Origin: Gluconobacter sp. Gdi
Lineage (GTDB): Bacteria > Pseudomonadota > Alphaproteobacteria > Acetobacterales > Acetobacteraceae
Length of the DNA stretch: 64,000 nucleotides
Direction of reading: 5' to 3'
Assembly: GCF_014132155.1 (NCBI RefSeq)
Contig: NZ_BLJQ01000002.1
Coordinates: 124,001-188,000 of the forward strand
Shown: in pieces, positions 1 to 64,000 of the stretch
Position numbering within the stretch: position 1 is the first letter of the stretch
Layout: each line of letters begins with the position of its first letter
Translations under genes and position numbers: made by a program
The notes under the pieces: generated by a model
Databases searched by the model: none
Told to the model about the DNA's origin: nothing
Seen by the model: only the letters and a program-made list of their open reading frames with translations

Positions 1-1777
1 GGATCGAGAGATTTTTCTGCGTGAACTTGTTGCGAACGCAGCAGATGCGACGGACAAACGTCGGTTTGAAGGGCTGACGAATTCTGCTCTCGCTCTTCCA
101 GAAAATGCGTCAATTCGTATTGCTCCGGAAAAAGACAAGAAAGAGTTGGTCATTTCTGACGATGGCGTGGGAATGACACATGATGAACTGGCTCAAAATC
201 TAGGTACGATTGCCCGTTCAGGCACACGCGCTTTCGGTGAAAAACTAAACGCAGCCAAAGCTGAAGATCGCCCAAGTCTGATTGGTCAGTTTGGTGTTGG
301 GTTCTACGCGGCGTTCATGGTTGCCGACAGGGTGGATGTGACGTCCCGCAAGGCTGGGGCAGACGAGGCCTGGACTTGGTCTTCAGACGGGAAGGGCGCT
401 TTTACCCTGACGCCTTCCACCCGCTCTACGCCTGGCACTGACATTGTTCTGCATATGAAAAGTGATGCGGAAGAGTTTCTGGATAGCTGGCGTCTTCGGT
501 CGATTATCCGCAAATGGGCCGACCATATTTCCTGGCCGATCACCCTGCGTGAGGTTAGTGAAGACGGAACAGTCGAAGAAAAAGCTGCCAACGAAGGAAC
601 AGCCTTGTGGCGCAAGCCGAAGGCTGAAATTACGCCTGAGCAATATACGGAATTCTACAGGCACATCGCGCGTGCCTTTGATGAGCCTTATGCAACTATG
701 CACTGGCATGCAGAAGGGACGACAGAGTTCACAGCCCTTCTGTTTCTCCCCAGCGCTCGACCATTTGATTTCATGGAACAGTCTAGGGAAAGCAAGATTC
801 ACCTGCATGTTCGCCGCATGTTCATCACGGACGATGCAGATCTGCTTCCCAATTGGATGCGCTTTGTCCAAGGCGTAGTCGATACGGAAGATCTTCCGCT
901 CAATGTCTCTCGTGAAATGCTGCAGGCAACCCCAGTTCTTGCTCGTATTCGCAAGGCTGTCACGAAACGGGTTCTGACAGAGATTAAAACTCGGGCCAAA
1001 GATGCAGATGCTGGATTTAACGCATTTTGGGAAAACTTTGGAGCTGTTCTGAAAGAAGGTTTGTGGGAAGATAGCGAACACCGTCAGGAAATTGCTGGTT
1101 TCGCACGGTTCCATACCACTCATGATGACAATCTAACGACGCTTGATGATTATATCTCGCGCATGAAGGATGGACAGGACGTTATCTACTTCCTGACGGG
1201 CGATAACCTTGAGGCTTTGAAGGCATCCGCACAGTTGGAGGGCTTCCGAGCCCGTGGACTGGAGGTTCTTCTCCTCGCGGATCCGGTAGATGCATTCTGG
1301 CCAGGGCGACTGCATTCATACAACGACAAAATTTTGCGGTCAGTCGTGTATTCTCATGGAGATCTTGAGAAGTTCCCTACGGACAGTGAGGAAACAGTCG
1401 AGGCAGCCAATGTAGACACCCTTGTTCCTGCGTTGAAGGAGGCTTTGGGTGATGCAGTGAAAGATGTTCGTAGTACGGTTCGTCTTACGGATAGCGCGGT
1501 CGTCATGACTTCTGAGGGCGGACCAGATCTGGCCATGCAGAGGTTAATGCGCCGGTCAGGCCAGGCTCTTCCAGAAACACTGCCCATTTTGGAAATTAAT
1601 CCTCGTCACCCTTTGATCAAAGCTTTGGCTCAGCGTGTCGAGAATAAAGAAAACATTCAGGATCTTGCACGCGTGCTGTTGGATTTGGCTCGTGTTCAGG
1701 AAGGTGAACCTTTGCCAGACCCGACAGGTTTTGCCCGGCTGCTTGCAAAGCTGCTTGCTGGTACTTCTGCTACTTAA
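1..1777 (+). CDS. htpG: HtpG (Hsp90 family chaperone), 5' end cut by window edge
   Basis: Cytosolic ATP-dependent chaperone of the Hsp90 family. The reading frame is already open at base 2 ([19 protein letters not shown], the first conserved GHKL helix), so roughly the first 25 residues lie outside the window. The GHKL ATP-binding motifs are visible: DDGVGMT, then GTIARSGT, then [14 protein letters not shown], the glycine-rich ATP lid. The middle domain keeps the catalytic-arginine motif context ([11 protein letters not shown]), and the C-terminal dimerisation domain runs to a TAA stop followed at once by a strong terminator. The length fits a full bacterial HtpG of about 620 residues less the missing N-terminus. 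Confidence 0.95.
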
Positions 1778-1806
1778 TTGAGTGCTAGTAGCGGTCTGGA
1801 CAGAAA

Positions 1807-1836
1807 AAAAGGCGGAAGATTACTCTTCCGCCTTTT
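1807..1836. terminator. Bidirectional intrinsic terminator between htpG and the AraC gene
   Basis: A perfect 13-bp inverted repeat (aaaaggcggaaga and its complement) closes on a 4-base loop. It is flanked by A-rich sequence on the left and T-rich on the right, so it can stop transcripts of the converging htpG (+) and AraC-type (-) genes. Confidence 0.85.
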
Positions 1837-1863
1837 CTAGGTAATTGGGTGACGAGTAATACT

Positions 1864-2727
1864 TTATCCTGTCAGTTTCTTCTGACGAAATTCCCTAGGC
1901 GAAAGTCCAAACTTTTGACGGAAGCGCCTTGAGAAATGAGCTGCATTTCTGAAGCCATGTTTGGCAGCGATCTCGGCGATGGTCATGGAAACGTAAGTGG
2001 AAGACTGAAGGTCTTTGTAAATCCTTTCCAATCTCTGGCTCAAAATCCACCCCGAAACAGCATCTGGTTCTCCATCAAAGAGTTGGTAAAGTGCTCGGGA
2101 AGAAATGCCATAGGCATCTGCAATGCTTTTTGGCGTCAGATCGGGTTCTTGCAAACGGCTTTCGATGTAGGATCGAATGTGTTTCTGGCGATGTCTACGT
2201 CGGCCTGCAACGCTGAGTTCCAGATCTAGAGAATCCAGAAGGGTTGTGATCAGAAGATCTGTCAGATGTTTGAACAGACGCGTTTGAGTCTGAGAAGGAG
2301 AGGCTTCTAAGGCGCCTTCAAGAATTAATTCACAACACGTGAAGAGAAAACGACCAGGTCCCGAGTGGACCTCAAAATGAACAACAGGCAGGCCGGACAA
2401 CACGGGCAGGTGATTAAGCAGAACGCTTTGTGTCACAGATATAAGAATGTTGTCCGTAATTAAATTTTCATGCTCAGGACGGAACACCTCAGAACTATAA
2501 GATCTTCTGAGGTGTTCGCGATCTATATACAGGTTTCCACCGTTTTCTCGCGAGATTACGAAGAGAGCTTGTCCATTTTTGAAGTATGGAAAAAGGCTCT
2601 CGGGCATTTCTTGGAGGGAGCGTTGTTGTCTTTGGACAACCGGTTGCAAGCCAGAGGATGGAATGGCAAGCGTCGCAAGAGGAATGATGCGAGCGGGCAG
2701 CTCTGGGGAATGCCCTTTTTGGGTCAT
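1864..2727 (-). CDS. AraC family transcriptional regulator
   Basis: A DNA-binding regulator of about 287 residues. The C-terminal third carries the double helix-turn-helix of the AraC/XylS family, including MTIAEIAAKHGFRNAAHFSR and the signature RRFRQKFGLSPREFR. The N-terminal 170 residues look like the AraC-binding-like (cupin) sensor domain and give no clue to the ligand. I chose the ATG at 2727 (MTQKGHSPEL). A GTG at 2760 would add 11 residues but has no ribosome-binding site. It converges on htpG and shares its terminator. Divergence from its upstream neighbours gives no clear target. Confidence 0.85.
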   Translation of the reverse strand: MTQKGHSPELPARIIPLATLAIPSSGLQPVVQRQQRSLQEMPESLFPYFKNGQALFVISRENGGNLYIDREHLRRSYSSEVFRPEHENLITDNILISVTQSVLLNHLPVLSGLPVVHFEVHSGPGRFLFTCCELILEGALEASPSQTQTRLFKHLTDLLITTLLDSLDLELSVAGRRRHRQKHIRSYIESRLQEPDLTPKSIADAYGISSRALYQLFDGEPDAVSGWILSQRLERIYKDLQSSTYVSMTIAEIAAKHGFRNAAHFSRRFRQKFGLSPREFRQKKLTG

Positions 2728-2878
2728 GGCAGAAACTCTAAGGAGCCTCCAGAGGAACACAGGAGTAGTCTGCTATAACGAAATTACTCATGTAGTGGAA
2801 TGAAAATATGGAATTTCGTTTCATGTCGGCAGATAACATCTGAAAGATATTTATAAAGTATTCCTCGGATAGGATAAA

Positions 2879-5800
2879 TTAGAGAGTCGTAAGATGGCCG
2901 AAATTTTTTGCGATATAGGCAATATGTTCATGGTGTGTAAAGAATAATATTTGAGTTCTTTTTGCTATGGAGAAAAGAAGTTCAAGTCCTGAAAGAGACC
3001 TTTTCTCGTCGAATGTTATAAAGAGATCGTCAGCGATAAAGGGAAGCTGAATGCCACGATCTAGAGACTGTTCTACGGACGCAAGGCGGAGTGCCAGATA
3101 AAGTTGATCTCGTGTACCTTCGCTCATGGCATGCACCGAGACGAGGGAGGATTCATCGGCAAGGAGACCAGATAGAGTCAGGTTGTCTGTTCCCGTGTCT
3201 TCCAGGGCAATCCCTGCATAGCGATGTTGTGTCAGATGTGAAAACATGGCCCCCGCTCTTTTCAACAAGGGGCCATGAGTCTCCTGACGCTGTTTTTCTA
3301 CGAGACGACGTAACATCAGGCTTTGAAGGCGAAGAGAGACATATCGTGCTGCGCGATCGTTCAGGTCGGCTTCGACTTCCTGTATTTGCTCAGCCGTTTC
3401 ATGCGATCCACTTTTATCCTCTAGGGTTTTTAAATTCTGACGGGCATCCCATAATTTTTTTTCAATTTCAGAATGCCTTTGTTTCAGAGAAAGATTCTGC
3501 TGTTCCAATTCATCCGACTCTTTTTCAAGGGTTTCGGGATCAGCCTGTTTCGCTTCTGATAGAAGAGTTTCCAGAGAGCGCCCGTTACCTGCAGAGAGAA
3601 TAATCGCTTTCAGTTCTTCACGTCTTTGAAGAAGGTTGGCACGATGTCTGAGTTCGGTAGCGACACTATACAGGCCTTCTCCGAATGGAATTTCAAGCCG
3701 CGATAAAATTGGAGAAAGGGTCTGCTTTAGTGAAGTAAGTCGTGCATTGGTCGCGTCAAGTGTTTCCAGAAGTGTTGCCCGCTGCGCCATAAATTCTTCG
3801 CGTTTTCGTTCTGTTTCCTGAGCCTGTTTGAGTGAAGCGCACAATTCATCCAATGAGGTCGTATTATTTTTTTCGAGAACAAAATTGAGTGAATTTTTGA
3901 ACTCTAGGATATCCGTATTATTTTTAAGCTGTTCGCTTTCTTCATTTTCCAAGCGAATTTGAATGGCTCGAGCTTCCTGTACATCCCCAAGGTCAACTTG
4001 GCGGGGACCAGCAGGATAGTGACAGGAGGCACAGGCTGTATCCCACTCGACTTGCCATAGGGCCAACTTATCCCGCAGCGCTTCAAGTTGATTTTCTTCA
4101 GCAGCAAGAGATGTTTCTAGTCTTTCCTGGGCCTGTTTTTTATCCCTAGCGGCTCTTAAACGATTTTCATACTCATCCTGGATATTTTGTGCATGTTGAA
4201 GACAGAGCGCAAAATTATCATTCTGAGTATCAGATATATAAGGTACTAACTCTTTGAGTGCCGAATGCTTTTGTTGCTGCTTTTGCTGCAGAATTTCGTA
4301 AACTCGATTCTGATCCTCTGATTTTGAAAGAGCATCGATTCTGGCATCACACCAACCGAGAAATTCTGCAGGCGCAAGTTCGGGCAAGCCGAGATATTTT
4401 AATTTCGCATACCAAGATTGCTGCCGAGATATCTGGTCTGATTTAATAAGAGAAACGGTTCTTTCAGCCTGCTCAATTTCTATTTTTATTGTGGTAATTT
4501 GCTGGCTAAGATCGTTTAATCGAGCAGACTTCTCAGCATATGCGTGCCGCCGATCCGCAAGTGTATCTGCATTTTCAAGCAAAACCGAGAAAGCGTTTAG
4601 AACGGATGATTCGGGATGCTGCTTAGTTTGCAGGAGGCTTTGAATTGATTCCCAAGCCGCATTACGCATCTGCCGCGCGTTTAAGAGCGATTCAGGAGAA
4701 ACGGCTTCTCCATTTCTTTCCAAGGCATCGTAATCAAAACTTTTCTTCGAGAAGTCTTTTTGGAGCGTTAAAAGAAGATCACGTTCTTTGAAGTGTCTAT
4801 CCTCAAGCTCACGCCAGACAAGGCACTCAGCGTCAATGATTGTTTTTTGTAGAATAGGCAGACCGTCAAGCGCTCTCCAGCGCGTAGATGGATCGGCGGG
4901 AGTCCAGGGAAGGAGACGATCAAAAGCGGCATTAGTGGCATGAATGGCAGCTTTTAGCGCCTTTTGCAGTTCTTGAAGATCATCATCAATGGCTCCAAGG
5001 TTGCGCGCGTGGTTCAGGCTGGCTTTTAAGCGTTGAAGATCGATCGTAGAAACACTCTTGGGTCCGTCGGACAGGGACTTTATGGCATCTTGCTCTTGTC
5101 TCAATCTCGAGATGCGAAGTTTTATTTCCTGCTCAAGAGTAATGAAATTTTCCCGCTTCTGAAGCTTTTTGTTTAAAGCCTCCAATGCGGCTGCGCTGGG
5201 AAGGCGGCAAGGGGAAGCATGATGACGCGCCCAGAATTGCTCCAACCAGATTTTGTCATTTCGAATTCGACTTGTTTTTAAGTTCGTATCGTTTTCGATC
5301 TTATAAATAAGATCGTTTCTGTTTTCTAATGAAATGATTTTCTCGCCATCATTCAGAATGGCGGATTTGTCCGGGAGTGATTTGATATATTCCGAAACCG
5401 TTTCTAATCTTAACTTTGTTTCGTTATCAATAGAAGTTTGAGTTTTGATTTCAGAGAGGATGGCTTCGAAGTTGTCGCATTCAGGGCTGGAAAATTCTGG
5501 GAGTTTGGATCCGGAGAGTTGCGATTGCAGATCTAACAATTGAAGGTAGGGGATGCTGATGTTTCTGGCGCGGCTATTCTCTCGCTGCCGCATCAAGAGA
5601 CGCTGTTGTTCCGCGTTGCATTCTGAAAGAGCCTGCTCTTCTTTCGCTTGCGCTTCACGGGCAACAATCAGGTCATGAGGAAGGACGGCATTGCTTCTCA
5701 AGGCTTTATTGAGTTCCGAAAGGTCGCGCTTCGTCTTGAGAATTTCTGACTTGCTGCTCCCTTTTCTCCATTGGGTACTCGTTTCTTTATCAAGAGAGGT

Positions 5801-6286
5801 CATTAGACCCCCCAGACCGCCTATTCCCAGACCTGCTGATAGAATTTGGAGGCCGGCGTCGTCTTTGAGGCGTCTCATTTCTTCCCCGCCCTCACGGAGC
5901 CGGGTGTGGTTAAGAGCCCATCCAGCTTCGAAGCTTTTTGCGTCCAGGTCTCCCATCCAGCGCTTTAGAAGGTCATCACTTTGTGGGGTGAAATCGTCTG
6001 GCTCATAGAAAGTCTGTGTGCGTGCCCTTCGGCGCACGCCCTCCAGAACTTCTCCTTCATGGCTTACTTTTCCACCCACTCGCAGAAGGGGGGCAGCACT
6101 CATCCAGTCTGCGCTGATGTGATGCGGAAACTGGAAAAGAAAATCCCTTATAGCTGCAAGCATTGTGGATTTTCCGGCTTCATTATGCCCATGAATGACA
6201 TGGAAATCCGCTTCCGATTCAGGGAAGGCAATGCTGCGATTTTGAAAGCCGCCATATCGGAAGAGGTCAAGACGATCAAACCGCAT
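2879..6286 (-). CDS. YhaN-like (SbcC/Rad50-type) coiled-coil ATPase
   Basis: Large SMC-like ATPase of 1135 residues, partner of the exonuclease encoded immediately upstream; such pairs process DNA ends. A Walker A motif (GHNEAGKST, residues 33-41) sits in the N-terminal half domain. A long stretch rich in Glu, Gln, Leu and Lys (about 180-1000) is predicted coiled coil. The C-terminal half domain has an ABC signature (MSEGTRDQ, about 1054-1061), a Walker B (PFIADDLF, with Asp in the usual Glu position) and an H-loop (THH, about 1117). The layout fits the YhaN family (N-terminal AAA_27 domain) better than classical SbcC. A CASC motif at residues 752-755 resembles a Rad50 zinc hook. The start overlaps the stop of the partner gene by one base (TGATG), which implies translational coupling. 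Confidence 0.85.
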   Translation of the reverse strand: MRFDRLDLFRYGGFQNRSIAFPESEADFHVIHGHNEAGKSTMLAAIRDFLFQFPHHISADWMSAAPLLRVGGKVSHEGEVLEGVRRRARTQTFYEPDDFTPQSDDLLKRWMGDLDAKSFEAGWALNHTRLREGGEEMRRLKDDAGLQILSAGLGIGGLGGLMTSLDKETSTQWRKGSSKSEILKTKRDLSELNKALRSNAVLPHDLIVAREAQAKEEQALSECNAEQQRLLMRQRENSRARNISIPYLQLLDLQSQLSGSKLPEFSSPECDNFEAILSEIKTQTSIDNETKLRLETVSEYIKSLPDKSAILNDGEKIISLENRNDLIYKIENDTNLKTSRIRNDKIWLEQFWARHHASPCRLPSAAALEALNKKLQKRENFITLEQEIKLRISRLRQEQDAIKSLSDGPKSVSTIDLQRLKASLNHARNLGAIDDDLQELQKALKAAIHATNAAFDRLLPWTPADPSTRWRALDGLPILQKTIIDAECLVWRELEDRHFKERDLLLTLQKDFSKKSFDYDALERNGEAVSPESLLNARQMRNAAWESIQSLLQTKQHPESSVLNAFSVLLENADTLADRRHAYAEKSARLNDLSQQITTIKIEIEQAERTVSLIKSDQISRQQSWYAKLKYLGLPELAPAEFLGWCDARIDALSKSEDQNRVYEILQQKQQQKHSALKELVPYISDTQNDNFALCLQHAQNIQDEYENRLRAARDKKQAQERLETSLAAEENQLEALRDKLALWQVEWDTACASCHYPAGPRQVDLGDVQEARAIQIRLENEESEQLKNNTDILEFKNSLNFVLEKNNTTSLDELCASLKQAQETERKREEFMAQRATLLETLDATNARLTSLKQTLSPILSRLEIPFGEGLYSVATELRHRANLLQRREELKAIILSAGNGRSLETLLSEAKQADPETLEKESDELEQQNLSLKQRHSEIEKKLWDARQNLKTLEDKSGSHETAEQIQEVEADLNDRAARYVSLRLQSLMLRRLVEKQRQETHGPLLKRAGAMFSHLTQHRYAGIALEDTGTDNLTLSGLLADESSLVSVHAMSEGTRDQLYLALRLASVEQSLDRGIQLPFIADDLFITFDEKRSLSGLELLFSIAKRTQILFFTHHEHIAYIAKNFGHLTTL

Positions 6287-7518
6287 CAGGTGGTACTTCC
6301 CATAAGTCGTGCTCGTAAGGCAGATCTGGCCTCTTCCAAGGGCCAGTTGCTATCGTCAGCCATTAATGCGCTTTTCTCTACGCAGCTGGGTAATGCAGAA
6401 AAAAACATTTCAAACTCTTCGGGGAGCATGGCCAAAAACTCAGGATCGCTGATTAACTCTGCCAAAGCGGCATCTACATCGTGCAGTGTCTTTGCCGATG
6501 GTAGAGACGTCGTCTTGTTCCGGAGTTTTTCCAGCGCAATCTGGTTCTGACCTGTGTCCAGAGAGACAGCTATGCTTCGTAAGTCGTCTTGCCAGCATGT
6601 AGATGCACAGAGACTGTCATGAAGGGAGGATGCACCCGTTAACGTGACCCGTGCAATAACAGTACGTCCCTCTGCCTGAGTAAGTGCCTTCTCCATGTAC
6701 CGTCTTGCAGCATGATTAATGTCCTCCATGTCATGCATGTCGGCTATATCTATGACGATATGGGTCCAGCGTACGACGTCACATGCGAGCGGCGTAACAG
6801 ACTGAACGATGTTATTTTCGACAGTCACAAGTACCGCACCACACGAGCCTGTTTCGCGGATATGCCGGCCTTGCAGTACGCCTGGGAAAACGATCCAGGG
6901 ATGGCGACAGACAATTTGTTGGGCATGAACATGCCCCAGAGCCCAATAGTCGTAGTGTTTGGATGTAAGTGTCTCTATGGAGCAAGGAGCATAGGTTTCG
7001 TGTTCGCCGTAGCCTGAAAGAGACGTATGCAGGACGCCAATATTGAACCAACCTGGGACAGGTGCAGGATATGCTGGCGTCATGTCTTTCCGAACATGTC
7101 TGTCCCGAAAGCTTTGACCATGTAGGGCTACCTGGATGTCTTCCAGCCGCACAGTTTCAGGAGCATCGTAACTGAAGTGATCAATGCCCGGGGGACGGGG
7201 AAGTTCACGTGCGATGACAGACTGGGCATCGTGATTGCCTGAGAGAGTGATAACTCGAATTCCAGCATTCACGAGACGGCTGAGCGACTTCATCATGTAG
7301 AGGCCGGTGCTGACGTCCTGCCAGCTCCCGTCATACAGATCACCTGCGAGGATCAGGAAATTTACCTTCTCTTCAAGTGCGGTATCGATAAGACGATCAA
7401 GAGCCCGTCGCGTTGCATTTCGAATTTCTTCCAGTGGAAGGCCCTCATAGCGGCTTAGTCCTTTAAGGGGGCTATCAAGGTGAATGTCGGCAGCGTGCAG
7501 GAAGGAGAAGTTGGGCAT
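6286..7518 (-). CDS. YhaO/SbcD-like DNA repair exonuclease (metallophosphoesterase)
   Basis: Calcineurin-like nuclease of 410 residues with the full two-metal motif set: DIH (11-13), GD (59-60), GNHD (94-97), H164 and GHVH (195-198). These are the Mre11/SbcD active-site motifs. The roughly 150-residue C-terminal region should form the capping and ATPase-contact domain. It is the first gene of a coupled pair with the SMC-like ATPase, by analogy to YhaO-YhaN and SbcDC, and probably acts on double-strand break ends or hairpins. It diverges from the glycosyltransferase at 7.6 kb. Only a weak AGAG precedes the ATG. Confidence 0.88.
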   Translation of the reverse strand: MPNFSFLHAADIHLDSPLKGLSRYEGLPLEEIRNATRRALDRLIDTALEEKVNFLILAGDLYDGSWQDVSTGLYMMKSLSRLVNAGIRVITLSGNHDAQSVIARELPRPPGIDHFSYDAPETVRLEDIQVALHGQSFRDRHVRKDMTPAYPAPVPGWFNIGVLHTSLSGYGEHETYAPCSIETLTSKHYDYWALGHVHAQQIVCRHPWIVFPGVLQGRHIRETGSCGAVLVTVENNIVQSVTPLACDVVRWTHIVIDIADMHDMEDINHAARRYMEKALTQAEGRTVIARVTLTGASSLHDSLCASTCWQDDLRSIAVSLDTGQNQIALEKLRNKTTSLPSAKTLHDVDAALAELISDPEFLAMLPEEFEMFFSALPSCVEKSALMADDSNWPLEEARSALRARLMGSTT

Positions 7519-7609
7519 GCCAACACTCTAACCTGAGAGCAGAGTCGAACGAAGAGTGTTTCAGAAGGAGGCCTTGACGAGGCGAGACGACCCACCCTAT
7601 GCCGGATTT

Positions 7610-9013
7610 ATGGATAGTTGGACGGCCTACGGTACTGCCCCTCGTGAAGTGATTGCTGGAGGAGGACAACGACTTTCTCCAAAGCATAAATTTTCCTTGG
7701 TAACTACAGTCCGTTGGGAAACACCGTATATTTTGGAATGGCTTACCTATCATTTTTCGATAGGGTTTGATCATGTCTATATATATTGCAATGATGATGA
7801 TCCGGCCGAACTTTACAATGAAATTCTTCCTTTAACTGTTGGACAAAATCCTAAAGTGACATTCGTTCACTATGGGATTGTCGGTGCCCAGTTTCAGATG
7901 TTCTTTCATTATTTACGCCACTACTCGACTGAAACCGAGTGGCATATGTTTTTGGATGTCGATGAATTTCTTTGCCTAAAAGATTGCGATGATATCGGGA
8001 AATTTCTTGAAAAATTTCCTCCGCTTGATGCTCTTTACTTTAATTGGTCATTTTTTGGTCATAGTGGGTATAAAACCAGACCTAAAGGTGCTGTGCTAAC
8101 CAATTATATACGTCGCGAAGATGGAGCAACGCCTTTTACAAAAATTCTTGTACGTTCAGCGATGGTTCCGTACGAGGCTATATTTGAGAACCCGCATGAA
8201 GCTATTCATCATAACCTTCTTACTGTAGCGCCAGATCTCAGGACAATTAATGTTCTGGGAGATTCCATGAATGGGTACTATGACAATTTTCCTGAAAAAG
8301 CCTGGGCATATCTGAAGGAGAACCAGCGTAACCGCGCCATCGTGGATGTGGCCTTTATCGCTCATTACAATATCAAGTCTGAACAGGATTTTGAGATCCG
8401 GGCGAAGCGGAGCGTTGTCGGAAATTTCATTGCTCAAAAAACCTGGCAGAGTATGACGCAGGCAGAACGGGCAGTTTTTTTCTCCATGACGAATGCCGTT
8501 CAGGACACCTATCTAGCTGATTACTGGAAGAAATTGTCCGATGCTCGGCTAACCTGCGTTTTCCCAATTTCTACTTGGCCGCTGCTGTCAGAAGGTTGTT
8601 CCGCAACACAATCTTCAACGTTTTCGGAAATTTCTTCAGAGGATGACGCGGAAGGTCCTCTCTCGGGACAAATTGGAAATTTTCCAGCTCACCATACTGC
8701 TGAAGAGAAGAATCCCTGGTGGCAGGTCGATCTTCAGGAAAAAGCCTGTGTTCATGAAGTAAGGCTGTTTAACCGACTTGATTCCGCATTGGAACGCGCA
8801 GCTAATCTGACGATTTCCGTCTCAACTGATGGAGAATCCTGGACTGAAGTGCATCGCAAAGAAGATGGACAGATTTTCGGTGGTGCCGACGGCACACCCT
8901 ATATCTGGACAACCCCGGAAGGGGTTAAGGCAAGGTTTGTAAGGATTACAGTTCTTGGCGAAAAGACATACCTGCATTTCAGCCAGGTCCAGGTTTATGG
9001 GAACGTTGACTGA
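7610..9013 (+). CDS. Glycosyltransferase (Glyco_tranf_2_4 type) with C-terminal discoidin domain
   Basis: A two-part protein. Residues about 25-250 match the family-2-like glycosyltransferase fold of the DUF23/GT92 kind: FSLVTTVRWETPYILEWLTYH, a VYIYCNDDDP strand, then MFLDVDEFLCL with a DxD-like DVDEF metal/sugar-nucleotide motif. The last 140 residues look like an F5/8 type C (discoidin/CBM32) domain: PWWQVDLQEKACVHEVRLFNR, an SVSTDGESW strand and the closing QVQVYG strand. No signal peptide or membrane segment is visible, so a cytoplasmic or periphery role is likely. The ATG at 7610 lacks a ribosome-binding site; an in-frame GTG at 7556 would add 18 residues. The same PWWQ(V/I) domain recurs in the genes at 47.6 and 49.6 kb. 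Confidence 0.75.
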   Translation: MDSWTAYGTAPREVIAGGGQRLSPKHKFSLVTTVRWETPYILEWLTYHFSIGFDHVYIYCNDDDPAELYNEILPLTVGQNPKVTFVHYGIVGAQFQMFFHYLRHYSTETEWHMFLDVDEFLCLKDCDDIGKFLEKFPPLDALYFNWSFFGHSGYKTRPKGAVLTNYIRREDGATPFTKILVRSAMVPYEAIFENPHEAIHHNLLTVAPDLRTINVLGDSMNGYYDNFPEKAWAYLKENQRNRAIVDVAFIAHYNIKSEQDFEIRAKRSVVGNFIAQKTWQSMTQAERAVFFSMTNAVQDTYLADYWKKLSDARLTCVFPISTWPLLSEGCSATQSSTFSEISSEDDAEGPLSGQIGNFPAHHTAEEKNPWWQVDLQEKACVHEVRLFNRLDSALERAANLTISVSTDGESWTEVHRKEDGQIFGGADGTPYIWTTPEGVKARFVRITVLGEKTYLHFSQVQVYGNVD

Positions 9014-9031
9014 AGCCCAAAAAATATAGTC

Positions 9032-9538
9032 TCAATGGTTGAGGAGATATTGTGTAACGATATCTGGAAGGTTCTCTTGCAGCGTTTCAGTCGAGGCTAC
9101 TTCTTCACTACGGAGGCGCTCTAAAAGAGAAAGATCGCTGCTAAAACCCAGTCGATCTGCCAGGATCATAAGTATATTCAAAGATGCGATTTGATGAGCG
9201 CGGTAACTCACGTCTGTAAGAACGTTCTTGAGAAGATTACTTTCCTCGCCGGTGACCAGCAGACTGGAGACAGTGCTGAGAATGGAAGAAACCGTCTCAT
9301 GGGTCGCGGGTGTGTGCCTGCCATGCCGGCTAAGAATCGCCGTAATGTCGCTGACATGCTGTCGGCGCAGGATGAGATCCTGCTTCATCTGGGCACTGAC
9401 ACTTCCATAGCGCTCACAGAATGGCAGTTCTGAAAGAACGGTTTCGATGGCTTTGGTCTCGATCGCCAGATGGTCCTGCAACCGCTCCAGATAAATATCC
9501 AGTGCTGTTGTTTCTGTGGACTTGGTTCTGCCAGCCAT
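9032..9538 (-). CDS. Ferritin-like DUF892/YciE-type small protein (tentative)
   Basis: 168 residues, predicted almost entirely helical, with no signal peptide. The pattern of helices with spaced Glu and His (IETKAIETVLSELP, then RRQHVSDITAIL, then YRAHQIASLNILMILADRLG) and a final EEVASTETLQENLPDIV helix resembles the four-helix DUF892 (YciE/YciF) stress proteins. The match is distant, so the family call is tentative and metal binding is not shown. A good AGAGGA precedes the ATG by 4 bases. It stands alone between the discoidin glycosyltransferase and the TonB receptor terminator. Confidence 0.6.
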   Translation of the reverse strand: MAGRTKSTETTALDIYLERLQDHLAIETKAIETVLSELPFCERYGSVSAQMKQDLILRRQHVSDITAILSRHGRHTPATHETVSSILSTVSSLLVTGEESNLLKNVLTDVSYRAHQIASLNILMILADRLGFSSDLSLLERLRSEEVASTETLQENLPDIVTQYLLNH

Positions 9539-9640
9539 TGGTTTCCTCTAGCGTCACGATGACGGGATCTGAGCCTATATCTGTTCATGGCGAGTGAACT
9601 GTCAACGTCATGATCAAAATTGGAGAGCGGCATAAAAAAA

Positions 9641-9670
9641 AGTCCTCATGCCAAAGGCTGGCACGAGGAC
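9641..9670 (-). terminator. Intrinsic terminator of the TonB receptor gene
   Basis: Read on the minus strand: a 13-bp near-perfect stem (agtcctcgtgcca with its complement, one mismatch) and a 4-base loop. An uninterrupted run of eight T follows. Confidence 0.9.
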
Positions 9671-9698
9671 TGAATAACGCGGCGTCTGGTTCTGAATA

Positions 9699-12188
9699 TC
9701 AGAAACCGGCGCTTACACTCGCAATAGCGGCGAATGGAGCTGCAATCGCATATGTTGGAGCAGAACCGCTGATAGTCTTGCCGAAGATACCAGTCTGCTG
9801 TTTTGCGTTGGTCTGAATGCCCTTGACGAAGCCCAGGTAGGCCTTGTCCGACAGATTGGAGAAGTTAATGCGAACGTTCGGAGCCTGCAAAAAGCCAAGG
9901 TTGCCGAAGCGATAGCCGATGTTCGCGTTCATCAGGACATAGCCCGGAATGGACTGGTCGTTCATGAACGTGGAGTACTGGCGGGACACATACTTCAGGT
10001 TGTAACCACCGAACAGATGGCCATCGTCATAATCAAGGTTGAAGCCAACCTGGAACTTCGGTGTTTCCGGAGCGAATTTGCCCTTGGTATGGAGATAATC
10101 GATGCCAGAGCCGCTACCAGCCTGAAGGTTGCTGCCCAGGCGGGCATCAACATACTCGAAGGACACATATGGGCGGAAGTAACGGAAGATTGGCCGCGTA
10201 CCAATTTCAGCATCTACGCCGTTTGTTGTCTGACCGCCTGCATTGACGTTGGTGGAGACAAAGTTCTGGCAGAGGCTATCCAAACACTGGCTGGATGACA
10301 TCAGACGGTTCGTGAAATCATAATGGAAGTACGTGATGGACCCCATAATGGTTTTGCCAGTGTAACGGTATCCAACTTCTTCTGAAATCGAGATTTCCGG
10401 GTTCTGGTTTAGGTTTGCCTGAGTTGCGTAGGCATGGCTTCTGGCACTGTAAACGCCAGCATCATACAGGGCGTAATTGGTTGGCATCCGGAAATTAGTG
10501 GCACCAGAAACAAAGATCTGGTTTTCAGGGTTGATCTGGTAACGGATGGCTACTGTTGGTAGCGGTTCCTGATACGTATGGCTGCTATTTCGCCCTGTAG
10601 AGGTATCCGGCAGCATATTCGTCCCACTTCTCAGAACGATTGCGTATTTGAAGCCAGCATCAATGGTCAGCTTGTTGTTCAGCAGCGACAGTGTGTCACC
10701 AATGAACATCGTATGCACGCGTGTCTGTGTCAGGCTATCGCGGAATTGGTAAGTCTGGCCATTGGACAGGATGGCATTTGCATCGCTCCCCCAGACATTC
10801 CAAGGGTTACCATCAGCACCAACGCCCGTATAAGGTGCCTGCTGCGCCTGCTTGGAATATTCGAACCAGTAACCGACCATCAGGCGGTTGTTGCCTGTTG
10901 TCAGGGTGAGCTTCGTGACAGCACCTGGGCGATACGTCTTGGTCAGGGACGGGTTGTAAAGCATCCGCCGACCTCCCGCGCCGTTCAGGGAGCCTGTTAC
11001 AGACTGCTCACCATAATTCAGGGAGTCCAGGTTCGTGTAGCGACCACTTCCGCCGCTGCCATCACCATACCAGAAATAAGGCGTTTCAGTCAGAACAAGA
11101 TGGTCTGTCAGCTTAAAGGTTGACGGTGCGCTGGCATAAATATTGGTGAACGGGTTCTGATGGAGCTTGTAATAAGAAGCGCCATTGTCAGACGCGGAGG
11201 GATCGTAGGAGGAGTTCCAGACAGTATTGGAAATCGATTGACCCGCTGCGTTTCGTCCCGGAGCAACGTAGCGATCCTTAACCCCGCGGCCATAGGCATC
11301 CCAAGAGGCCTTGTTCACGTTCGGGGTCAAGTAGTTGTATAGTCGGTTCCCCACGATCGCGAGAGAGACGCGGTTTCCATCGCCCCAGTCGTTCACGATC
11401 TTGGTTTCTGCGTGCAGCTTGCGGTTTGTCGCATCGCTGTTGTTCACGCCTTCCGTGGCATAGGAGCCTGAGAAGTATGCGCGGAGATTGGTGTTACCGA
11501 TTTTGCCCGTATCCAGGCGCAGAAAGCCGCGGGTGTAATCATAGGACCCGTAGCTGACTCCAAGACGACCACCACTCTTCATGGTGGGATCAATCATGTA
11601 CATATCGACCACACCGCCGGTAGAGCTGATATGTGGGCTGTCGAGGTCAGCGGAGCCCTGGGCTACGCGAACGGTACGAAGGTTTTCGGAGTCTACGATT
11701 TCCTGAGAGTAAACCGCGAAGTTACCGATGTCGTTGATCGGAAAACCTTCGAGTGTAAAGCCGATTTGGGACTGATCCAGTCCGCGCATGCTCATGGAAC
11801 TGCCCGTCAGGCCTGCAGGGTCACCAGACGAAACGTTTGCACCTGGAAGCAGAGAGATCAGCTGCATTGGGTCAGCGCCAGGAACCTGCTTCTCGATGAA
11901 GTCGCGAGAGACGGCCGAGACAGATTTGGCGCTATCCTGCTTCTCCATCAAACCACCACCCACGGCACGACGCGTTACGCCATCGAAAGAATGACGGCCG
12001 CTGACGGAGACATGCTCTTCATGCACATCGGTAGGAGCCGTACTACCCATCATGGATGGAGCAGCTACTTCCGTTTTCGGATGGGATTTTTGAGACTGAT
12101 GTTTCGTATCTGAAACAGGCGCTGCAAGTGCTGGCAGTGTGCCAAATGCGATCAGCGCAGAGGTCGAGAGGAGGCGTGTAAGGCGCAT
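9699..12188 (-). CDS. TonB-dependent outer-membrane receptor
   Basis: Outer-membrane beta-barrel transporter. The ATG at 12188 was chosen because a normal signal peptide follows (MRLTRLLSTSALIAFGTLPALA, cleavage after ALA); an ATG at 12242 would put 18 extra residues in front of it. A TonB-box-like EHVSVSG, then a plug domain (about 75-190; SMSMRGLDQSQIGFTLEGFPIND) and a barrel of about 640 residues follow. The final residues end in Phe (SVSAGF), as outer-membrane proteins do. The substrate cannot be read from sequence; no siderophore gene is adjacent. A 21-bp palindrome about 90 bases upstream may be an operator. A strong terminator follows. Confidence 0.9.
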   Translation of the reverse strand: MRLTRLLSTSALIAFGTLPALAAPVSDTKHQSQKSHPKTEVAAPSMMGSTAPTDVHEEHVSVSGRHSFDGVTRRAVGGGLMEKQDSAKSVSAVSRDFIEKQVPGADPMQLISLLPGANVSSGDPAGLTGSSMSMRGLDQSQIGFTLEGFPINDIGNFAVYSQEIVDSENLRTVRVAQGSADLDSPHISSTGGVVDMYMIDPTMKSGGRLGVSYGSYDYTRGFLRLDTGKIGNTNLRAYFSGSYATEGVNNSDATNRKLHAETKIVNDWGDGNRVSLAIVGNRLYNYLTPNVNKASWDAYGRGVKDRYVAPGRNAAGQSISNTVWNSSYDPSASDNGASYYKLHQNPFTNIYASAPSTFKLTDHLVLTETPYFWYGDGSGGSGRYTNLDSLNYGEQSVTGSLNGAGGRRMLYNPSLTKTYRPGAVTKLTLTTGNNRLMVGYWFEYSKQAQQAPYTGVGADGNPWNVWGSDANAILSNGQTYQFRDSLTQTRVHTMFIGDTLSLLNNKLTIDAGFKYAIVLRSGTNMLPDTSTGRNSSHTYQEPLPTVAIRYQINPENQIFVSGATNFRMPTNYALYDAGVYSARSHAYATQANLNQNPEISISEEVGYRYTGKTIMGSITYFHYDFTNRLMSSSQCLDSLCQNFVSTNVNAGGQTTNGVDAEIGTRPIFRYFRPYVSFEYVDARLGSNLQAGSGSGIDYLHTKGKFAPETPKFQVGFNLDYDDGHLFGGYNLKYVSRQYSTFMNDQSIPGYVLMNANIGYRFGNLGFLQAPNVRINFSNLSDKAYLGFVKGIQTNAKQQTGIFGKTISGSAPTYAIAAPFAAIASVSAGF

Positions 12189-12276
12189 CGTCTGTGGGGT
12201 CTTTCTCGGCCAGGTGGGGTTGGTATGGCTGAGAAAGACCATGGTTTGAAATGATCTTCAATCAGATGATGTCAGT

Positions 12277-12297
12277 CACACTATGACATTTAGTGTG
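12277..12297. promoter_or_regulatory. Palindrome upstream of the TonB receptor gene (possible operator)
   Basis: Inverted repeat with 7-bp arms (cacacta and tagtgtg) and a 7-base spacer. It lies about 90 bases before the receptor ATG, in an AT-rich stretch where a promoter is expected. It does not match a Fur box. I infer an operator from position and symmetry only. Confidence 0.35.
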
Positions 12298-12412
12298 TAT
12301 GGTAATTTCGCAACAATGCAGTCGTTCGGAAGCTATTTATAGAGCGATAGCTGTATGCTTTGTGACAGTTTAGAGAAAAGGAGAATATTTCTCTTTTCCT
12401 CTATTCTTGGCC

Positions 12413-13159
12413 TTACGGCCGTAACGCTTCGTCCTGTTGGTACAGCCTGCGGATTCTGCGTTCCTGAAGTGCCGTGACTTCGATTGCGTGCGGGTTCTGG
12501 TTTAAGTGAGGGATGATGTGTCCCTTCATGGCTGGAACAAGCTCCGGAAGCTGCGCAATTTGTTTCATAGGAAACAGGCGATCTACTTCCAGCTTTCCGT
12601 CTTTTCCGCAAATGTACCAAGCCTGCGGGCGGAAAACATGATCCACATCATATGGGGATGACTGGCTTTCTACATGTGTGATGGCATCATCCAGCGTATC
12701 GAAAGAGCGGTAAAGTGCATTGACAGAAGGGTGAATCCTGACCGTTGAAGTGCCGCCTTTTCTTGCAAAGGCCCACGCGGAAACAAATCGTTCTACCGGG
12801 TCGCGCCAGATGGCAAAGCTCGGTAGTTCTCTGGAGAGTTCCGGCGTAACATGACGATAGTACCGGAACGTCTGATGCATCATGGAACAGCCGTAAAGCT
12901 GGTTGCAGATGGATGTGCCCCCGTTCTTGGGAACATGAATAAACAGTGCGCCAGCACTTCGAATACATTCCAAGCGTTTCAGGCGCTTTTTGCCCAAGGG
13001 CAGGCGAAGATGCAGTTCTGCAGCCCGTTCGTGAATATCATTGAATTGCTGAACGCGGAAAAGTCGGCAGAGAAGGGATTGTGGAACGCCGTCTGGTACA
13101 GGCCTGAGTACCGACGATTCAGGAATTTTTTCCTGAACCAAGGTCGAGTATGACGGCAT
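12413..13159 (-). CDS. Sulfotransferase family protein
   Basis: 248 residues, soluble. The PAPS 5'-phosphate loop is visible as LFIHVPKNGGTSI (about residues 51-63), and the 3'-phosphate-binding motif as WRDPVERFVSAWAF (about 118-131). Both are diagnostic of the Sulfotransfer_2-type (carbohydrate-like) sulfotransferases. The acceptor is unknown; small molecules and surface glycans are both possible. No PAPS-synthesis gene is in the window. It lies between the TonB receptor and the SBF transporter, with no tight operon structure on either side. Confidence 0.8.
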   Translation of the reverse strand: MPSYSTLVQEKIPESSVLRPVPDGVPQSLLCRLFRVQQFNDIHERAAELHLRLPLGKKRLKRLECIRSAGALFIHVPKNGGTSICNQLYGCSMMHQTFRYYRHVTPELSRELPSFAIWRDPVERFVSAWAFARKGGTSTVRIHPSVNALYRSFDTLDDAITHVESQSSPYDVDHVFRPQAWYICGKDGKLEVDRLFPMKQIAQLPELVPAMKGHIIPHLNQNPHAIEVTALQERRIRRLYQQDEALRP

Positions 13160-13269
13160 AGTCTGTAGCTCCGGTTTTCAAACTGGGGCCACACTGGTCT
13201 ACGAACCTGAGGGGGTCAAAGACCACCTCGTGACAAAAGGAAACCTCTTTAACAACTCTGACATGAAGC

Positions 13270-14265
13270 TCAGGAGTGGGGCTTTGAAGGTGCTTCCAAA
13301 CCGATGCGTTTTCCGTAATGGCGAGCCAGAAGCGTGCAGGTGAAAAGCTGGATCTGGTGATAGATCATGAGAGGCAGAACAATGATGCCTACCGAGGCAG
13401 AGGGAAAGATAACGCTCGCCATCGGAACACCAGAGGCCAGCGATTTTTTTGAGCCACAGAACTGAAGCGCGATGCTGTTTTCCGTGGATTGATTCATGCC
13501 CTTGCCCATGAAGTGCGAGGCCACCAGCACCAGCGCCAGCATGAGGCTGTCCAGCAATGCCACCTCAAGCAAATGAAGCGGTGAAACGCGGTGCCAGATG
13601 CCTTCGACAACGGCTGAACTGAACGCGGTGTAGACGACCACGACGATGGAGCCACGATCTGTGAACGAAATCAGGAATTTGTGGCGTTTGACAATCGGGC
13701 CAATCCATTTCTGAAGGATCTGCCCAAGAAGGAACGGAAGAAGCAGTTCCTTGGCAACGTCCAGAACGCTCTCAAGGGGTGAATGACCTGCACCAACGTG
13801 ACCAAGGACAATGCCTGTCAGAAGAGGGGTCAATGCAATGCCTGCAATATTCGACACAGTGGCTGCGCAGATGGCCGCAGGAACATTGCCGCGTGCAATC
13901 GAAGTCAGGGCAATCGAGGACTGAACGGTTGAAGGCAGGCAGCACAGGAAAAGAATGCCAGCCCACAGATCTTCCCCGAACAGCGCATTCGGGAACAAAT
14001 TGCGGAAGAGCAGATGCAGCCCAATGCCCAGAAGCGGGAAGAGAGCAAATGTGCAGAGCAGAACCGTTCCCTGAAGGCGCCAGTCGCGCACGCTTTCGAT
14101 AATGGCGTGGCGCTCAAGTTTGGCTCCCTGGAAGAAGAACATCAGGGTAATGAGAACCGTGACGACCTGCTGCAGGATATGTTGCATTTCCCCGCGGCAG
14201 GGCAGGACGGAGGCCAGGATGATCGCGCAGATCAGGGCCATCAGGAAAGGGTCAAAGCGCTTCAT
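13270..14265 (-). CDS. SBF-like (bile acid:sodium symporter family) membrane transporter
   Basis: Integral membrane protein of about 331 residues with nine to ten hydrophobic segments starting at residue 7 (FLMALICAIILASVLP). The conserved CCLPSTVQSS and FCGSKKSLASGVPMA motifs belong to the PF13593 SBF-like / YfeH branch of the bile acid:sodium symporter superfamily. The substrate is unknown. The ATG at 14265 has TAAGAG five bases upstream. A GTG/ATG 12 codons further up would add a non-hydrophobic leader and is less likely. It diverges from the GH32 gene. Confidence 0.85.
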   Translation of the reverse strand: MKRFDPFLMALICAIILASVLPCRGEMQHILQQVVTVLITLMFFFQGAKLERHAIIESVRDWRLQGTVLLCTFALFPLLGIGLHLLFRNLFPNALFGEDLWAGILFLCCLPSTVQSSIALTSIARGNVPAAICAATVSNIAGIALTPLLTGIVLGHVGAGHSPLESVLDVAKELLLPFLLGQILQKWIGPIVKRHKFLISFTDRGSIVVVVYTAFSSAVVEGIWHRVSPLHLLEVALLDSLMLALVLVASHFMGKGMNQSTENSIALQFCGSKKSLASGVPMASVIFPSASVGIIVLPLMIYHQIQLFTCTLLARHYGKRIGLEAPSKPHS

Positions 14266-14376
14266 GACGCTCTTATGTGCGTATTCGCAACGGACATGCA
14301 ATGTCCTTCCTCTTTTTGAAGACGGGTACTTTCCTGAAAGGCTTCCGGGTTAAGCATCCTTCTGTATGGTGGAGGT

Positions 14377-16311
14377 ATGACAGATCGAAACGACAGGCCC
14401 GAACTCGGGCGCCGCACGGCTCTGGCCAGCATTTTAGCCGCAGGAGCTGCTGTCGGCAGTAGCCGGATTGCCAGAGCCGCCGAGGAAACGCCGATGTCTG
14501 CAATGACCCCTCATCACGATGAACCCAGCAATTCCCATCAGGAGCCAGGCAATCATCCGGGGATAGCAAGCCAGCCCGTTGTCAGAACGCAGAGTGACTA
14601 TCTCTATCGCCCAACGGTTCATTTCTCGCCGCAGACCGGGTTCATGAATGATCCCAACGGACTGATTTTCGATGGCCAGACGTATCATCTCTATTACCAG
14701 TACGACCCTTTCGCACCCTATGCGGGTCAGGTTCACTGGGGTCATGCAACCAGTACGGACTTATACACGTGGCAAGATCAACCTGTCGCGATTGATCAGA
14801 CAGCCGCTGGCGAAGCGTATTCAGGGTGTGTGGTTCTGGACCGGAATAATGCTTCTGGTCTTTTCCCCCCGAAGGCAAGCTCCCCTACGCAAGGGGACAC
14901 TCCACCTGCTCCCAAGACGGCAACGCAGGCGGCAGTTGAGGCCTTGGCTCCCGGCTTGACCAAGGCCACGTCGGATGTGCCATTTTCGCCGGAAAACATG
15001 GATGTTCTTGGTCCGGGGACTAGTGCTCCTTTCGGGCATGTTTTTGATCCACCAACAACCGCTGAACTTCCGCCAGCGGCTCCTTCGGTTCCGCCGTTAC
15101 CATCCATGCCGGGTGGTCTGGTTGCTCTTTACACGCGCGCTACACCCCAGAAGCAGACGCAGTATCTGGCATGGAGTCCGGATGGCGGTAAGCGCTTTAT
15201 CGATTACGAGCACAACCCTGTTCTGGATATCGGGCTGAACTCTTTCCGAGATCCGAAAGTGTTCTGGCACGAACCTAGTGGAAAGTGGGTCATGGTCGTC
15301 GTGAAGGCGCGGGCTCACAGGGTGGCCTTCTACGGATCAATTGATTTGAAACACTGGATGCATCTCAGTGATTTCGGGCCAGCAGGTCTGTTCGGCGTGG
15401 ATTATGAATGCCCCAATCTTATTGAATTGCAGGTTGAGGATGAGGGGAAGGCATCCCGGTGGGTTCTGTTCGTTTCAGTCAATCCCGGTGGACCTCAGGG
15501 CGGAAGTGTCACGCAGTATTTTGTAGGGGACTTCGACGGTGAGCGCTTTATCCCCGAGAACACGGTCATAGGTCTGACGGACTTCGCCAAAGACAGCTAT
15601 GCTATGCAGGTTTATGAAAACATGCCGGGCAACGAGGCCGTCTATTTCGCTTGGTTTGGGAACTGGCAGTATTGCGAAGAGGTTCCGAACAGAAGCTGGC
15701 GCGGTCTTATGACCCTTCCGCGAACCTTGTCGCTCAGGCGGGACGATATGAACTGGCTACGGTTGGTGCAGCGTCCTCGAGGACTGGAAACGCTGAGAGG
15801 CGAGCAGATTCCCTTTCGGGTTGAGCGTATTGCTGCTCAGAGCGGCGTTCAGGTCTCCATCCCCACAGGGCAGGCTATTGAACTCTCTCTGACGGTAACT
15901 GTGGATGAGCGTAGAAACCCGCAACCTGATGGCAACAAGGGGCGAGCGGGTCGTTTCCTGATTGTCTTCTCCAACGGTCAGGGAGAGTCTCTGTCTATCG
16001 GGTTTGACGCATTTTCAGCTCAGCTCTGGCTGGATCGCGGAGATCTGCATGGCTTTTCGCAGCCATTTTTCACGGAGAGGTTCTCCACGCCACTGACGGC
16101 AAACAGCCGACGTTTTTCGTTGAAACTGGTTCTGGATGCGTGTGCGCTCGAACTCTTCATCAATGATGGCTTGTCGGTTGGGACAGCTCTGGTGTTTCCT
16201 GCAAGTCCCTTGGATACACTCAGTCTGCAGGCAACAAATGCGGGTGCGACCATCGAAAATCTCAGTCTGTATCCTCTGCGGAAAACCATGGATCGTCCGA
16301 CCGCCGTATGA
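14377..16311 (+). CDS. Tat-exported glycoside hydrolase family 32 enzyme with long insertion
   Basis: Fructan- or sucrose-hydrolysing enzyme exported across the inner membrane. The N-terminus has a twin-arginine signal (GRRTALASILAAGAAVG, RR at 12-13). The three GH32 active-site motifs are present: FMNDPNG with nucleophile D92, FRDPKV with transition-state-stabilising D292, and YECPN with acid/base E344. A C-terminal beta-sandwich module (about 480-635) completes the GH32 layout. At 644 residues it is longer than the usual 480-550 because residues about 164-245 form a Pro/Ala/Thr-rich insertion in the catalytic propeller. It diverges from the SBF transporter. Levanase, inulinase or beta-fructosidase activity cannot be distinguished by eye. 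Confidence 0.88.
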   Translation: MTDRNDRPELGRRTALASILAAGAAVGSSRIARAAEETPMSAMTPHHDEPSNSHQEPGNHPGIASQPVVRTQSDYLYRPTVHFSPQTGFMNDPNGLIFDGQTYHLYYQYDPFAPYAGQVHWGHATSTDLYTWQDQPVAIDQTAAGEAYSGCVVLDRNNASGLFPPKASSPTQGDTPPAPKTATQAAVEALAPGLTKATSDVPFSPENMDVLGPGTSAPFGHVFDPPTTAELPPAAPSVPPLPSMPGGLVALYTRATPQKQTQYLAWSPDGGKRFIDYEHNPVLDIGLNSFRDPKVFWHEPSGKWVMVVVKARAHRVAFYGSIDLKHWMHLSDFGPAGLFGVDYECPNLIELQVEDEGKASRWVLFVSVNPGGPQGGSVTQYFVGDFDGERFIPENTVIGLTDFAKDSYAMQVYENMPGNEAVYFAWFGNWQYCEEVPNRSWRGLMTLPRTLSLRRDDMNWLRLVQRPRGLETLRGEQIPFRVERIAAQSGVQVSIPTGQAIELSLTVTVDERRNPQPDGNKGRAGRFLIVFSNGQGESLSIGFDAFSAQLWLDRGDLHGFSQPFFTERFSTPLTANSRRFSLKLVLDACALELFINDGLSVGTALVFPASPLDTLSLQATNAGATIENLSLYPLRKTMDRPTAV

Positions 16312-16368
16312 TCGCAAACAGCCAATGCTTCTGAACCGCGATACACGGCAGGCAGCGAAAGAGTAACA

Positions 16369-16839
16369 ATGCATTTTACCCAGACCTTTGATGCGCACTC
16401 CTTTCTGGATACGTTCGGAAGCTATCTGGCTGCTTTTGTATTTGGGACGCTGATCGGGGCGGAACGTCAGTTCCGCCAACGGACCGCCGGGTTACGCACC
16501 AATGCGCTGGTCGCGATTGGTGCGTCTGCTTTCGTAGATCTCGCAGAGCGTATTGGCGGAGATGTCTCGGCCATTCGCGTGATTGCCTACGTGGTATCAG
16601 GCGTTGGATTTCTTGGCGCCGGCGTCATCATGAAAGATGGCCCCAATGTGCGGGGCCTGAACACTGCGGCAACACTCTGGTGCTCAGCCGCCATCGGTGC
16701 GTGCACAGGGTGCGACATGATTGCGGAAGCAGCTCTGCTGACCGTCTTTATTCTTGGTGCCAATACGGTGTTGAGAGTTCTGGTGAAATGGATCGATCGC
16801 CGCCTGCCGCCACAGATTGATGCAGTGGATCAGGAATGA
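16369..16839 (+). CDS. MgtC/SapB family membrane protein
   Basis: 156 residues with four hydrophobic segments. The family motif FGTLIGAERQFRQRTAGLRTNALVAIGA is spread over residues 25-52, and GVGFLGAGVIMKD follows at about 78-90. These identify the MgtC/SapB/SrpB/YhiD family, whose members modulate Mg2+ homeostasis and ATP synthase or intracellular survival in other bacteria. This one has only the membrane domain and lacks the C-terminal ACT-like extension of Salmonella MgtC. It follows the GH32 gene by 57 bases and may be on the same transcript. Confidence 0.85.
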   Translation: MHFTQTFDAHSFLDTFGSYLAAFVFGTLIGAERQFRQRTAGLRTNALVAIGASAFVDLAERIGGDVSAIRVIAYVVSGVGFLGAGVIMKDGPNVRGLNTAATLWCSAAIGACTGCDMIAEAALLTVFILGANTVLRVLVKWIDRRLPPQIDAVDQE

Positions 16840-16925
16840 CGGCTCTGTTCATGAGTCTCGGCGCAGCTAAGACGAGCTAGGCTTTAAGGCTTAGCACAAA
16901 CATATTTTTTGTTTTCTGGAAAAAA

Positions 16926-17001
16926 TGGTGCCCAAGACCGGGATCGAACCAGTGACACTGCGATTTTCAGTCGCATGCTCTACCAACTGAGCTACTTGGG
17001 C
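16926..17001 (-). tRNA. tRNA-Phe (GAA)
   Basis: 76-nt cloverleaf with CCA encoded. The acceptor arm GCCCAAG pairs with CTTGGGC. The D arm is AGCTCAGTTGGTAGAGC, the anticodon stem TGCGA/TCGCA encloses the loop CTGAAAA (anticodon GAA), and the T arm has TTCGATC. A T-run follows directly on the minus strand. It lies 61 bases downstream of yacG and could be co-transcribed with the infA-maf-rng-yacG block. Confidence 0.97.
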
Positions 17002-17062
17002 ACCGGGCTTAAGGTGAGACACCCGCTGCGGAAACGGGGTTTAGCTGATGATTCGCTCGGGA

Positions 17063-17239
17063 TCAACCCTCAGTATGAGGATATTCTTCAGAGTCTTCTT
17101 CATTATCCTGCCTGAAGGACGGAACGCGGTAGTTACCGTTGAACCAGCGCCCCAGATCAATGTTTGCACAGTGCTGTGAGCAGAAGGGCCGAAAAGCCGG
17201 TTCCGTTGGACGATTGCAGATAGGGCAGGTGGCACTCAT
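17063..17239 (-). CDS. yacG: YacG family DNA gyrase inhibitor / zinc-binding protein
   Basis: 58-residue protein. The zinc-ribbon cysteines are visible as CPIC (5-8) and CSQHC (20-24), followed by the family core DLGRWFNGNYRVP. Escherichia coli YacG binds one zinc and inhibits DNA gyrase by occluding DNA binding. The acidic tail (DNEEDSEE) is also typical. The start overlaps the stop of the RNase E/G gene by four bases (ATGA), so the two are translationally coupled, as in many alphaproteobacteria. Confidence 0.92.
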   Translation of the reverse strand: MSATCPICNRPTEPAFRPFCSQHCANIDLGRWFNGNYRVPSFRQDNEEDSEEYPHTEG

Positions 17240-18279
17240 GACAGGCTCCAGCTTGCAGGGGATGCGTTTGGATCCATGACCAGCTCCAAGGGAGCGGCCC
17301 GGCGGGAAATGAAGTCGCTCATGGCTTCCGGATCGTTCTCCAGAGCCCTGACGAGAGAAATGGATGCTGTCAGAGTGCGACCCTTGCGGTCTTCTCGCAA
17401 AATGGTGCGGAGCACTGACAGCGCCCTCCCATGTGGGGAGGACAAAAGCTCATGCAAGGGAGGTCTGCGCCGCGGGCGAGTGATTTCCAGAAGGCCGGAA
17501 GGCGTGGCTCCGAGCACTTGCGACTTCAAAGGATCATCCAACAGGGCATTGCGCAGGAAGCTGACGAGGGCAGGTCTCTTGCGGGTTTTAACGCCTGCGG
17601 GATCAACCAGCAGCGTCCCTGACAGATTGCGGAGGCGGATCTGGCGCGCCAAGGCCGGAAAGCTTGCAACGTTTCCCTTGAAGTCAGGAGCGCTGGCGCT
17701 GTCCAGGTCTATGGCGATCAGGGCGGGGGTGGGAAAGATACTGGCTGTCAGTTGGCCAAGATCTGCAAATTCGGAGCCAAGTTCGTCAAAGTCGCTTTCC
17801 AGCGTGTCGTCAAAAGCCTGCTGGCATCGCTGAAACCGGGGGCGCAGTCGGGCCGGAAGGCGAGCGGCAACACCTGGCGCATCAACGTACAGAGGGGTGT
17901 CAGGATAGCGGTCTGCCAGCTCTTCCAGCGGTGAAGGACCGCATGCCAGAAGCGTCGGTGCAACAGGCATATCCGGCACAGACTCTGCTTTACGCAGGCG
18001 CAGGCCCTTGCCATTCTGTGCGGAGCGGCTGACGCGGACGGAGATCAGTTCTCCTTGAACCAGCGCGTCCCTGCAGGACAGAAAGCCATTGTCTCCGTTG
18101 TGGAGTGTGACAAAGGCCCCGCCCAGTGCGGGAGCGACCGTTTGGATGCGCGCAATATGCCAGTCATCAAACCCATCCGGAAGGCCGGGACGCCAAATGG
18201 CAGCATCCAGAAGGGTTTCATGGTCCGTAACCGCAATCCGCACATCGCCCGGAGAGCAGGCGGCGCGGATCTCGATCAC
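17236..18279 (-). CDS. Short ribonuclease E/G family protein
   Basis: About 347 residues matching the S1-like plus nuclease core of RNase E/G. The N-terminus has the S1-type [16 protein letters not shown] stretch. The catalytic region is recognisable as [10 protein letters not shown] and [14 protein letters not shown], equivalent to the two Asp-bearing strands of RNase E. No CPxC Zn-link and no C-terminal scaffold are visible, so it is much smaller than E. coli RNase G (489 aa). The GTG at 18279 overlaps the maf stop as GTGA; a GTG at 18288 is also possible. Downstream it couples to yacG. Expected role: rRNA/mRNA processing. Confidence 0.8.
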
Positions 18280-18923
18280 GCGATCCACCCACCCTGACGA
18301 CGGTGCTGCCCGCGCAGAAGCTGTGCAGTTTCGAACAACGGGAGACCCACAACAGCAGAGTAACTGCCGCCAATTTGCCGGATATGAGCTGCGGCAGCCC
18401 CTTGGATCGCGTAGCCGCCAGCCTTGCCCTGCCAGTCTCCGTTGGCGATCAGTGCGTCGATCTGCCTGTCAGTAAGGCGGTGGAACGTAACGGCCGTTTC
18501 CACAAGGCGCTCATTGGCCACACCGTCCGTCCAAGCAGAGGTGGGACGCAGAGCCACTGCGGTCAGCACTTTGTGGTTTCGGCCTGAAAGCAGCCGCAGA
18601 CACGCGCGTGCAGTCTGTTCATCCTCCGCTTTGGGGAGAATGCGTCGGCCGACCGCAACGACAGTATCCGCACCGATGACCAGAGCTGCATCCTGACGCT
18701 GTGCTGCTGCATGGTCAGCTTTTGTTCGGGCCAGACGTTGTACCAGCGCGCGGGGAAGTTCTCCGGGGCGCGGTTCCTCATCCACATCTGTGCTGATGAC
18801 GGCATCAGGCACGATTCCAATCTGCTTCAGAAGAGCCAGACGTCGGGGGGAGGCAGACGCCAGAACAAGCGCCGGGCGATCTGTCATGCCGTTTTCAGGC
18901 ACAGGAGACTGGGAAATGGGCAT
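18276..18923 (-). CDS. maf: Maf family nucleoside triphosphate pyrophosphatase
   Basis: 215 residues. The Maf signature [18 protein letters not shown] opens the fold (about residues 20-37). The conserved GADTVVAV (about 84-91) supplies the catalytic Asp and metal site, and [10 protein letters not shown] (about 165-174) is a further family motif. Maf proteins hydrolyse non-canonical or pyrimidine nucleoside triphosphates to monophosphates and may act as a house-cleaning or division-linked enzyme. It sits 13 bases after infA and overlaps the RNase E/G gene, in the conserved alphaproteobacterial order. An internal ATG at 18887 is a second possible start. Confidence 0.9.
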
Positions 18924-18936
18924 ACGCCGCAGTCTC

Positions 18937-19155
18937 TTACTTGAAGCGGAACGTGATCCGGCCCTTGGACAGGTCGTATGGGGTCATTTCAACGTTCACG
19001 CGGTCACCAGCGAGAACGCGGATACGGTTCTTGCGCATCTTGCCGCTCGTATGAGCGAGAATGGTGTGCTCGTTGTCGAGCGTGACACGGAACATGGCGT
19101 TGGGCAGCAGTTCCATGACGGTGCCGGTGAACTCGATAAGGTCTTCTTTGGACAT
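18937..19155 (-). CDS. infA: Translation initiation factor IF-1
   Basis: 72-residue OB-fold protein, the exact usual length for IF-1. It binds the 30S A site during initiation. The sequence is canonical: [20 protein letters not shown] at the start, then [19 protein letters not shown], and [12 protein letters not shown] at the end. An AAGGA lies 5 bases before the ATG. It heads the infA-maf-rng-yacG block. Confidence 0.97.
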
Positions 19156-19168
19156 GGGAATCCTTGCT

Positions 19169-19471
19169 TCAGGGACAGGGTAAAGGTCTGCGGATGGCAG
19201 TGGCCCCGATCGGAGCCTGAAAATCCAGTTCCGCTATGTGCGGACTGTCCGGCAAAAGGTCAAGCTTAACGCGGTTTTTCTGATGTTTTTGGCTGAAATG
19301 ATTGTGGGCTTCCCACAGGACATGCGGATTGTCCATGCACCCGGTACGAAAAAGGTAGTGGAGGGATGGCACCTTGGTAAGGTGGATCATGTGAGCCTGT
19401 TCATGACCGTTTTCGTCGCAGGGGAGAGATATCGTAGCTTCAGCTACAGAGGTTTCTCTTTTTAAGGTCAC
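19169..19471 (-). CDS. Possible small hypothetical protein between hisD and infA
   Basis: An open frame of up to 100 codons fills the 373-base gap between hisD and infA. It is not recognised as any family, and the UPF0262 and phosphatase genes often found here in alphaproteobacteria are not visible. The GTG at 19471 has no ribosome-binding site; an ATG at 19390 ([14 protein letters not shown]) has only a weak one. The interior looks protein-like ([16 protein letters not shown], then [15 protein letters not shown]). It ends 13 bases before infA. It may be a real gene or the infA leader and promoter region. Confidence 0.3.
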
Positions 19472-19496
19472 AGAGAGCTATGTGCGAAGAGGAACA

Positions 19497-19525
19497 TTTG
19501 CCCACCCCAATGAGAGGTGGGCAAA
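19497..19525 (-). terminator. Hairpin downstream of hisD
   Basis: Inverted repeat with 10-bp arms (tttgcccacc and ggtgggcaaa) and a 9-base loop, starting four bases after the hisD stop codon. No T-run follows on the minus strand, so termination may be weak or factor-assisted. Confidence 0.55.
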
Positions 19526-19528
19526 GAC

Positions 19529-20827
19529 TTAGTGTGTGAGCTGGCCCAGACGAAGGGAAAGACTCAGAGCATGGGCATCCAGCCCCTCTGCCTGTGCGAG
19601 AGCAACCCCAGCGGGGCCGATCTTTTCAAGCCCGGCTTCATCCGCCTCAATGGTCGTTGTGCGTTTGATGAAGTCGAACACAGAAAGCCCTGAGGCGAAA
19701 CGGGCCGTGCGGCTTGTGGGCAGAACGTGGTTGGGGCCACCAACGTAATCGCCCACAGCTTCCGGGCAGTAGCGGCCCATAAAGATGGCCCCCGCGTGGC
19801 GGATTTTTGCACTGAAGGCACGCGGTTCGTCGAGCAGCACTTCAAGATGTTCAGGAGCAAGCTGGTTCACAATCCGGGCGGCTTCATCCAGATTCCGAAC
19901 GACAATGACTGCACCATGGTCTTCCCAGCTTTTGGCCGCGATAACGGTACGGGGAAGGGTTTCCAGCTCTGTCTGGACAGCCACCGTTACTGCGTCTGCA
20001 AACGCGGCATCCGTGGTGATGAGAATGGCCTGTGCCTGTTCATCATGTTCAGCCTGCGCCAGAAGATCGACTGCTGCCAGACGGGGATCATTATTCCCAT
20101 CTGCCACAACGACAACTTCCGAAGGCCCGGCGATGCTGTCGATGCCAACATGGCCAAAGACCTGTCGCTTGGCCTCCGCCACGAACGCATTGCCTGGACC
20201 GACGATCCGGTCCACCGGAGCAATCAGTTCTGTTCCGTACGCCATGGCGCCCACAGCCTGTGCACCGCCGATCCGATAAATTTCTTCCACGCCACAAAGG
20301 CGGGCCGCGGCCAGAACAAGTGGGTTCAGCACACCATCAGGAGACGGAACACACATGGCCACGCGTTGCACCCCAGCGACGCGCGCGGGAAGGGCATTCA
20401 TCAGCACCGAGGAAGGATAAGCGGCTTTTCCGCCGGGCACATAAAGACCCACGGCATCCAGAGCCGTCCAGCGCATGCCAAGGCGGATTCCTTCGTCGTC
20501 CGTGAAATCCAGATCCTTCGGCATCTGTGCAGCATGGAACGCTTCAATGCGCCGGGCAGCGGTTTTGAGAGCATCCATCAGGTCTGAAGGGACAAGATCT
20601 GCCTGCGTGGCAATTTCTTCCGCGCTGATGCGTAGTTTTTCAGCAGGCAGAGTCAGGCGGTCAAAGCGGGCCGTATAGTCACAGAGCGCCTCGTCTCCGC
20701 GCTGACGAACGTCAGCTAAGATGGCTCGGACCGGCTCCGCAACGCTGCGCTCGTCGCTGCTGCGATCTGCCAGAAGGCTCGCAAGATCCTGTTCAAAACT
20801 GGCGCTCAGGGTGTCGAGACGTTTCAT
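19529..20827 (-). CDS. hisD: Histidinol dehydrogenase
   Basis: 432-residue, zinc-dependent, NAD-linked enzyme for the last two steps of histidine synthesis (L-histidinol to L-histidine). Family landmarks are GLYVPGGKAAYPSSVLM (about 130-146), the NAD/active-site GPGNAFVAEAKR, the SIAGPSEVVVVAD motif, and LAPEHLEVL with its conserved Glu-His pair. The C-terminus carries the metal-ligand GGPNHVLPT. Length is normal. It is translationally coupled to hisG by an ATGA overlap. Confidence 0.96.
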   Translation of the reverse strand: MKRLDTLSASFEQDLASLLADRSSDERSVAEPVRAILADVRQRGDEALCDYTARFDRLTLPAEKLRISAEEIATQADLVPSDLMDALKTAARRIEAFHAAQMPKDLDFTDDEGIRLGMRWTALDAVGLYVPGGKAAYPSSVLMNALPARVAGVQRVAMCVPSPDGVLNPLVLAAARLCGVEEIYRIGGAQAVGAMAYGTELIAPVDRIVGPGNAFVAEAKRQVFGHVGIDSIAGPSEVVVVADGNNDPRLAAVDLLAQAEHDEQAQAILITTDAAFADAVTVAVQTELETLPRTVIAAKSWEDHGAVIVVRNLDEAARIVNQLAPEHLEVLLDEPRAFSAKIRHAGAIFMGRYCPEAVGDYVGGPNHVLPTSRTARFASGLSVFDFIKRTTTIEADEAGLEKIGPAGVALAQAEGLDAHALSLSLRLGQLTH

Positions 20828-21528
20828 TTTGACGCTCCCTCAGTGTTGAGGGCTGCCCGGAATCGCTCGATCAATGCGCCAATCTCTTCAGGGCGCGTCT
20901 TGAGCGCAACGCGATTGACGATCAGGCGGCTTGTGACGTGCGCAATGGTTTCGGTTTCCATGAGGCCGTTGGCGCGGAGAGTGGAGCCCGTATCAACCAA
21001 ATCTACAATCACACTCGCCAAATCAAGCGTAGGCGCAAGCTCCATGGCACCATTCAGGTGTACTATTTCTGCATTCACGGCGCGGGACGCAAAGTGACGG
21101 CGTGCAATGGTCGGATACTTCGTGGCGACACGCAGGCGTGACTGAGAGGCTGCCGGATCTTCAGTGACGGATTTGGGGCGTGCTACGGAAATTCGGCAGC
21201 CACCAATCCCGAGATCAAGCGGTGCGTAAATGTCCGGATAGTCGAATTCCATCAGGACATCTGCGCCACAGACACCGATATGCGCTCCACCATACGCTAC
21301 GAAAGTTGCGACGTCGAAAGAACGGACGCGCACAACATCCAGATTTGGATAGGAGGTGCCAAATCGCAGCCGACGGCTGCTTTCCTGAAGGCAGTCCGCA
21401 TCGGGTTCGATGCCTGTTCGTGTCAGAACGGGGGCTAACGCCTTGAGAATCCGCCCTTTTGGAAGGGCAAGGATCAGCGGAGAACCGCTTCGGTCAGAAG
21501 TGTCCGTTCCGGTCTGAGGCGCTGTCAT
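20824..21528 (-). CDS. hisG: ATP phosphoribosyltransferase, catalytic subunit (short form or HisG_C-less)
   Basis: First enzyme of histidine synthesis: ATP plus PRPP to phosphoribosyl-ATP. The ATG at 21528 (MTAPQTGTDT) was chosen because AAGGAC lies 9 bases upstream and the family start LILALPKGRILK follows. The longer open frame back to 21786 is not protein-like. Motifs include RSFDVATFVAYGGAHIGVCGADVLME and the PRPP loop LVDTGSTLRANGL. At 234 residues it is the short form, which in other bacteria needs the regulatory subunit HisZ; none is in the window. It is coupled to hisD. Confidence 0.93.
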   Translation of the reverse strand: MTAPQTGTDTSDRSGSPLILALPKGRILKALAPVLTRTGIEPDADCLQESSRRLRFGTSYPNLDVVRVRSFDVATFVAYGGAHIGVCGADVLMEFDYPDIYAPLDLGIGGCRISVARPKSVTEDPAASQSRLRVATKYPTIARRHFASRAVNAEIVHLNGAMELAPTLDLASVIVDLVDTGSTLRANGLMETETIAHVTSRLIVNRVALKTRPEEIGALIERFRAALNTEGASK

Positions 21529-21609
21529 GGGGCGTCTGTCCTTGCTGTCCGCAGCCAATGAAAAGAGAACAGCAGCGCATATCACGAAGCGGCGGTCTTC
21601 CAAAATTTC

Positions 21610-21652
21610 TTGACAGGGAGGGTGCACATCGATGCATCTTGTATGCATGTCT
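21610..21652 (+). promoter_or_regulatory. Putative promoter/operator of the GntR-slipin operon
   Basis: A consensus -35 (TTGACA, 21610-21615) is followed about 19 bases later by a weak -10-like catctt. It overlaps two ATGCAT half-sites (21631-21649) that form an inverted repeat across the possible start codons. If the -35 is used, the transcript would begin at or near the ATG at 21647, giving a leaderless message. This is read from position and pattern alone. Confidence 0.3.
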
Positions 21653-22087
21653 GCAAACATAGAGACATTGCTGTTTCCAACCCCTCTTTCTGCTGCGAGT
21701 GGCCTGCCCCTGCGCGCACAGATGCGGGAGCGTATCCTGACAGCGATAGGGTCTGGTCTGCTCTCTCCGGGAGACCAGCTTCCCACGATGCGGGCGTTGT
21801 CAGTTCATCTTCGGGTTGATCTCAACACTGTGCAGCGTGCTTACGCGGAACTGGAACGGCTGGGTGCCATCGAGACGTATCGGGCGCGAGGCAGCTTTGT
21901 GAGCCAGCATCCTCCATCGGCCGATATTGATCGAAAGAAGGGAGAGCTCATGGATCTCGCTGCGGCAACAATCGCCCGGAGCCATGCCTTGGGGCTCGAT
22001 CCAGACGCGCTCCTCCGGGTCATGCAGCACCTTCTTGAAGCGTCTTCGCCCACAATCGCGCCAGATACCAGCGCCGGAAAGGCATAG
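21647..22087 (+). CDS. GntR family regulator (YtrA/YhcF-like short form)
   Basis: About 146 residues. The winged helix-turn-helix of GntR proteins spans residues about 20-90: LRAQMRERILTAIGSGLL, then PGDQLPTMRALSVHL, then NTVQRAYAELERLGAIETYR and RGSFV. The short all-helical C-terminal part, with no large effector domain, matches the YtrA subfamily. Candidate starts are ATG 21632 and ATG 21647; neither has a ribosome-binding site. It lies two bases before the slipin gene and is divergent from hisG. The palindromic ATGCAT elements around the start could be its own operator. Confidence 0.8.
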   Translation: MSANIETLLFPTPLSAASGLPLRAQMRERILTAIGSGLLSPGDQLPTMRALSVHLRVDLNTVQRAYAELERLGAIETYRARGSFVSQHPPSADIDRKKGELMDLAAATIARSHALGLDPDALLRVMQHLLEASSPTIAPDTSAGKA

Positions 22088-22089
22088 TC

Positions 22090-23013
22090 ATGATTTCGTA
22101 TCCAACACTTCCATCGTCCATGTCGCGGCGCAGCAATGGCCTTCCTGTCAATTCGGTGTCTATTGCACTGGCTCTCGGGTGTATTCTGGCCGGCGGGGGC
22201 TTACAGGCTCTGACCTTTAACCTCGCCTTCTCGATCATCGGCGTGGTGCTGGGCGTTCTCGTCCTTCTGTCTCTGAAGATGTGTAATTCCTGGCAGCGTG
22301 CTCTGGTCTTGCGCGCTGGTAAAATTCAGGGTTTGCGGGGACCTGGGCTGTTTCTCATCATCCCTTTTGTAGATCAGGTCACCGAAGTGGTTGATCAGCG
22401 GATCAGGACGGTTCCGGTGCATACGCGGCAAACCCTGACGCGTGATACGACGCCGGTGGATGTGGATGCTGTTGTTTTCTGGATGGTTCATGATCCACTC
22501 CGCGCCATCACGGAGCTGGATGACTACGAGGGGTCCGTGTCCATGGTGGCACTGACGACCCTGCGTGAGGTGGTCAGCAGCTCTGATCTTGCCGTGTTAC
22601 TGGAGGATCGTCGCAGAATTGATGACCAGCTTCGGGACCTGATTGAGGTCAAGACGCGCGAATGGGGAGTCACGGTGCAGGCCGTTGAGATCCGTGATGT
22701 TCAGCTGCCAGATAATTTGCAGGATGCGATGAGCCGTCAGGCGCAGGCAGAGCGTGAACGTGCAGCGCGTGTTACGCTCGCCAGTGCCGAACGTGCTGTT
22801 GCTGTGGAACTGGCGGCTGCAGCCAAAACATATGAAGCTTCCCCGATTGCCCTGCAGATTCTTCAGATCAACCGCGTTTTTGAGATGAACAAAAACCGTG
22901 GAACGACCATCCTGATGCCGACCACCATGGCCGACGCGATGGGCAGTGCGACCGCCTTTGCCGCGGCCGTGCAGGCTGCAACGCAAACGGATTCTGAAGC
23001 ACCATCAGCCTGA
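22090..23013 (+). CDS. Slipin / stomatin-like SPFH-domain membrane protein
   Basis: 307 residues. Two adjacent hydrophobic stretches (about 22-62) anchor the N-terminus as a hairpin, and an SPFH/Band-7 domain follows: GLRGPGLFLIIPFVDQV, DQRIRTVPVHTRQTLTRD, then TLREVVSSSDLAVLLEDR. The C-terminal helix (RQAQAERERAARVTLASAERAV) is the usual coiled coil for oligomerisation. Slipins organise membrane domains and often pair with an NfeD protease partner; none is seen here. It starts two bases after the GntR gene stop, so the regulator probably controls it. Confidence 0.9.
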   Translation: MISYPTLPSSMSRRSNGLPVNSVSIALALGCILAGGGLQALTFNLAFSIIGVVLGVLVLLSLKMCNSWQRALVLRAGKIQGLRGPGLFLIIPFVDQVTEVVDQRIRTVPVHTRQTLTRDTTPVDVDAVVFWMVHDPLRAITELDDYEGSVSMVALTTLREVVSSSDLAVLLEDRRRIDDQLRDLIEVKTREWGVTVQAVEIRDVQLPDNLQDAMSRQAQAERERAARVTLASAERAVAVELAAAAKTYEASPIALQILQINRVFEMNKNRGTTILMPTTMADAMGSATAFAAAVQAATQTDSEAPSA

Positions 23014-23014
23014 A

Positions 23015-23917
23015 TCACGTCAGAACATGGCTTTTGATGAGAGGCTCCAGCCAGTCCACGAATGTTGTCACACGATCACCAGCGGAGTGCCTGTGTGGAT
23101 ATAGAATGGTCATGGGCAGAGCCTCTGCGCACCATTCAGGCATCACGCTGACGAGCTCTCCAGCCTGAATATGCTGCTGCACGTCATAGGCCGGAATCTG
23201 GATCAGACCCAGCCCGGCCAGGCAGCAGGCAATGAGGGCTTCAGCATTATCAACCGTCACACGACTGGGTGGCGAAGCGGTTCTGGTCTCTCCGCCCTCC
23301 TGCCATTCCCATTCTTCCGGTCGGCCAGTAACGGGGGATGCATATCGCACCACATAATGATCGTTCAGGGCATCTGGGTGGGCAGGGCAGCCAAACTGGT
23401 CAAGGTAGGCCGCACTCGCGACGTTGATCAGATTGAGTTCTCCGATCCTGCGGCTGATGAGACCGGAGTCTTGCAACGGCCCTACGCGCAGAACGCAATC
23501 TGCTCTGTCTTCCACCAGATTGATGGCTCTGTCCGTGACGCCAAGATCGACGGACAAACCAGGGTGACGGGATAAAAAATCGGGTAAAGCCGGAGCAACA
23601 ATGAGGCGCCCGATCCTGCCCGGCATATTGACCCTTACGACACCACTGAGGCCGTCACGGTCTTTCCGGAACAGCGTTTCAATGTCCTCCACCTCTCCGA
23701 TGACGCGCAGGCACCGCTTGTAAAAAGCCAGTCCGTCCTGAGTGGGAGAGACCGCGCGCGTGGTTCTGGCGAGCAAGCGTGTTCCTGCTCGCGTTTCCAG
23801 ATCACGAATGGCTGTGGAGATGGTCGAACGTGGCATGTTCAGCATGTCAGCCGTGCGTGTGAAACTGGAGGTTTCAACGACTCTGGTGAAAATGCGGAAG
23901 AGGTCGATCCGGTCCAA
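23015..23917 (-). CDS. LysR family transcriptional regulator
   Basis: About 300 residues. The N-terminal winged HTH is clear: FRIFTRVVETSSFTRTADML, then STISTAIRDLETRAGTRLLART. The substrate-binding domain follows from residue 90. A TTG at 23917 is the preferred start: the sequence GCGGAG lies 6-7 bases before it, and the first residues (LDRIDLFRIF) are where LysR proteins usually begin. The longer frame to an upstream codon at 24025 is not protein-like. It belongs to the CrgA/YafC branch, which often controls a divergent oxidoreductase, and an SDR gene lies divergently 132 bases away. The stop is one base past the slipin stop. Confidence 0.88.
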   Translation of the reverse strand: MDRIDLFRIFTRVVETSSFTRTADMLNMPRSTISTAIRDLETRAGTRLLARTTRAVSPTQDGLAFYKRCLRVIGEVEDIETLFRKDRDGLSGVVRVNMPGRIGRLIVAPALPDFLSRHPGLSVDLGVTDRAINLVEDRADCVLRVGPLQDSGLISRRIGELNLINVASAAYLDQFGCPAHPDALNDHYVVRYASPVTGRPEEWEWQEGGETRTASPPSRVTVDNAEALIACCLAGLGLIQIPAYDVQQHIQAGELVSVMPEWCAEALPMTILYPHRHSAGDRVTTFVDWLEPLIKSHVLT

Positions 23918-24048
23918 AAAAATCTCCGCAGAGCAGGGCCCTGAGTTTGTTCGTGATTCCTGACAGGTGTCGTCAGGAATACAGCCTTTGTTGTGTTCCG
24001 TCAGACGGTAGCCTGCGCGTTCCATTTCAAAAACGCGGAGACCGGATC

Positions 24049-24822
24049 ATGACAGATCACAGTATCAAAGGAAAAACGGTTCTTATTGCTGGGGGCGCCA
24101 AGAACCTTGGCGGCCTGATCGCTCGGGATCTTGCGGCTCATGGGGCTCGGGCCATCGCCATTCACTACAACGGTGCAGCCACAAAACCCGATGCGGACGA
24201 AACGGTCGCGGCTCTCAAAGCCCAGGGTGTGGAGGCCGTCGCCTTTCAGCAGGACCTGAGAGCCGCGGGTGGGAACACCAAGCTGTTTGCTGACACTGTG
24301 GCTGCGATTGGTCGGCCGGATATTGCGATCAATACGGTTGGCAAGGTGCTCAAGAAGCCGATGGCAGAGACGTCTGAGCAGGAGTTCGACGAGATGTTCG
24401 ACGTGAACACGAAGTCGGCTTTTTTCTTCATCAAGGAAGCTGGAGAACATCTTAACGATAACGGCAAGATTCTAACGCTCGTTACGTCACTTCTGGGAGC
24501 TTACACACCGTTCTACTCCACCTATGCGGGAAGCAAAGCGGCTGTTGAGCATTTCACCCGGGCTGCTTCCAAAGAGTACGGTGCACGAGGCATTTCCGTG
24601 AATGCGATCGGTCCCGGGCCAATGGATACGCCCTTCTTCTACGGGCAGGAAGGTGCGGATGCCGTCGCATATCATAAGACGGCTGCTGCCCTGTCAGCTC
24701 TGAGCAAGACCGGCCTGACCGATATTGAGGATGTTGTCCCCTTTGTCCGGACGCTTGTGTCTGATGGCTGGTGGATGACGGGTCAGACCATTCTTGTGAA
24801 TGGTGGATACACGACCAAGTAA
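24049..24822 (+). CDS. Short-chain dehydrogenase/reductase (SDR)
   Basis: 257-residue NAD(P)-dependent oxidoreductase, cytosolic. The cofactor motif is LIAGGAKNLGG (N-terminal). NTVGKV takes the place of the usual NNAG. The catalytic set is a Ser in VTSLLGAYTPF followed by YAGSK (Tyr-x3-Lys), and GPGPMDTPFF lies after strand 6. The ATG at 24049 has GGAG 8 bases upstream; the frame reaches further up but without these features. It is divergent from the LysR gene, its probable regulator. The substrate is unknown. Confidence 0.9.
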   Translation: MTDHSIKGKTVLIAGGAKNLGGLIARDLAAHGARAIAIHYNGAATKPDADETVAALKAQGVEAVAFQQDLRAAGGNTKLFADTVAAIGRPDIAINTVGKVLKKPMAETSEQEFDEMFDVNTKSAFFFIKEAGEHLNDNGKILTLVTSLLGAYTPFYSTYAGSKAAVEHFTRAASKEYGARGISVNAIGPGPMDTPFFYGQEGADAVAYHKTAAALSALSKTGLTDIEDVVPFVRTLVSDGWWMTGQTILVNGGYTTK

Positions 24823-24829
24823 GAAAAAA

Positions 24830-24860
24830 GGGCTGCCAGGGGTTTTCTCCCTGGCAGCCC
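24830..24860. terminator. Bidirectional intrinsic terminator between the SDR and TonB genes
   Basis: Perfect 12-bp stem (gggctgccaggg and its complement) with a 7-base loop. Six A precede it and TTT follows, so it can serve the converging SDR and TonB receptor genes. Confidence 0.88.
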
Positions 24861-24869
24861 TTTGCAGGC

Positions 24870-27488
24870 TCAGAATGTCGCGTTGATACGGCCGTAATAG
24901 TAGCCGCCGTTGATCGGCACCTGTGCAGAGTTGGAGTCATAGACAGCGGCACCGTAGGAGCTCAGCTCTTCTGGCAGTCTGCGGGGACGAATGTTGAAGA
25001 CGTTGTTGCCGCCAACAGCCACATGCCAGTGCTCGTTGAAGCGATAGCCGACTTCAAGATCGGTCAGCCAGCGCGGTGTGTTCTTGAACTGACCAAAGCA
25101 GGTGTTGGAGTAACGAAGGGCAGCTCCTCCCGCAGCAGCACAGGTGGCAGAAGCTGGCGTCCAGTCCTGATAGGTCATCATGCTGGTGGTTTCGCCGTAA
25201 CGCGTCTGACGCACGTTGATGTCCCACTTGCCGACTGTGTAGTAGGCGTTGAGGATGATCTTGCTACGCGGGTAGCCCGTCGTGAGATAACCAATTGTCT
25301 GCGCATTGAGCAGCGGGTTGCCGTTTGTATCGCTGGCAACATGATGCATGCGGGTACGGTTCAGATCCAGCGCCATGCTGAGGGCGAGATTACCGTAACG
25401 ATGCAGGTGGAACGTGTAGTCAGCCTTGATGTCCAGGCCCTGTGTCCGCGTGCTGGCAACGTTGGCAAAGTAATAGGCCGAGACGTTGCTGATATCAAAA
25501 GAGTTGACGGGCAGCGCGTAACCCATGGCCTGAATGGCGTCGACAGCCGCCTGACCCTTCGTGGTTCCACCTTGCGAAATGCGGTTGCGCAGATTGATCT
25601 GATAGACGTCTGCCTCCACATGGAAGCCCTTGACCGGTTCCACGACGACGCCGCCACTGGAGCTTACGGAATATTCGGGCTTGAGCGGGCTGGCACCCAA
25701 GATCTGTGCTGCTGCGGAGCTGACAGGCAGAAGGCCACTGGCGCTGGTCGGGCTCACACTCATCGTGCTGTAGTGCTGCTCGGCGAGGGTCGGGGCACGG
25801 AAGCCTGTGCTGATCGTTCCGCGGAAGGCCAGCCAGGGCGTTGCGTCGTAGCGTGTGGAGACCTTGCCGTTCTGGGCATTGCCAACGTCTGTGTAATGCT
25901 CGAAGCGGCCTGCGAAATCCAGATCCCAGTGCTTCAGAGGGTGGAAATCGCCGTCGATATATGCGGCCCAGATGTTTCGGCTCCAGGAGCCCGCATTCTG
26001 TGGTCGCAGACCAGCATAACCCTGCGTACCACCAACTTCGTAAGAAGCGGGTTCACCAGCGACGATGTCATACATCTCGAGGCGATGTTCACCCCCAAAG
26101 GCAAGAACCATCGGGACGGTGTTGAAGATGTTGATCTTCCGGCGGAAATCCAGATTGTTGGTCCACTGGGCATTACGGTAGTTCAGCGCGCGCACAGTCG
26201 TGGGAGACCAGCCACACCCGGTGGAGGAATAATTGGCGACGTTGCCGTTGTTGCAGGTAGAGCCCAGCATACCGGTGTTGGCCGTGTTCTTGTTGCTGAT
26301 CTTATCCTGATCTGCACCGTAAACCGTGCTCAGATCCCAGTCGAAGCCATAGAAATCATGCCCTTTGAGGCCGAGTTCACCGGCGTAGTCGTCTTCATCA
26401 ATGACTTCGAGCGGAGAAAAGCCGGAAGGATACAGCGTTGGAGCAATGCTGGGGACACGGTAATTCTGAATGGCTTCGGCATGCCGATGGGCGTAGGTCA
26501 CCTGTCCATACAGATCGATTTTTTCAGTAATCGGCTTCCCGAAATCAATCCCCAGATTTTCACGGGTTTCTTCGGGGGTGCTCATGATTTTGTTAGAATT
26601 TTTCGGCACGTTCACGGCATTGGCCACAACGCCTGTATAGTAGCCATTGGTGTTGGCGCCTGCCGGCCAGCTTCCCAGAAGGCGATGGTCATTCGCGCCA
26701 GCAACAAAGTGATCCGTGTGATAAACCTGCCCGCTGATGTGCATGAAACCATCATGGCCAAGTTTGAAGCCACCATCAGCATTGAGCTGATACTGCCATC
26801 CGTCTCCGTTATAGGCGTTCGCGCCAGTTTGAGCGGACATGTTCAGGCCGTGATTCTGCTTCTTGGTGATGATGTTCACCACGCCTGCAATCGCATCGGA
26901 GCCGTACATGGCTGCTGCGCCATCTTCCAGAACTTCGATGTGGTCGATCATGTTTGCCGGGATCATATTCAGATCGACTGGCGTGGAGCCAAATTGGGGC
27001 CCGGCGTTCTGTACGATGTTGGCTGTGACGTGGCGGCGCTTGCCATCAATCAGGATCAGCACCTGGTTTGGGTTAAGGCCACGCATCCGGATTGAGGACG
27101 TGAGAGCGGCGGTATCACTTCCCTTCGCAGAGACGTTGATCGAAGCATAGGTGCGGGTCAGGGCATCAGCCAGATTCATCTGGCCGGACCGTCGCAGCGT
27201 TGCGGCGGACACGACTGTTACCGGGCTCGAGCTGTCTCGAGCCCTTTTGTTACTGGCATGTGTCCCCGTAACGATCATGCTCTCATTGCCGCCTTCAGCA
27301 GCGTGATGCTGCACAGCCTGTCGCTTCACTGCCGTGGGCGTTGTTGCTGCCTGAGGCGTGGCATGACGATGGATGGTTTTGGGATGAGTATTCGCCGTTG
27401 CCGTACGTGTTGCGGCAAAAGCATGGGTTCCGACGGTGGACGCCAGGAGAGACGTTGTTGCGAAGAAAAAGAGACGCCTTGATGACAT
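24870..27488 (-). CDS. TonB-dependent outer-membrane receptor
   Basis: About 872 residues. The ATG at 27488 is preferred: GGGAG lies 8 bases upstream and a signal peptide follows (MSSRRLFFFATTSLLASTVGTHAFA). Upstream ATGs at 27548 and 27602 have no ribosome-binding site. A TonB-box-like ESMIVTG leads into a plug domain with RMRGLNPNQVLILIDGKRRH and IEVLEDGAAAMYGSDAIAGVVNII. The barrel ends GRINATF, with a C-terminal Phe. The plug pattern matches the FepA/BtuB-like class of receptors with unknown substrate. No transport genes accompany it. Confidence 0.92.
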   Translation of the reverse strand: MSSRRLFFFATTSLLASTVGTHAFAATRTATANTHPKTIHRHATPQAATTPTAVKRQAVQHHAAEGGNESMIVTGTHASNKRARDSSSPVTVVSAATLRRSGQMNLADALTRTYASINVSAKGSDTAALTSSIRMRGLNPNQVLILIDGKRRHVTANIVQNAGPQFGSTPVDLNMIPANMIDHIEVLEDGAAAMYGSDAIAGVVNIITKKQNHGLNMSAQTGANAYNGDGWQYQLNADGGFKLGHDGFMHISGQVYHTDHFVAGANDHRLLGSWPAGANTNGYYTGVVANAVNVPKNSNKIMSTPEETRENLGIDFGKPITEKIDLYGQVTYAHRHAEAIQNYRVPSIAPTLYPSGFSPLEVIDEDDYAGELGLKGHDFYGFDWDLSTVYGADQDKISNKNTANTGMLGSTCNNGNVANYSSTGCGWSPTTVRALNYRNAQWTNNLDFRRKINIFNTVPMVLAFGGEHRLEMYDIVAGEPASYEVGGTQGYAGLRPQNAGSWSRNIWAAYIDGDFHPLKHWDLDFAGRFEHYTDVGNAQNGKVSTRYDATPWLAFRGTISTGFRAPTLAEQHYSTMSVSPTSASGLLPVSSAAAQILGASPLKPEYSVSSSGGVVVEPVKGFHVEADVYQINLRNRISQGGTTKGQAAVDAIQAMGYALPVNSFDISNVSAYYFANVASTRTQGLDIKADYTFHLHRYGNLALSMALDLNRTRMHHVASDTNGNPLLNAQTIGYLTTGYPRSKIILNAYYTVGKWDINVRQTRYGETTSMMTYQDWTPASATCAAAGGAALRYSNTCFGQFKNTPRWLTDLEVGYRFNEHWHVAVGGNNVFNIRPRRLPEELSSYGAAVYDSNSAQVPINGGYYYGRINATF

Positions 27489-27617
27489 ACCGTCGACTCC
27501 CAATAAGCTACGGTCTTCTGCAGCACCAACGCTGCTGTCATTATTCATAACGAACTCGTTACGTCTGGCTATGCAAATTCTGATACCGAAATGTTTTGTC
27601 ATTCTGAAAAAGAAACA

Positions 27618-27645
27618 AAGGCCGCAATCAGTAAATTGCGGCCTT
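27618..27645 (-). terminator. Intrinsic terminator downstream of gmk
   Basis: 11-bp perfect stem (aaggccgcaat and its complement) with a 6-base loop, followed on the minus strand by a T-rich tract (GTTTCTTTTTC). It separates gmk from the TonB receptor promoter. Confidence 0.8.
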
Positions 27646-27670
27646 CTGGAACATTCAGATTTTGAAGATG

Positions 27671-28303
27671 TCAGGCGGTCTTGTTGAAGGCCGCTACAAT
27701 ATTGGAGAGGTTTCTCTGCCTTCGTGTCGCAAGCCGTGCAGCAGTCAGAACAGATCTGGCTTGAGAGATAGCTGTATCGAGGTCAGAATTAATGATCGTG
27801 TGGTCAAACTCTGCCCAGTGAGAAATTTCATCCAGCGCGGCTTTCATGCGCTTTGCAATTTCTGCCGGGTCGTCAGAGGCCCGTTTGTGAAGCCTGCGTT
27901 CCAGTTCTTCAAGCGACGGTGGCAGAACAAACAGGCTCACTACGTCTGCGGGGAGGGCGGCTCTCAGCTGGCGATGGCCTTGCCAGTCAATGTCAAAGAC
28001 CATGTCATGACCGGCCTCTAATGCCTCCTCAACGGGCGCGCGTGGCGTGCCATAGCCACGGCCGAAAACTTCTGCCCATTCCAGAAGCTCTCCGGCGTCT
28101 GCCATTGTGCGAAAGGCTTCGATATCCCGGAAGTGGTAATGAACCCCTTCGACTTCCCCGGGGCGCGGCCCACGGGTCGTCACGGAAACAGAGTGCTTCA
28201 ATGATGGCTCTGACGCACGAAGGGCGTTTGCAATCGTGGATTTACCCGCACCGGAGGGGGCTGAAATCACCAGGCAGACACCGCGTCGGGGCTGTTGGAT
28301 CAT
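27671..28303 (-). CDS. gmk: Guanylate kinase
   Basis: 210 residues; phosphorylates GMP to GDP with ATP. The P-loop is ISAPSGAGKSTI (residues about 13-24). The GMP-binding motif SVTTRGPRPGEVEGVHYHF and the LEWAEVFGRGYGTPR segment are the standard GMK signatures, and DIDWQGHRQLR carries the Mg/ATP-side Asp. Length is normal. Its own promoter and terminator appear to flank it. In other alphaproteobacteria gmk follows a YicC gene; here the upstream gene is a transporter read the same way, 80 bases away. Confidence 0.96.
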   Translation of the reverse strand: MIQQPRRGVCLVISAPSGAGKSTIANALRASEPSLKHSVSVTTRGPRPGEVEGVHYHFRDIEAFRTMADAGELLEWAEVFGRGYGTPRAPVEEALEAGHDMVFDIDWQGHRQLRAALPADVVSLFVLPPSLEELERRLHKRASDDPAEIAKRMKAALDEISHWAEFDHTIINSDLDTAISQARSVLTAARLATRRQRNLSNIVAAFNKTA

Positions 28304-28383
28304 GAGGGTCTCCTTGATGTTTCCTGAGGCAGGACAATGTCGCTGCCTCTAGCCTGAAAACCCCTTGTCTGACCAGATGTTCC

Positions 28384-29649
28384 TCAGGTTTCGGACTGAA
28401 GCTGGGCTGTTATTGCGCTGCTGAGAGACCGTCTGCGGGATCCGCCAAGGATGTGGCCGAGGGGGGCCAGAACCTCGATATGGTCACAGATGATCTTGAA
28501 AACGGCGAGCATCGGGACGGACAGGAAGGCGCCGGAAATGCCCCACATCCAGTCCCAGAACAGAAGAGACCCCATGACGAAAACCGGGTTCAGCGTGAAA
28601 CGCCGGGCCAGAAGCATAGGGGTGATGGTTTCTCCTTCCAGCACATGAATCAGCAGGTAGATGGAAGGGGGAACCAGTGCATAAAGCAGGGACGGGAAGG
28701 TAAAGAGCCCTACAACGAAATAAACCACCATTCCGGTCAGGGGGCCGATGATCGGGATGTAGTTGAGCAAAAAAGCCAGAACCCCCCAGAGCAGGGGATT
28801 GGGCATGCCCGTTGCCCAGCACTGGATCATGTTCGCAAGCCCCACCAACAGGTTCATCATCGTGATGGTTGCAAGGTAAAGCGAGACATTCCGTTCGATC
28901 TGGGTCGTAATCTGAACGAGCCGACGCTTCTTCCGGAATGTGGGCATGATTTCCACAATCCGGCGTAGCAGTGTGTCCCCTTCCGTCATGAGGAAGAAGA
29001 GCATCAGCAGCATGGAAAAGAAGCCGCCTGCAATTTCCCTGGTGCCCGCGAGAACCGACGTTCCAAGGCGGCTGAGGGCATTCTCTCCACCAATCGGAGC
29101 CGCTACGGCATGAGAACCAGAGGGTCTGTAGCCGCCGAACATCCCGGAAAGCCGCATGTAATCCCGCTGCATGACTTCAATCGGCCCTCGCATGACGGCC
29201 AGTTTGCTCTGAAGAGCAGGGAGGGTCTGTGGTGCGCGGGAAATCCATCCCGCCGCGGGGACGGAAATCGTGGTCGCAATCCCTCCAACCACGCCAAACA
29301 TGGCAACGATCAACAGAAGGGCAGCCAGATGTTTGGGAAGATGAAGCCTCTGCCGAAGGAAGCGCATAGGGGCGATCATCATCAGATTGACGACTAGTGC
29401 GAACACGAACGGCAGAAGAATGGGGGCTGTGAAGTATAGAGAGTAGAATACGGCCAGAATCGTCAGAATCAGAACGCAGATGTCCCGGACGTTCAGGTGC
29501 TGACGTAATATGTTACGGTCGAGCGTCGGATCTGGCAGCTCATCGTTATCCCGCGGAGGGGGCCAACTTGGGCCGGATGCATCCTCTTCCGGCGGAAGAG
29601 AGCCTTTCTGGCTGGAAACTGCGGAAGGCTCTGTCGGACGGCCGGACAT
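28384..29649 (-). CDS. AI-2E / PerM family membrane transporter
   Basis: 421 residues with about seven to eight hydrophobic segments. An N-terminal hydrophilic leader of about 60 residues precedes them (Pro/Asp-rich). The family-typical features are the central soluble region after the first membrane hairpin, the LLMLFFLMTEGD segment, LNYIPIIGPLTGMVVYF and the C-terminal FWDWMWGISGAFLSVPMLAV. PerM-like proteins have been proposed as autoinducer-2 exporters or Na+/H+ antiporters; which applies cannot be told from sequence. It diverges from pqqA. Confidence 0.88.
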   Translation of the reverse strand: MSGRPTEPSAVSSQKGSLPPEEDASGPSWPPPRDNDELPDPTLDRNILRQHLNVRDICVLILTILAVFYSLYFTAPILLPFVFALVVNLMMIAPMRFLRQRLHLPKHLAALLLIVAMFGVVGGIATTISVPAAGWISRAPQTLPALQSKLAVMRGPIEVMQRDYMRLSGMFGGYRPSGSHAVAAPIGGENALSRLGTSVLAGTREIAGGFFSMLLMLFFLMTEGDTLLRRIVEIMPTFRKKRRLVQITTQIERNVSLYLATITMMNLLVGLANMIQCWATGMPNPLLWGVLAFLLNYIPIIGPLTGMVVYFVVGLFTFPSLLYALVPPSIYLLIHVLEGETITPMLLARRFTLNPVFVMGSLLFWDWMWGISGAFLSVPMLAVFKIICDHIEVLAPLGHILGGSRRRSLSSAITAQLQSET

Positions 29650-29734
29650 GTTTGATGCCTGAAGCGGAGAAGGGTGACGTCAGGGTAAAAGCCCTGACAG
29701 AGGACACAGTTGCGTGTTCTGCCCAAAAACCCTC

Positions 29735-29766
29735 TTGAACTCCAGTGGGAAGAGGTAACTAAATAA
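29735..29766 (+). promoter_or_regulatory. Putative pqqA promoter
   Basis: TTGAAC (29735-29740) is followed by an AT-rich taactaaataat block holding possible -10 hexamers at 15 to 19 bases spacing. It ends about 60 bases before the pqqA ATG, in the only AT-rich patch of the 170-base gap. The exact -10 cannot be fixed by eye. Confidence 0.35.
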
Positions 29767-29823
29767 TGATCAGAGCTGGTGGGGGTCTGCCCTGCTGGCG
29801 AACCTGGAGCTAGGAGAACAGCC

Positions 29824-29904
29824 ATGGCTTGGAACACGCCGAAAGTTACCGAAATTCCGCTAGGCGCAGAAATCAACTCGTACGTCTGCGGCGAGAAGAA
29901 GTAA
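29824..29904 (+). CDS. pqqA: PqqA, PQQ precursor peptide
   Basis: 26-residue ribosomal peptide whose Glu and Tyr side chains become pyrroloquinoline quinone. The conserved EINSY motif places E16 and Y20 three residues apart, exactly as the cross-linking reaction requires. The ATG has GGAG 7 bases upstream. The sequence matches the form known from Gluconobacter, which supports the organism call. It is followed by a strong hairpin that probably limits read-through into pqqB. Confidence 0.97.
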   Translation: MAWNTPKVTEIPLGAEINSYVCGEKK

Positions 29905-29924
29905 TTATCTTTTTCCTTTCGGGG

Positions 29925-29960
29925 AAAATGGCGGCCGCCTCCCACAGGGGCGGCCGTTTT
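29925..29960 (+). terminator. Hairpin between pqqA and pqqB (partial terminator)
   Basis: An 8-bp GC-only stem (cggccgcc) closed by a short loop, extended by four A-T pairs across a 3-base bulge, ending in TTTT. It is positioned to end most pqqA transcripts while allowing some read-through, which would give more precursor peptide than enzyme. Confidence 0.7.
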
Positions 29961-29992
29961 CTGTTCATGCTTCCCAGACGGTTTTCTGAAAA

Positions 29993-30907
29993 ATGATTGA
30001 TGTCATCGTGCTCGGCTCCGCGGCCGGCGGTGGTTTCCCCCAATGGAACTCCGCAGCGCCGGGTTGTGTAGCCGCCCGCACGCGACAGGGCGCACGCCCT
30101 CGCACTCAGGCCTCCATTGCCGTGAGTGCTGATGGAGAGCACTGGTTTGTTCTCAACGCCTCCCCTGATCTCCGGCAGCAGATTATCGAGACTCCGGCCC
30201 TTCACCATCAGGGCAGTCTGCGCGGGACCCCGATCCAGAGCGTCATTCTCACCTGTGGTGAAATTGACGCCATTACGGGTCTGCTGACCCTGCGGGAACG
30301 TGAGCCTTTCACGCTCATGGGGAGTGACTCCACACTGGAGCAACTGGCGGCCAATCCGATCTTCGGTGCGCTCGATCCTGCAATTGTCCCGCGCGTTCCT
30401 CTGACGCTTGATGCGCCTACCGCTTTAAAGCTGAAGGATGGCAGCCTGTCAGGTCTGACGCTCACAGCCTTTGCTGTGCCGGGGAAAGCTCCGCTTTATG
30501 CAGAAGCCGAAGGTTCCCGACCTGATGAGACACTGGGTGTGTCCATCACGGATGGAAAGCAAACGGTTCTGTTCATCCCCGGCTGCGCTCACATCACACC
30601 AGAAATCATCGAACGTGCCGCTCAAGCGGATCTGCTGTTTTTTGACGGCACCCTATGGCGCGATGATGAAATGATCCGCGCAGGGCTGAGTCCCAAGACA
30701 GGTCAGCGTATGGGGCACGTTTCTGTCCGGGATAGTGGTGGCCCGGTGAAGTGCTTCGCGTCCTGCTCAAAACCGCGTAAAGTCTTGATTCACATCAACA
30801 ACTCGAACCCGGTTCTGATGGAAGACAGTCCGGAACGCAAAGACGTCGAGAACGCGGGGTGGACCGTGTCCGAAGACGGCATGACTTTCAGACTGGAAAC
30901 ACCATGA
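29993..30907 (+). CDS. pqqB: PqqB, coenzyme PQQ synthesis protein B
   Basis: 304-residue metallo-beta-lactamase-fold protein that acts on the cross-linked Glu-Tyr intermediate late in PQQ synthesis (a hydroxylase in current models). It opens with the family hallmark VIVLGSAAGGGFPQWNS. A Cys-rich loop (APGCVAARTRQGARP) and a C-terminal histidine-containing IHINNSNPVL follow. Cytosolic. Its stop overlaps the pqqC start (ATGA), so translation is coupled. The pqqA-B hairpin precedes it. Confidence 0.95.
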   Translation: MIDVIVLGSAAGGGFPQWNSAAPGCVAARTRQGARPRTQASIAVSADGEHWFVLNASPDLRQQIIETPALHHQGSLRGTPIQSVILTCGEIDAITGLLTLREREPFTLMGSDSTLEQLAANPIFGALDPAIVPRVPLTLDAPTALKLKDGSLSGLTLTAFAVPGKAPLYAEAEGSRPDETLGVSITDGKQTVLFIPGCAHITPEIIERAAQADLLFFDGTLWRDDEMIRAGLSPKTGQRMGHVSVRDSGGPVKCFASCSKPRKVLIHINNSNPVLMEDSPERKDVENAGWTVSEDGMTFRLETP

Positions 30908-31623
30908 CACTCCTGACCCCTGATCAGCTCGAAGCTCGTCTCCGCCAGATTGGTGCTGAGCGCTATCACAACCGTCATCCGTTCCACCGCAAGCTGCATG
31001 ACGGGCTTCTGACGAAGCAGCAGGTGCAGGCCTGGGCCCTGAACCGCTACTATTATCAGGCGAAGATCCCGGCCAAGGACGCCACGCTCCTTGCTCGCCT
31101 CCCGACCGCCGAGCTGCGCCGCGAATGGCGTCGCCGCATCGAGGATCATGACGGTACAGAGCCGGGAACAGGTGGTGTCGCCCGGTGGCTCGTACTCACG
31201 GATGGTCTGGGTCTTGATCGGGACTATGTGGAGAGCACGGACGGCCTGTTGCCCGCGACGCGCTTTGCTGTGGATGCGTATGTGAATTTCGTGCGTGATC
31301 AGTCCATTCTGGCCGCTATCGCATCCTCCCTGACCGAGCTGTTCTCCCCCACGATCATCAGCGAACGTGTCTCGGGGATGCTGCGGCACTACGACTTCAT
31401 TTCTGAAGAAACGCTGGCCTATTTCACCCCACGCCTTACGCAGGCTCCTCGGGATTCCGATTTCGCGCTGGCCTACGTGCGGGAGAATGCTCGAACGCCA
31501 GAACAGCAGCGCGAAGTTTTGGGTGCTCTGGAGTTCAAGTGCTCCGTTCTGTGGTCCATGCTGGATGCGCTGGATTACGCGTATGTGGAAGGGCACATCC
31601 CGCCGGGCGCTTTCGTCCCATGA
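30904..31623 (+). CDS. pqqC: PqqC, pyrroloquinoline-quinone synthase
   Basis: 239-residue all-helical oxidase that performs the final ring closure and eight-electron oxidation to PQQ using molecular oxygen, without a metal or cofactor. The YHNRHPFHRKLHDG motif supplies active-site His residues, and QAWALNRYYYQAKIPAKDA is the helix typical of PqqC. The ATG at 30904 starts inside the pqqB stop (ATGA), and its own stop overlaps pqqD. Length is normal. Confidence 0.96.
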   Translation: MTLLTPDQLEARLRQIGAERYHNRHPFHRKLHDGLLTKQQVQAWALNRYYYQAKIPAKDATLLARLPTAELRREWRRRIEDHDGTEPGTGGVARWLVLTDGLGLDRDYVESTDGLLPATRFAVDAYVNFVRDQSILAAIASSLTELFSPTIISERVSGMLRHYDFISEETLAYFTPRLTQAPRDSDFALAYVRENARTPEQQREVLGALEFKCSVLWSMLDALDYAYVEGHIPPGAFVP

Positions 31624-31895
31624 GCGTGACGGAAGAGACCGTCCTGTCCTTTGCGCGTGGTCATCGGTTGCAACATGACCGTGTTCGGGATGTCTGGCTT
31701 GTTCAGGCTCCCGAAAAGGCTTTCATTATCGAAGGCGCCGCCCCACATATCCTGGGTCTTGTGGACGGGGAGCTGCCTGTTGGCTCTATTATAGAGAAGC
31801 TGACGGAACAGTTCTCCGCCCCGCGCGAAGTCATCTCCACAGATGTTCTCGCGCTTCTTTCTGATCTGACGGAAAAGGGCGTTCTGCGCGCATGA
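31620..31895 (+). CDS. pqqD: PqqD, PqqA peptide chaperone
   Basis: 91-residue RiPP recognition element (RRE) protein. It binds the PqqA leader and delivers it to the radical SAM enzyme PqqE. The winged fold is recognisable from [33 protein letters not shown] and the end helix [14 protein letters not shown]. The start is the ATG of the ATGA overlapping the pqqC stop; the longer upstream frame is not used. The stop overlaps the pqqE start in the same way. Confidence 0.94.
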
Positions 31896-32959
31896 CCTTG
31901 CCCCAGCCACCGATGAGCCTTCTGGCTGAACTGACCCATCGTTGTCCGCTTGCCTGCCCATACTGCTCCAATCCGTTGGATCTGGAACGCAAGGCGGCAG
32001 AGCTGGATACGGCTGGATGGAGGCGGGTGCTTGAACAGGCGGCGGAGATGGGCGTCCTGCAGGTTCACTTCTCGGGCGGTGAGCCTATGGCCCGGCCAGA
32101 TCTGGTCGAATTGGTGACGCTGGCACGAAAGCTGAATCTTTATACAAACCTTATCACCTCCGGCGTCCTGCTGGATGAAGCCAAACTTGATGCGCTGGAT
32201 AAGGCCGGGCTGGATCATATCCAGCTTTCTTTCCAAGATGTGACGGAAGAGGGCGCCGAACGCATTGGCGGCCTGAAAGGCGCGCAGCCTCGCAAGCTTA
32301 AAGCCGCCCGGTTGATTCAGGCGTCCGGGATTCCCATGACGTTGAACTTTGTTGTTCACCGGGAAAATGTCGCGCGCATTCCACAAATGTTTGAGCTGGC
32401 ACGTCAGCTTGGGGCTGGCCGCGTCGAAATTGCTCATACCCAGTATTATGGCTGGGGCCTCAAAAACCGCGATGCGCTGCTTCCCAGCAGAGAACAGCTC
32501 GAAGAGTCCACGCGTGCTGTAGAAGCCGAGCGTGAGAAGGGAGGTCTTGCCATTGATTACGTCACGCCAGATTATCATGCAGACCGTCCCAAGCCCTGTA
32601 TGGGCGGCTGGGGGCAGCGGTTCGTGAACATCTCCCCGTCTGGTCGTGTTCTTCCCTGTCATGCTGCGGAAATCATTCCGAATGTGACCTTCCCGAACGT
32701 CCGGGATGAATCGCTTGCCGATATCTGGAATAATTCCCACCTGTTCAACATGTTCCGCGGAACGGAGTGGATGCCGGAAGCCTGCAGGGCCTGTGACCGC
32801 AAGGAGATCGACTGGGGAGGCTGTCGTTGTCAGGCGCTGGCTCTGACAGGGAATGCCGCCAACATGGACCCGGTTTGCAGCCGCTCACCATTTCATGACA
32901 TCGTCGAGAAGGCGGTGGAGCAGGCAGAAACGCCTGAACTGGTTTACCGTCGCTTCTGA
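31892..32959 (+). CDS. pqqE: PqqE, radical SAM peptide cyclase
   Basis: 355-residue radical SAM enzyme that joins E16 and Y20 of PqqA by a C-C bond. The SAM-binding [4Fe-4S] motif is CPLACPYC (C18, C22, C25). A C-terminal SPASM domain carries further Cys for auxiliary clusters ([31 protein letters not shown]). Coupled to pqqD by ATGA. It is 20 bases upstream of an aminotransferase in the same orientation. No pqqF-like protease gene is in the operon. Confidence 0.95.
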
Positions 32960-32979
32960 AGTTTTGTACCGAGTTTCCC

Positions 32980-34140
32980 ATGCCCGTTCCGGACATTGAC
33001 CAGTTTCACGCTATCTCCATTAGTGCGCTTGCTCACAAGCTTGCGGCGGAGGGGCGCAGCATCATTCATATGGAGTTTGGTCAGCCCTCCACTGGTGCGC
33101 CGAAGGAAGCCATTGAACGGGCACAGCATATTCTGGCGACAGATCCCATGGGATATTGGGAAAGCCAGCCCCTCAAGGAGCGTATTGCCCGGCATTACCA
33201 GGAGACCTACGGCGTCGCCGTTCAGCCAGAGCAGGTAATCCTGACCTGCGGCGCCTCTCCGGCGCTTGTCTTGGCTTTGACGAGTTGTTTTGTGCCTAGG
33301 CAGCGTATTGCGCTCGCACGACCGGGTTATGTTGCTTACCGGAATACGCTCCGCACACTTCATATGGTGCCGGTGGAAATTCCTTGCGGAGAAGCTGAAC
33401 GCTTCCAGTTGACGGCCAAAGCCGTGGCCGAGCTGGAACCTGCACCAGACGGTCTTATTATTGCCAGCCCTGCCAATCCAACGGGGACAATTCTGCCAAA
33501 CAGTGAATTGCAGGCTATCATTGATGTCTGCAAGGCCCGTGGAATCCGGATTGTATCAGACGAGATTTATCATGGTCTGAGCTACGGGGAGCCCGCCCAT
33601 AGTGTTCTGGAACATGACTCAGACGCGCTTGTGATCAACAGCTTTTCAAAATACTTCAGTATGGCTCCGTGGCGGCTGGGATGGCTGATTGTGCCATCGG
33701 ACAAGATAGATGCTGCCCGGGCGCGCATGGGAAATCTTTTCCTCACACCATCGGCGCTGAGTCAACATGCAGGACTGGTCGCTTTTGACTGTCGGCAAGA
33801 GCTCGATGGCCATATTGAGACCTATCGTCGAAACCGCGATCTGCTTCTTGAAGCTCTGCCCTCGCTTGGCCTGACGCATATCGCACCACCGGATGGTGCA
33901 TTCTATATTTACGCGGATATTGGACATCTCACAGAGGATAGTCTGTCGTTCTGTCGTAAGCTTCTTCTGGAAACGGGGGTCACGACGGCGCCTGGTGTAG
34001 ACTTCGACCCAGTCAATGGTAATCGCTTCATGCGGTTCAGTTTTGCCGTTTCCACTGATCGGATTGAAGAGGCTGTGCGTCGCATGACGCCTTGGTTTCG
34101 GCAGCAGGCCAACGAGAGGGCTTTAAGCCAAGACGACTGA
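32980..34140 (+). CDS. Class I/II PLP-dependent aminotransferase
   Basis: 386 residues, fold type I. The Schiff-base lysine lies in NSFSKYFSM, the substrate/cofactor motif is ASPANPTGTI, and VSDEIYHGLSYG holds the pyridine-nitrogen Asp. The C-terminal Arg (NRFMRFSF) should hold the substrate carboxylate. The sequence looks like the aromatic/aspartate aminotransferase branch; the substrate is not decidable. It follows pqqE by 20 bases and ends at a bidirectional terminator, so it is probably part of the pqq transcript even though PQQ synthesis needs no transamination. Only a weak GAG precedes the ATG. Confidence 0.88.
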   Translation: MPVPDIDQFHAISISALAHKLAAEGRSIIHMEFGQPSTGAPKEAIERAQHILATDPMGYWESQPLKERIARHYQETYGVAVQPEQVILTCGASPALVLALTSCFVPRQRIALARPGYVAYRNTLRTLHMVPVEIPCGEAERFQLTAKAVAELEPAPDGLIIASPANPTGTILPNSELQAIIDVCKARGIRIVSDEIYHGLSYGEPAHSVLEHDSDALVINSFSKYFSMAPWRLGWLIVPSDKIDAARARMGNLFLTPSALSQHAGLVAFDCRQELDGHIETYRRNRDLLLEALPSLGLTHIAPPDGAFYIYADIGHLTEDSLSFCRKLLLETGVTTAPGVDFDPVNGNRFMRFSFAVSTDRIEEAVRRMTPWFRQQANERALSQDD

Positions 34141-34155
34141 GACCGTCTTGGCTTA
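34124..34155. terminator. Bidirectional terminator between the aminotransferase and ribH
   Basis: Perfect 12-bp stem (taagccaagacg and its complement) with an 8-base loop. The left arm includes the last codons and stop region of the aminotransferase. A TTCG-rich tail on one side and CTTTAAG on the other suit converging genes. Confidence 0.8.
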
Positions 34156-34161
34156 TTCGAG

Positions 34162-34638
34162 TTAGGCTACCGGCACGTTCCGAAGGAAAGCTACGCTTTC
34201 CACGCAGGCCGCGGCAGCTTCACGGCCTTTGTTCTCAGCGTCTTCGCGTGAACGGGCAACAGCCTGTGCTTCGGTGTAAGTTGTCAGGATACCGAACGCG
34301 ACTGGTACTTCCGTTGCGAGCTGAGCCTGCATGATACCGATGGTTGCACCCAAGGAGATAAACTCAAAGTGCGCGGTGTCTCCCTTGATGACGCAGCCGA
34401 GGCAGATCACGCCTTCATATTTGCCCGATTTAGCCAGTCGCTGAGCAAGAAGCGGCAGCTCAAACGCCCCCGGAGCATCATAGACGTCCACATCCGTGAT
34501 GCCGCGCTCTTCCATCCATTCGAGCGCCCCATTCTTCAGGCCACCTGTAATGCCAGTGTTAAAACGGCTGACGATGATCGCCATTTTGGGGGCTGGAGAA
34601 AGGCGCAGGTCAGGGGCGACGGGGATATGCTTGCTCAT
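34162..34638 (-). CDS. ribH: 6,7-dimethyl-8-ribityllumazine synthase
   Basis: 158 residues; condenses 5-amino-6-ribitylaminouracil with dihydroxybutanone phosphate to lumazine. Motifs: IVSRFNTGITGGLKNGA, DAPGAFELPLLAQRL, and VICLGCVIKGDTAHFEFI, where the His acts in proton transfer. It ends with ENKGREAAAACVE. It is the last gene of the rib operon, and its start overlaps the ribBA stop by four bases. Confidence 0.96.
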   Translation of the reverse strand: MSKHIPVAPDLRLSPAPKMAIIVSRFNTGITGGLKNGALEWMEERGITDVDVYDAPGAFELPLLAQRLAKSGKYEGVICLGCVIKGDTAHFEFISLGATIGIMQAQLATEVPVAFGILTTYTEAQAVARSREDAENKGREAAAACVESVAFLRNVPVA

Positions 34639-35888
34639 GCGGGCTGTTCCTGAAGGAAATGGCCCATCCGCGTCCGCTTGGTGGCGAGATAGGCCCGGTT
34701 AAAAGGGTTGGCTTCAATTTCCAGTCGCTCGCGGGACTGCACATCAAAACCGAAGCGAACAAGATTGGATTCCTTGTCCGGATTGTTCGTCAGAAGGCGA
34801 AGGGACGTGACGCCCAGATGCCGGAGCAGGTCAGCGGCTGCATCCCATTCACGGGCATCCGCGGGCAGGCCCAGAGCCTCGTTTGCCTCCACTGTGTCCA
34901 TGCCACCATCCTGAAGCTCATAGGCCCGGATCTTGTTGGCAAGGCCAATGCCCCGGCCCTCATGACCGCGCATATAAATCAGCACGCCACATTCAGACGC
35001 CGAGATCCGCTCAAGAGCCTCCCGAAGCTGAGCGCCGCAATCGCACCGCAAAGACCCCAATGCGTCACCCGTGACACATTCTGAGTGCAGTCGAACCAGC
35101 GGGGTTCCCTGAGACGGATCTCCCTTCACGAGGGCCACGTGTTCGACACCGTCTACGGCCCGGAAGGCATGAATCTTCAGATCATGGCCACCGAAAATGC
35201 TGGGAAGAGCAGACACAGCCACCATTTCACCGGCAGCAGGGACTGGTGTGCTGATCAGTTGAGCATCATCCACGGAGCCACGCCCGTGCTCGCGGCACCA
35301 CTCCTGCAAGTCCGCAATACTGACGACTGGCATTCCATGCTTTGCGGCGAAGCGGCGTAATTCGGGCAGGCGCATCATGCTCCCGTCGTCCGCCATGATT
35401 TCGCAGATCACACCAGCAGGCTCGAGGCCAGCGAGGCGCGCAATATCGATCGACCCTTCGGTGTGGCCGTTACGGGCGATTACACCCTCTGGGTGCGCGC
35501 GCAGAGGAAAGATGTGGCCCGGCGAAATGACATCGGCTGCTGTTGCGTCAGGGCTGGCAGCAACAACGATTGTCCGGGCACGGTCTGCGGCCGAAATGCC
35601 AGTGGTTACGCCTGTGGCCGCCTCAATGGAGACCGTGAAGGCCGTGCCGCGCGGGTCACGGTTGCGGCTAACCATGGGGGGTAGACCAAGACGGTCCACC
35701 TGCTCAGCTTCCAAAGGAAGGCAGACCAGACCCCGCGCTTCACGCACCATGAAATTGATGGCTTCCGGAGTAGCGAACTGTGCCGCCATGACCAGATCGC
35801 CTTCATTTTCACGGTTCTCGTCATCAACCATGACGACCATGCCACCTGCGCGAATGGCTTCGATGGCAGCTTTCAGGGATGGCTTCAT
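34635..35888 (-). CDS. ribBA: Bifunctional DHBP synthase / GTP cyclohydrolase II
   Basis: 417 residues. The N-terminal half is dihydroxybutanone-4-phosphate synthase: VDDENRENEGDLVMAA, then RNGHTEGSIDIA, with acid-catalytic residues in place. The C-terminal half is GTP cyclohydrolase II: ECVTGDALGSLRCDCGAQL supplies the zinc Cys residues, and MRGHEGRGIGLANKI supplies the catalytic loop. Both active sites look complete, so both activities are expected. It overlaps ribE at its start (35885-35888) and ribH at its stop, four bases each. Confidence 0.96.
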   Translation of the reverse strand: MKPSLKAAIEAIRAGGMVVMVDDENRENEGDLVMAAQFATPEAINFMVREARGLVCLPLEAEQVDRLGLPPMVSRNRDPRGTAFTVSIEAATGVTTGISAADRARTIVVAASPDATAADVISPGHIFPLRAHPEGVIARNGHTEGSIDIARLAGLEPAGVICEIMADDGSMMRLPELRRFAAKHGMPVVSIADLQEWCREHGRGSVDDAQLISTPVPAAGEMVAVSALPSIFGGHDLKIHAFRAVDGVEHVALVKGDPSQGTPLVRLHSECVTGDALGSLRCDCGAQLREALERISASECGVLIYMRGHEGRGIGLANKIRAYELQDGGMDTVEANEALGLPADAREWDAAADLLRHLGVTSLRLLTNNPDKESNLVRFGFDVQSRERLEIEANPFNRAYLATKRTRMGHFLQEQPA

Positions 35889-36523
35889 GACGCAACCTTT
35901 CCAAGTGTAGGCGAGAAGCGCAGCAGGTTTTCGACGTACTTGGAGAGTACATCGACCTCCACGTTCATGCGTGTTCCGACTGTGAGGGACGAGAGGTTGG
36001 TATGGTCCCAGGTATGTGGGATGATTGTCAGACCAACCTCAAATCCGGACTGGTTTCCCCGAACAACATCATCATGCAGTTCGTTAACCGTCAGGCTGAT
36101 CCCATCGAACGTGATGGAGCCTTTTTCCACGACATACTGGCGCAGGGCCTGTGGGACGAAAATGCGGAGGGCGTAAGAATCTCCGGATTTTTCGACACTG
36201 GCAAACGTCGCAACATTATCGACATGTCCCTGCACGATATGCCCGGACAATCGGGTATTGGCTGCGACCGCACGTTCCAGATTAACGCGGGAACCGGCTT
36301 TGAGCTGCTCGAGAGGCGTCCGGGAGAGAGTTTCGCCGCTCAGATGAAATGTTGCCACCCCAGCCGCATCGAACGTTTCAACCGTCAGACAGACGCCATT
36401 CACTGCGACGCTTTCGCCTAGCTCAAGATCAGGAAAGCCTGTCTCGACAGTCAGGTCCATGGCCTTGTCACGGAGGGAGACGGCTTTGACAGTACCCAGA
36501 CGCTCTATGATTCCAGAGAACAT
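35885..36523 (-). CDS. ribE: Riboflavin synthase, alpha chain
   Basis: 212 residues; dismutates two lumazines to riboflavin. Two tandem lumazine-binding barrels are visible, each opening with a MFSGIIE/VQGHVD-type signature: MFSGIIERLGTVKAV and LGESVAVNGVCLTVE first, then HIVQGHVDNVATF and GSITFDGISLTVNE second. Length is normal. The start lies inside the end of ribD (19-base overlap) and the stop overlaps ribBA, so the operon is tightly coupled. Confidence 0.95.
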   Translation of the reverse strand: MFSGIIERLGTVKAVSLRDKAMDLTVETGFPDLELGESVAVNGVCLTVETFDAAGVATFHLSGETLSRTPLEQLKAGSRVNLERAVAANTRLSGHIVQGHVDNVATFASVEKSGDSYALRIFVPQALRQYVVEKGSITFDGISLTVNELHDDVVRGNQSGFEVGLTIIPHTWDHTNLSSLTVGTRMNVEVDVLSKYVENLLRFSPTLGKVAS

Positions 36524-37476
36524 GCGCTTTCCCTCAGCAGTCGTAGCGGGCTCTCGTCCCGCGATTGAAGTTCGATGTGATCAGTGTCGCCGTCTTTGCG
36601 GATGGTCAGCCAGTCGTCCCATAGACCAGCGTCGGACACTGTTTTCAGAAGGGATGGACCGGCTTCCACCATGGCCCAGTTCACGCCGCGCTCGGCCAGC
36701 ATGGCAGGGACGGAGAGAAGGTCAGGAGTGACCAGAACCGTGAACCCGGCCTGTTCCATCCCGTTTTTCCAGTCTGCGGGCAGGCGCCCTTTCCGGTCAC
36801 ACACCACAAGAAGGCGTGGGCCTCGATCCGCGTGATCCGCTACCCGACGCACTGTAAAGCGCGGCTTGTCAGCCAGAACCGTACCAATGCCCGTGATGAT
36901 GGCATCGGTAGCGCGGCGAAGACGATGAGCCAGCGTCAGTGAGGCTTCGGACGTGAACGTCGTCTGTCCCATCGGCGGAATCATCGTACCATTTGAATCC
37001 AGAGCCTGCTTGACGCTGATCCACGGACGATGACGAACGACGCGGCTCAGGAAAGGCGCCAGAAGGGCACGGCAATCGCGCTCAAGATCAGCCATTTCCG
37101 GGACATCCGAAAGGAATGTCACGCTGCGCCCGTTTGGCATCTCCCGCAGCCGCTCTGCGCCGCCCGCAGCCTGCGGATTAGGATCAGCAACGCCGATCCA
37201 GACATGCTCGACGGGACTATTGCGGAGCGCTTCACTGCAGGGAGGTGTACGCCCCGTGTGATTGCAGGGCTCAAGCGTCACAATCGCGGTGCGCACATCG
37301 CCCAGAACGCCGGCATCGCGAGCCTGTGCAAGAGCCATTGCTTCTGCATGAGGCTGCCCGACCCTCGGATGAACGCCGATGGTGAGAACACGACCTTCTG
37401 CATCGAGCAGTGCGCATCCGACAGACGGATTGGGAGATGTTGCTCCCAATGTGTCGGCCGCACGGTCAATAGCCAT
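36505..37476 (-). CDS. ribD: Bifunctional diaminohydroxyphosphoribosylaminopyrimidine deaminase / reductase
   Basis: Two-domain enzyme for the second and third steps of riboflavin synthesis. The zinc deaminase motifs are HAEAMALAQ and LEPCNHTGRTPPC; the reductase part follows (WISVKQALDSNGTM, DAIITGIGTVLADKP). The ATG at 37476 has AGGA 6 bases upstream and starts five residues inside the usual first helix. GTG 37629 and TTG 37656 are in frame upstream, the first with GGGAGG only 3 bases away. If GTG 37629 is used the protein is 374 residues, nearer the usual 360-370. It is the first gene after the FMN riboswitch. Confidence 0.9.
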   Translation of the reverse strand: MAIDRAADTLGATSPNPSVGCALLDAEGRVLTIGVHPRVGQPHAEAMALAQARDAGVLGDVRTAIVTLEPCNHTGRTPPCSEALRNSPVEHVWIGVADPNPQAAGGAERLREMPNGRSVTFLSDVPEMADLERDCRALLAPFLSRVVRHRPWISVKQALDSNGTMIPPMGQTTFTSEASLTLAHRLRRATDAIITGIGTVLADKPRFTVRRVADHADRGPRLLVVCDRKGRLPADWKNGMEQAGFTVLVTPDLLSVPAMLAERGVNWAMVEAGPSLLKTVSDAGLWDDWLTIRKDGDTDHIELQSRDESPLRLLRESACSLES

Positions 37477-37607
37477 CCGAAATCCTGCTCGGATCTGGCT
37501 GGCACTGACGGCACTGGAAAAGGCGGTTTGTTTCAACAAGGCTGCGGTCACGGTCCCATTATTCGGGACGTTCGCAGGGCGCACGCCACCCTTAACCGAT
37601 GTTCGCA

Positions 37608-37640
37608 GTGGGAGAGTGCGAAAATGCACGGTCCTCCCAC
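37608..37640 (-). promoter_or_regulatory. Possible ribosome-site-sequestering hairpin after the FMN riboswitch
   Basis: Read on the minus strand, GTGGGAG (37640-37634) can pair with CTCCCAC (37614-37608). This would bury the GGGAGG upstream of the in-frame GTG at 37629. A second small stem (cccga/tcggg, 37640-37653) sits between the aptamer and this element and competes with it. No T-run is visible, so control would be at translation rather than termination. Inference from pairing only. Confidence 0.35.
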
Positions 37641-37662
37641 CCGAGCAATCGGGCAAGTGCTG

Positions 37663-37818
37663 CGTTCTCTCTCATCCGGACTATGACCGTCGGCTCCGGA
37701 GTCTCACCGGATCTGCTTGACCCTTCCTATCCGTGGATAAGAAGGCGCTCGCGGGCTTAGGAGGGACCGAAATCCCTTCAATACCGCCGGTGGGGAGTTT
37801 CACCCCGCCCCGAGAACG
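37663..37818 (-). ncRNA. FMN riboswitch (RFN element)
   Basis: The conserved core reads GGGCGGGGTGAAACTCCCCAC, split here as 5' GGGGCGGGGTGAAA then CTCCCCACCGGCGGTA. The later RFN blocks AGCCCGCGAGC, AGCAGATCCGGTGAGA and TCCGGAGCCGACGGTCATAG follow in the right order. P1 closes through CGTTCTC and GAGAACG at the two ends. It lies directly upstream of ribD and should lower rib expression when FMN binds. With the terminator below it fills most of the 350-base gap between ribD and the entericidin gene. Confidence 0.95.
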
Positions 37819-37940
37819 TCTGTTCAGTCAGGAATATGAGACCGGGAAATCACAGATTACAAGTGGAATCGCACACAAAGAGACGTGAAAACCGCTTATG
37901 TGTCATATTTCGTAATCTTGTAGGTTTCCTTAAGCACCAT

Positions 37941-37978
37941 AGAAAAAGCCGCCAGAGAAGACTCTGGCGGCTTTTTCT
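37941..37978. terminator. Bidirectional terminator between the entericidin gene and the rib leader
   Basis: A perfect 17-bp stem (agaaaaagccgccagag and its complement) with a 4-base loop. It has A-tracts on one side and T-tracts on the other. It ends the entericidin-like gene on the minus strand and insulates the riboflavin leader. Confidence 0.92.
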
Positions 37979-38006
37979 GACTGTTCTCCCTGAAGAGAGA
38001 CAGCAA

Positions 38007-38198
38007 TCAGTGCGTGGAGGCATCCGTGTGACGCTGAATGGCATCCTGCGTTGCGTTCGCACCGCGAGACACATTGTGGCCCACGGAACTGACGTCCTGA
38101 CCAGCACCCCGAACAGTGTTGCAGGCCGAGAGAGAGACGGCGGCACCAGACAGTAGCGTCAGGGAAAGTGCAACACGGGCGACGGACTTGATGGACAT
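38007..38198 (-). CDS. Entericidin EcnA/B-like small lipoprotein
   Basis: 63 residues. A signal peptide ends in a lipobox (LSAC, Cys about residue 26), so the mature protein is a lipid-anchored peptide. The mature start CNTVRGAGQDVSSVGHNVSRG is the entericidin A/B signature. In E. coli these are a small toxin/antidote lipoprotein pair linked to stationary phase; in acetic acid bacteria single copies are common and may relate to envelope stress. A strong terminator follows. No second copy is adjacent. Confidence 0.85.
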   Translation of the reverse strand: MSIKSVARVALSLTLLSGAAVSLSACNTVRGAGQDVSSVGHNVSRGANATQDAIQRHTDASTH

Positions 38199-38337
38199 TG
38201 GGTATAACTCCTTGAAGAAGCGTTCGTTATCGAAACGCTATTCGCGGAGGAAAGTTCATCCGCGACAAGACGTTTGTGTGGCCCGATTGTTTCAAAATGA
38301 AACAGAAATCGAACATGCCTTCGAGGGGTTGATCCGG

Positions 38338-39354
38338 TTAACCCAAGGTAAAGTCCGCCAGTTCATCTGCAAGTTTCTCGGGGTCAGGAATCCGGTAGTT
38401 CATATGAAAGCCACTTCCTGCGCCAACTGGCTCCAGGCCGGCACTGTCGTACAGATAGCGGGCGTGATTGTTGTTCGCCTTATCGACCAGGCACTGGTTG
38501 ACCCACATATCCGGACCATGTGCCAGTGTGACAACCCTTCGTTGAGGGAAGAAGAGGCTCGTATGCAGATAGGCGTCATTATACCCGATCACGAGGGGAT
38601 TTGACGCCCAGAGCTTGAGCTGATCCCGGAAAGTCATTTCACTTGGATAAACGGTTCCAATTCCCTTCGCTCTCAACGCGGACGTCAAAAGGCTTTCATT
38701 TTCCACCCTGACATTGCCCTCGGGCAGCTTCTCTTGCGAGAGAAAGAGCACGCGCCCCGGGTGATTCTGTTCGCCTTCGGGCAAAATTTTTCGCCCAATG
38801 CTGTGCGCCAGATCTGCAAAGACATCATAAATGAAGGAAAGCTCTTCAAATGCCGCCGCTGCAACTGTGATCCTTGGAAAGCGGACTGGGGATAAAACCT
38901 GCAGGAAATGATCTGCCGTCAGATCAAGGGCCGTCGTGATCGTCCTAAAGTAGCTCTGCGCCATCAACTGAGCCACAGATTGCGGACTGCTAAACACCAG
39001 CTTCAGGCGTGATCGTGCGTAAGGAGGAAGACCCCACAGGCGAGAGAAGACGTTGGCGAAGAAATAAGGATATGACGGATTCAGGTTTCCAAGGAAAAAA
39101 TAATCAAACTCATCACTCAGAACCGGGCATGCCGGAATATCCGCACAATCTCTGGAACAGAGTGGTGTGTGAAGCGCACCTGCGCCGGTATAGAGCATTC
39201 CCTCAGGAACACTTCGGCCCGAGGGTTCGAAAAGTCCCCACTGCGGGGCAGTTCCAGGCGGGATAAAGACAGCATTTCTGACGTCCCGCTGGTTTGGGAG
39301 GTCCTGAATCAGAAGTCTCCGACCAACGAAACCCGTACAGTCTTTCAGGGCCAT
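38338..39354 (-). CDS. Glycosyltransferase family 61-like protein
   Basis: 338 residues, soluble. The DUF563/GT61 pattern is present: FDYFFLGNLNPSYPYFFANV and RLWGLPPYA (the region of the usual HWL..LPRL), then VLFLSQEKLPEGNVRVENES (counterpart of YISR...R.I.NE) and MTFRDQLKLWASNPLVIGYNDAYLHTSLFF. In the last motif the usual G.HGA.L is changed to GYNDAYL. GT61 members add sugars such as xylose or GlcNAc to surface polymers. The ATG at 39354 was kept; there is no convincing ribosome-binding site. It diverges from prs. Confidence 0.7.
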   Translation of the reverse strand: MALKDCTGFVGRRLLIQDLPNQRDVRNAVFIPPGTAPQWGLFEPSGRSVPEGMLYTGAGALHTPLCSRDCADIPACPVLSDEFDYFFLGNLNPSYPYFFANVFSRLWGLPPYARSRLKLVFSSPQSVAQLMAQSYFRTITTALDLTADHFLQVLSPVRFPRITVAAAAFEELSFIYDVFADLAHSIGRKILPEGEQNHPGRVLFLSQEKLPEGNVRVENESLLTSALRAKGIGTVYPSEMTFRDQLKLWASNPLVIGYNDAYLHTSLFFPQRRVVTLAHGPDMWVNQCLVDKANNNHARYLYDSAGLEPVGAGSGFHMNYRIPDPEKLADELADFTLG

Positions 39355-39551
39355 ATCCCGACCTTTCCTGAAGCTTGAAGCAGCCTCCAGCAGGCCGCGC
39401 AGACAGTTCTTGAATGTGTTTCGCTTGCATCGGTCAGCACATCAAGCCCAACTTCCGTGCAAAGAATGGCTCAGAACTGATGACAGCAGGGGGGTGCGCT
39501 GTTAGAAAGCGCGCAATTCTCCCCCTGACGGATACCAGACGAGGCCGTTTC

Positions 39552-40484
39552 ATGAAGATCGTTGCCTGCAACAGTAATCTGCCGCTGGCTCGTGCGGTGG
39601 CGAGTGAACTACGGCTGCCCGTGTGCAAAACCGTGGTCAAACGCTTCGCGGATGGCGAAGTCTTTGTCGAAATTCAGGAGAACGTCCGCGGTGAGGACGT
39701 TTTCGTGGTGCAGAGCACCTGCATGCCGACAAACGATCACCTCATGGAACTGCTGGTGATGCTCGACGCGCTGCGTCGTGGGTCTGCCCGCCGGGTAACG
39801 GCTGTCATGCCGTATTTTGGATATGCCCGACAGGATCGCAAGTCCGGCCCCCGTACGCCCATTAGTGCAAAGCTGGTTGCCAATCTGCTGACAGAAGCAG
39901 GTGCCAACCGTATCCTGACAATGGATCTGCACGCCATGCAGATTCAGGGATTCTTCGATATTCCGACGGACAACCTGTACGCGGCTCCGCTTTTCGTGCG
40001 TGATCTTAAAACGCGCCTTCCAGACCGGGAACTCATGATCGTGTCTCCTGATGTTGGTGGTGTTGTTCGTGCCCGTCAGCTTGCACAGCGTCTGAACGTT
40101 GATCTGGCCATCATCGACAAGCGCCGTGAACGCGCCGGCGTGTCGGAAGTCATGAACGTGATTGGCGATGTCTCAGGACGTTATTGCGTGCTGGTAGACG
40201 ACATTGTGGACAGTGGTGGATCACTCTGTAACGCGGCCAATGCTCTCATGAGCCGGGGCGCGGAAGGCGTGGAGGCTTATGTCACTCACGGCGTTCTGAC
40301 TGGTAATGCCTGCGAGCGCGTGAAAAACAGTCCATTGAACATGCTGACCCTGACGGACAGCATCCCAGCCACCCAGGCGCTGCTCGATACGCCAAACATT
40401 CGCCAGATTACGACTGCTAATCTTCTGGCTCGCGCCATGAGCGCCGTTGCAGACGAAAGCTCGGTTTCCTCACTCTTCGACTAA
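39552..40484 (+). CDS. prs: Ribose-phosphate pyrophosphokinase
   Basis: 310-residue PRPP synthase (ribose-5-phosphate plus ATP to PRPP plus AMP), class I. Motifs: [34 protein letters not shown] (ATP site), [12 protein letters not shown] (Mg-binding His), and the PRPP loop [13 protein letters not shown]. The ATG at 39552 has GAGG 7 bases upstream and gives the standard length. The longer frame to 39414 is not homologous. PRPP feeds hisG and other pathways in the window. Confidence 0.97.
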
Positions 40485-40511
40485 GCTTTCCCATCTCTGG
40501 AGGTTTCATCC

Positions 40512-41114
40512 ATGCCGAAGATCCTGACCAAGCCTTACTGGTATCTCCGGCACGGTGAAACAGACTGGAACCTCAGAGGTCTCTCCCAAGGGCGGACGGA
40601 CATTCCTTTGAATGCCACGGGGCTGACACAGGCGATCCGTGCAGGTCAGATTTTTGCGGACCTGTTCCGGAAGGGAGAAACACCTTTCGACCGGATTATT
40701 GCCTCCCCCCTCTGCCGCGCCCTTGTCACCGCAGAACACACTCGTGATGCCATTCGTGACAGCGGGGGGCCTGATCTTCCTCTGATCATTGATCCCGAAC
40801 TCAAGGAAGTCTGCTTCGGGGTGCAGGAGGGGCAACCCATGGGAGAATGGTATGACCCATGGATTGAAGGTGGCTATACGCCCGAAGGTGCTGAAAGCTT
40901 TGCAACCCTTCAGGCACGTGCTGTTGGAGCGGTTAACCGCTCCCTGCAAACTGACGGAACACCCCTCTTTGTCGCACATGGCGCCTTGTTCAGAAGCCTG
41001 CGGGCGGGAATGAGTCTACCCGTCAATGTTCGTTTGCCAAATGCAACCCCGCTTTATCTGTCACCCTCAGAGGCGGGATGGTCCATTCTCCCTTACATTC
41101 CAGAAGACGCGTAA
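40512..41114 (+). CDS. Histidine phosphatase family protein (phosphoglycerate mutase-like)
   Basis: 200 residues. The phosphohistidine motif is YLRHGETDWN (His of RHG about residue 14), followed by IIASPLCRALVTAEH (Arg) and a C-terminal VAHGALFRSL (second His). These identify the branch-2-like histidine phosphatase superfamily; the true substrate (phosphoglycerate, alpha-ribazole phosphate or another) cannot be told. GGAGG lies 8 bases before the ATG. It follows prs by 27 bases, probably on the same transcript. Confidence 0.88.
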   Translation: MPKILTKPYWYLRHGETDWNLRGLSQGRTDIPLNATGLTQAIRAGQIFADLFRKGETPFDRIIASPLCRALVTAEHTRDAIRDSGGPDLPLIIDPELKEVCFGVQEGQPMGEWYDPWIEGGYTPEGAESFATLQARAVGAVNRSLQTDGTPLFVAHGALFRSLRAGMSLPVNVRLPNATPLYLSPSEAGWSILPYIPEDA

Positions 41115-41203
41115 TCTTCCTCTACCGCTTGGGTTCTTCATGGAATGGACCCCTGTTTCAACAAATGTTATGGTCTAGCTGAACCATAACTGTGCTACAG
41201 GCC

Positions 41204-42373
41204 ATGAAGAACTTTACAATCAGAGTATCTCTGTACGGAAATACCGGGAACATCATGATGATGTATCTTTCGGCTCTGAAGCTTCAGTCGGATCTTGGTT
41301 ATGGGACCATCTGCAATGTAAGAATTCCGCTTTTCGATATTTCAATTCCAGACATCGACACCAGAAATCAATTTGGCTTGCATGACACAGAGGTTATCAA
41401 CTCTCGGGTTCATGGACGTGTCTCAACAGATGGTTACTGCCATATTGTCCCCCGCTCCAATGCGGCGTTTATCAGTCTGGAAGGGTATAGCCAGCATATC
41501 GACAATTTTCCTGATCGCAGAATTACGGACTATGATAAAATTTTCCCATACTGCTCCGATAATGAGCAGTATGGGGGGCCTGATGATCTTGTCATTAATA
41601 TCCGTGGCGGAGAGGTTCTTTCGGGTCTGCATCCGGATTATACAATGCTCCCTCCGGAATTCTATGAACACCTCATCCAGAAAACCGGCAAGAAACCAAT
41701 TTTCTATGGTCAACTGACGCCATCACCTTATCTGGACGAACTGAAACAGCGCTTTCCAGATGCACGTTTTATTTCCTCCCGCGGGGAGGCGCTTGATTTT
41801 GATTATATTCGTCGATCACACTACATCGTTCCAGCATTGAGTACGTTCTCTTGGCTCGCTGCGTGGCTTTCAGATGCCAGAAAAATCTTTTTTCCGGTCG
41901 CAGGCGTGATGTCACCCCAGCAGCATCCTTCATCAATGCTGCTGCCTTTGGATGACCCCCGATACGAATTTTATGTCTTTCCTATTTATCACTCGCGAGA
42001 CATCGCGAACTATCGGGACTATCTCGATCCCGTACGAAGAACATGGCAATATGTTCCAGCAGCATCCATATTACAGAAACGCCAGAGCAACCGCCCCACA
42101 CTGAATGACGCGCTCAGTGTTTTCAGTGTGGCAGATTATCTTGGAATGTACGGAGATATAGGGCTGTTTGGAACTTATGGAGCTGTAGGGTCAATCAATC
42201 ATTTCTGTAGCGCTGGGTTCTGGGAAGGGAAACATCCCGTTCACCTGGACAACAAATACTATGCTACCGCTTACCCCGCTGCTGCCATGGATGTCGCAAT
42301 GGGGCGTTACGATACGCTTCTGGATCACTATATTCTTGTAGGATCTAAGATGGGTTACACGCCACGAGCCTGA
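41204..42373 (+). CDS. Glycosyltransferase-like protein with C-terminal repeat pair
   Basis: About 389 residues, no signal peptide. Residues about 1-260 look like a GT11/fucosyltransferase-type fold: an N-terminal glycine/Met-rich SLYGNTGNIMMMYLSALKLQ (compare GGLGNQLFQY), and LVINIRGGEVLSG where such enzymes have HIRGGDY. Family assignment is tentative. The last 85 residues hold two roughly 40-residue units, each with an Asp/Tyr-rich start and a H(F/Y)...G end: VADYLGMYGD...NHFCSAGFWEGKHP and LDNKYYATAYP...DHYILVGSKMGYTP. This resembles the NPDV-type HY..G..EGR repeats of cell-surface proteins. An ATG at 41204 is preferred over GTG 41192. Confidence 0.6.
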   Translation: MKNFTIRVSLYGNTGNIMMMYLSALKLQSDLGYGTICNVRIPLFDISIPDIDTRNQFGLHDTEVINSRVHGRVSTDGYCHIVPRSNAAFISLEGYSQHIDNFPDRRITDYDKIFPYCSDNEQYGGPDDLVINIRGGEVLSGLHPDYTMLPPEFYEHLIQKTGKKPIFYGQLTPSPYLDELKQRFPDARFISSRGEALDFDYIRRSHYIVPALSTFSWLAAWLSDARKIFFPVAGVMSPQQHPSSMLLPLDDPRYEFYVFPIYHSRDIANYRDYLDPVRRTWQYVPAASILQKRQSNRPTLNDALSVFSVADYLGMYGDIGLFGTYGAVGSINHFCSAGFWEGKHPVHLDNKYYATAYPAAAMDVAMGRYDTLLDHYILVGSKMGYTPRA

Positions 42374-42462
42374 AAACCCGTTCGACACTATTACCCCTTG
42401 TGCATGCCTGCGAGGGCAATTAGGGCAGGAAGGACTTTGATTTACAAATCGGAACCTTCCTT

Positions 42463-44400
42463 ATGATGCGTATGCGCTTTCTGGTGGCATTGACTGCGTT
42501 CAGCAGCCTGGTTGCCCCAGCCTTTGCCCAGCCTCAGCCAGAGCCGCTCCCTCTGCCTGCCGCCATCCCAGACCCGCAGGACAAGCCCTTTCCCGGCGCT
42601 CTGACGGTTGCTGTTGATGCGACAGACACGGCCCATCACGTCATGTCCATCCATGAAACGGTTCCCGTTCCGAAAGAGGCTGTAGAGAAAGGCGAACTGA
42701 TCCTTCTGTATCCCATGTGGATTCCGGGCGATCATTCCCCAACAGGCGTCATTGAGCAGCTTGCCAGCCTGAAAATCCAATCAGGTGGCAAGACGATTCC
42801 CTGGAAGCGCGACACGGTCAATATCGCTGCGTTTCATATTCCCGTTTCCGCCACGACCCCTACACTCGACGTTCATTTCCAGCTTCTGTCTCCGGTTACG
42901 CCGGGTCAGGGCCGTGTCGTCATGACGCCATCCATTGTCAATGTTCAGTGGGATCAGGTTTCTCTATACCCGGCTGGGTATTTCACGCGGGATATTACGG
43001 TCAAGCCAAGCGTTCTGGTGCCGCATGGATGGCAGATTGGCTCTGCTTTGCGCGCCTCTGCCTATGGCGATGAAACCCACTTCAATGCAACGACCTATAA
43101 TACGCTGGTCGACTCCCCGATTTATGCGGGCCGGTATTTCCGTAAGTTTGATCTGACCGGGCCGGATCATGTCCCTGTCGCGCTCAATGTTGTTGCAGAC
43201 GATGCAGAATCCCTGAATGCAACGCCGCAGCAGATTGAAGCCCATAAGAACCTCGTCAAACAGGCTACGGCTCTGTTCGGCTCCCATCATTATGACCATT
43301 ACGACTTCCTGCTCGCTCTGACGGAAGAGTTGGGCATGATCGGGCTGGAGCATCATCAATCCAGCGAGAACGCCGCTGCTCCGGGATATTTCACGGAATG
43401 GGACAAAACGTTCCCTGAGCGTGATCTGCTCGCGCATGAGTATACGCATTCCTGGAACGGCAAGTATCGTCGCCCGGCTGATATGTGGGCTCCGAACTTC
43501 AATGTGCCACAACGCGGGTCTCTACTCTGGGTGTATGAAGGTCAGACCCAGTATTGGGGAAATGTCCTTGCAGCCCGTTCAGGGCTTGTAACGAAGGATC
43601 AGGGCTTCGAAGCGCTGGCCTATATGGCAGCAACCTACGAAAACCAGACAGGCCGTCTGTGGCGCCCGCTGGAAGACACCACCAATGATCCCGTTATTGC
43701 TCAGCGTGCTCCTCTGTCATGGCGCGACTGGCAGCGTTCGGAGGACTATTATGTGGAAGGTCAGCTTGTCTGGCTCGACGCAGATACGCTGATCCGCAAG
43801 CTTTCCAACGGGCAGAAATCTCTGAACGATTTCGCGAAGGCCTTTTTCGGCACGAATAATGGAAGCTTTATCGTCAGCCCCTATCAGTTCGATGAGGTGG
43901 CTTCGACCCTGAACAGCATCCAGCCATATGACTGGGCCAAATTCCTGCATGACCGTCTGGACACTATCCGACCGCACGCTCCGCTGGATGGCCTGACAAA
44001 CGGTGGGTACAAGCTTGTTTACACAGACAAGCCAACATCATTCATCAAAGCATCGGAAGCTGTTCGTCACAGCGTGGATTTGACGTTCTCGCTCGGTATG
44101 AGTGTCACACGTGATGGCAAAACAGCACGTGTTCACTGGATGAGCCCTGCATACAAGGCGGGTCTGGCGTCAGGAGAGACAATCCTGGCTGTTAATGACA
44201 TGGCCTACACAGGGGATCGTTTGCGTCATGCCATCGCGGACGCACAAAAAGACCCGAAACAGCCGATCAGGCTTGTCGTGAAATCTGGCGAGCACATCAG
44301 CACGATTTCTATCCCATATCATGATGGCCTGCGTTACCCGCGTCTGGATCGCGTGAGTGGCACTCCCGATTATCTGGGAGCAATTTATGCACCACTGTAA
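42463..44400 (+). CDS. Secreted M61 family peptidase with PDZ domain
   Basis: 645 residues. A signal peptide (MMRMRFLVALTAFSSLVAPAFA, cleavage after AFA) sends it to the periplasm or beyond. The N-terminal beta-domain is followed by the thermolysin-like catalytic unit: zinc motif HEYTH (325-329) and third ligand E359 in WVYEGQTQYW. The preceding GLEHHQSSEN (295-304) matches the M61 substrate loop. A C-terminal PDZ domain (about 530-615; ARVHWMSPAYKAGLASGETILAV) completes the glycyl-aminopeptidase architecture. Strong terminator downstream. Confidence 0.92.
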   Translation: MMRMRFLVALTAFSSLVAPAFAQPQPEPLPLPAAIPDPQDKPFPGALTVAVDATDTAHHVMSIHETVPVPKEAVEKGELILLYPMWIPGDHSPTGVIEQLASLKIQSGGKTIPWKRDTVNIAAFHIPVSATTPTLDVHFQLLSPVTPGQGRVVMTPSIVNVQWDQVSLYPAGYFTRDITVKPSVLVPHGWQIGSALRASAYGDETHFNATTYNTLVDSPIYAGRYFRKFDLTGPDHVPVALNVVADDAESLNATPQQIEAHKNLVKQATALFGSHHYDHYDFLLALTEELGMIGLEHHQSSENAAAPGYFTEWDKTFPERDLLAHEYTHSWNGKYRRPADMWAPNFNVPQRGSLLWVYEGQTQYWGNVLAARSGLVTKDQGFEALAYMAATYENQTGRLWRPLEDTTNDPVIAQRAPLSWRDWQRSEDYYVEGQLVWLDADTLIRKLSNGQKSLNDFAKAFFGTNNGSFIVSPYQFDEVASTLNSIQPYDWAKFLHDRLDTIRPHAPLDGLTNGGYKLVYTDKPTSFIKASEAVRHSVDLTFSLGMSVTRDGKTARVHWMSPAYKAGLASGETILAVNDMAYTGDRLRHAIADAQKDPKQPIRLVVKSGEHISTISIPYHDGLRYPRLDRVSGTPDYLGAIYAPL

Positions 44401-44403
44401 TGC

Positions 44404-44448
44404 AAACTGTTGAACAGCCCCGTATTCCTCTAGCGGGGCTGCCAGTTT
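44404..44448 (+). terminator. Terminator of the M61 peptidase gene
   Basis: 8-bp GC-rich stem (cagccccg and cggggctg) extended by a further A-T/C-G block (aactg/cagtt) across small bulges, starting four bases after the stop codon. A TTTGTTAG tail follows. Confidence 0.7.
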
Positions 44449-44578
44449 GTTAGATATGTGTTTAAATGCGTTGGAAAGTTTAATTGATTCAGAACGCGCA
44501 ATATGGTAGAAGAAAAGAAGATAGCCGACATATGTAACGGCTGTTTCAAGTAAAAATAGCAATAAATTCACGGTGATG

Positions 44579-44611
44579 GCCTTTTCCTCTTCTGGGGAAA
44601 GGGCTTTTTTT
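44579..44611 (+). terminator. Terminator in the leader of the 937-residue secreted protein
   Basis: 9-bp stem (gccttttcc and ggaaagggc, one G-T wobble) followed by seven T. It lies 42 bases before the ATG of the downstream gene and after the M61 terminator. It therefore has no obvious coding gene of its own and may act as an attenuator or end a small RNA. Confidence 0.6.
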
Positions 44612-44652
44612 GTGTCTCGTCGTTACAGAAAATCTAATTAACAGAGAATTCG

Positions 44653-47466
44653 ATGACGAAAAAAAATCTCTTAATAATTTCATCATTATTAATTCCTCTG
44701 CATTCTTTTGCTGCGTCTCCTGCGGCTTACAAAGGAACTGATGGCAGCTACCAGCCGCTTAAAGTGGTGTCAGCCGTTGGAAACAACGAGAAACCTGTCG
44801 TTCCGGCATATAAAGGAACAGATAATCAATGGCATGCCACAACAGTGGTCATGATGACATGCGGGTTGGATGATGCAGGTCATCCTGTTCCGTGCCAGGC
44901 TCCTACGGGCGTAGAATCCAATGCCGTGGTACTGGACAGTTCAGGGTACATCACGGCACCGGTCAGTGGTTCTATCGACAAGGGTACTGTCGGAGGCACA
45001 CAGCTTTCAGGTCTTCTGAATACGCTTTCCACAACAATGGATGCCTTTCAGGCGAGCAACCAGAAAGACGTTCCTAACGGGGTGGTCGGGCGCGACGCCG
45101 TTGGGAATATTCTTTTTGCACAGCAGCAAAATAATAGCGGACAGACGGAGGCAATTCACTTCCACCCGGGTAATCCCTATATCGCAAATAATGATGTCTT
45201 TATCTGGTGTGACACTGCCACTGGCAGCGACGGCCAGGGGCATTGTCATTTCGATAATTTATCATATGGAAATACCTGGGAGTTTAATAACAGAATTTCC
45301 ACCGGGACGGGAATTTTTGGTGCAGACGTCACGGTTAATGGGCAAAGCGTTGCTGACGCACTTGCAAAGCTGGATCGAACTCTGGAAGTTGGATACGAAG
45401 GACAGTCTGTTTATCAGAGTGCGACTACTACTCCTTTTATTACCATGTCCCGCAATCACTGGGATGCAGTAAACCAAAACCCTAATACACTGATGTTGGG
45501 TGGATCTACGGCAAATTCTCTTGTGCATCTGAAAGCCTCGTGTGCAAACACCAGTGGTGGAGATGAAGGCGGGTCCTGCTATCAGTTCACGGATATGGGG
45601 GGGCCAGAAATCAATAACCGTTCCGGCGCGGGTATTACGGACGGAATTAATATTGATGCCCGGTCCAGCGATGTTTCCCCACTGGATGCTTTGGGAGGAA
45701 ATACTCTGGCTACAGAAAGTGACGGATCCTATCGTGTTGTAGGAACCTCATACAGCATCGGGACAGATGCTGCTGCCGGGGCCTCAAGCTTTACGCTGGT
45801 CGGTGCTCTAGGGTGTGGAGTTCAGGCGGCAAACAGTTTGGCAGGCTGCCAGATTTCAGGCCTCTCGCTGGCAGGAGCGTCCGGCACTGTGTCTTCTGAA
45901 ACTGCAAAAATCACGCAGGCGGCTTATAACCCTTCGACCAACCTTACAACAGTCACTCTGCCATCCGGGTACACGTTGGCCTCCGCAGTGGCAGCCAGCA
46001 CAGGTGTAACGGTCCAGTATCTGGCATCTGACGGAATTGCTCATGCCATAAGGTTCCTTGGGGCGAACGAAGTGTCTGTGTATCCAGCGCTTAATACGCT
46101 TGAAATGAATTTGTTTCAAAATCGTATGGCTATTTGGACAAATTACGCAAAAGGAATGAATAGCACGGAAGGGGGGTACAATCCTGATGCTACGAATGTG
46201 GATCTCCCGAACTACTATCTTGCCTATTTTTCTGGTTGGGATGCGGCCAACACTGATAGTGCGCACAGCACATTTTTTGTAGAGAGCGGATACTACCCAG
46301 GGACATCGTCCGCCCAACCGGGATGGTGCACTGTTGGTGCATGGGGTGCCGCTGCTACCGCAGCTCCAGGGCAAAATAGTGGAGACCAGATAGACAATCA
46401 GATTACTTATACCCACCCTGCTACCGGACAGGAAACCCACACTAGCCAGTATCATAATTATAGCCAGCCCACGCTTTTTCTGGGCATGAACAACAAGAAT
46501 TTCAACAACTACAACCTTCAGTATCGCGTCGGAAAAACCGATAGCGTTACCCGTTCCTTCGATAATGAGTGGGACTTCTGGGCGAATCAGGATCATCCTG
46601 GCGAAGTGTCCATGAAGGGGCTCACCCTTGCCTATAATGGCACCTCAGGACCCTTGGCTAATGACAGCTATATGCTGAGGCTGTCAGGGGCTAATACTCT
46701 TGGTATCGGTCTTTGGGTAGGTGGCGTTATTCCAGGAGGCGAAACGATCAAGTCAGATAGTGGGTTCTTTGACGTCCGTAATCAGGCCAACATGTCTGCA
46801 GACGTTAATGCAACACAGCCAATCTCTATGATGGGTAATGGTGTTGTAAATGGGAAATACACAGAACTTTCGTTCTATGGTTCGCAGGATGGATCATCAG
46901 GAAACGGCTCCTTGCATCTTGGTGCGCTGGAAAGCAGTAACCCCAGTCTCCAGTACAACGCTGCTCCTCTTTGCGATGGAACGGCTTATATGCTGGATTC
47001 TGGAATCAGTGCCTCACAATGTGTGCAGGCTGGCCAGATCGTATTTGATCCTAGTGGGTATACCGGCGGTGTCGCTCTTGCTGTTGGCCAGGGCAGCAAT
47101 ACCAAGCTGGGACTTGTGACGGAATCTGATGGTACTGCGCGTGCCCCGGCCGGGCTTAGAGTTGGTGCAGGGAACGCTCCCAGCTTTTCTCAGGTAGACT
47201 CTCAGACGATCAGTCTGACCAATCAGGCAGGAGATACCAATGGGTTTCTGCGCCTTGCTGGTATCGTAACAACCGGGGTCAGCACGTTTGGTGGAGATAC
47301 TGTTACGGCGACCACGGCAACAGCCAAGGCCTTCAGGGAAACGCTTTCAACACCATCATCCTCAACGGCGGATTGCACGCCTGGCGACTTCACAGATGAC
47401 GCAAACTATCATTATGTCTGTGTTGCTTCGAATAGCTGGAAGCGTGTTGAACTTCAGAGCTGGTAA
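44653..47466 (+). CDS. Large secreted protein, phage-tail-fibre-like C-terminus
   Basis: 937 residues, not assigned to a family. A signal peptide (MTKKNLLIISSLLIPLHSFA) is followed by two imperfect repeats, AAYKGTDGSYQPLKVV and AYKGTDNQWHATTVV. The long middle is Gly/Ser/Thr/Asn-rich with few charges and scattered Cys, as in beta-helical adhesins or tail fibres. The last 35 residues (STADCTPGDFTDDANYHYVC, then VASNSWKRVELQSW) resemble the caps of phage tail-fibre or surface proteins. The 5' end and the region before it are AT-rich relative to neighbours, suggesting transfer. No partner secretion gene is adjacent. It could be a surface adhesin or a domesticated fibre; no enzyme motif is seen. 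Confidence 0.6.
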   Translation: MTKKNLLIISSLLIPLHSFAASPAAYKGTDGSYQPLKVVSAVGNNEKPVVPAYKGTDNQWHATTVVMMTCGLDDAGHPVPCQAPTGVESNAVVLDSSGYITAPVSGSIDKGTVGGTQLSGLLNTLSTTMDAFQASNQKDVPNGVVGRDAVGNILFAQQQNNSGQTEAIHFHPGNPYIANNDVFIWCDTATGSDGQGHCHFDNLSYGNTWEFNNRISTGTGIFGADVTVNGQSVADALAKLDRTLEVGYEGQSVYQSATTTPFITMSRNHWDAVNQNPNTLMLGGSTANSLVHLKASCANTSGGDEGGSCYQFTDMGGPEINNRSGAGITDGINIDARSSDVSPLDALGGNTLATESDGSYRVVGTSYSIGTDAAAGASSFTLVGALGCGVQAANSLAGCQISGLSLAGASGTVSSETAKITQAAYNPSTNLTTVTLPSGYTLASAVAASTGVTVQYLASDGIAHAIRFLGANEVSVYPALNTLEMNLFQNRMAIWTNYAKGMNSTEGGYNPDATNVDLPNYYLAYFSGWDAANTDSAHSTFFVESGYYPGTSSAQPGWCTVGAWGAAATAAPGQNSGDQIDNQITYTHPATGQETHTSQYHNYSQPTLFLGMNNKNFNNYNLQYRVGKTDSVTRSFDNEWDFWANQDHPGEVSMKGLTLAYNGTSGPLANDSYMLRLSGANTLGIGLWVGGVIPGGETIKSDSGFFDVRNQANMSADVNATQPISMMGNGVVNGKYTELSFYGSQDGSSGNGSLHLGALESSNPSLQYNAAPLCDGTAYMLDSGISASQCVQAGQIVFDPSGYTGGVALAVGQGSNTKLGLVTESDGTARAPAGLRVGAGNAPSFSQVDSQTISLTNQAGDTNGFLRLAGIVTTGVSTFGGDTVTATTATAKAFRETLSTPSSSTADCTPGDFTDDANYHYVCVASNSWKRVELQSW

Positions 47467-47497
47467 CTGATTAACACTCCCTTTGCAGGGGATAAGG

Positions 47498-47530
47498 AAA
47501 ATTGGGCTGTATTGTCATGCCCAATTTTTT
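47498..47530. terminator. Intrinsic terminator downstream of the 937-residue protein gene
   Basis: 10-bp perfect stem (aaaattgggc and its complement) with an 11-base loop and T6 tail on the plus strand. Its A-T arms could also serve the opposite strand. Confidence 0.85.
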
Positions 47531-47540
47531 ATCGGCCAGT

Positions 47541-47582
47541 CATTGTGTGTGAGCAGATAGTCCCTGTCTGCCACACACAATG
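47541..47582 (-). terminator. Hairpin downstream of the first discoidin/glycosyltransferase gene
   Basis: A 16-bp stem (cattgtgtgtg plus gcaga, one bulged A) with a 10-base loop, read on the minus strand just after the gene end. The T-run that follows is weak, but the next terminator (47498-47530) lies only 11 bases further. Confidence 0.6.
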
Positions 47583-47597
47583 CTGAGCCCCCGTCGT

Positions 47598-49607
47598 TTA
47601 AACGGAAGCAATTCCAAAAGCGAGTTCCATGGAAATGGATGTTCTGAGGAATGCAGGAATTCCGATCCAGATTTCGCCCTTATGGTTCTGCGGACGCAAG
47701 AAATAGAAGTGGCGCATATTGCCTTCATCTTCCTGCATGATCAGCGGCCATGAAAAATTGGACCGCCCATCAGACCGCCTGACATTGTGCATGAGTTGTT
47801 CATGGGCGTGTTCAAAAGGCCGGCGCAACGAAAGACGGAACACCTGAGCTTTTTCTCCTGCCAAGGGAGAAAGAAACAGAATAGCCCGTGTATCTCCCCA
47901 CTCGTGCCGTCCAAAAGCTTCGCCTTCTCGGCTCACCTGAAGAGAAAGGGTCGTATTGGAAGGCTCTTCTGCAACGACGGCTTCATATTGCAGACCATCG
48001 TGCATAGGGTCTGCGGAGAGAACCCACGCAGATGAAATTCCATCCTCCTGCATAGGGGTGCCCGGAAATGCGGGAGATACCTTCGTTTTTTCGCCCTGTG
48101 GAAGCAGAGAAGAGTAAATCCACTGAACGCGGCCCCACCGTGCATCGGAGCGCCAAAGGCGTGTCAAAGGCGTATAAACTTCATTTTTACGAACGGCATC
48201 AGAAAAGCTCTGGGTCAAAACACGGTTCAGAAACCGGTCATGATAAGCTTCCGGGGTCTCTTCATTGGAGAGTGTTTCCAGAAGAGCTCGGCTCCATGCG
48301 TGAGAAAGTGCGGCCGTTGGCGTGGAATCAGGATCCCGACTGAACCACTTGACCTGACACATATGAATAGGAAGTTTTCTCACAAATTCGAGAAGTTCCG
48401 GGAAGGCGACCTCTCGAATTGGCTCCCAAAGCATGTGGCAGATATTTGTAAATCTTCCCGAACCGAAGCTTCGAAAAAAAGTAACTGGCAAGAATTCTTC
48501 TAATGCAAGTGTCTTTTGGGTTGGATTTAAAAAGTATTCATCACATCTTTTTAAGATATTAATGCGTTCGTATAATGTGCCCCATTCTTCACTAGGGGCG
48601 AAAAGACCTTCAATCTGGTTGATGGACATGAAGAGAACATCCGCTTCCTTAATCAGATATTCTCTAAAATTTTCGGCTTCCTGAAGGTTGTCCCATACCC
48701 AGGCTTCTCCACGGGGAACGTCGTCTAGGGGAACGTCTATTAAATAGTGACGCGTCATGCCGACGGGCGCCTCGTCTTTTAATTCCAGACGTCGGACAGC
48801 TGCCGTGAAATCGAACGGGCGTACAAATAACCCGTTTGACGCGCAGGTGCAGAAATAATCAATTTTCCCCAGCGTGCGTAGTGCTTCGCCATAAGATTCC
48901 ATATGGCCCAGCAAGAGGGTGCCACCCCATTTCTTGCGTTCAATGACACCATTAAAAACGTGGACACGTGGATTTGGTGTTAGAAGGTCAGTTGGTATCT
49001 GGCGTGATTTTGGAAAATTGATAAATATATGACAATTTTCAAAAGTAAAATTCAGAAAATTATCGATATAAACCGGTAGGAATCTGTCTTCTTCGTTGTA
49101 GTTGGTCGCGAATACTACAACCCCTTCAGGAGAAGATGAAAGCGTTTCAGGTACGTTGGTAGACAGGGTTGCTCGACATGGCTCCCCATAAACGCGGACA
49201 CTTTTCAGATGGAGATGGTCCCAGTTATCCAGTCGAACTCTTACGAAGCGTCCGATAACGGGCTCTGGAAACACGACCTTGTAAGCAGTGTCGTCGTTGT
49301 CACCGAAAACGCTGTGATCCGTTTTCGAAAAGACGTCTTTCCAGGTCTGGCCGTCTTGTGAGACCAGAATTGAAAACATACGGGCCCGGACCGGCCAGAA
49401 AGATGAATTGTACAACACTACATCTGAAATGACGCAGGGTTCTTCGAGATCGACCTGCCACCAGGGAAACCACTCTGCAGCCGTTTGGAAATGAGCATCA
49501 GAGCGATCTGGCCGATTTGCATTGGCAGCATCAACGGTCAGTGGCAGCAGAATATCTGGATGCTTGGAACTCTGGGTAGCTGGTTTGCCGAGCGCGAGGT
49601 CAATCAT
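47598..49607 (-). CDS. Discoidin-domain protein with glycosyltransferase-like core (copy 1)
   Basis: 669 residues, no signal peptide. The first 130 residues are an F5/8 type C (discoidin/CBM32) domain: DLALGKPATQSSKHP, FPWWQVDLEEPCVISDVVLY, an ILVSQDGQTWKDVF strand, GRFVRVRLDNWDHLHLKSVR and the closing VYG. Residues about 145-430 match no family I can name with confidence, but FATNYNEEDRFLPVYIDNFL and ASNGLFVRPFD recall GT14/core-2 or other inverting glycosyltransferase folds. The last 150 residues are beta-rich and lack Cys. A paralogue starts 14 bases upstream on the same strand, sharing PRVHVFNG, KWG.TLLLGH and QIEGLFA. Probable joint operon. The substrate is unknown. Confidence 0.65.
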   Translation of the reverse strand: MIDLALGKPATQSSKHPDILLPLTVDAANANRPDRSDAHFQTAAEWFPWWQVDLEEPCVISDVVLYNSSFWPVRARMFSILVSQDGQTWKDVFSKTDHSVFGDNDDTAYKVVFPEPVIGRFVRVRLDNWDHLHLKSVRVYGEPCRATLSTNVPETLSSSPEGVVVFATNYNEEDRFLPVYIDNFLNFTFENCHIFINFPKSRQIPTDLLTPNPRVHVFNGVIERKKWGGTLLLGHMESYGEALRTLGKIDYFCTCASNGLFVRPFDFTAAVRRLELKDEAPVGMTRHYLIDVPLDDVPRGEAWVWDNLQEAENFREYLIKEADVLFMSINQIEGLFAPSEEWGTLYERINILKRCDEYFLNPTQKTLALEEFLPVTFFRSFGSGRFTNICHMLWEPIREVAFPELLEFVRKLPIHMCQVKWFSRDPDSTPTAALSHAWSRALLETLSNEETPEAYHDRFLNRVLTQSFSDAVRKNEVYTPLTRLWRSDARWGRVQWIYSSLLPQGEKTKVSPAFPGTPMQEDGISSAWVLSADPMHDGLQYEAVVAEEPSNTTLSLQVSREGEAFGRHEWGDTRAILFLSPLAGEKAQVFRLSLRRPFEHAHEQLMHNVRRSDGRSNFSWPLIMQEDEGNMRHFYFLRPQNHKGEIWIGIPAFLRTSISMELAFGIASV

Positions 49608-49621
49608 ATCAGTGTCAGATC

Positions 49622-51583
49622 TCAGACGGATAAGCTGCGGTTGGTGCGATAGTCCGGGCCTACTGAGAGGCCGACTTCTACTGTGGCGTTGCAGTGAATA
49701 GGAAGACCAAGCCAGACCTGCCCCTCTGCTCCGCGCGCTTTGCGCACAAAATAACGTTTTTCAACATCATCAAAATGCTCAATACGATCGGCGTAATCGA
49801 CCGTGTAACCGTGTTCATCGTGAAAAACGGTTCGAGCCAGCGCATCATGTGGAAAACATTTCCCACGAGGGATGGAGAGACAAAAGACGGTGTCTCCCTG
49901 CAGGCCGGAAAGATAGAGATAGCCTTGCAGATGCACCCCTGAAACGGGCGCGCCGTCTTCTGTCAACGCGCTGCAGGATAGCCGTAAAATGGTTTCGGCC
50001 TCTGCAGTTTCCCGTACATTCAAGGCCACAGAGATACGTTGGTTTGTGGCTTCCATGAACAGATATGCTGGAGCCACCCGGGAAGGGGACCGCTCAGGGA
50101 TATCCAATTCAATATGCTGGCGGTTGCATATCAGATCCCTGACGGACCAGTTAAAGCCCTTTTTCCCTTGTGCATCGGTCGGCCACCAACGGTTTGTCAG
50201 TGGGCCGAAATGTTCTGCTTCATACGCTTTTGCAAGCAGGGTTTTGGCAAGGGTAACTTTCTGGAACTGTTCGATATCACTGTGTTGGCTTTGACCCATT
50301 TCCAGAAGGCTGCGGCCCCAAGGTGTTGTCACCGCAACAGTGGACTGGGCAATCCGGGAGCGGTCAAACCACTTCAGTGCACAGAAATGATCCGGCATAG
50401 TGGGGACCATTTCCAGAAGGTCTGAAACCGTTGTCTGGCGGGTGCCTGACCAGAGAACACGACAGATATGCGTGTATTGGCCCGTTCCAAATCGATCGAA
50501 AATGGACGTTGGAAGCACTTCCTCGATAGCCATATAGTTTTCGAAGGAAATGAAGTCTTCCAGCCCTTCAATCAGGCTTTTGCGTGCATGGAGCTGGTCC
50601 CAGTCCTGCCTGCGCGCGAAAAGACCTTCGATCTGCGTCGCAGAGACCTTTTCTACGGCCAGTTTCTCCCGGAGATAATTTCCCAAACCGGTAGAGTTGC
50701 GAAAATGATGCCACATCCATGTCCCATGGTATGTCGGCTCCAGCACATCTACATCGAGATCTCTCTCATAGGCCCGCTCGCAGGCGACAGGAACACGACA
50801 GGCCAGCGGAAGCTGCTCGATTGCGGCGGCAACGTCCATTTTTCGGACCATGAGCCCATTGGAGGCCATGGTGGCGAAATAATCAAAATTGGGAAAAGCG
50901 GTTTGTGCTTCTTCAAAGGCTTCCAGATGCCCCAGAAGAAGCGTGTGCCCCCATTTCTCACGACGGATTTTCCCGTTGAAAACATGTACACGGGGGCTGA
51001 TCGTCTTGATGTGGGGAGGAATTGCACGTTCAGAAGGAAAATTTAGCGCTACACAGACATTCTCAGGGGTGTAGGCCAGAAAATTGTCAATGTATTGTTC
51101 AAGGAACTCATCGCTTTCGTTGAAAAGCGTTGAAAGTACGACCTGTGAGTTTGCGGCAGTTTTTTTATAGCCGCGTAATGCCTCTTCAACTGTTTGTTCA
51201 TGCCCTGTGAAAGCAGAAGTCTCAAAAACAGCTTTTTTAAAACTCAGGACGCCGAACGCATCATACCGAAGGCGGATGTGGCGAGCAGAAAATACCTGCT
51301 GAAAAGAGACTGAGGTTATTGCGCGGGTGTCGGGTTCGTAGAGAGGTTGTGTCCAGACAGGAAGCCAGTTTTGTCCGTCGTCTGAAATAAGAACCGTCAT
51401 GAGAGGAGGCTGGTCTGTGCCTTCCAGAAAGCCTTCAAGTCTTATGCCTTCGACGCGAACGGGCTCTTTGAGGCTGATCTGCCACCAGGGAAACCATTCG
51501 CGCTGAGAGGAAAATTCTTCGTTTACCTGTGGAGAGGTCTGTGAGCTCGAAAGAATGCTGAATCCGGTAGTGATATTGCCCAC
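49622..51583 (-). CDS. Discoidin-domain protein with glycosyltransferase-like core (copy 2)
   Basis: 653 residues, paralogue of the next gene and first in the pair. The N-terminal discoidin domain is shorter and more diverged: EWFPWWQISLKEPVRVEGIRL, LISDDGQNWLPVW, SARHIRLRYDAFGVLSFKKA. The core is well conserved with copy 1: LSTLFNESDEFLEQYIDNFL, SPRVHVFNGKIRREKWGHTL, LLGHLEAFEEA, MASNGLMVRK, and QIEGLFARRQDWD. The C-terminal region is again beta-rich. No signal peptide or membrane segment. Because both copies keep the core and the discoidin domain, the domain pairing is likely functional. Function inferred only as glycan-related. Confidence 0.65.
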   Translation of the reverse strand: MGNITTGFSILSSSQTSPQVNEEFSSQREWFPWWQISLKEPVRVEGIRLEGFLEGTDQPPLMTVLISDDGQNWLPVWTQPLYEPDTRAITSVSFQQVFSARHIRLRYDAFGVLSFKKAVFETSAFTGHEQTVEEALRGYKKTAANSQVVLSTLFNESDEFLEQYIDNFLAYTPENVCVALNFPSERAIPPHIKTISPRVHVFNGKIRREKWGHTLLLGHLEAFEEAQTAFPNFDYFATMASNGLMVRKMDVAAAIEQLPLACRVPVACERAYERDLDVDVLEPTYHGTWMWHHFRNSTGLGNYLREKLAVEKVSATQIEGLFARRQDWDQLHARKSLIEGLEDFISFENYMAIEEVLPTSIFDRFGTGQYTHICRVLWSGTRQTTVSDLLEMVPTMPDHFCALKWFDRSRIAQSTVAVTTPWGRSLLEMGQSQHSDIEQFQKVTLAKTLLAKAYEAEHFGPLTNRWWPTDAQGKKGFNWSVRDLICNRQHIELDIPERSPSRVAPAYLFMEATNQRISVALNVRETAEAETILRLSCSALTEDGAPVSGVHLQGYLYLSGLQGDTVFCLSIPRGKCFPHDALARTVFHDEHGYTVDYADRIEHFDDVEKRYFVRKARGAEGQVWLGLPIHCNATVEVGLSVGPDYRTNRSLSV

Positions 51584-51636
51584 GAAACTTGCTCCACCTT
51601 ACCAAACGTCAGTACACGCGCCTGAAAGCATTATGC

Positions 51637-51675
51637 CTATTTTGACTATTCTTAAAGCGTCCAGCCAAAATAGGA
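51637..51675. repeat. Inverted repeat between copy 2 and the secreted protein gene
   Basis: Perfect 9-bp arms (cctattttg and caaaatagg) separated by 21 bases, between the start of the 49.6 kb gene and the stop of the 51.7 kb gene. No T-run suits a terminator. It may be an operator for the downstream pair or a chance repeat. Confidence 0.35.
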
Positions 51676-51683
51676 AGAGGAGA

Positions 51684-52796
51684 TCAGGGTGTAGAGACAG
51701 TTTTGATCTGCGTCTCCACATTCACGCTGCCATCAATCGATTTATCAACTGTATTGGGCAGAATGGCTGAAACAACACAGTCTCCGGTCTCTAAAGAGAC
51801 AGGCAATGTCTGTATGCCATTAGCCTGCTTCATTACTGAATCAATCCCGTTACCATCCAGAACAATATCGAGTATTTTCTGCGCTGTGGGCTTTAGCGCA
51901 TGAGAAGGATTGGGTTCAGTGCCATTACCGCTATGGTCATTCCACATGAACTTGTTTTCCGAATGGTGAGGAAAGGCTTGGTTACAGCTGCCCCGGCGGT
52001 AAACAGAGACAATTTCCCGAATGCTCCAGCGACCCGATTTTACAGGGGCTCCGGAAAATCCACTGGATGATGTGGCTGAGACGTTTCCGTAAACATCGAG
52101 GAGGAGCCCGGGGTGTAAGGGGCCCTTTTCTGAAACGGGAAGAACGGTATAGGCGTTGAGAACCGGGCCGCGTGCGGTGCTGGGCGTAACCACGAACTCT
52201 GCATCCAGTCCGTTGACGCTGTAAGACGGCCATTTTGGAGGCTGCGTGTCGTAAAGCAACGAGAGATTGCTGGTCATTGTATAAGGACGATTGGCAAAAT
52301 CTGTTCCGTCAAAACTCATGAACAGGCAGCCGCCGGGTGGTAGGCGCATTGGAAGACCGGCGGGTAGTTTGATGGCCACAGGGATTGTCACGGTCCCTGG
52401 ACCCGACTGTTTGACAATCAGCCCCGCCAGCCCCTGACTGGGGAAGCTGGAGAAAATTTCAGAATAGCTCCCAATCTTTTGGCCAGATAACGGGCATACG
52501 GACCGTGTTGTATACGCCAGCCCAAAGAGCGTTTCGGACCAAACCGGCTTATGTGTTGTCTTGTCCGGGCTCGTGGTTGTGGACAGTGTTCCAATCAGCC
52601 CGCGAAAGTTTGCGGGTGCGGGAAGGTTGGCGGGTAACTGGAACGAAAAAAGATTCTTGACCTGGAATGACGGGGTACTTTTCGTCAGTGTTGCCTTGAG
52701 CGGAAGAATTGATAGTTCTTCAGCATGGCTGGTGGGAAAGCAGGCAAAACTGCTGCCTGCAATCATGACTGCCGCAAAGAGTCTACCTGCCTTCAA
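51684..52796 (-). CDS. Secreted protein of unknown function
   Basis: 370 residues. A signal peptide (MKAGRLFAAVMIAGSSFACFPTSHA) precedes a beta-strand-rich mature chain, with Cys in CPLSGQ, GGCLFM, GSCNQAF and TGDCVVSA that could form disulfides in the periplasm. No catalytic or binding motif is recognised. The Gly/Pro-rich stretch and the final Thr/Val-rich strands suggest a surface or periplasmic scaffold. It is read away from the GH32 gene at 52.9 kb and toward the discoidin pair, with 100 bases between. Function unknown. Confidence 0.6.
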   Translation of the reverse strand: MKAGRLFAAVMIAGSSFACFPTSHAEELSILPLKATLTKSTPSFQVKNLFSFQLPANLPAPANFRGLIGTLSTTTSPDKTTHKPVWSETLFGLAYTTRSVCPLSGQKIGSYSEIFSSFPSQGLAGLIVKQSGPGTVTIPVAIKLPAGLPMRLPPGGCLFMSFDGTDFANRPYTMTSNLSLLYDTQPPKWPSYSVNGLDAEFVVTPSTARGPVLNAYTVLPVSEKGPLHPGLLLDVYGNVSATSSSGFSGAPVKSGRWSIREIVSVYRRGSCNQAFPHHSENKFMWNDHSGNGTEPNPSHALKPTAQKILDIVLDGNGIDSVMKQANGIQTLPVSLETGDCVVSAILPNTVDKSIDGSVNVETQIKTVSTP

Positions 52797-52910
52797 TACC
52801 GTTTTCCCACCTTTGATAGAGTAGCTGGACGTTCTCTGGTGTCAGTTCAGCGTCTCATGTCATAGTCTCTCTCGCAATAGACAATTGCGGTCACGACAGG
52901 GAGACGTTCT

Positions 52911-54380
52911 GTGTCCAGGTACTTATTAACCGATGCGTTACCTGCACGGCTATCACGCCGGTCTCTCATGGTTTCTACGGCGGCCGCTCTGTTTGGGTAT
53001 TCTGCTCGTGCGTTGGGGAAAACGGGGCATTCCCCCCCAGCCTATCTTCTGATGTCTGATCCTTTCAGGCCGCAATCCCATCTGCTGCCACCTCATGGCT
53101 GGATGAACGATCCCTGTGGACCCGTCTTCGCAAATAACACCTACCACCTTTTCTATCAGTGGAATCCTGATGCCGCCGTATGGGGTAATATGCATTGGGG
53201 ACATGCGACCAGCCGTGATCTGGTGAGGTGGGAGCATCAGGTCGTTGCTTTGTCGCCACAGCCTGATGGTCCGGATTCAAGCGGTGTCTTCACAGGAGAT
53301 GTCGTGCTGGATGGACAGCAGGCAATCGCTGTTTACACCGGTCTGAAGACAGGGCGGGCGCCGGATCAGGTTCAATGTATCGCTACATCTGATCTCACCA
53401 TGACGCACTGGCGGCAGGAAGCTCATCCCGTACTGCCAGTTGGGCCGCCTGGATTAAAGATCCGTGGCTTTCGAGACCCGAAAATCTGGCGTGAAGGCGA
53501 TACCTGGGTCATGCTTGTTGGTAGCAGCATTGAGAACCAGGGGGGCGTCATCTTACGCTATGAAGGCCGTGATCTTCGAGACTGGTCTTATAAAGGAATT
53601 TTTTACGGTCCTTCGGATTTGCGGGGTGGTGATGATGCGCTGGAATGTCCGGATTTCTTTCGGGTGGGCGCCCGACATGCTCTGATTTTTTCCATTAACT
53701 GGGTCGTGCATGTTGTAACGGGTGATTACGTGAATGGAAAATTCCGCCCCTTAACGCTGGATGCGCTAGGCTACGGTAATTTCTACGCAGCTCGCAGTAT
53801 GCTTGATGCTCAAGGGCGGCGTACGCTCTTTGGTTGGATTACTGAAAAGCCCTGGCAGGCAGGCGCTGCCGCGGATCGTGGTTGGAGCGGCGTCATGTCT
53901 TTTCCTCGGCTGCTTGTCACCGGGCCAGATGGAAAGGTCCGTTCTCATCTTCATCCCTCGGTTGAGGCACTTCACGGTGAGATTCTGTTCTCCGGATCTC
54001 CCAAGGAACCTGTAACGCTTCCAGGGCCGTGTGTTCGGATACGTGTCAGATTCGATGCGAACTCAGCGGGCGAATTGGTCTTCAGTCGAACTGATCGTTT
54101 TCTGCACCTTGACTACAATCCGCAGAAAACCGGAGCGGAAGTGTCCTGCAATGAAGATACAGTTCCGTTATCCAGTTCACGCTCGGCAGAGCTAGATATT
54201 TATGTGGATGCATCGGTCATCGAAATTTTCACATCTGACGGCTCTGCCCTTAATACAAGGGCTTATGGCGATCCGGGCGGCCCTTTTACGCTAAAAAACT
54301 CCGGATGTTTTCAAAATGCCGATTATGAAATCTGTCTCTTGAAGCCTGTATCAGGCAATCGGCTTACTGGTATTCTCTAG
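52911..54380 (+). CDS. Tat-exported glycoside hydrolase family 32 enzyme (second copy)
   Basis: 489 residues. The N-terminus has a twin-arginine signal (LSRRSLMVSTAAALFGYSARALG, RR at 16-17). The catalytic propeller carries WMNDPCG with nucleophile D67, GFRDPKI (D189) and ALECPDFF (E245, acid/base), plus a short C-terminal beta domain. In the first motif Cys69 replaces the usual Asn of WMNDPNG. It is closer to a beta-fructosidase/sucrose-6-phosphate hydrolase size than the 14.4 kb copy. A TTT-starting gene for a transporter or PTS is not near. Substrate: sucrose or fructan. It is followed at 49 bases by the HAD phosphatase operon. Confidence 0.85.
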   Translation: MSRYLLTDALPARLSRRSLMVSTAAALFGYSARALGKTGHSPPAYLLMSDPFRPQSHLLPPHGWMNDPCGPVFANNTYHLFYQWNPDAAVWGNMHWGHATSRDLVRWEHQVVALSPQPDGPDSSGVFTGDVVLDGQQAIAVYTGLKTGRAPDQVQCIATSDLTMTHWRQEAHPVLPVGPPGLKIRGFRDPKIWREGDTWVMLVGSSIENQGGVILRYEGRDLRDWSYKGIFYGPSDLRGGDDALECPDFFRVGARHALIFSINWVVHVVTGDYVNGKFRPLTLDALGYGNFYAARSMLDAQGRRTLFGWITEKPWQAGAAADRGWSGVMSFPRLLVTGPDGKVRSHLHPSVEALHGEILFSGSPKEPVTLPGPCVRIRVRFDANSAGELVFSRTDRFLHLDYNPQKTGAEVSCNEDTVPLSSSRSAELDIYVDASVIEIFTSDGSALNTRAYGDPGGPFTLKNSGCFQNADYEICLLKPVSGNRLTGIL

Positions 54381-54429
54381 AAACCCAAGATAAAAGTGAA
54401 ACTCAAATCCTCGGAGGCTGTGCTGAACT

Positions 54430-54804
54430 ATGAAGCGTCTAGTTGTTGATCTTGATGATACTCTTACGAAAAACAACCCTGACCTCTCTTACAGTGATAA
54501 AGAGCCCAATCTTCCCCTGATCGAGAAGCTTCGGGAGTACAAGTCTGAGGGTTTCGAAATTCTGATCCAGACAGCGCGTAACATGCGCACCTATCAGGGG
54601 GCTGTTGGTAAGATCAACGCCAATACACTGCCTATCATCATCGAATGGCTGAAAAAGCATGACGTACCGTACGATGAGATTTATGTTGGCAAGCCGTGGT
54701 GTGGGACGGAAGGGTTCTATATTGATGACCGTGCCGTGCGCCCGTCCGAATTTCTCTCTTTGTCGCTTGAAGAGATCAATACGCTGATTGAGACGCACAA
54801 ATGA
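54430..54804 (+). CDS. HAD-superfamily phosphatase (capsule-type)
   Basis: 124 residues. The phosphatase nucleophile motif is DLDDT (7-11, D7 and D9), followed by a Thr-containing motif 2 (QTARNM) and the C-terminal acidic motif YIDDRAV. Such small HAD phosphatases with this layout occur in capsule and cell-surface carbohydrate clusters of Campylobacter and others. It overlaps the next gene by four bases (ATGA) and is the first of a three-gene coupled operon. A GGAGG lies upstream of the ATG. Confidence 0.8.
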   Translation: MKRLVVDLDDTLTKNNPDLSYSDKEPNLPLIEKLREYKSEGFEILIQTARNMRTYQGAVGKINANTLPIIIEWLKKHDVPYDEIYVGKPWCGTEGFYIDDRAVRPSEFLSLSLEEINTLIETHK

Positions 54805-56423
54805 GTGCCCCCTCCTCCATTGGTCTGATCACATCAGGCGCCTTCGTCGATCAAGAACTGGTTGCGGAGTTCGGCCTTTTACCCCCTTCATTTCTGCCGC
54901 TGGGCGTAGGCCGTCTGTATGACATGCAGATAGACTGTCTTCGGAAAAACTTCACCGAGACATTCCCTCTGTACATGACGGTTCCCGAGAGTTTTGACGT
55001 TCCGGCCTACGATACTCAGCGTCTGAATGAAAAGGGAGTTACCCTTCTTCCCGTTCCAGATGACATGCAACTCGGCGAAGCGATTGTTTACGCCATCAAT
55101 GTGATCAACGCCTACAATACAGGCGTCCGCATTTTGCACGGTGACACCGTTCTGAGCCAGATCCCAACCCAGCTCGACGTGATTGCCGGTCACGCGGAGG
55201 GGGATGACTATTCGTGGGCTGCGATCAAACATAGCGACAATGTTATCGTCAGTTTGCAAACGTTTGAGGCCACAAGCGAGCAGAATACCGAAAATCCCGT
55301 TGCCTGCGGCTATTTCGCATTCTCCAATGGTGCAGAGCTTGTTCGCGCCATCAGCCAGGTGCGCGGTCGTTTCATTGACGGCATAAACAACTATTTGCAG
55401 CGTCGTCCCATGAAGATGGAGGAAATTAAGGAATGGTATGACTTTGGTCATATCCAGACTTATTTCCGCTCTCGTCGGCTCGTAACGACAGCGCGCGCGT
55501 TCAACTCCCTTCAGATTACCCGCAATACGGTTCGTAAGCTTTCGGCTGACACCTTCAAGATGAAAGCTGAAGCTGAATGGTTTGAGAGTGTTCCACCAAA
55601 GGTACAGCCCTACGCGGCGAGATTGCTGGACAAGGGGGAGCAGGGGCAAAGGGCATTCTATTCAACTGAATACCAGTACGCGCCGAATCTGTCGGAACTC
55701 TATGTTTTCTCTGCAATCGGGCGTGTTTCCTGGAAGAAGATCCTGACCTCCTGCGCAGAATTTCTGGAAATCTGTGCCGCGACACCTGGGGACAAGCCGA
55801 GAGACGATTACTCGCGGCAGCTTATGGGCAGCAAGACGGTCGAACGGCTGGAGCGGTTCGCTAAGGAAACCGGCTTCGATATAGAGCATGAACTGGTTTA
55901 CAAGGGACGGAAGATGCCGTCTCTCTTAGAAATCAGCCGCCAGCTGGAAACGATGGTATCCTTTGATCCTGCAGCTTCATCTACCATGATGCATGGCGAT
56001 TTCTGCTTCAGCAATATCCTTTACAACTCCAGAAATAGTCGTATCTCTGTCATTGATCCCCGTGGGTATGTCTTCAGCGAAAAACGCGAAATCTACGGTG
56101 ATTGCCGATACGATATCGCAAAATATTCTCACTCAGTTGACGGACTGTATGACTTCATTCTTGCCGGTCGGTATGACCTGAAGCAGGATGGACTTTACAA
56201 TTTCGACCTGAATTTCGATACGTCCTCTCATCGTCAGTGGCTGCAAAGCGCGTTCTCTGAAATGAGCATTGCTGGTATTTCTGTTTCCAGCGCAGAAATT
56301 CGTGCAATCACGACGTCCCTGTTCATTTCCATGCTGCCTTTGCATTCCGACAGACCAGATCGACAAAAGGCGTTCATCGCCAATGCCTTGCGTCTGTATT
56401 CGACTCTTGAAGGAAAAATCTGA
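54801..56423 (+). CDS. Nucleotidyltransferase-like / aminoglycoside-phosphotransferase-like fusion
   Basis: 540 residues. The N-terminal half resembles a GT-A/NTP-transferase fold: ITSGAFVDQEL, PSFLPLGVGRLYDMQ and RILHGDTVL, where the HGD resembles the metal-binding strand. The C-terminal half has the kinase-like APH motif: HGDFCFSNILY (398-408) followed by VIDPRG with D419. The K253/K255 region (TFKMKAEAEWFE) may be the ATP-lysine strand. This pairing of a transferase and a small-molecule kinase suggests it activates an alcohol or amino alcohol (choline, ethanolamine, polyol). The stop overlaps the next start. Confidence 0.7.
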   Translation: MSAPSSIGLITSGAFVDQELVAEFGLLPPSFLPLGVGRLYDMQIDCLRKNFTETFPLYMTVPESFDVPAYDTQRLNEKGVTLLPVPDDMQLGEAIVYAINVINAYNTGVRILHGDTVLSQIPTQLDVIAGHAEGDDYSWAAIKHSDNVIVSLQTFEATSEQNTENPVACGYFAFSNGAELVRAISQVRGRFIDGINNYLQRRPMKMEEIKEWYDFGHIQTYFRSRRLVTTARAFNSLQITRNTVRKLSADTFKMKAEAEWFESVPPKVQPYAARLLDKGEQGQRAFYSTEYQYAPNLSELYVFSAIGRVSWKKILTSCAEFLEICAATPGDKPRDDYSRQLMGSKTVERLERFAKETGFDIEHELVYKGRKMPSLLEISRQLETMVSFDPAASSTMMHGDFCFSNILYNSRNSRISVIDPRGYVFSEKREIYGDCRYDIAKYSHSVDGLYDFILAGRYDLKQDGLYNFDLNFDTSSHRQWLQSAFSEMSIAGISVSSAEIRAITTSLFISMLPLHSDRPDRQKAFIANALRLYSTLEGKI

Positions 56424-57154
56424 TGATCGTCATCCCGATGGCTGGTCTATCCAGCCGTTTTACAAAAGCCGGGTATACCAAGCCGAAGTATATGCTGCCT
56501 CTGGCTGGGAAAAGCGTGTTTGCGCATTCCATCGAAAGCTTTTCAGCCTATTTCGAGACGATGCCATTCATCTTCATCGCTCGGACTGTGGCAGATACAG
56601 AAGCTTTCATCAGGGCAGAAACAGCCAAGCTTGGCATCAAGGATGTGCGTATCATCATTCTTGATCATGAAACGGCTGGGCAGGCTGAGACAGTTGAATT
56701 TGGCGTCAGGAAAGCCGGGCTGGATTTGGAAACGCCACTGACAATCTTCAACATTGATACATTTCGCAAGGACTTCCGGTTTCCGGATGCACCATGGTTT
56801 AAGACCTCTGACGGGTATCTGGAAGTTTTCAAAGGCGAAGGGGCCAACTGGTCTTACGTTGGACCTGAAGAAAACAGCAATGAACCCCTGGCAGCCAGAA
56901 CGACCGAAAAGCAGCCCATTTCAGATCTGTGCTGTGATGGGCTTTATCACTTTGCTCGCGCTAGCGATTTTCTGAATGCTCTCGCGCAGGAGCGTCTGAC
57001 GCCTTCCTCTCCGGAGCTCTATGTCGCACCGCTTTATAATCACCTGATCAACGAAGGGCGTAAGATCCACTACGATCTCGTGCCTCAGGACGTGATTACG
57101 TTCTGTGGTGTCCCTGCCGAATACACAGCTCTGCTGGATGCTGTGAAGGACTGA
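56423..57154 (+). CDS. Sugar/alcohol nucleotidyltransferase (NTP_transferase fold)
   Basis: 243 residues. The nucleotidyltransferase start is canonical: MIVIPMAGLSSRFTKAGYTKPKYMLPLAGKSVF carries the G.SSRF loop and the P-K substrate lysine. A later LTIFNIDTFRK supplies the metal-binding Asp. The fold suits CTP/UTP-dependent activation, for example choline-phosphate, sugar or polyol cytidylyltransferases. It overlaps the preceding fusion gene by one base (TGATG). With the HAD phosphatase and kinase it forms one likely pathway. A hairpin (57166-57196) follows. Confidence 0.8.
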   Translation: MIVIPMAGLSSRFTKAGYTKPKYMLPLAGKSVFAHSIESFSAYFETMPFIFIARTVADTEAFIRAETAKLGIKDVRIIILDHETAGQAETVEFGVRKAGLDLETPLTIFNIDTFRKDFRFPDAPWFKTSDGYLEVFKGEGANWSYVGPEENSNEPLAARTTEKQPISDLCCDGLYHFARASDFLNALAQERLTPSSPELYVAPLYNHLINEGRKIHYDLVPQDVITFCGVPAEYTALLDAVKD

Positions 57155-57165
57155 ACGATTTCCCC

Positions 57166-57196
57166 TCTGTGGCGTACCCTAGAGGTACGCCACAGA
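57166..57196 (+). terminator. Hairpin after the phosphatase/nucleotidyltransferase operon
   Basis: Perfect 13-bp stem (tctgtggcgtacc and its complement) with a 5-base loop, 11 bases after the stop codon. No T-run follows, so termination could be factor-dependent or bidirectional. Confidence 0.55.
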
Positions 57197-57233
57197 AGAT
57201 CGTCATATCAAAAACGACCTGAGTGGCGCTTCG

Positions 57234-58745
57234 TCACCATGGTAGCAACGATTTCCCGAGAGCTTTCTGTGCTGCAGGAGTCATCCCCAGGTCATTACGG
57301 TTCCACCAGCCGCCGCCAAGGGATTGGAACAGACCCACACTATCAGAGAACCTTGCGCCCTGTGCCTGAACATAGGCCAGGCGCGCCTGAGCATGAGATT
57401 GCTGGGCTTGAAGCACCATCAGCTCACTGACATCTCCCAAGCGAAGCTGAGCCTGAGCGATCTTCAGACTCTTCCCCGTAGCAGTATAGGCACTCTCATT
57501 CGCCATCAACGCATCAGCATCAAAGTCCAGTGCATGAAGGCTGTCCGCGACGTCCTGAATGGCACTCAGGACTGTGGCCTTATAGGTCTCGTTGGCCTGT
57601 AGCAGGTTATCGCGGGCCTGCCGCTCGGCATGCAGCAGGGAGCCGCCCTGGAAGATTGGCTGCATGACAGTTGCAGCGATCGTCCAGTTTCCATACCCGG
57701 GTTTGAAGAAGTCGCTCATGGTCCCGACGGCTTGCCCTGGGAGGGCACTAAGCTGCACGTTGGGCAGACGGTTGGCGATCGCCACACCAATCTGCGCACT
57801 TGCAGACTGGATCTGCGCCTGTGCCGCTCGAATATCCGGTCGTTGATTCAAAAGGTCTGAGGGCAGGGAGACCGGCAAGGTCTGCGGAAGCGTAAACTGC
57901 TCAAGCCTGAAGGTCGGCAGCGGAGTATTTGGTGCCACCCCAACCAGAACAGCTAACTGATCCCGGGTTTGAGCCAACTGAAGATTCAGAGAGGGAAGGG
58001 TAGCTTCAAGCTGCGCGACCGAAGCAAGCTGCGCCACCATATCCTGTTCGGAAGCATCGCCGAACTTCTGTCGGGCCGTAATCAGCTTGAGGGCTGATTT
58101 CTGGCTGGCGATCAGATCCTGTGTCGCTTCGATCTGCGCACGAAGCGTGGCCTCGTCAATTGTTGCGCTCACCAGATCGGAGATCAGAGTGAGAGCGGTA
58201 GCTTCAAGCTGAAATTTCTGAATTTCAGCCTGCGCGCCCGCGGCCTCAATCGCTCGCCGCGTCCCACCCCAGAGATCCGGAACATATCCGATCGTCAGCT
58301 GAGCGGTATGAACATTATACAGCCAGGTGTTGTTGTTCGGAACCGGAGAGTAAACGCGTGAGGTCTTGTTGCGTGTAGGATTAAAAGAGGCCGAGACGGT
58401 TGGGTACAGACCAGCCCCTTCAATACGCCGTTGCTCCCATGCAGACTTCAGTCCTGTCTGCATGGCTTTCATGGACTGGTTGTTGGTCAGAGCCTGCTCA
58501 ACAAGCGCATTAAGCTGCGGGTTGCGGAAGACTTCCCACCACTTTCCAGGAATATCTATGCCGCTCTGGAAGTGTTGAGCCACTCCTGTCCCGCTTTGGG
58601 CATTGCCGGACGTCCCCGCAAGCGGCGGAGCTTGATAGTTTACGTCCTTTGGAAGGTCCGGACGATGAAAATCCGGACCGACTGCGCAGGCTGATATCAG
58701 AACCGACCCTAGAAGGGCGATCGTATTTTTAAGAACCCGCTTCAT
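57234..58745 (-). CDS. RND efflux outer-membrane factor (NodT/CzcC-like)
   Basis: 503 residues. A lipoprotein signal (MKRVLKNTIALLGSVLISAC, lipobox Cys20) anchors it, and CAVGPDFHRPDLP is the NodT family opening. Two OEP repeats follow, with helical periplasmic stretches (AAGAQAEIQKFQLEATAL, SLNLQLAQTRDQLAVLVG, LRLGDVSELMVLQAQQSHAQ). It forms the trimeric exit duct. Start overlaps the stop of the pump gene upstream by four bases, so it is translated as part of the same operon. Confidence 0.92.
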   Translation of the reverse strand: MKRVLKNTIALLGSVLISACAVGPDFHRPDLPKDVNYQAPPLAGTSGNAQSGTGVAQHFQSGIDIPGKWWEVFRNPQLNALVEQALTNNQSMKAMQTGLKSAWEQRRIEGAGLYPTVSASFNPTRNKTSRVYSPVPNNNTWLYNVHTAQLTIGYVPDLWGGTRRAIEAAGAQAEIQKFQLEATALTLISDLVSATIDEATLRAQIEATQDLIASQKSALKLITARQKFGDASEQDMVAQLASVAQLEATLPSLNLQLAQTRDQLAVLVGVAPNTPLPTFRLEQFTLPQTLPVSLPSDLLNQRPDIRAAQAQIQSASAQIGVAIANRLPNVQLSALPGQAVGTMSDFFKPGYGNWTIAATVMQPIFQGGSLLHAERQARDNLLQANETYKATVLSAIQDVADSLHALDFDADALMANESAYTATGKSLKIAQAQLRLGDVSELMVLQAQQSHAQARLAYVQAQGARFSDSVGLFQSLGGGWWNRNDLGMTPAAQKALGKSLLPW

Positions 58746-61700
58746 GTCGGGGCTCCATTCTCTTCAGAGGGGCGCGGACGACGGGCATCCCGACGCTCCA
58801 CCCACATTTCAAGCTCACTGAAATAGACGGGCAATGCAAAGAGGGTCAGCAGTGTGGCAATCCCAAGCCCACCTACGACGACTGTCGCAAGCCCACGCTG
58901 CACGTCTGTGCCAACGCCAGTTGCCAGTGCTGCGGGGAGCATGCCAGCGCTTGCAACGGTTGCCGTCATCAGAACCGGTCGGAAACGCTCACCCGCTCCC
59001 ATAATCGTAGCATCCCGTACAGAACGGCCTTCGGCACGGTGCCGGTTGATGCTTGAGATCATGATGATGCCGTTCTGCACCGCCACACCGAAAAGGGCGA
59101 TAAAGCCCACAGCTGTAGCGATATTCAGGGTCTCTCCACGCACATGCAGCGCAATCAGGCCACCCAGCGTCGCGAGCGGAACAACGCTTAGAATGAGCAG
59201 TGCCTGGCGGATTTTGCCGAATTCGATGAATAGCAGCACCAGCATCATGGCAAACATGACGGCCAGAGCAATGGCAAGACGCTTCTGCGCGCGTTCCTGC
59301 TGCTGGAATGTACCTGCCCATTCCAGGGTGTATTTCTGTTTGTCGTAATGCACCGATTGCTCAATGCGAGCCTGAGCATCAGCAAGATACTGTGACAGGG
59401 GACGCTGGCCATTATCGACCCGGATGGTGATCTGACGATGGCTCATCTCGTGAGCAATATTGCTCTCACCCATGCGCAGACCGACCTGGGCCACCTGGGA
59501 GAGCGGCACAAAAGCGCCCTGTGCAGTCAGTAGTGGAAGCTGCGAAAGACTTTGGAGATCCTGCGCGTCTTTCCGGGGAATCCGCAATGTCGCGTCATAG
59601 AAGCGATCATCTTCATAGACTGTGGAAATCGGGGCATCCCCGATTGCGTAGGACACGATATCCGAAATATCGGAAATATTGATTCCGTAGCGGGCAGCCG
59701 CAAGCCGATCAGCCGTTACGTCGATCTGGGGAATTCTGGGCTCCTGAAAGATCGAAGCCTCAGCCGTACCAGGAACCTTATGGAGGACATCTACAATCTG
59801 CTGTCCAACGTGGCGAAGTTCCTGAAAGTCATTGCCGTAGACACGAAGGACCAGTGGGCTGTGCGCCCCGCCAACAAGATCACTCATCTGATCTTCAATC
59901 GGCTGGCTGATACCGAAATCGATGCTTGGTATCTTCTTCAGCCGATCATGTAGCCGCTGGACGAACTGTGCCTTTGTTTCTCCCGAAGGCCATTGATCAT
60001 AAGGCTTCAGGCCAACTGGCATTTCGATGTGAGAGGGCGTCCACGGATCCGTGCCGTCGTCAGAGCGACCCAACTGAGTGATGGCATAAGAGGTTTCCGG
60101 GAACTCTCTCACGGCATCCCGCAGTTCATTGGCGATCTGTTCTCCCTTCTCCATCGAAATCCCGGTCGGCATCTGGACCTGGAGCCACAGGGCACCTTCA
60201 TCAAGATCAGGCAGGAACTCACGGCCGATCGTTGCCCCGAGGAAGACCACAGCCACCAGAGCGCCCAGACCTGCTCCGTAAGCAAAGAGGGGGCGATCAA
60301 TGAAATGACCGAGCCAGTAGCTGTAACGACCATGCAGCCATTCGAGCGGGCGATTGCGCCAGATATGACGGGGTTTCTGAAGCGCCAGAAAGCTCAGCGA
60401 CGGGATCAGGGCCAGTGCGCAGAGTAGCGCGCCCAATAGTGCGAAGCTGACGGTATAAGCCATGGGCCGGAACAGCTTCCCTTCGCTTCCTTCGAAAGCA
60501 AAGAGCGGGCTGTATGCCAGAATAATCACGAGCGTGGATGAGAAGATGGCATGCCCGGCTCGCTTGGCTACCGTCAGAACTTCAGAAGAGTCCAATGCTT
60601 CGGTGGGCTTTTCTTCACGAACACGCAGAATGGTCTCGGTAATGACGATGGCGCCATCCACGATCACGCCAAAGTCGACGGCACCGAGCGAAAACAGATT
60701 GGCGGACATGCCAAGGAAATGCATGAGCGTGAAGACGACGGACAGCGCAAGTGGAATGGTGATGGCCGTGACAACGGCGCTGCGCGGACTTCCCAGAAAG
60801 AGCGTCAGGATCACGACAACCAGCAGAATCCCCTCAATCATGGTTTCCGTGACCTTGTGGGTCGTGGAGAGAACCAGATTGTCTCGGTCGATATAGGGAA
60901 CGACGCGGATATGCTGGGGGGCAAGCTGCGTCTGAAGCTTCGCAACCGTCTGGTGCAGGTTTTCCAGAACTACGGAAGGGTTTTCACCACTCAGCATGGT
61001 GACGACACCCTCAATGGTATCGGGGTTATGATCCTTCCCTAGAATGCCTTCGCGAACCTGATGCCCGAATTGCACCGTTCCGAGGTCCCGCACCAGCACG
61101 GGGACACCATTTCGCTGGGCTACGGCGATGTTACCCATATCTGCAAGTGAATGGATCATGCCGACACCACGAACGATGTAGGATTGCTCGCCTCGTGTGA
61201 CGCGACCACCACCGGCATTGATGTTGTTATTGCGGATGGCCGTCAGAACATCTTCCAGGCCAATATTATAGCGGAACAGCGCGGAGGGATTGAGGACAAG
61301 CTGATATTCCCTCGTGAACCCGCCGAAATTATCAACGCTGACCACTCCTGGTACGTGAAGCAGGGCAGGAATAACCGTCCATTTCTGGACGTCCGACAAC
61401 TGCATCAGGTTTTTGTCGTCTGACTCCAGCGTATAGCGATAGATCTCGCCCGTCGGGCCGGAAATTGGCCCTAGGGAAGGCTGCGCGCCATTGGAAAGCG
61501 GGTTGCTGGCAAGGATGGTTTCAACCTGCTGTCGGGCCCAGAACACATCTGTTCCATCCCGGAAAATCAGCGTGATGAGAGACAGCCCAAATGTGCTGGT
61601 GGAGCGACTGTCCGAAACACCGGGAACGCTGGCAAGCATGCGCTCCAGAGGGATCGTGACCTGCTGCTCCATTTCCTCCGCAGCCAAACCGGACTGCTGG

Positions 61701-61852
61701 GTCGTTACAAGAACGCTGACAGATCCAAGGTCCGGATAGGCTTCAACAGGCAGGACACGCCACGCAATGCTTCCCATGACGGCAAGCAGGACGGCGGCAA
61801 AGAAGACGATGTTCCGGCGCACGAAGCACCAGGAGATAAAACGTTCGATCAT
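58742..61852 (-). CDS. RND family heavy-metal efflux pump (CzcA/CusA-like)
   Basis: 1036 residues, inner-membrane proton-driven pump with the 12-TM layout. VLPVEAYPDLGSVSVLVTTQ, GLAAEEMEQQVTIPLERML and the HME-type GAVDFGVIVDGAIVITETILR (proton-relay Asp) place it in the HME (heavy-metal efflux) RND branch rather than the drug HAE branch. Whether it exports divalent cations (Czc) or Cu+/Ag+ (Cus) is not decidable here. It is coupled to the outer-membrane factor (ATGA) and lies 19 bases after the adaptor gene. Confidence 0.93.
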   Translation of the reverse strand: MIERFISWCFVRRNIVFFAAVLLAVMGSIAWRVLPVEAYPDLGSVSVLVTTQQSGLAAEEMEQQVTIPLERMLASVPGVSDSRSTSTFGLSLITLIFRDGTDVFWARQQVETILASNPLSNGAQPSLGPISGPTGEIYRYTLESDDKNLMQLSDVQKWTVIPALLHVPGVVSVDNFGGFTREYQLVLNPSALFRYNIGLEDVLTAIRNNNINAGGGRVTRGEQSYIVRGVGMIHSLADMGNIAVAQRNGVPVLVRDLGTVQFGHQVREGILGKDHNPDTIEGVVTMLSGENPSVVLENLHQTVAKLQTQLAPQHIRVVPYIDRDNLVLSTTHKVTETMIEGILLVVVILTLFLGSPRSAVVTAITIPLALSVVFTLMHFLGMSANLFSLGAVDFGVIVDGAIVITETILRVREEKPTEALDSSEVLTVAKRAGHAIFSSTLVIILAYSPLFAFEGSEGKLFRPMAYTVSFALLGALLCALALIPSLSFLALQKPRHIWRNRPLEWLHGRYSYWLGHFIDRPLFAYGAGLGALVAVVFLGATIGREFLPDLDEGALWLQVQMPTGISMEKGEQIANELRDAVREFPETSYAITQLGRSDDGTDPWTPSHIEMPVGLKPYDQWPSGETKAQFVQRLHDRLKKIPSIDFGISQPIEDQMSDLVGGAHSPLVLRVYGNDFQELRHVGQQIVDVLHKVPGTAEASIFQEPRIPQIDVTADRLAAARYGINISDISDIVSYAIGDAPISTVYEDDRFYDATLRIPRKDAQDLQSLSQLPLLTAQGAFVPLSQVAQVGLRMGESNIAHEMSHRQITIRVDNGQRPLSQYLADAQARIEQSVHYDKQKYTLEWAGTFQQQERAQKRLAIALAVMFAMMLVLLFIEFGKIRQALLILSVVPLATLGGLIALHVRGETLNIATAVGFIALFGVAVQNGIIMISSINRHRAEGRSVRDATIMGAGERFRPVLMTATVASAGMLPAALATGVGTDVQRGLATVVVGGLGIATLLTLFALPVYFSELEMWVERRDARRPRPSEENGAPT

Positions 61853-61871
61853 GATGGCTGGCCCGTTCCGG

Positions 61872-63008
61872 TCAGTCGTCGTTCAGCAGGATGGCGCCGC
61901 TGGTCACAACACGCTCACCCGCTGACAGGCCGGAGAGAACAAGTACATCGTCACCTTCGTCGTAATTGATGGTGACCTCACGCCGACGAAAAGTCCCAGG
62001 AGCAGTTTCGACGAAAACCGAAACCTGGTCATTGTTCATCAGCAACGCGGATTTTGGCACCTGGACAACATCGTTTTCCGAAACACTCAGATTGGCCGAA
62101 GCGAATATACCCGGCCGCAGCTGGCCGTTCGTATTGGGGCAAACAACGTAAACGTTGAGCCGCCGTGTATCAGGCTTCAATTCCGGGTCCAGTGTTGCAA
62201 CCGGGCCGGAGCAGGTCTGACCGGGGAGGGCCGGGAACGTGACATCCAGTGTGGCTCCTGCCGTGATGTCAGCTATGCGGCTTTCCGGCACGGCCGCAGC
62301 GACCCACACGGAAGAGAGATCCAGCAGCGTCATCTGAATGGCCGTTGAGTCCGTGATGTTCTGCCCCACAGCCATGTTGGCGGCGGAAACAACACCATCA
62401 ATGGGCGATACGAGAGGGACCTGTCCTTTTGCAGCGTAATCGGAGCGCGCGCCCAGAACCTGTAGCCGCTGATGGGTTCTCTGGGCTTCTGCTTCTGCCT
62501 GAGCCAGATCATTGCGTGCAGATTCGAGGTCTTTCACGGCATTTCCGCCAGCAGCGAGCACGCCGCGCGCCCGGTCATAGGCACGTTTGGAGAAATCCAG
62601 TGCAGCGCGGGCCCGACGATCGTCGGCCCAGGCCTGATCCAGATCGCTGGCTGCAATCGTCGCCAGTACCTGCCCACGTGAAACATGCTGGCCGAGCTGA
62701 ACTGCCACACTCATGATCCGGCCCGTTGCTGGTGCCAGCACATTGACCTGATGATCGGGTATGGCAACCACCTGCGCAGGCAGAGTCACCCCTGCCGTGG
62801 CATGCGACAGGGAAACCGGAGCGATCACAAGGCGTTTCTGCAAAGGGCTGCCATCCCGCAAGACGAGACTACCATTCTGCCGGGCAAACATAGGTTGCTC
62901 GGGGATAGCCGCATGAGGCGGAGCGAAGAAATAGGTTCTCAAGAAAAGAACAAGGAAAACCAGACCCAGCAGGCCGAGAGCCAGAGCGCTGGCGCGCGCA
63001 ACACGCAT
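61872..63008 (-). CDS. RND periplasmic adaptor subunit (CzcB-like)
   Basis: 378 residues. An N-terminal membrane anchor (ALALGLLGLVFLVLFLRTYFF) is followed by a lipoyl/biotinyl-like domain (VLAPATGRIMSVAVQLGQHVSRGQVLATI), a helical hairpin and a beta-barrel domain (LVSPIDGVVSAANMAVGQNI, LSSVWVAAAVPESRI). It links the pump to the outer-membrane factor. First gene of the adaptor-pump-factor operon; the 276-base gap before it should hold the promoter. No metal-sensing regulator is in the window. Confidence 0.92.
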   Translation of the reverse strand: MRVARASALALGLLGLVFLVLFLRTYFFAPPHAAIPEQPMFARQNGSLVLRDGSPLQKRLVIAPVSLSHATAGVTLPAQVVAIPDHQVNVLAPATGRIMSVAVQLGQHVSRGQVLATIAASDLDQAWADDRRARAALDFSKRAYDRARGVLAAGGNAVKDLESARNDLAQAEAEAQRTHQRLQVLGARSDYAAKGQVPLVSPIDGVVSAANMAVGQNITDSTAIQMTLLDLSSVWVAAAVPESRIADITAGATLDVTFPALPGQTCSGPVATLDPELKPDTRRLNVYVVCPNTNGQLRPGIFASANLSVSENDVVQVPKSALLMNNDQVSVFVETAPGTFRRREVTINYDEGDDVLVLSGLSAGERVVTSGAILLNDD

Positions 63009-63284
63009 ACTTTTTGAAACCCCCGTATCTGCCAGACGACCAATGCCGCAAATGCGGCAGAAGCATGAACCGTCCTGCTACTTCAGAACCCCGACGATTT
63101 CATGGCAAGCGCTACGTGACATAATCATCGGTCAGCATCACTAGAAGCTGAAAACTTGGATTTTCTAAAGGCTTCCAGCAACATATTGCAAAAATTTTAT
63201 CGTTTTGACCCAAAAATTACATAAAAAAAGCAGCTCACTCCCAGAGGATGAGCTGCTTTGGCCGTCTTGAACTGCTGGAGCAGA
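63009..63284 (-). other. Intergenic gap upstream of the efflux operon
   Basis: No gene is visible. It holds the OmpW terminator (63228-63259) at its far end and an AT-rich stretch (about 63150-63220) that may contain the promoter of the efflux operon. I saw no CueR/MerR-type palindrome with confidence. Confidence 0.4.
63228..63259 (-). terminator. Intrinsic terminator of the OmpW-like gene
   Basis: Perfect 11-bp stem (aaagcagctca and its complement) with a 10-base loop and a T-run of seven on the minus strand. Confidence 0.92.
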
Positions 63285-64000
63285 TCAGAAGCGGTATTCA
63301 ATACCGGCTGCAACCGTGGTCGGGTTCAGACTGTCACGGGCGTGGATGTATGGGCCAGAAGCTCCGCCGCGCTCGTTGATGAAGGCCGGAACGGACAGCC
63401 ACATCTGCTTGGCGTCAAAGTTGAAGAACCAGTTGCCGACGAGCTGATAATCAAAACCAACATTGGCAGCCGGACCAACCGTCGTACGCAGATCAAGCTT
63501 TTGAACCGCACCACCAGCCGGGCTGATATTGTGGAAGAACGCCAGCGTCAGGCCGACACCCACATATGGGTTGAAGCGCTTGTGCGGGCGGAAGTGCCAG
63601 GCCAGCGTCAGCGTCGGCGGCAGAACCCACGTGCTACCCAGATCAACCTTGCCCAGAGCCGTGTCTTCAGCGGCCAGTTCATGACGGGTGCTGGCTGCGA
63701 TCAGATCCAGAGAGATATGATCCGTGAAGAAATATTCGAACGTGAATTCAGGAGCCACCTGATTGGTTGCTTTTACGCGGCCACCGATCACCTTCACGCG
63801 GGAAGACGTATCCTGCGGAAGAACACCCAGAGCAGACAGACGGATCAGGAAATCACCCTTGCCCAGACCGATCTTTGTGTTCGCGCAGGTCTCAAACAGA
63901 CCGCAGTGGCCGGATGACGGGGGAATGATGTTGACCTGTGGTACCGGAGCCGCGGTCATCGGAGCGGAAACAGTAGCCTGAGGAGCAACGACAGGGGCCG
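63285..64000 (-). CDS. OmpW family outer-membrane protein, 5' end cut by window edge
   Basis: The frame remains open to the window end (APVVAPQATVSAP precedes the internal ATG at 63959), so the true start and signal peptide lie beyond it. The visible 238 residues form the small eight-stranded barrel of OmpW: GKGDFLIRLSALGVLPQD, TFEYFFTDHISLDLIAAS, LPPTLTLAWHF, NPYVGVGLTLAFF and a terminal Phe (AAGIEYRF). OmpW proteins form a hydrophobic channel and respond to stress. Strong terminator downstream. Confidence 0.9.
   Translation of the reverse strand, partial: APVVAPQATVSAPMTAAPVPQVNIIPPSSGHCGLFETCANTKIGLGKGDFLIRLSALGVLPQDTSSRVKVIGGRVKATNQVAPEFTFEYFFTDHISLDLIAASTRHELAAEDTALGKVDLGSTWVLPPTLTLAWHFRPHKRFNPYVGVGLTLAFFHNISPAGGAVQKLDLRTTVGPAANVGFDYQLVGNWFFNFDAKQMWLSVPAFINERGGASGPYIHARDSLNPTTVAAGIEYRF

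Follow-up and report, generated by a model that had tools for sequence, protein, structure and literature searches.

The window analysed here is the whole stretch of 64,000 nucleotides at positions 124001-188000 of contig C2, in a genome of 3.55 Mb. It encodes three proteins, here called P1, P2 and P3, in which a discoidin (F5/8 type C) domain is combined with a core of predicted glycosyltransferase type. The features under discussion are listed by coordinates within the window, with the kind of evidence in brackets where it applies.

7610..9013, + strand: P1, GT2_4/GT92-type glycosyltransferase with C-terminal F-type-lectin-like discoidin domain (Pfam, homologue start)
7712..8005, + strand: GT-A core of P1, PF13704, residues 53-150, with FLDVDEF (DXD) inside (Pfam)
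8585..9010, + strand: discoidin domain of P1, residues 344-485, with H380, R407, D409 and R414 (Pfam, motif)
47598..49607, - strand: P2, N-terminal discoidin domain, predicted GT14-like GT-A core and C-terminal beta-sandwich (Pfam, AlphaFold)
47601..48176, - strand: C-terminal beta-sandwich of P2, residues 478-669, without confident structural match (model, structure search)
48270..49145, - strand: predicted GT14-like GT-A core of P2, residues 155-446, with invariant E370/E371 and K420-W-F-x-R424 (alignment, model)
49170..49607, - strand: discoidin domain of P2, residues 1-146, which retains the EWFPWW patch and has lost the sugar triad (Pfam, structure, motif)
49622..51583, - strand: P3, paralogous to P2 and upstream of it on the same strand at a distance of 14 bp (Pfam, homology)
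51684..52796, - strand: exported-looking protein of 370 aa without family assignment, upstream of P3; beside P3-P2 in four Asaia-genus genomes at 61-64% identity
52911..54380, + strand: GH32 fructan/sucrose hydrolase with export signal-like N-terminus; a neighbour in Asaia-genus and Ameyamaea genomes also
54430..54804, + strand: EcbF/BcbF-type capsule biosynthesis HAD phosphatase (TIGR01689, 195 bits, cut-off 162)
54801..56423, + strand: 540-aa protein with weak kinase-like match, partner of the phosphatase
56423..57154, + strand: nucleotidyltransferase-like protein, third of the capsule trio

PF00754, the Pfam model of the F5/8 type C domain, scored above its gathering cut-off (28.2 bits) in P1 (58.1 bits, E = 1.2e-15, residues 351-471), in the N-terminal part of P2 (56.0 bits, E = 5.7e-15) and in P3 (29.2 bits, E = 1.1e-6). 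Since the F5/8 homology is clear and PF00754 has no further match anywhere in the genome, chance is excluded as an explanation at the level of sequence. The original prediction had placed the domain in all three proteins, C-terminal in P1 and N-terminal in P2 and P3, and had seen no signal peptide; all of this holds, and none of the three has an N-terminal hydrophobic stretch. It had also counted three fusions. The three proteins stand, but P2 (669 aa) and P3 (653 aa) are tandem paralogues, so that two independent fusions are present in the window. Searches of NCBIfam and PHROGs gave no match for any of the three. P1 is co-located with P2/P3, at about 52-53 kb, also in three Asaia-genus genomes (G085, G149 and G228), and in the open-access literature no description was found of such fusions in acetic acid bacteria.

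The open reading frame of P1 begins with a GTG at 7556 (7556-9013, + strand), from which 485 aa are counted. A homologue at locus L080 begins at P1 residue 19, that is at the ATG at 7610, which makes this start, adopted in the original prediction, the likelier one. The core scored 52.4 bits with the GT2_4 model PF13704 (E = 8e-14) and more weakly with the GT92 model PF01697 (24.1 bits, E = 3.2e-5); both scores are above cut-off, and the DXD lies within the core. Full-length P1-like proteins are common across Acetobacteraceae genomes, and BLAST clustering put 39 core segments in the GT2_4/GT92 cluster of P1. Compared with other Glyco_tranf_2_4/GT92 proteins with F5/8 domains, P1 shares the architecture and no difference was found; by its sequence, it is an unremarkable representative of an architecture already known.

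The discoidin domain of P1 carries the complete sugar-binding motif of F-type lectins (PMC5712786), His380 followed by Arg407-x-Asp409-x4-Arg414. The motif was scored as a His, then x24 as published or x26 as between H52 and R79 of AAA, then R-x-D-x4-R/K, and P1 has the spacing of AAA H52/R79/R86. F-type lectins such as AAA and MsaFBP32 (PMC5712786) are secreted, whereas the domain in P1, P2 and P3 sits within a transferase lacking an export signal, and in P2 and P3 it also lacks the motif. The H-R-D-R residues are absent from both, P2 having F-Q-T and N-S-S-F at the motif positions. As the sugar triad is kept in P1 and lost in P2/P3, a single anchoring role shared by all three, as first proposed, is doubtful. 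The ligand of P1 is probably a sugar other than fucose: no GDP-fucose synthase is recognisable in its own genome (best score 47.5 bits against a cut-off of 500), which makes fucose improbable. A gmd-like gene in the same genome scored 413.6 bits, just under the cut-off of 415.

The discoidin domain is a movable part in this family. PF00754 is present in 57 of 200 Acetobacteraceae genomes, so that the module is recurrent, as the original prediction had it, but "Gluconobacter-type" describes it too narrowly. In a sample collected through similarity to P1, P2 and PF00754, 57 discoidin proteins, mostly from Acetobacteraceae, joined the domain to GT2_4/GT92, GT61, GT17, GT11-like and FkbM-methyltransferase cores and to several cores without a family. 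BLAST clustering of the cores gave eight clusters of at least two members plus singletons, and by this measure no fewer than eight unrelated cores bear the same class of domain; the fusion thus recurs in other Acetobacteraceae, where the original prediction would have it sought. In a tree of the discoidin domains all 13 from GT14-like proteins formed one supported group, apart from that of P1, which fits one fusion event for the GT14-like family. The tree is built on few columns and leaves many forks unresolved, and together with the sampling by similarity this makes any count of fusion events provisional. One protein (L018:526-2775) combines GT17, discoidin and FkbM methyltransferase. A further family, core2, has a C-terminal discoidin domain (L081:3887-5251, L021, L027, L028, L103, L111 and L125) and WPYCE and VENDA-type motifs.

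The cores of P2 and P3 are of a different kind. They had no match in Pfam, NCBIfam or PHROG families, and none of the 23 members of their family has a Pfam glycosyltransferase match. The glycosyltransferase region claimed for all three proteins is thus borne out by a family model in P1, whereas in P2 it is supported by the fold and in P3 by homology, with family models giving no confirmation for these two. The AlphaFold model of P2 (17-sequence alignment, pLDDT 80.4, pTM 0.79) shows an F-type-lectin fold in residues 1-146 and a GT-A domain in residues 155-446, as the original prediction would lead one to expect, followed by a beta-rich C-terminal part. The GT-A domain resembles C2GnT-L (3otk and 2gam; Z 18.4 at 3.4-3.6 A over about 250 residues) and, with Z 16.9, xylosyltransferase 1 (6eja) in a match list that consists mostly of discoidin entries and leaves room for other GT-A families; P3 is assigned the same GT14-like fold by homology along the length of P2. 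The discoidin part matched the striped-bass lectin 3cqo with Z 18.5. The C-terminal beta-sandwich, folded alone, reached pLDDT 82; CBM27, CBM4 and CBM29 were considered for it and rejected, with Z of 6-6.8 being under the stated noise level of the tool.

Sequence comparison gave a different picture. PF02485/GT14 was not matched by P2 or P3, hhalign against eight bacterial GT14 proteins returned probabilities of 0.6-0.7%, and profile searches of the PDB with the core yielded chance matches only. The sole local GT14 alignment set KWG..L opposite CGWG..SL and ASN.LFVR opposite SGDCM.IK. Profiles of GT17 (built from three sequences only), GT2_4/92, GT11-like, GT61 and FkbM proteins did no better than GT14 against the P2 core, and the core2 family reached 20% hhalign probability over 86 columns. 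As the hhalign result is not significant, the claim is limited to a GT14-like shape and a probable GT14-like mode of working.

This mode of working is suggested by the conserved residues. In GT14 enzymes, which have no DXD, a Glu serves as base (E320/E529) and the diphosphate is held by basic residues, in C2GnT-L R378/K401 (PMC5992326, PMC7185993, PMC10960159). In the alignment of 23 relatives of the P2/P3 core E370, E371, W394, K420, W421, F422 and R424 are invariant, as are the QIEG and ASN motifs, and no Asp is invariant or near-invariant, so that there is no conserved DXD. E370/E371, K420 and R424 follow the order of the GT14 residues, and on order and spacing of motifs rather than superposed coordinates E370/E371 may correspond to E320 and K420 to K401. 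The core is thus like GT14 in its fold of about 250 residues (Z 16.9-18.4), in having no conserved DXD and in the expected order of Glu and Lys/Arg; unlike C2GnT-L and xylosyltransferase 1 it is bacterial and cytosolic, has no detectable sequence similarity to them, and carries the additional N-terminal discoidin domain and C-terminal beta-sandwich. Going by the model, it is probably both shaped like GT14 and working like GT14, and the P2/P3 cores would form a separate GT14-like family that has not been described previously. This core family, its own discoidin clade and its linkage to capsule genes had all escaped the original prediction.

The P2/P3 core was found in 14 of the 299 Acetobacteraceae genomes sampled (counted from match ranges), and in the phylum sample of 299 genomes it was confined to Acetobacteraceae. 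Carriers are Asaia bogorensis, A. krungthepensis, A. lannensis, Ameyamaea chiangmaiensis, Acidiphilium rubrum and several MAGs. The plasmid collection held one weak match only, covering 24% of P2 with the discoidin domain included. A relative of the P2 core was also seen in a MAG titled Bordetella parapertussis (L091), a label that may be wrong, as the core is otherwise found here only in Acetobacteraceae-type genomes. Three Asaia-genus loci (L076, L077 and L078) hold additional GT14-like proteins, about 510-525 aa long, that lack discoidin.

Of the 14 genomes that carry the core, 12 have the EcbF/BcbF-type phosphatase (TIGR01689), which occurs in 29 of all 299 (Fisher p = 5e-12). Because the genomes are related, the count by genus is the fairer one, and it gives 7 of 7 genera with the core, compared with 19 of 102 (p = 2.7e-6). 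In six of the 12 genomes having both, the two genes are direct neighbours or no more than 3 kb apart. In Ameyamaea (L068/L085) and genus g41 (L069) the neighbours of the core are the phosphatase, the 540-aa protein and the nucleotidyltransferase. Core, EcbF, 540-aa and nucleotidyltransferase genes form a same-strand run in L069 and L072; in L075 the run core-EcbF-540aa extends to the contig end, and in L068 a same-strand capsule gene run has GH32 in between. The cores of L072 and L075 are without discoidin yet lie in the same capsule operon, which indicates that the domain is dispensable for the role of the core. In Asaia-genus genomes the EcbF trio is located elsewhere, away from P3-P2, and in four of them the genes for the 370-aa exported protein and GH32 are kept beside P3-P2.

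From the domain make-up, the predicted fold of P2, its invariant catalytic-type residues, the linkage to capsule genes and the recurring fusion, all computed here, we infer that P1, P2 and P3 are cytosolic lectin-guided transferases decorating a surface polysaccharide, a reading we hold to be rather probable. P2 and P3 would be inverting, metal-independent GT-A glycosyltransferases of GT14-like fold that cooperate with the trio of EcbF phosphatase, kinase-like protein and nucleotidyltransferase and attach side sugars to a capsular-type polysaccharide intermediate. Their N-terminal discoidin domain may keep the acceptor or product glycan close to the active site, and P1 would do a similar job with its C-terminal F-type-lectin domain. 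A precedent is GnT-IVa, whose full activity depends on a beta-sandwich, CBM32-like lectin domain that binds the product glycan; the GalNAc-transferases provide a second one (PMC9296478). GnT-IVa/MGAT4A shares with P1-P3 the union of a glycosyltransferase with a lectin domain of the discoidin/CBM32 class; it differs in being a eukaryotic Golgi enzyme of another family (GT54) with the lectin at the C-terminus, and in that the function of the lectin domain was tested experimentally there, whereas in P1-P3 it is predicted.

The domain could instead be a structural or protein-protein module that recruits the transferase to a biosynthetic complex without binding glycan. Discoidin folds bind lipids and proteins too (factor VIII and neuropilin entries are among the fold matches), the sugar motif is lost in P2/P3, and the core-only relatives keep their capsule linkage. 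Such a role is nevertheless unlikely in view of the complete F-type-lectin motif, kept by P1 with AAA-like spacing and altogether by 26 of the 89 discoidin domains scored (from the loci fetched here, with an allowed spacing range), of fucose-binding lectins and CBM32 as the folds closest to the P2 domain, and of the recognised partner cores, which are nearly all glycan-modifying enzymes. Doubt may also be directed at the core, which instead of a working GT14-like enzyme could be a GT-A protein of some other branch, such as a GT17-like one, or a relative that has lost catalysis. GT17 clusters with GT14 in the published GT-A tree (PMC7185993) and the core has no sequence match to GT14, but the three-sequence GT17 profile was no better than GT14 in hhalign and the invariant charged residues speak against a dead enzyme, so we judge this quite improbable. 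That P2 and P3 glycosylate exported proteins rather than capsule is very unlikely, given a phosphatase linkage far broader than the exported-protein linkage and candidate acceptors with an export signal that P2/P3 lack, even though C2GnT-L and XylT1, the closest folds, act on protein-linked acceptors (PMC5992326), exported Ser/Thr-rich (20%) neighbours lie at 44653-47466 and 51684-52796, and the latter is conserved with P3-P2 in Asaia-genus genomes.

Beyond decoration of a surface polysaccharide by these three proteins, it may tentatively be proposed that Acetobacteraceae possess a toolkit in which a lectin-type domain is placed on many unrelated cytosolic enzymes of glycan synthesis, including an unnamed GT14-fold family that branches the capsule of the EcbF pathway. 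The steering of glycosyltransferases by lectin domains is well studied in animals, and a bacterial lectin-guided branching of capsule would be comparable in principle to animal GnT-IVa and the GalNAc-transferases. With one domain on many transferases, the bacterial family could offer simple cytosolic systems for testing the effect of a lectin on acceptor choice and processivity, and the P2/P3 core would add a GT14-shaped family missed by sequence searches, with a concrete capsule context.

Several other genes of the window deserve mention. The exported-looking protein at 44653-47466 (+ strand) has 937 aa, 20% Ser+Thr and no family match, and its N-terminal part recurs (35% over 124 aa) between two Ameyamaea homologues of P2/P3 (L068 and L085). 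Other glycan genes are a GT61-type protein at 38338-39354 (- strand) and a Sulfotransfer_2-type protein at 12413-13159 (- strand), the neighbourhood of the latter being kept also in genome G218 (L080).
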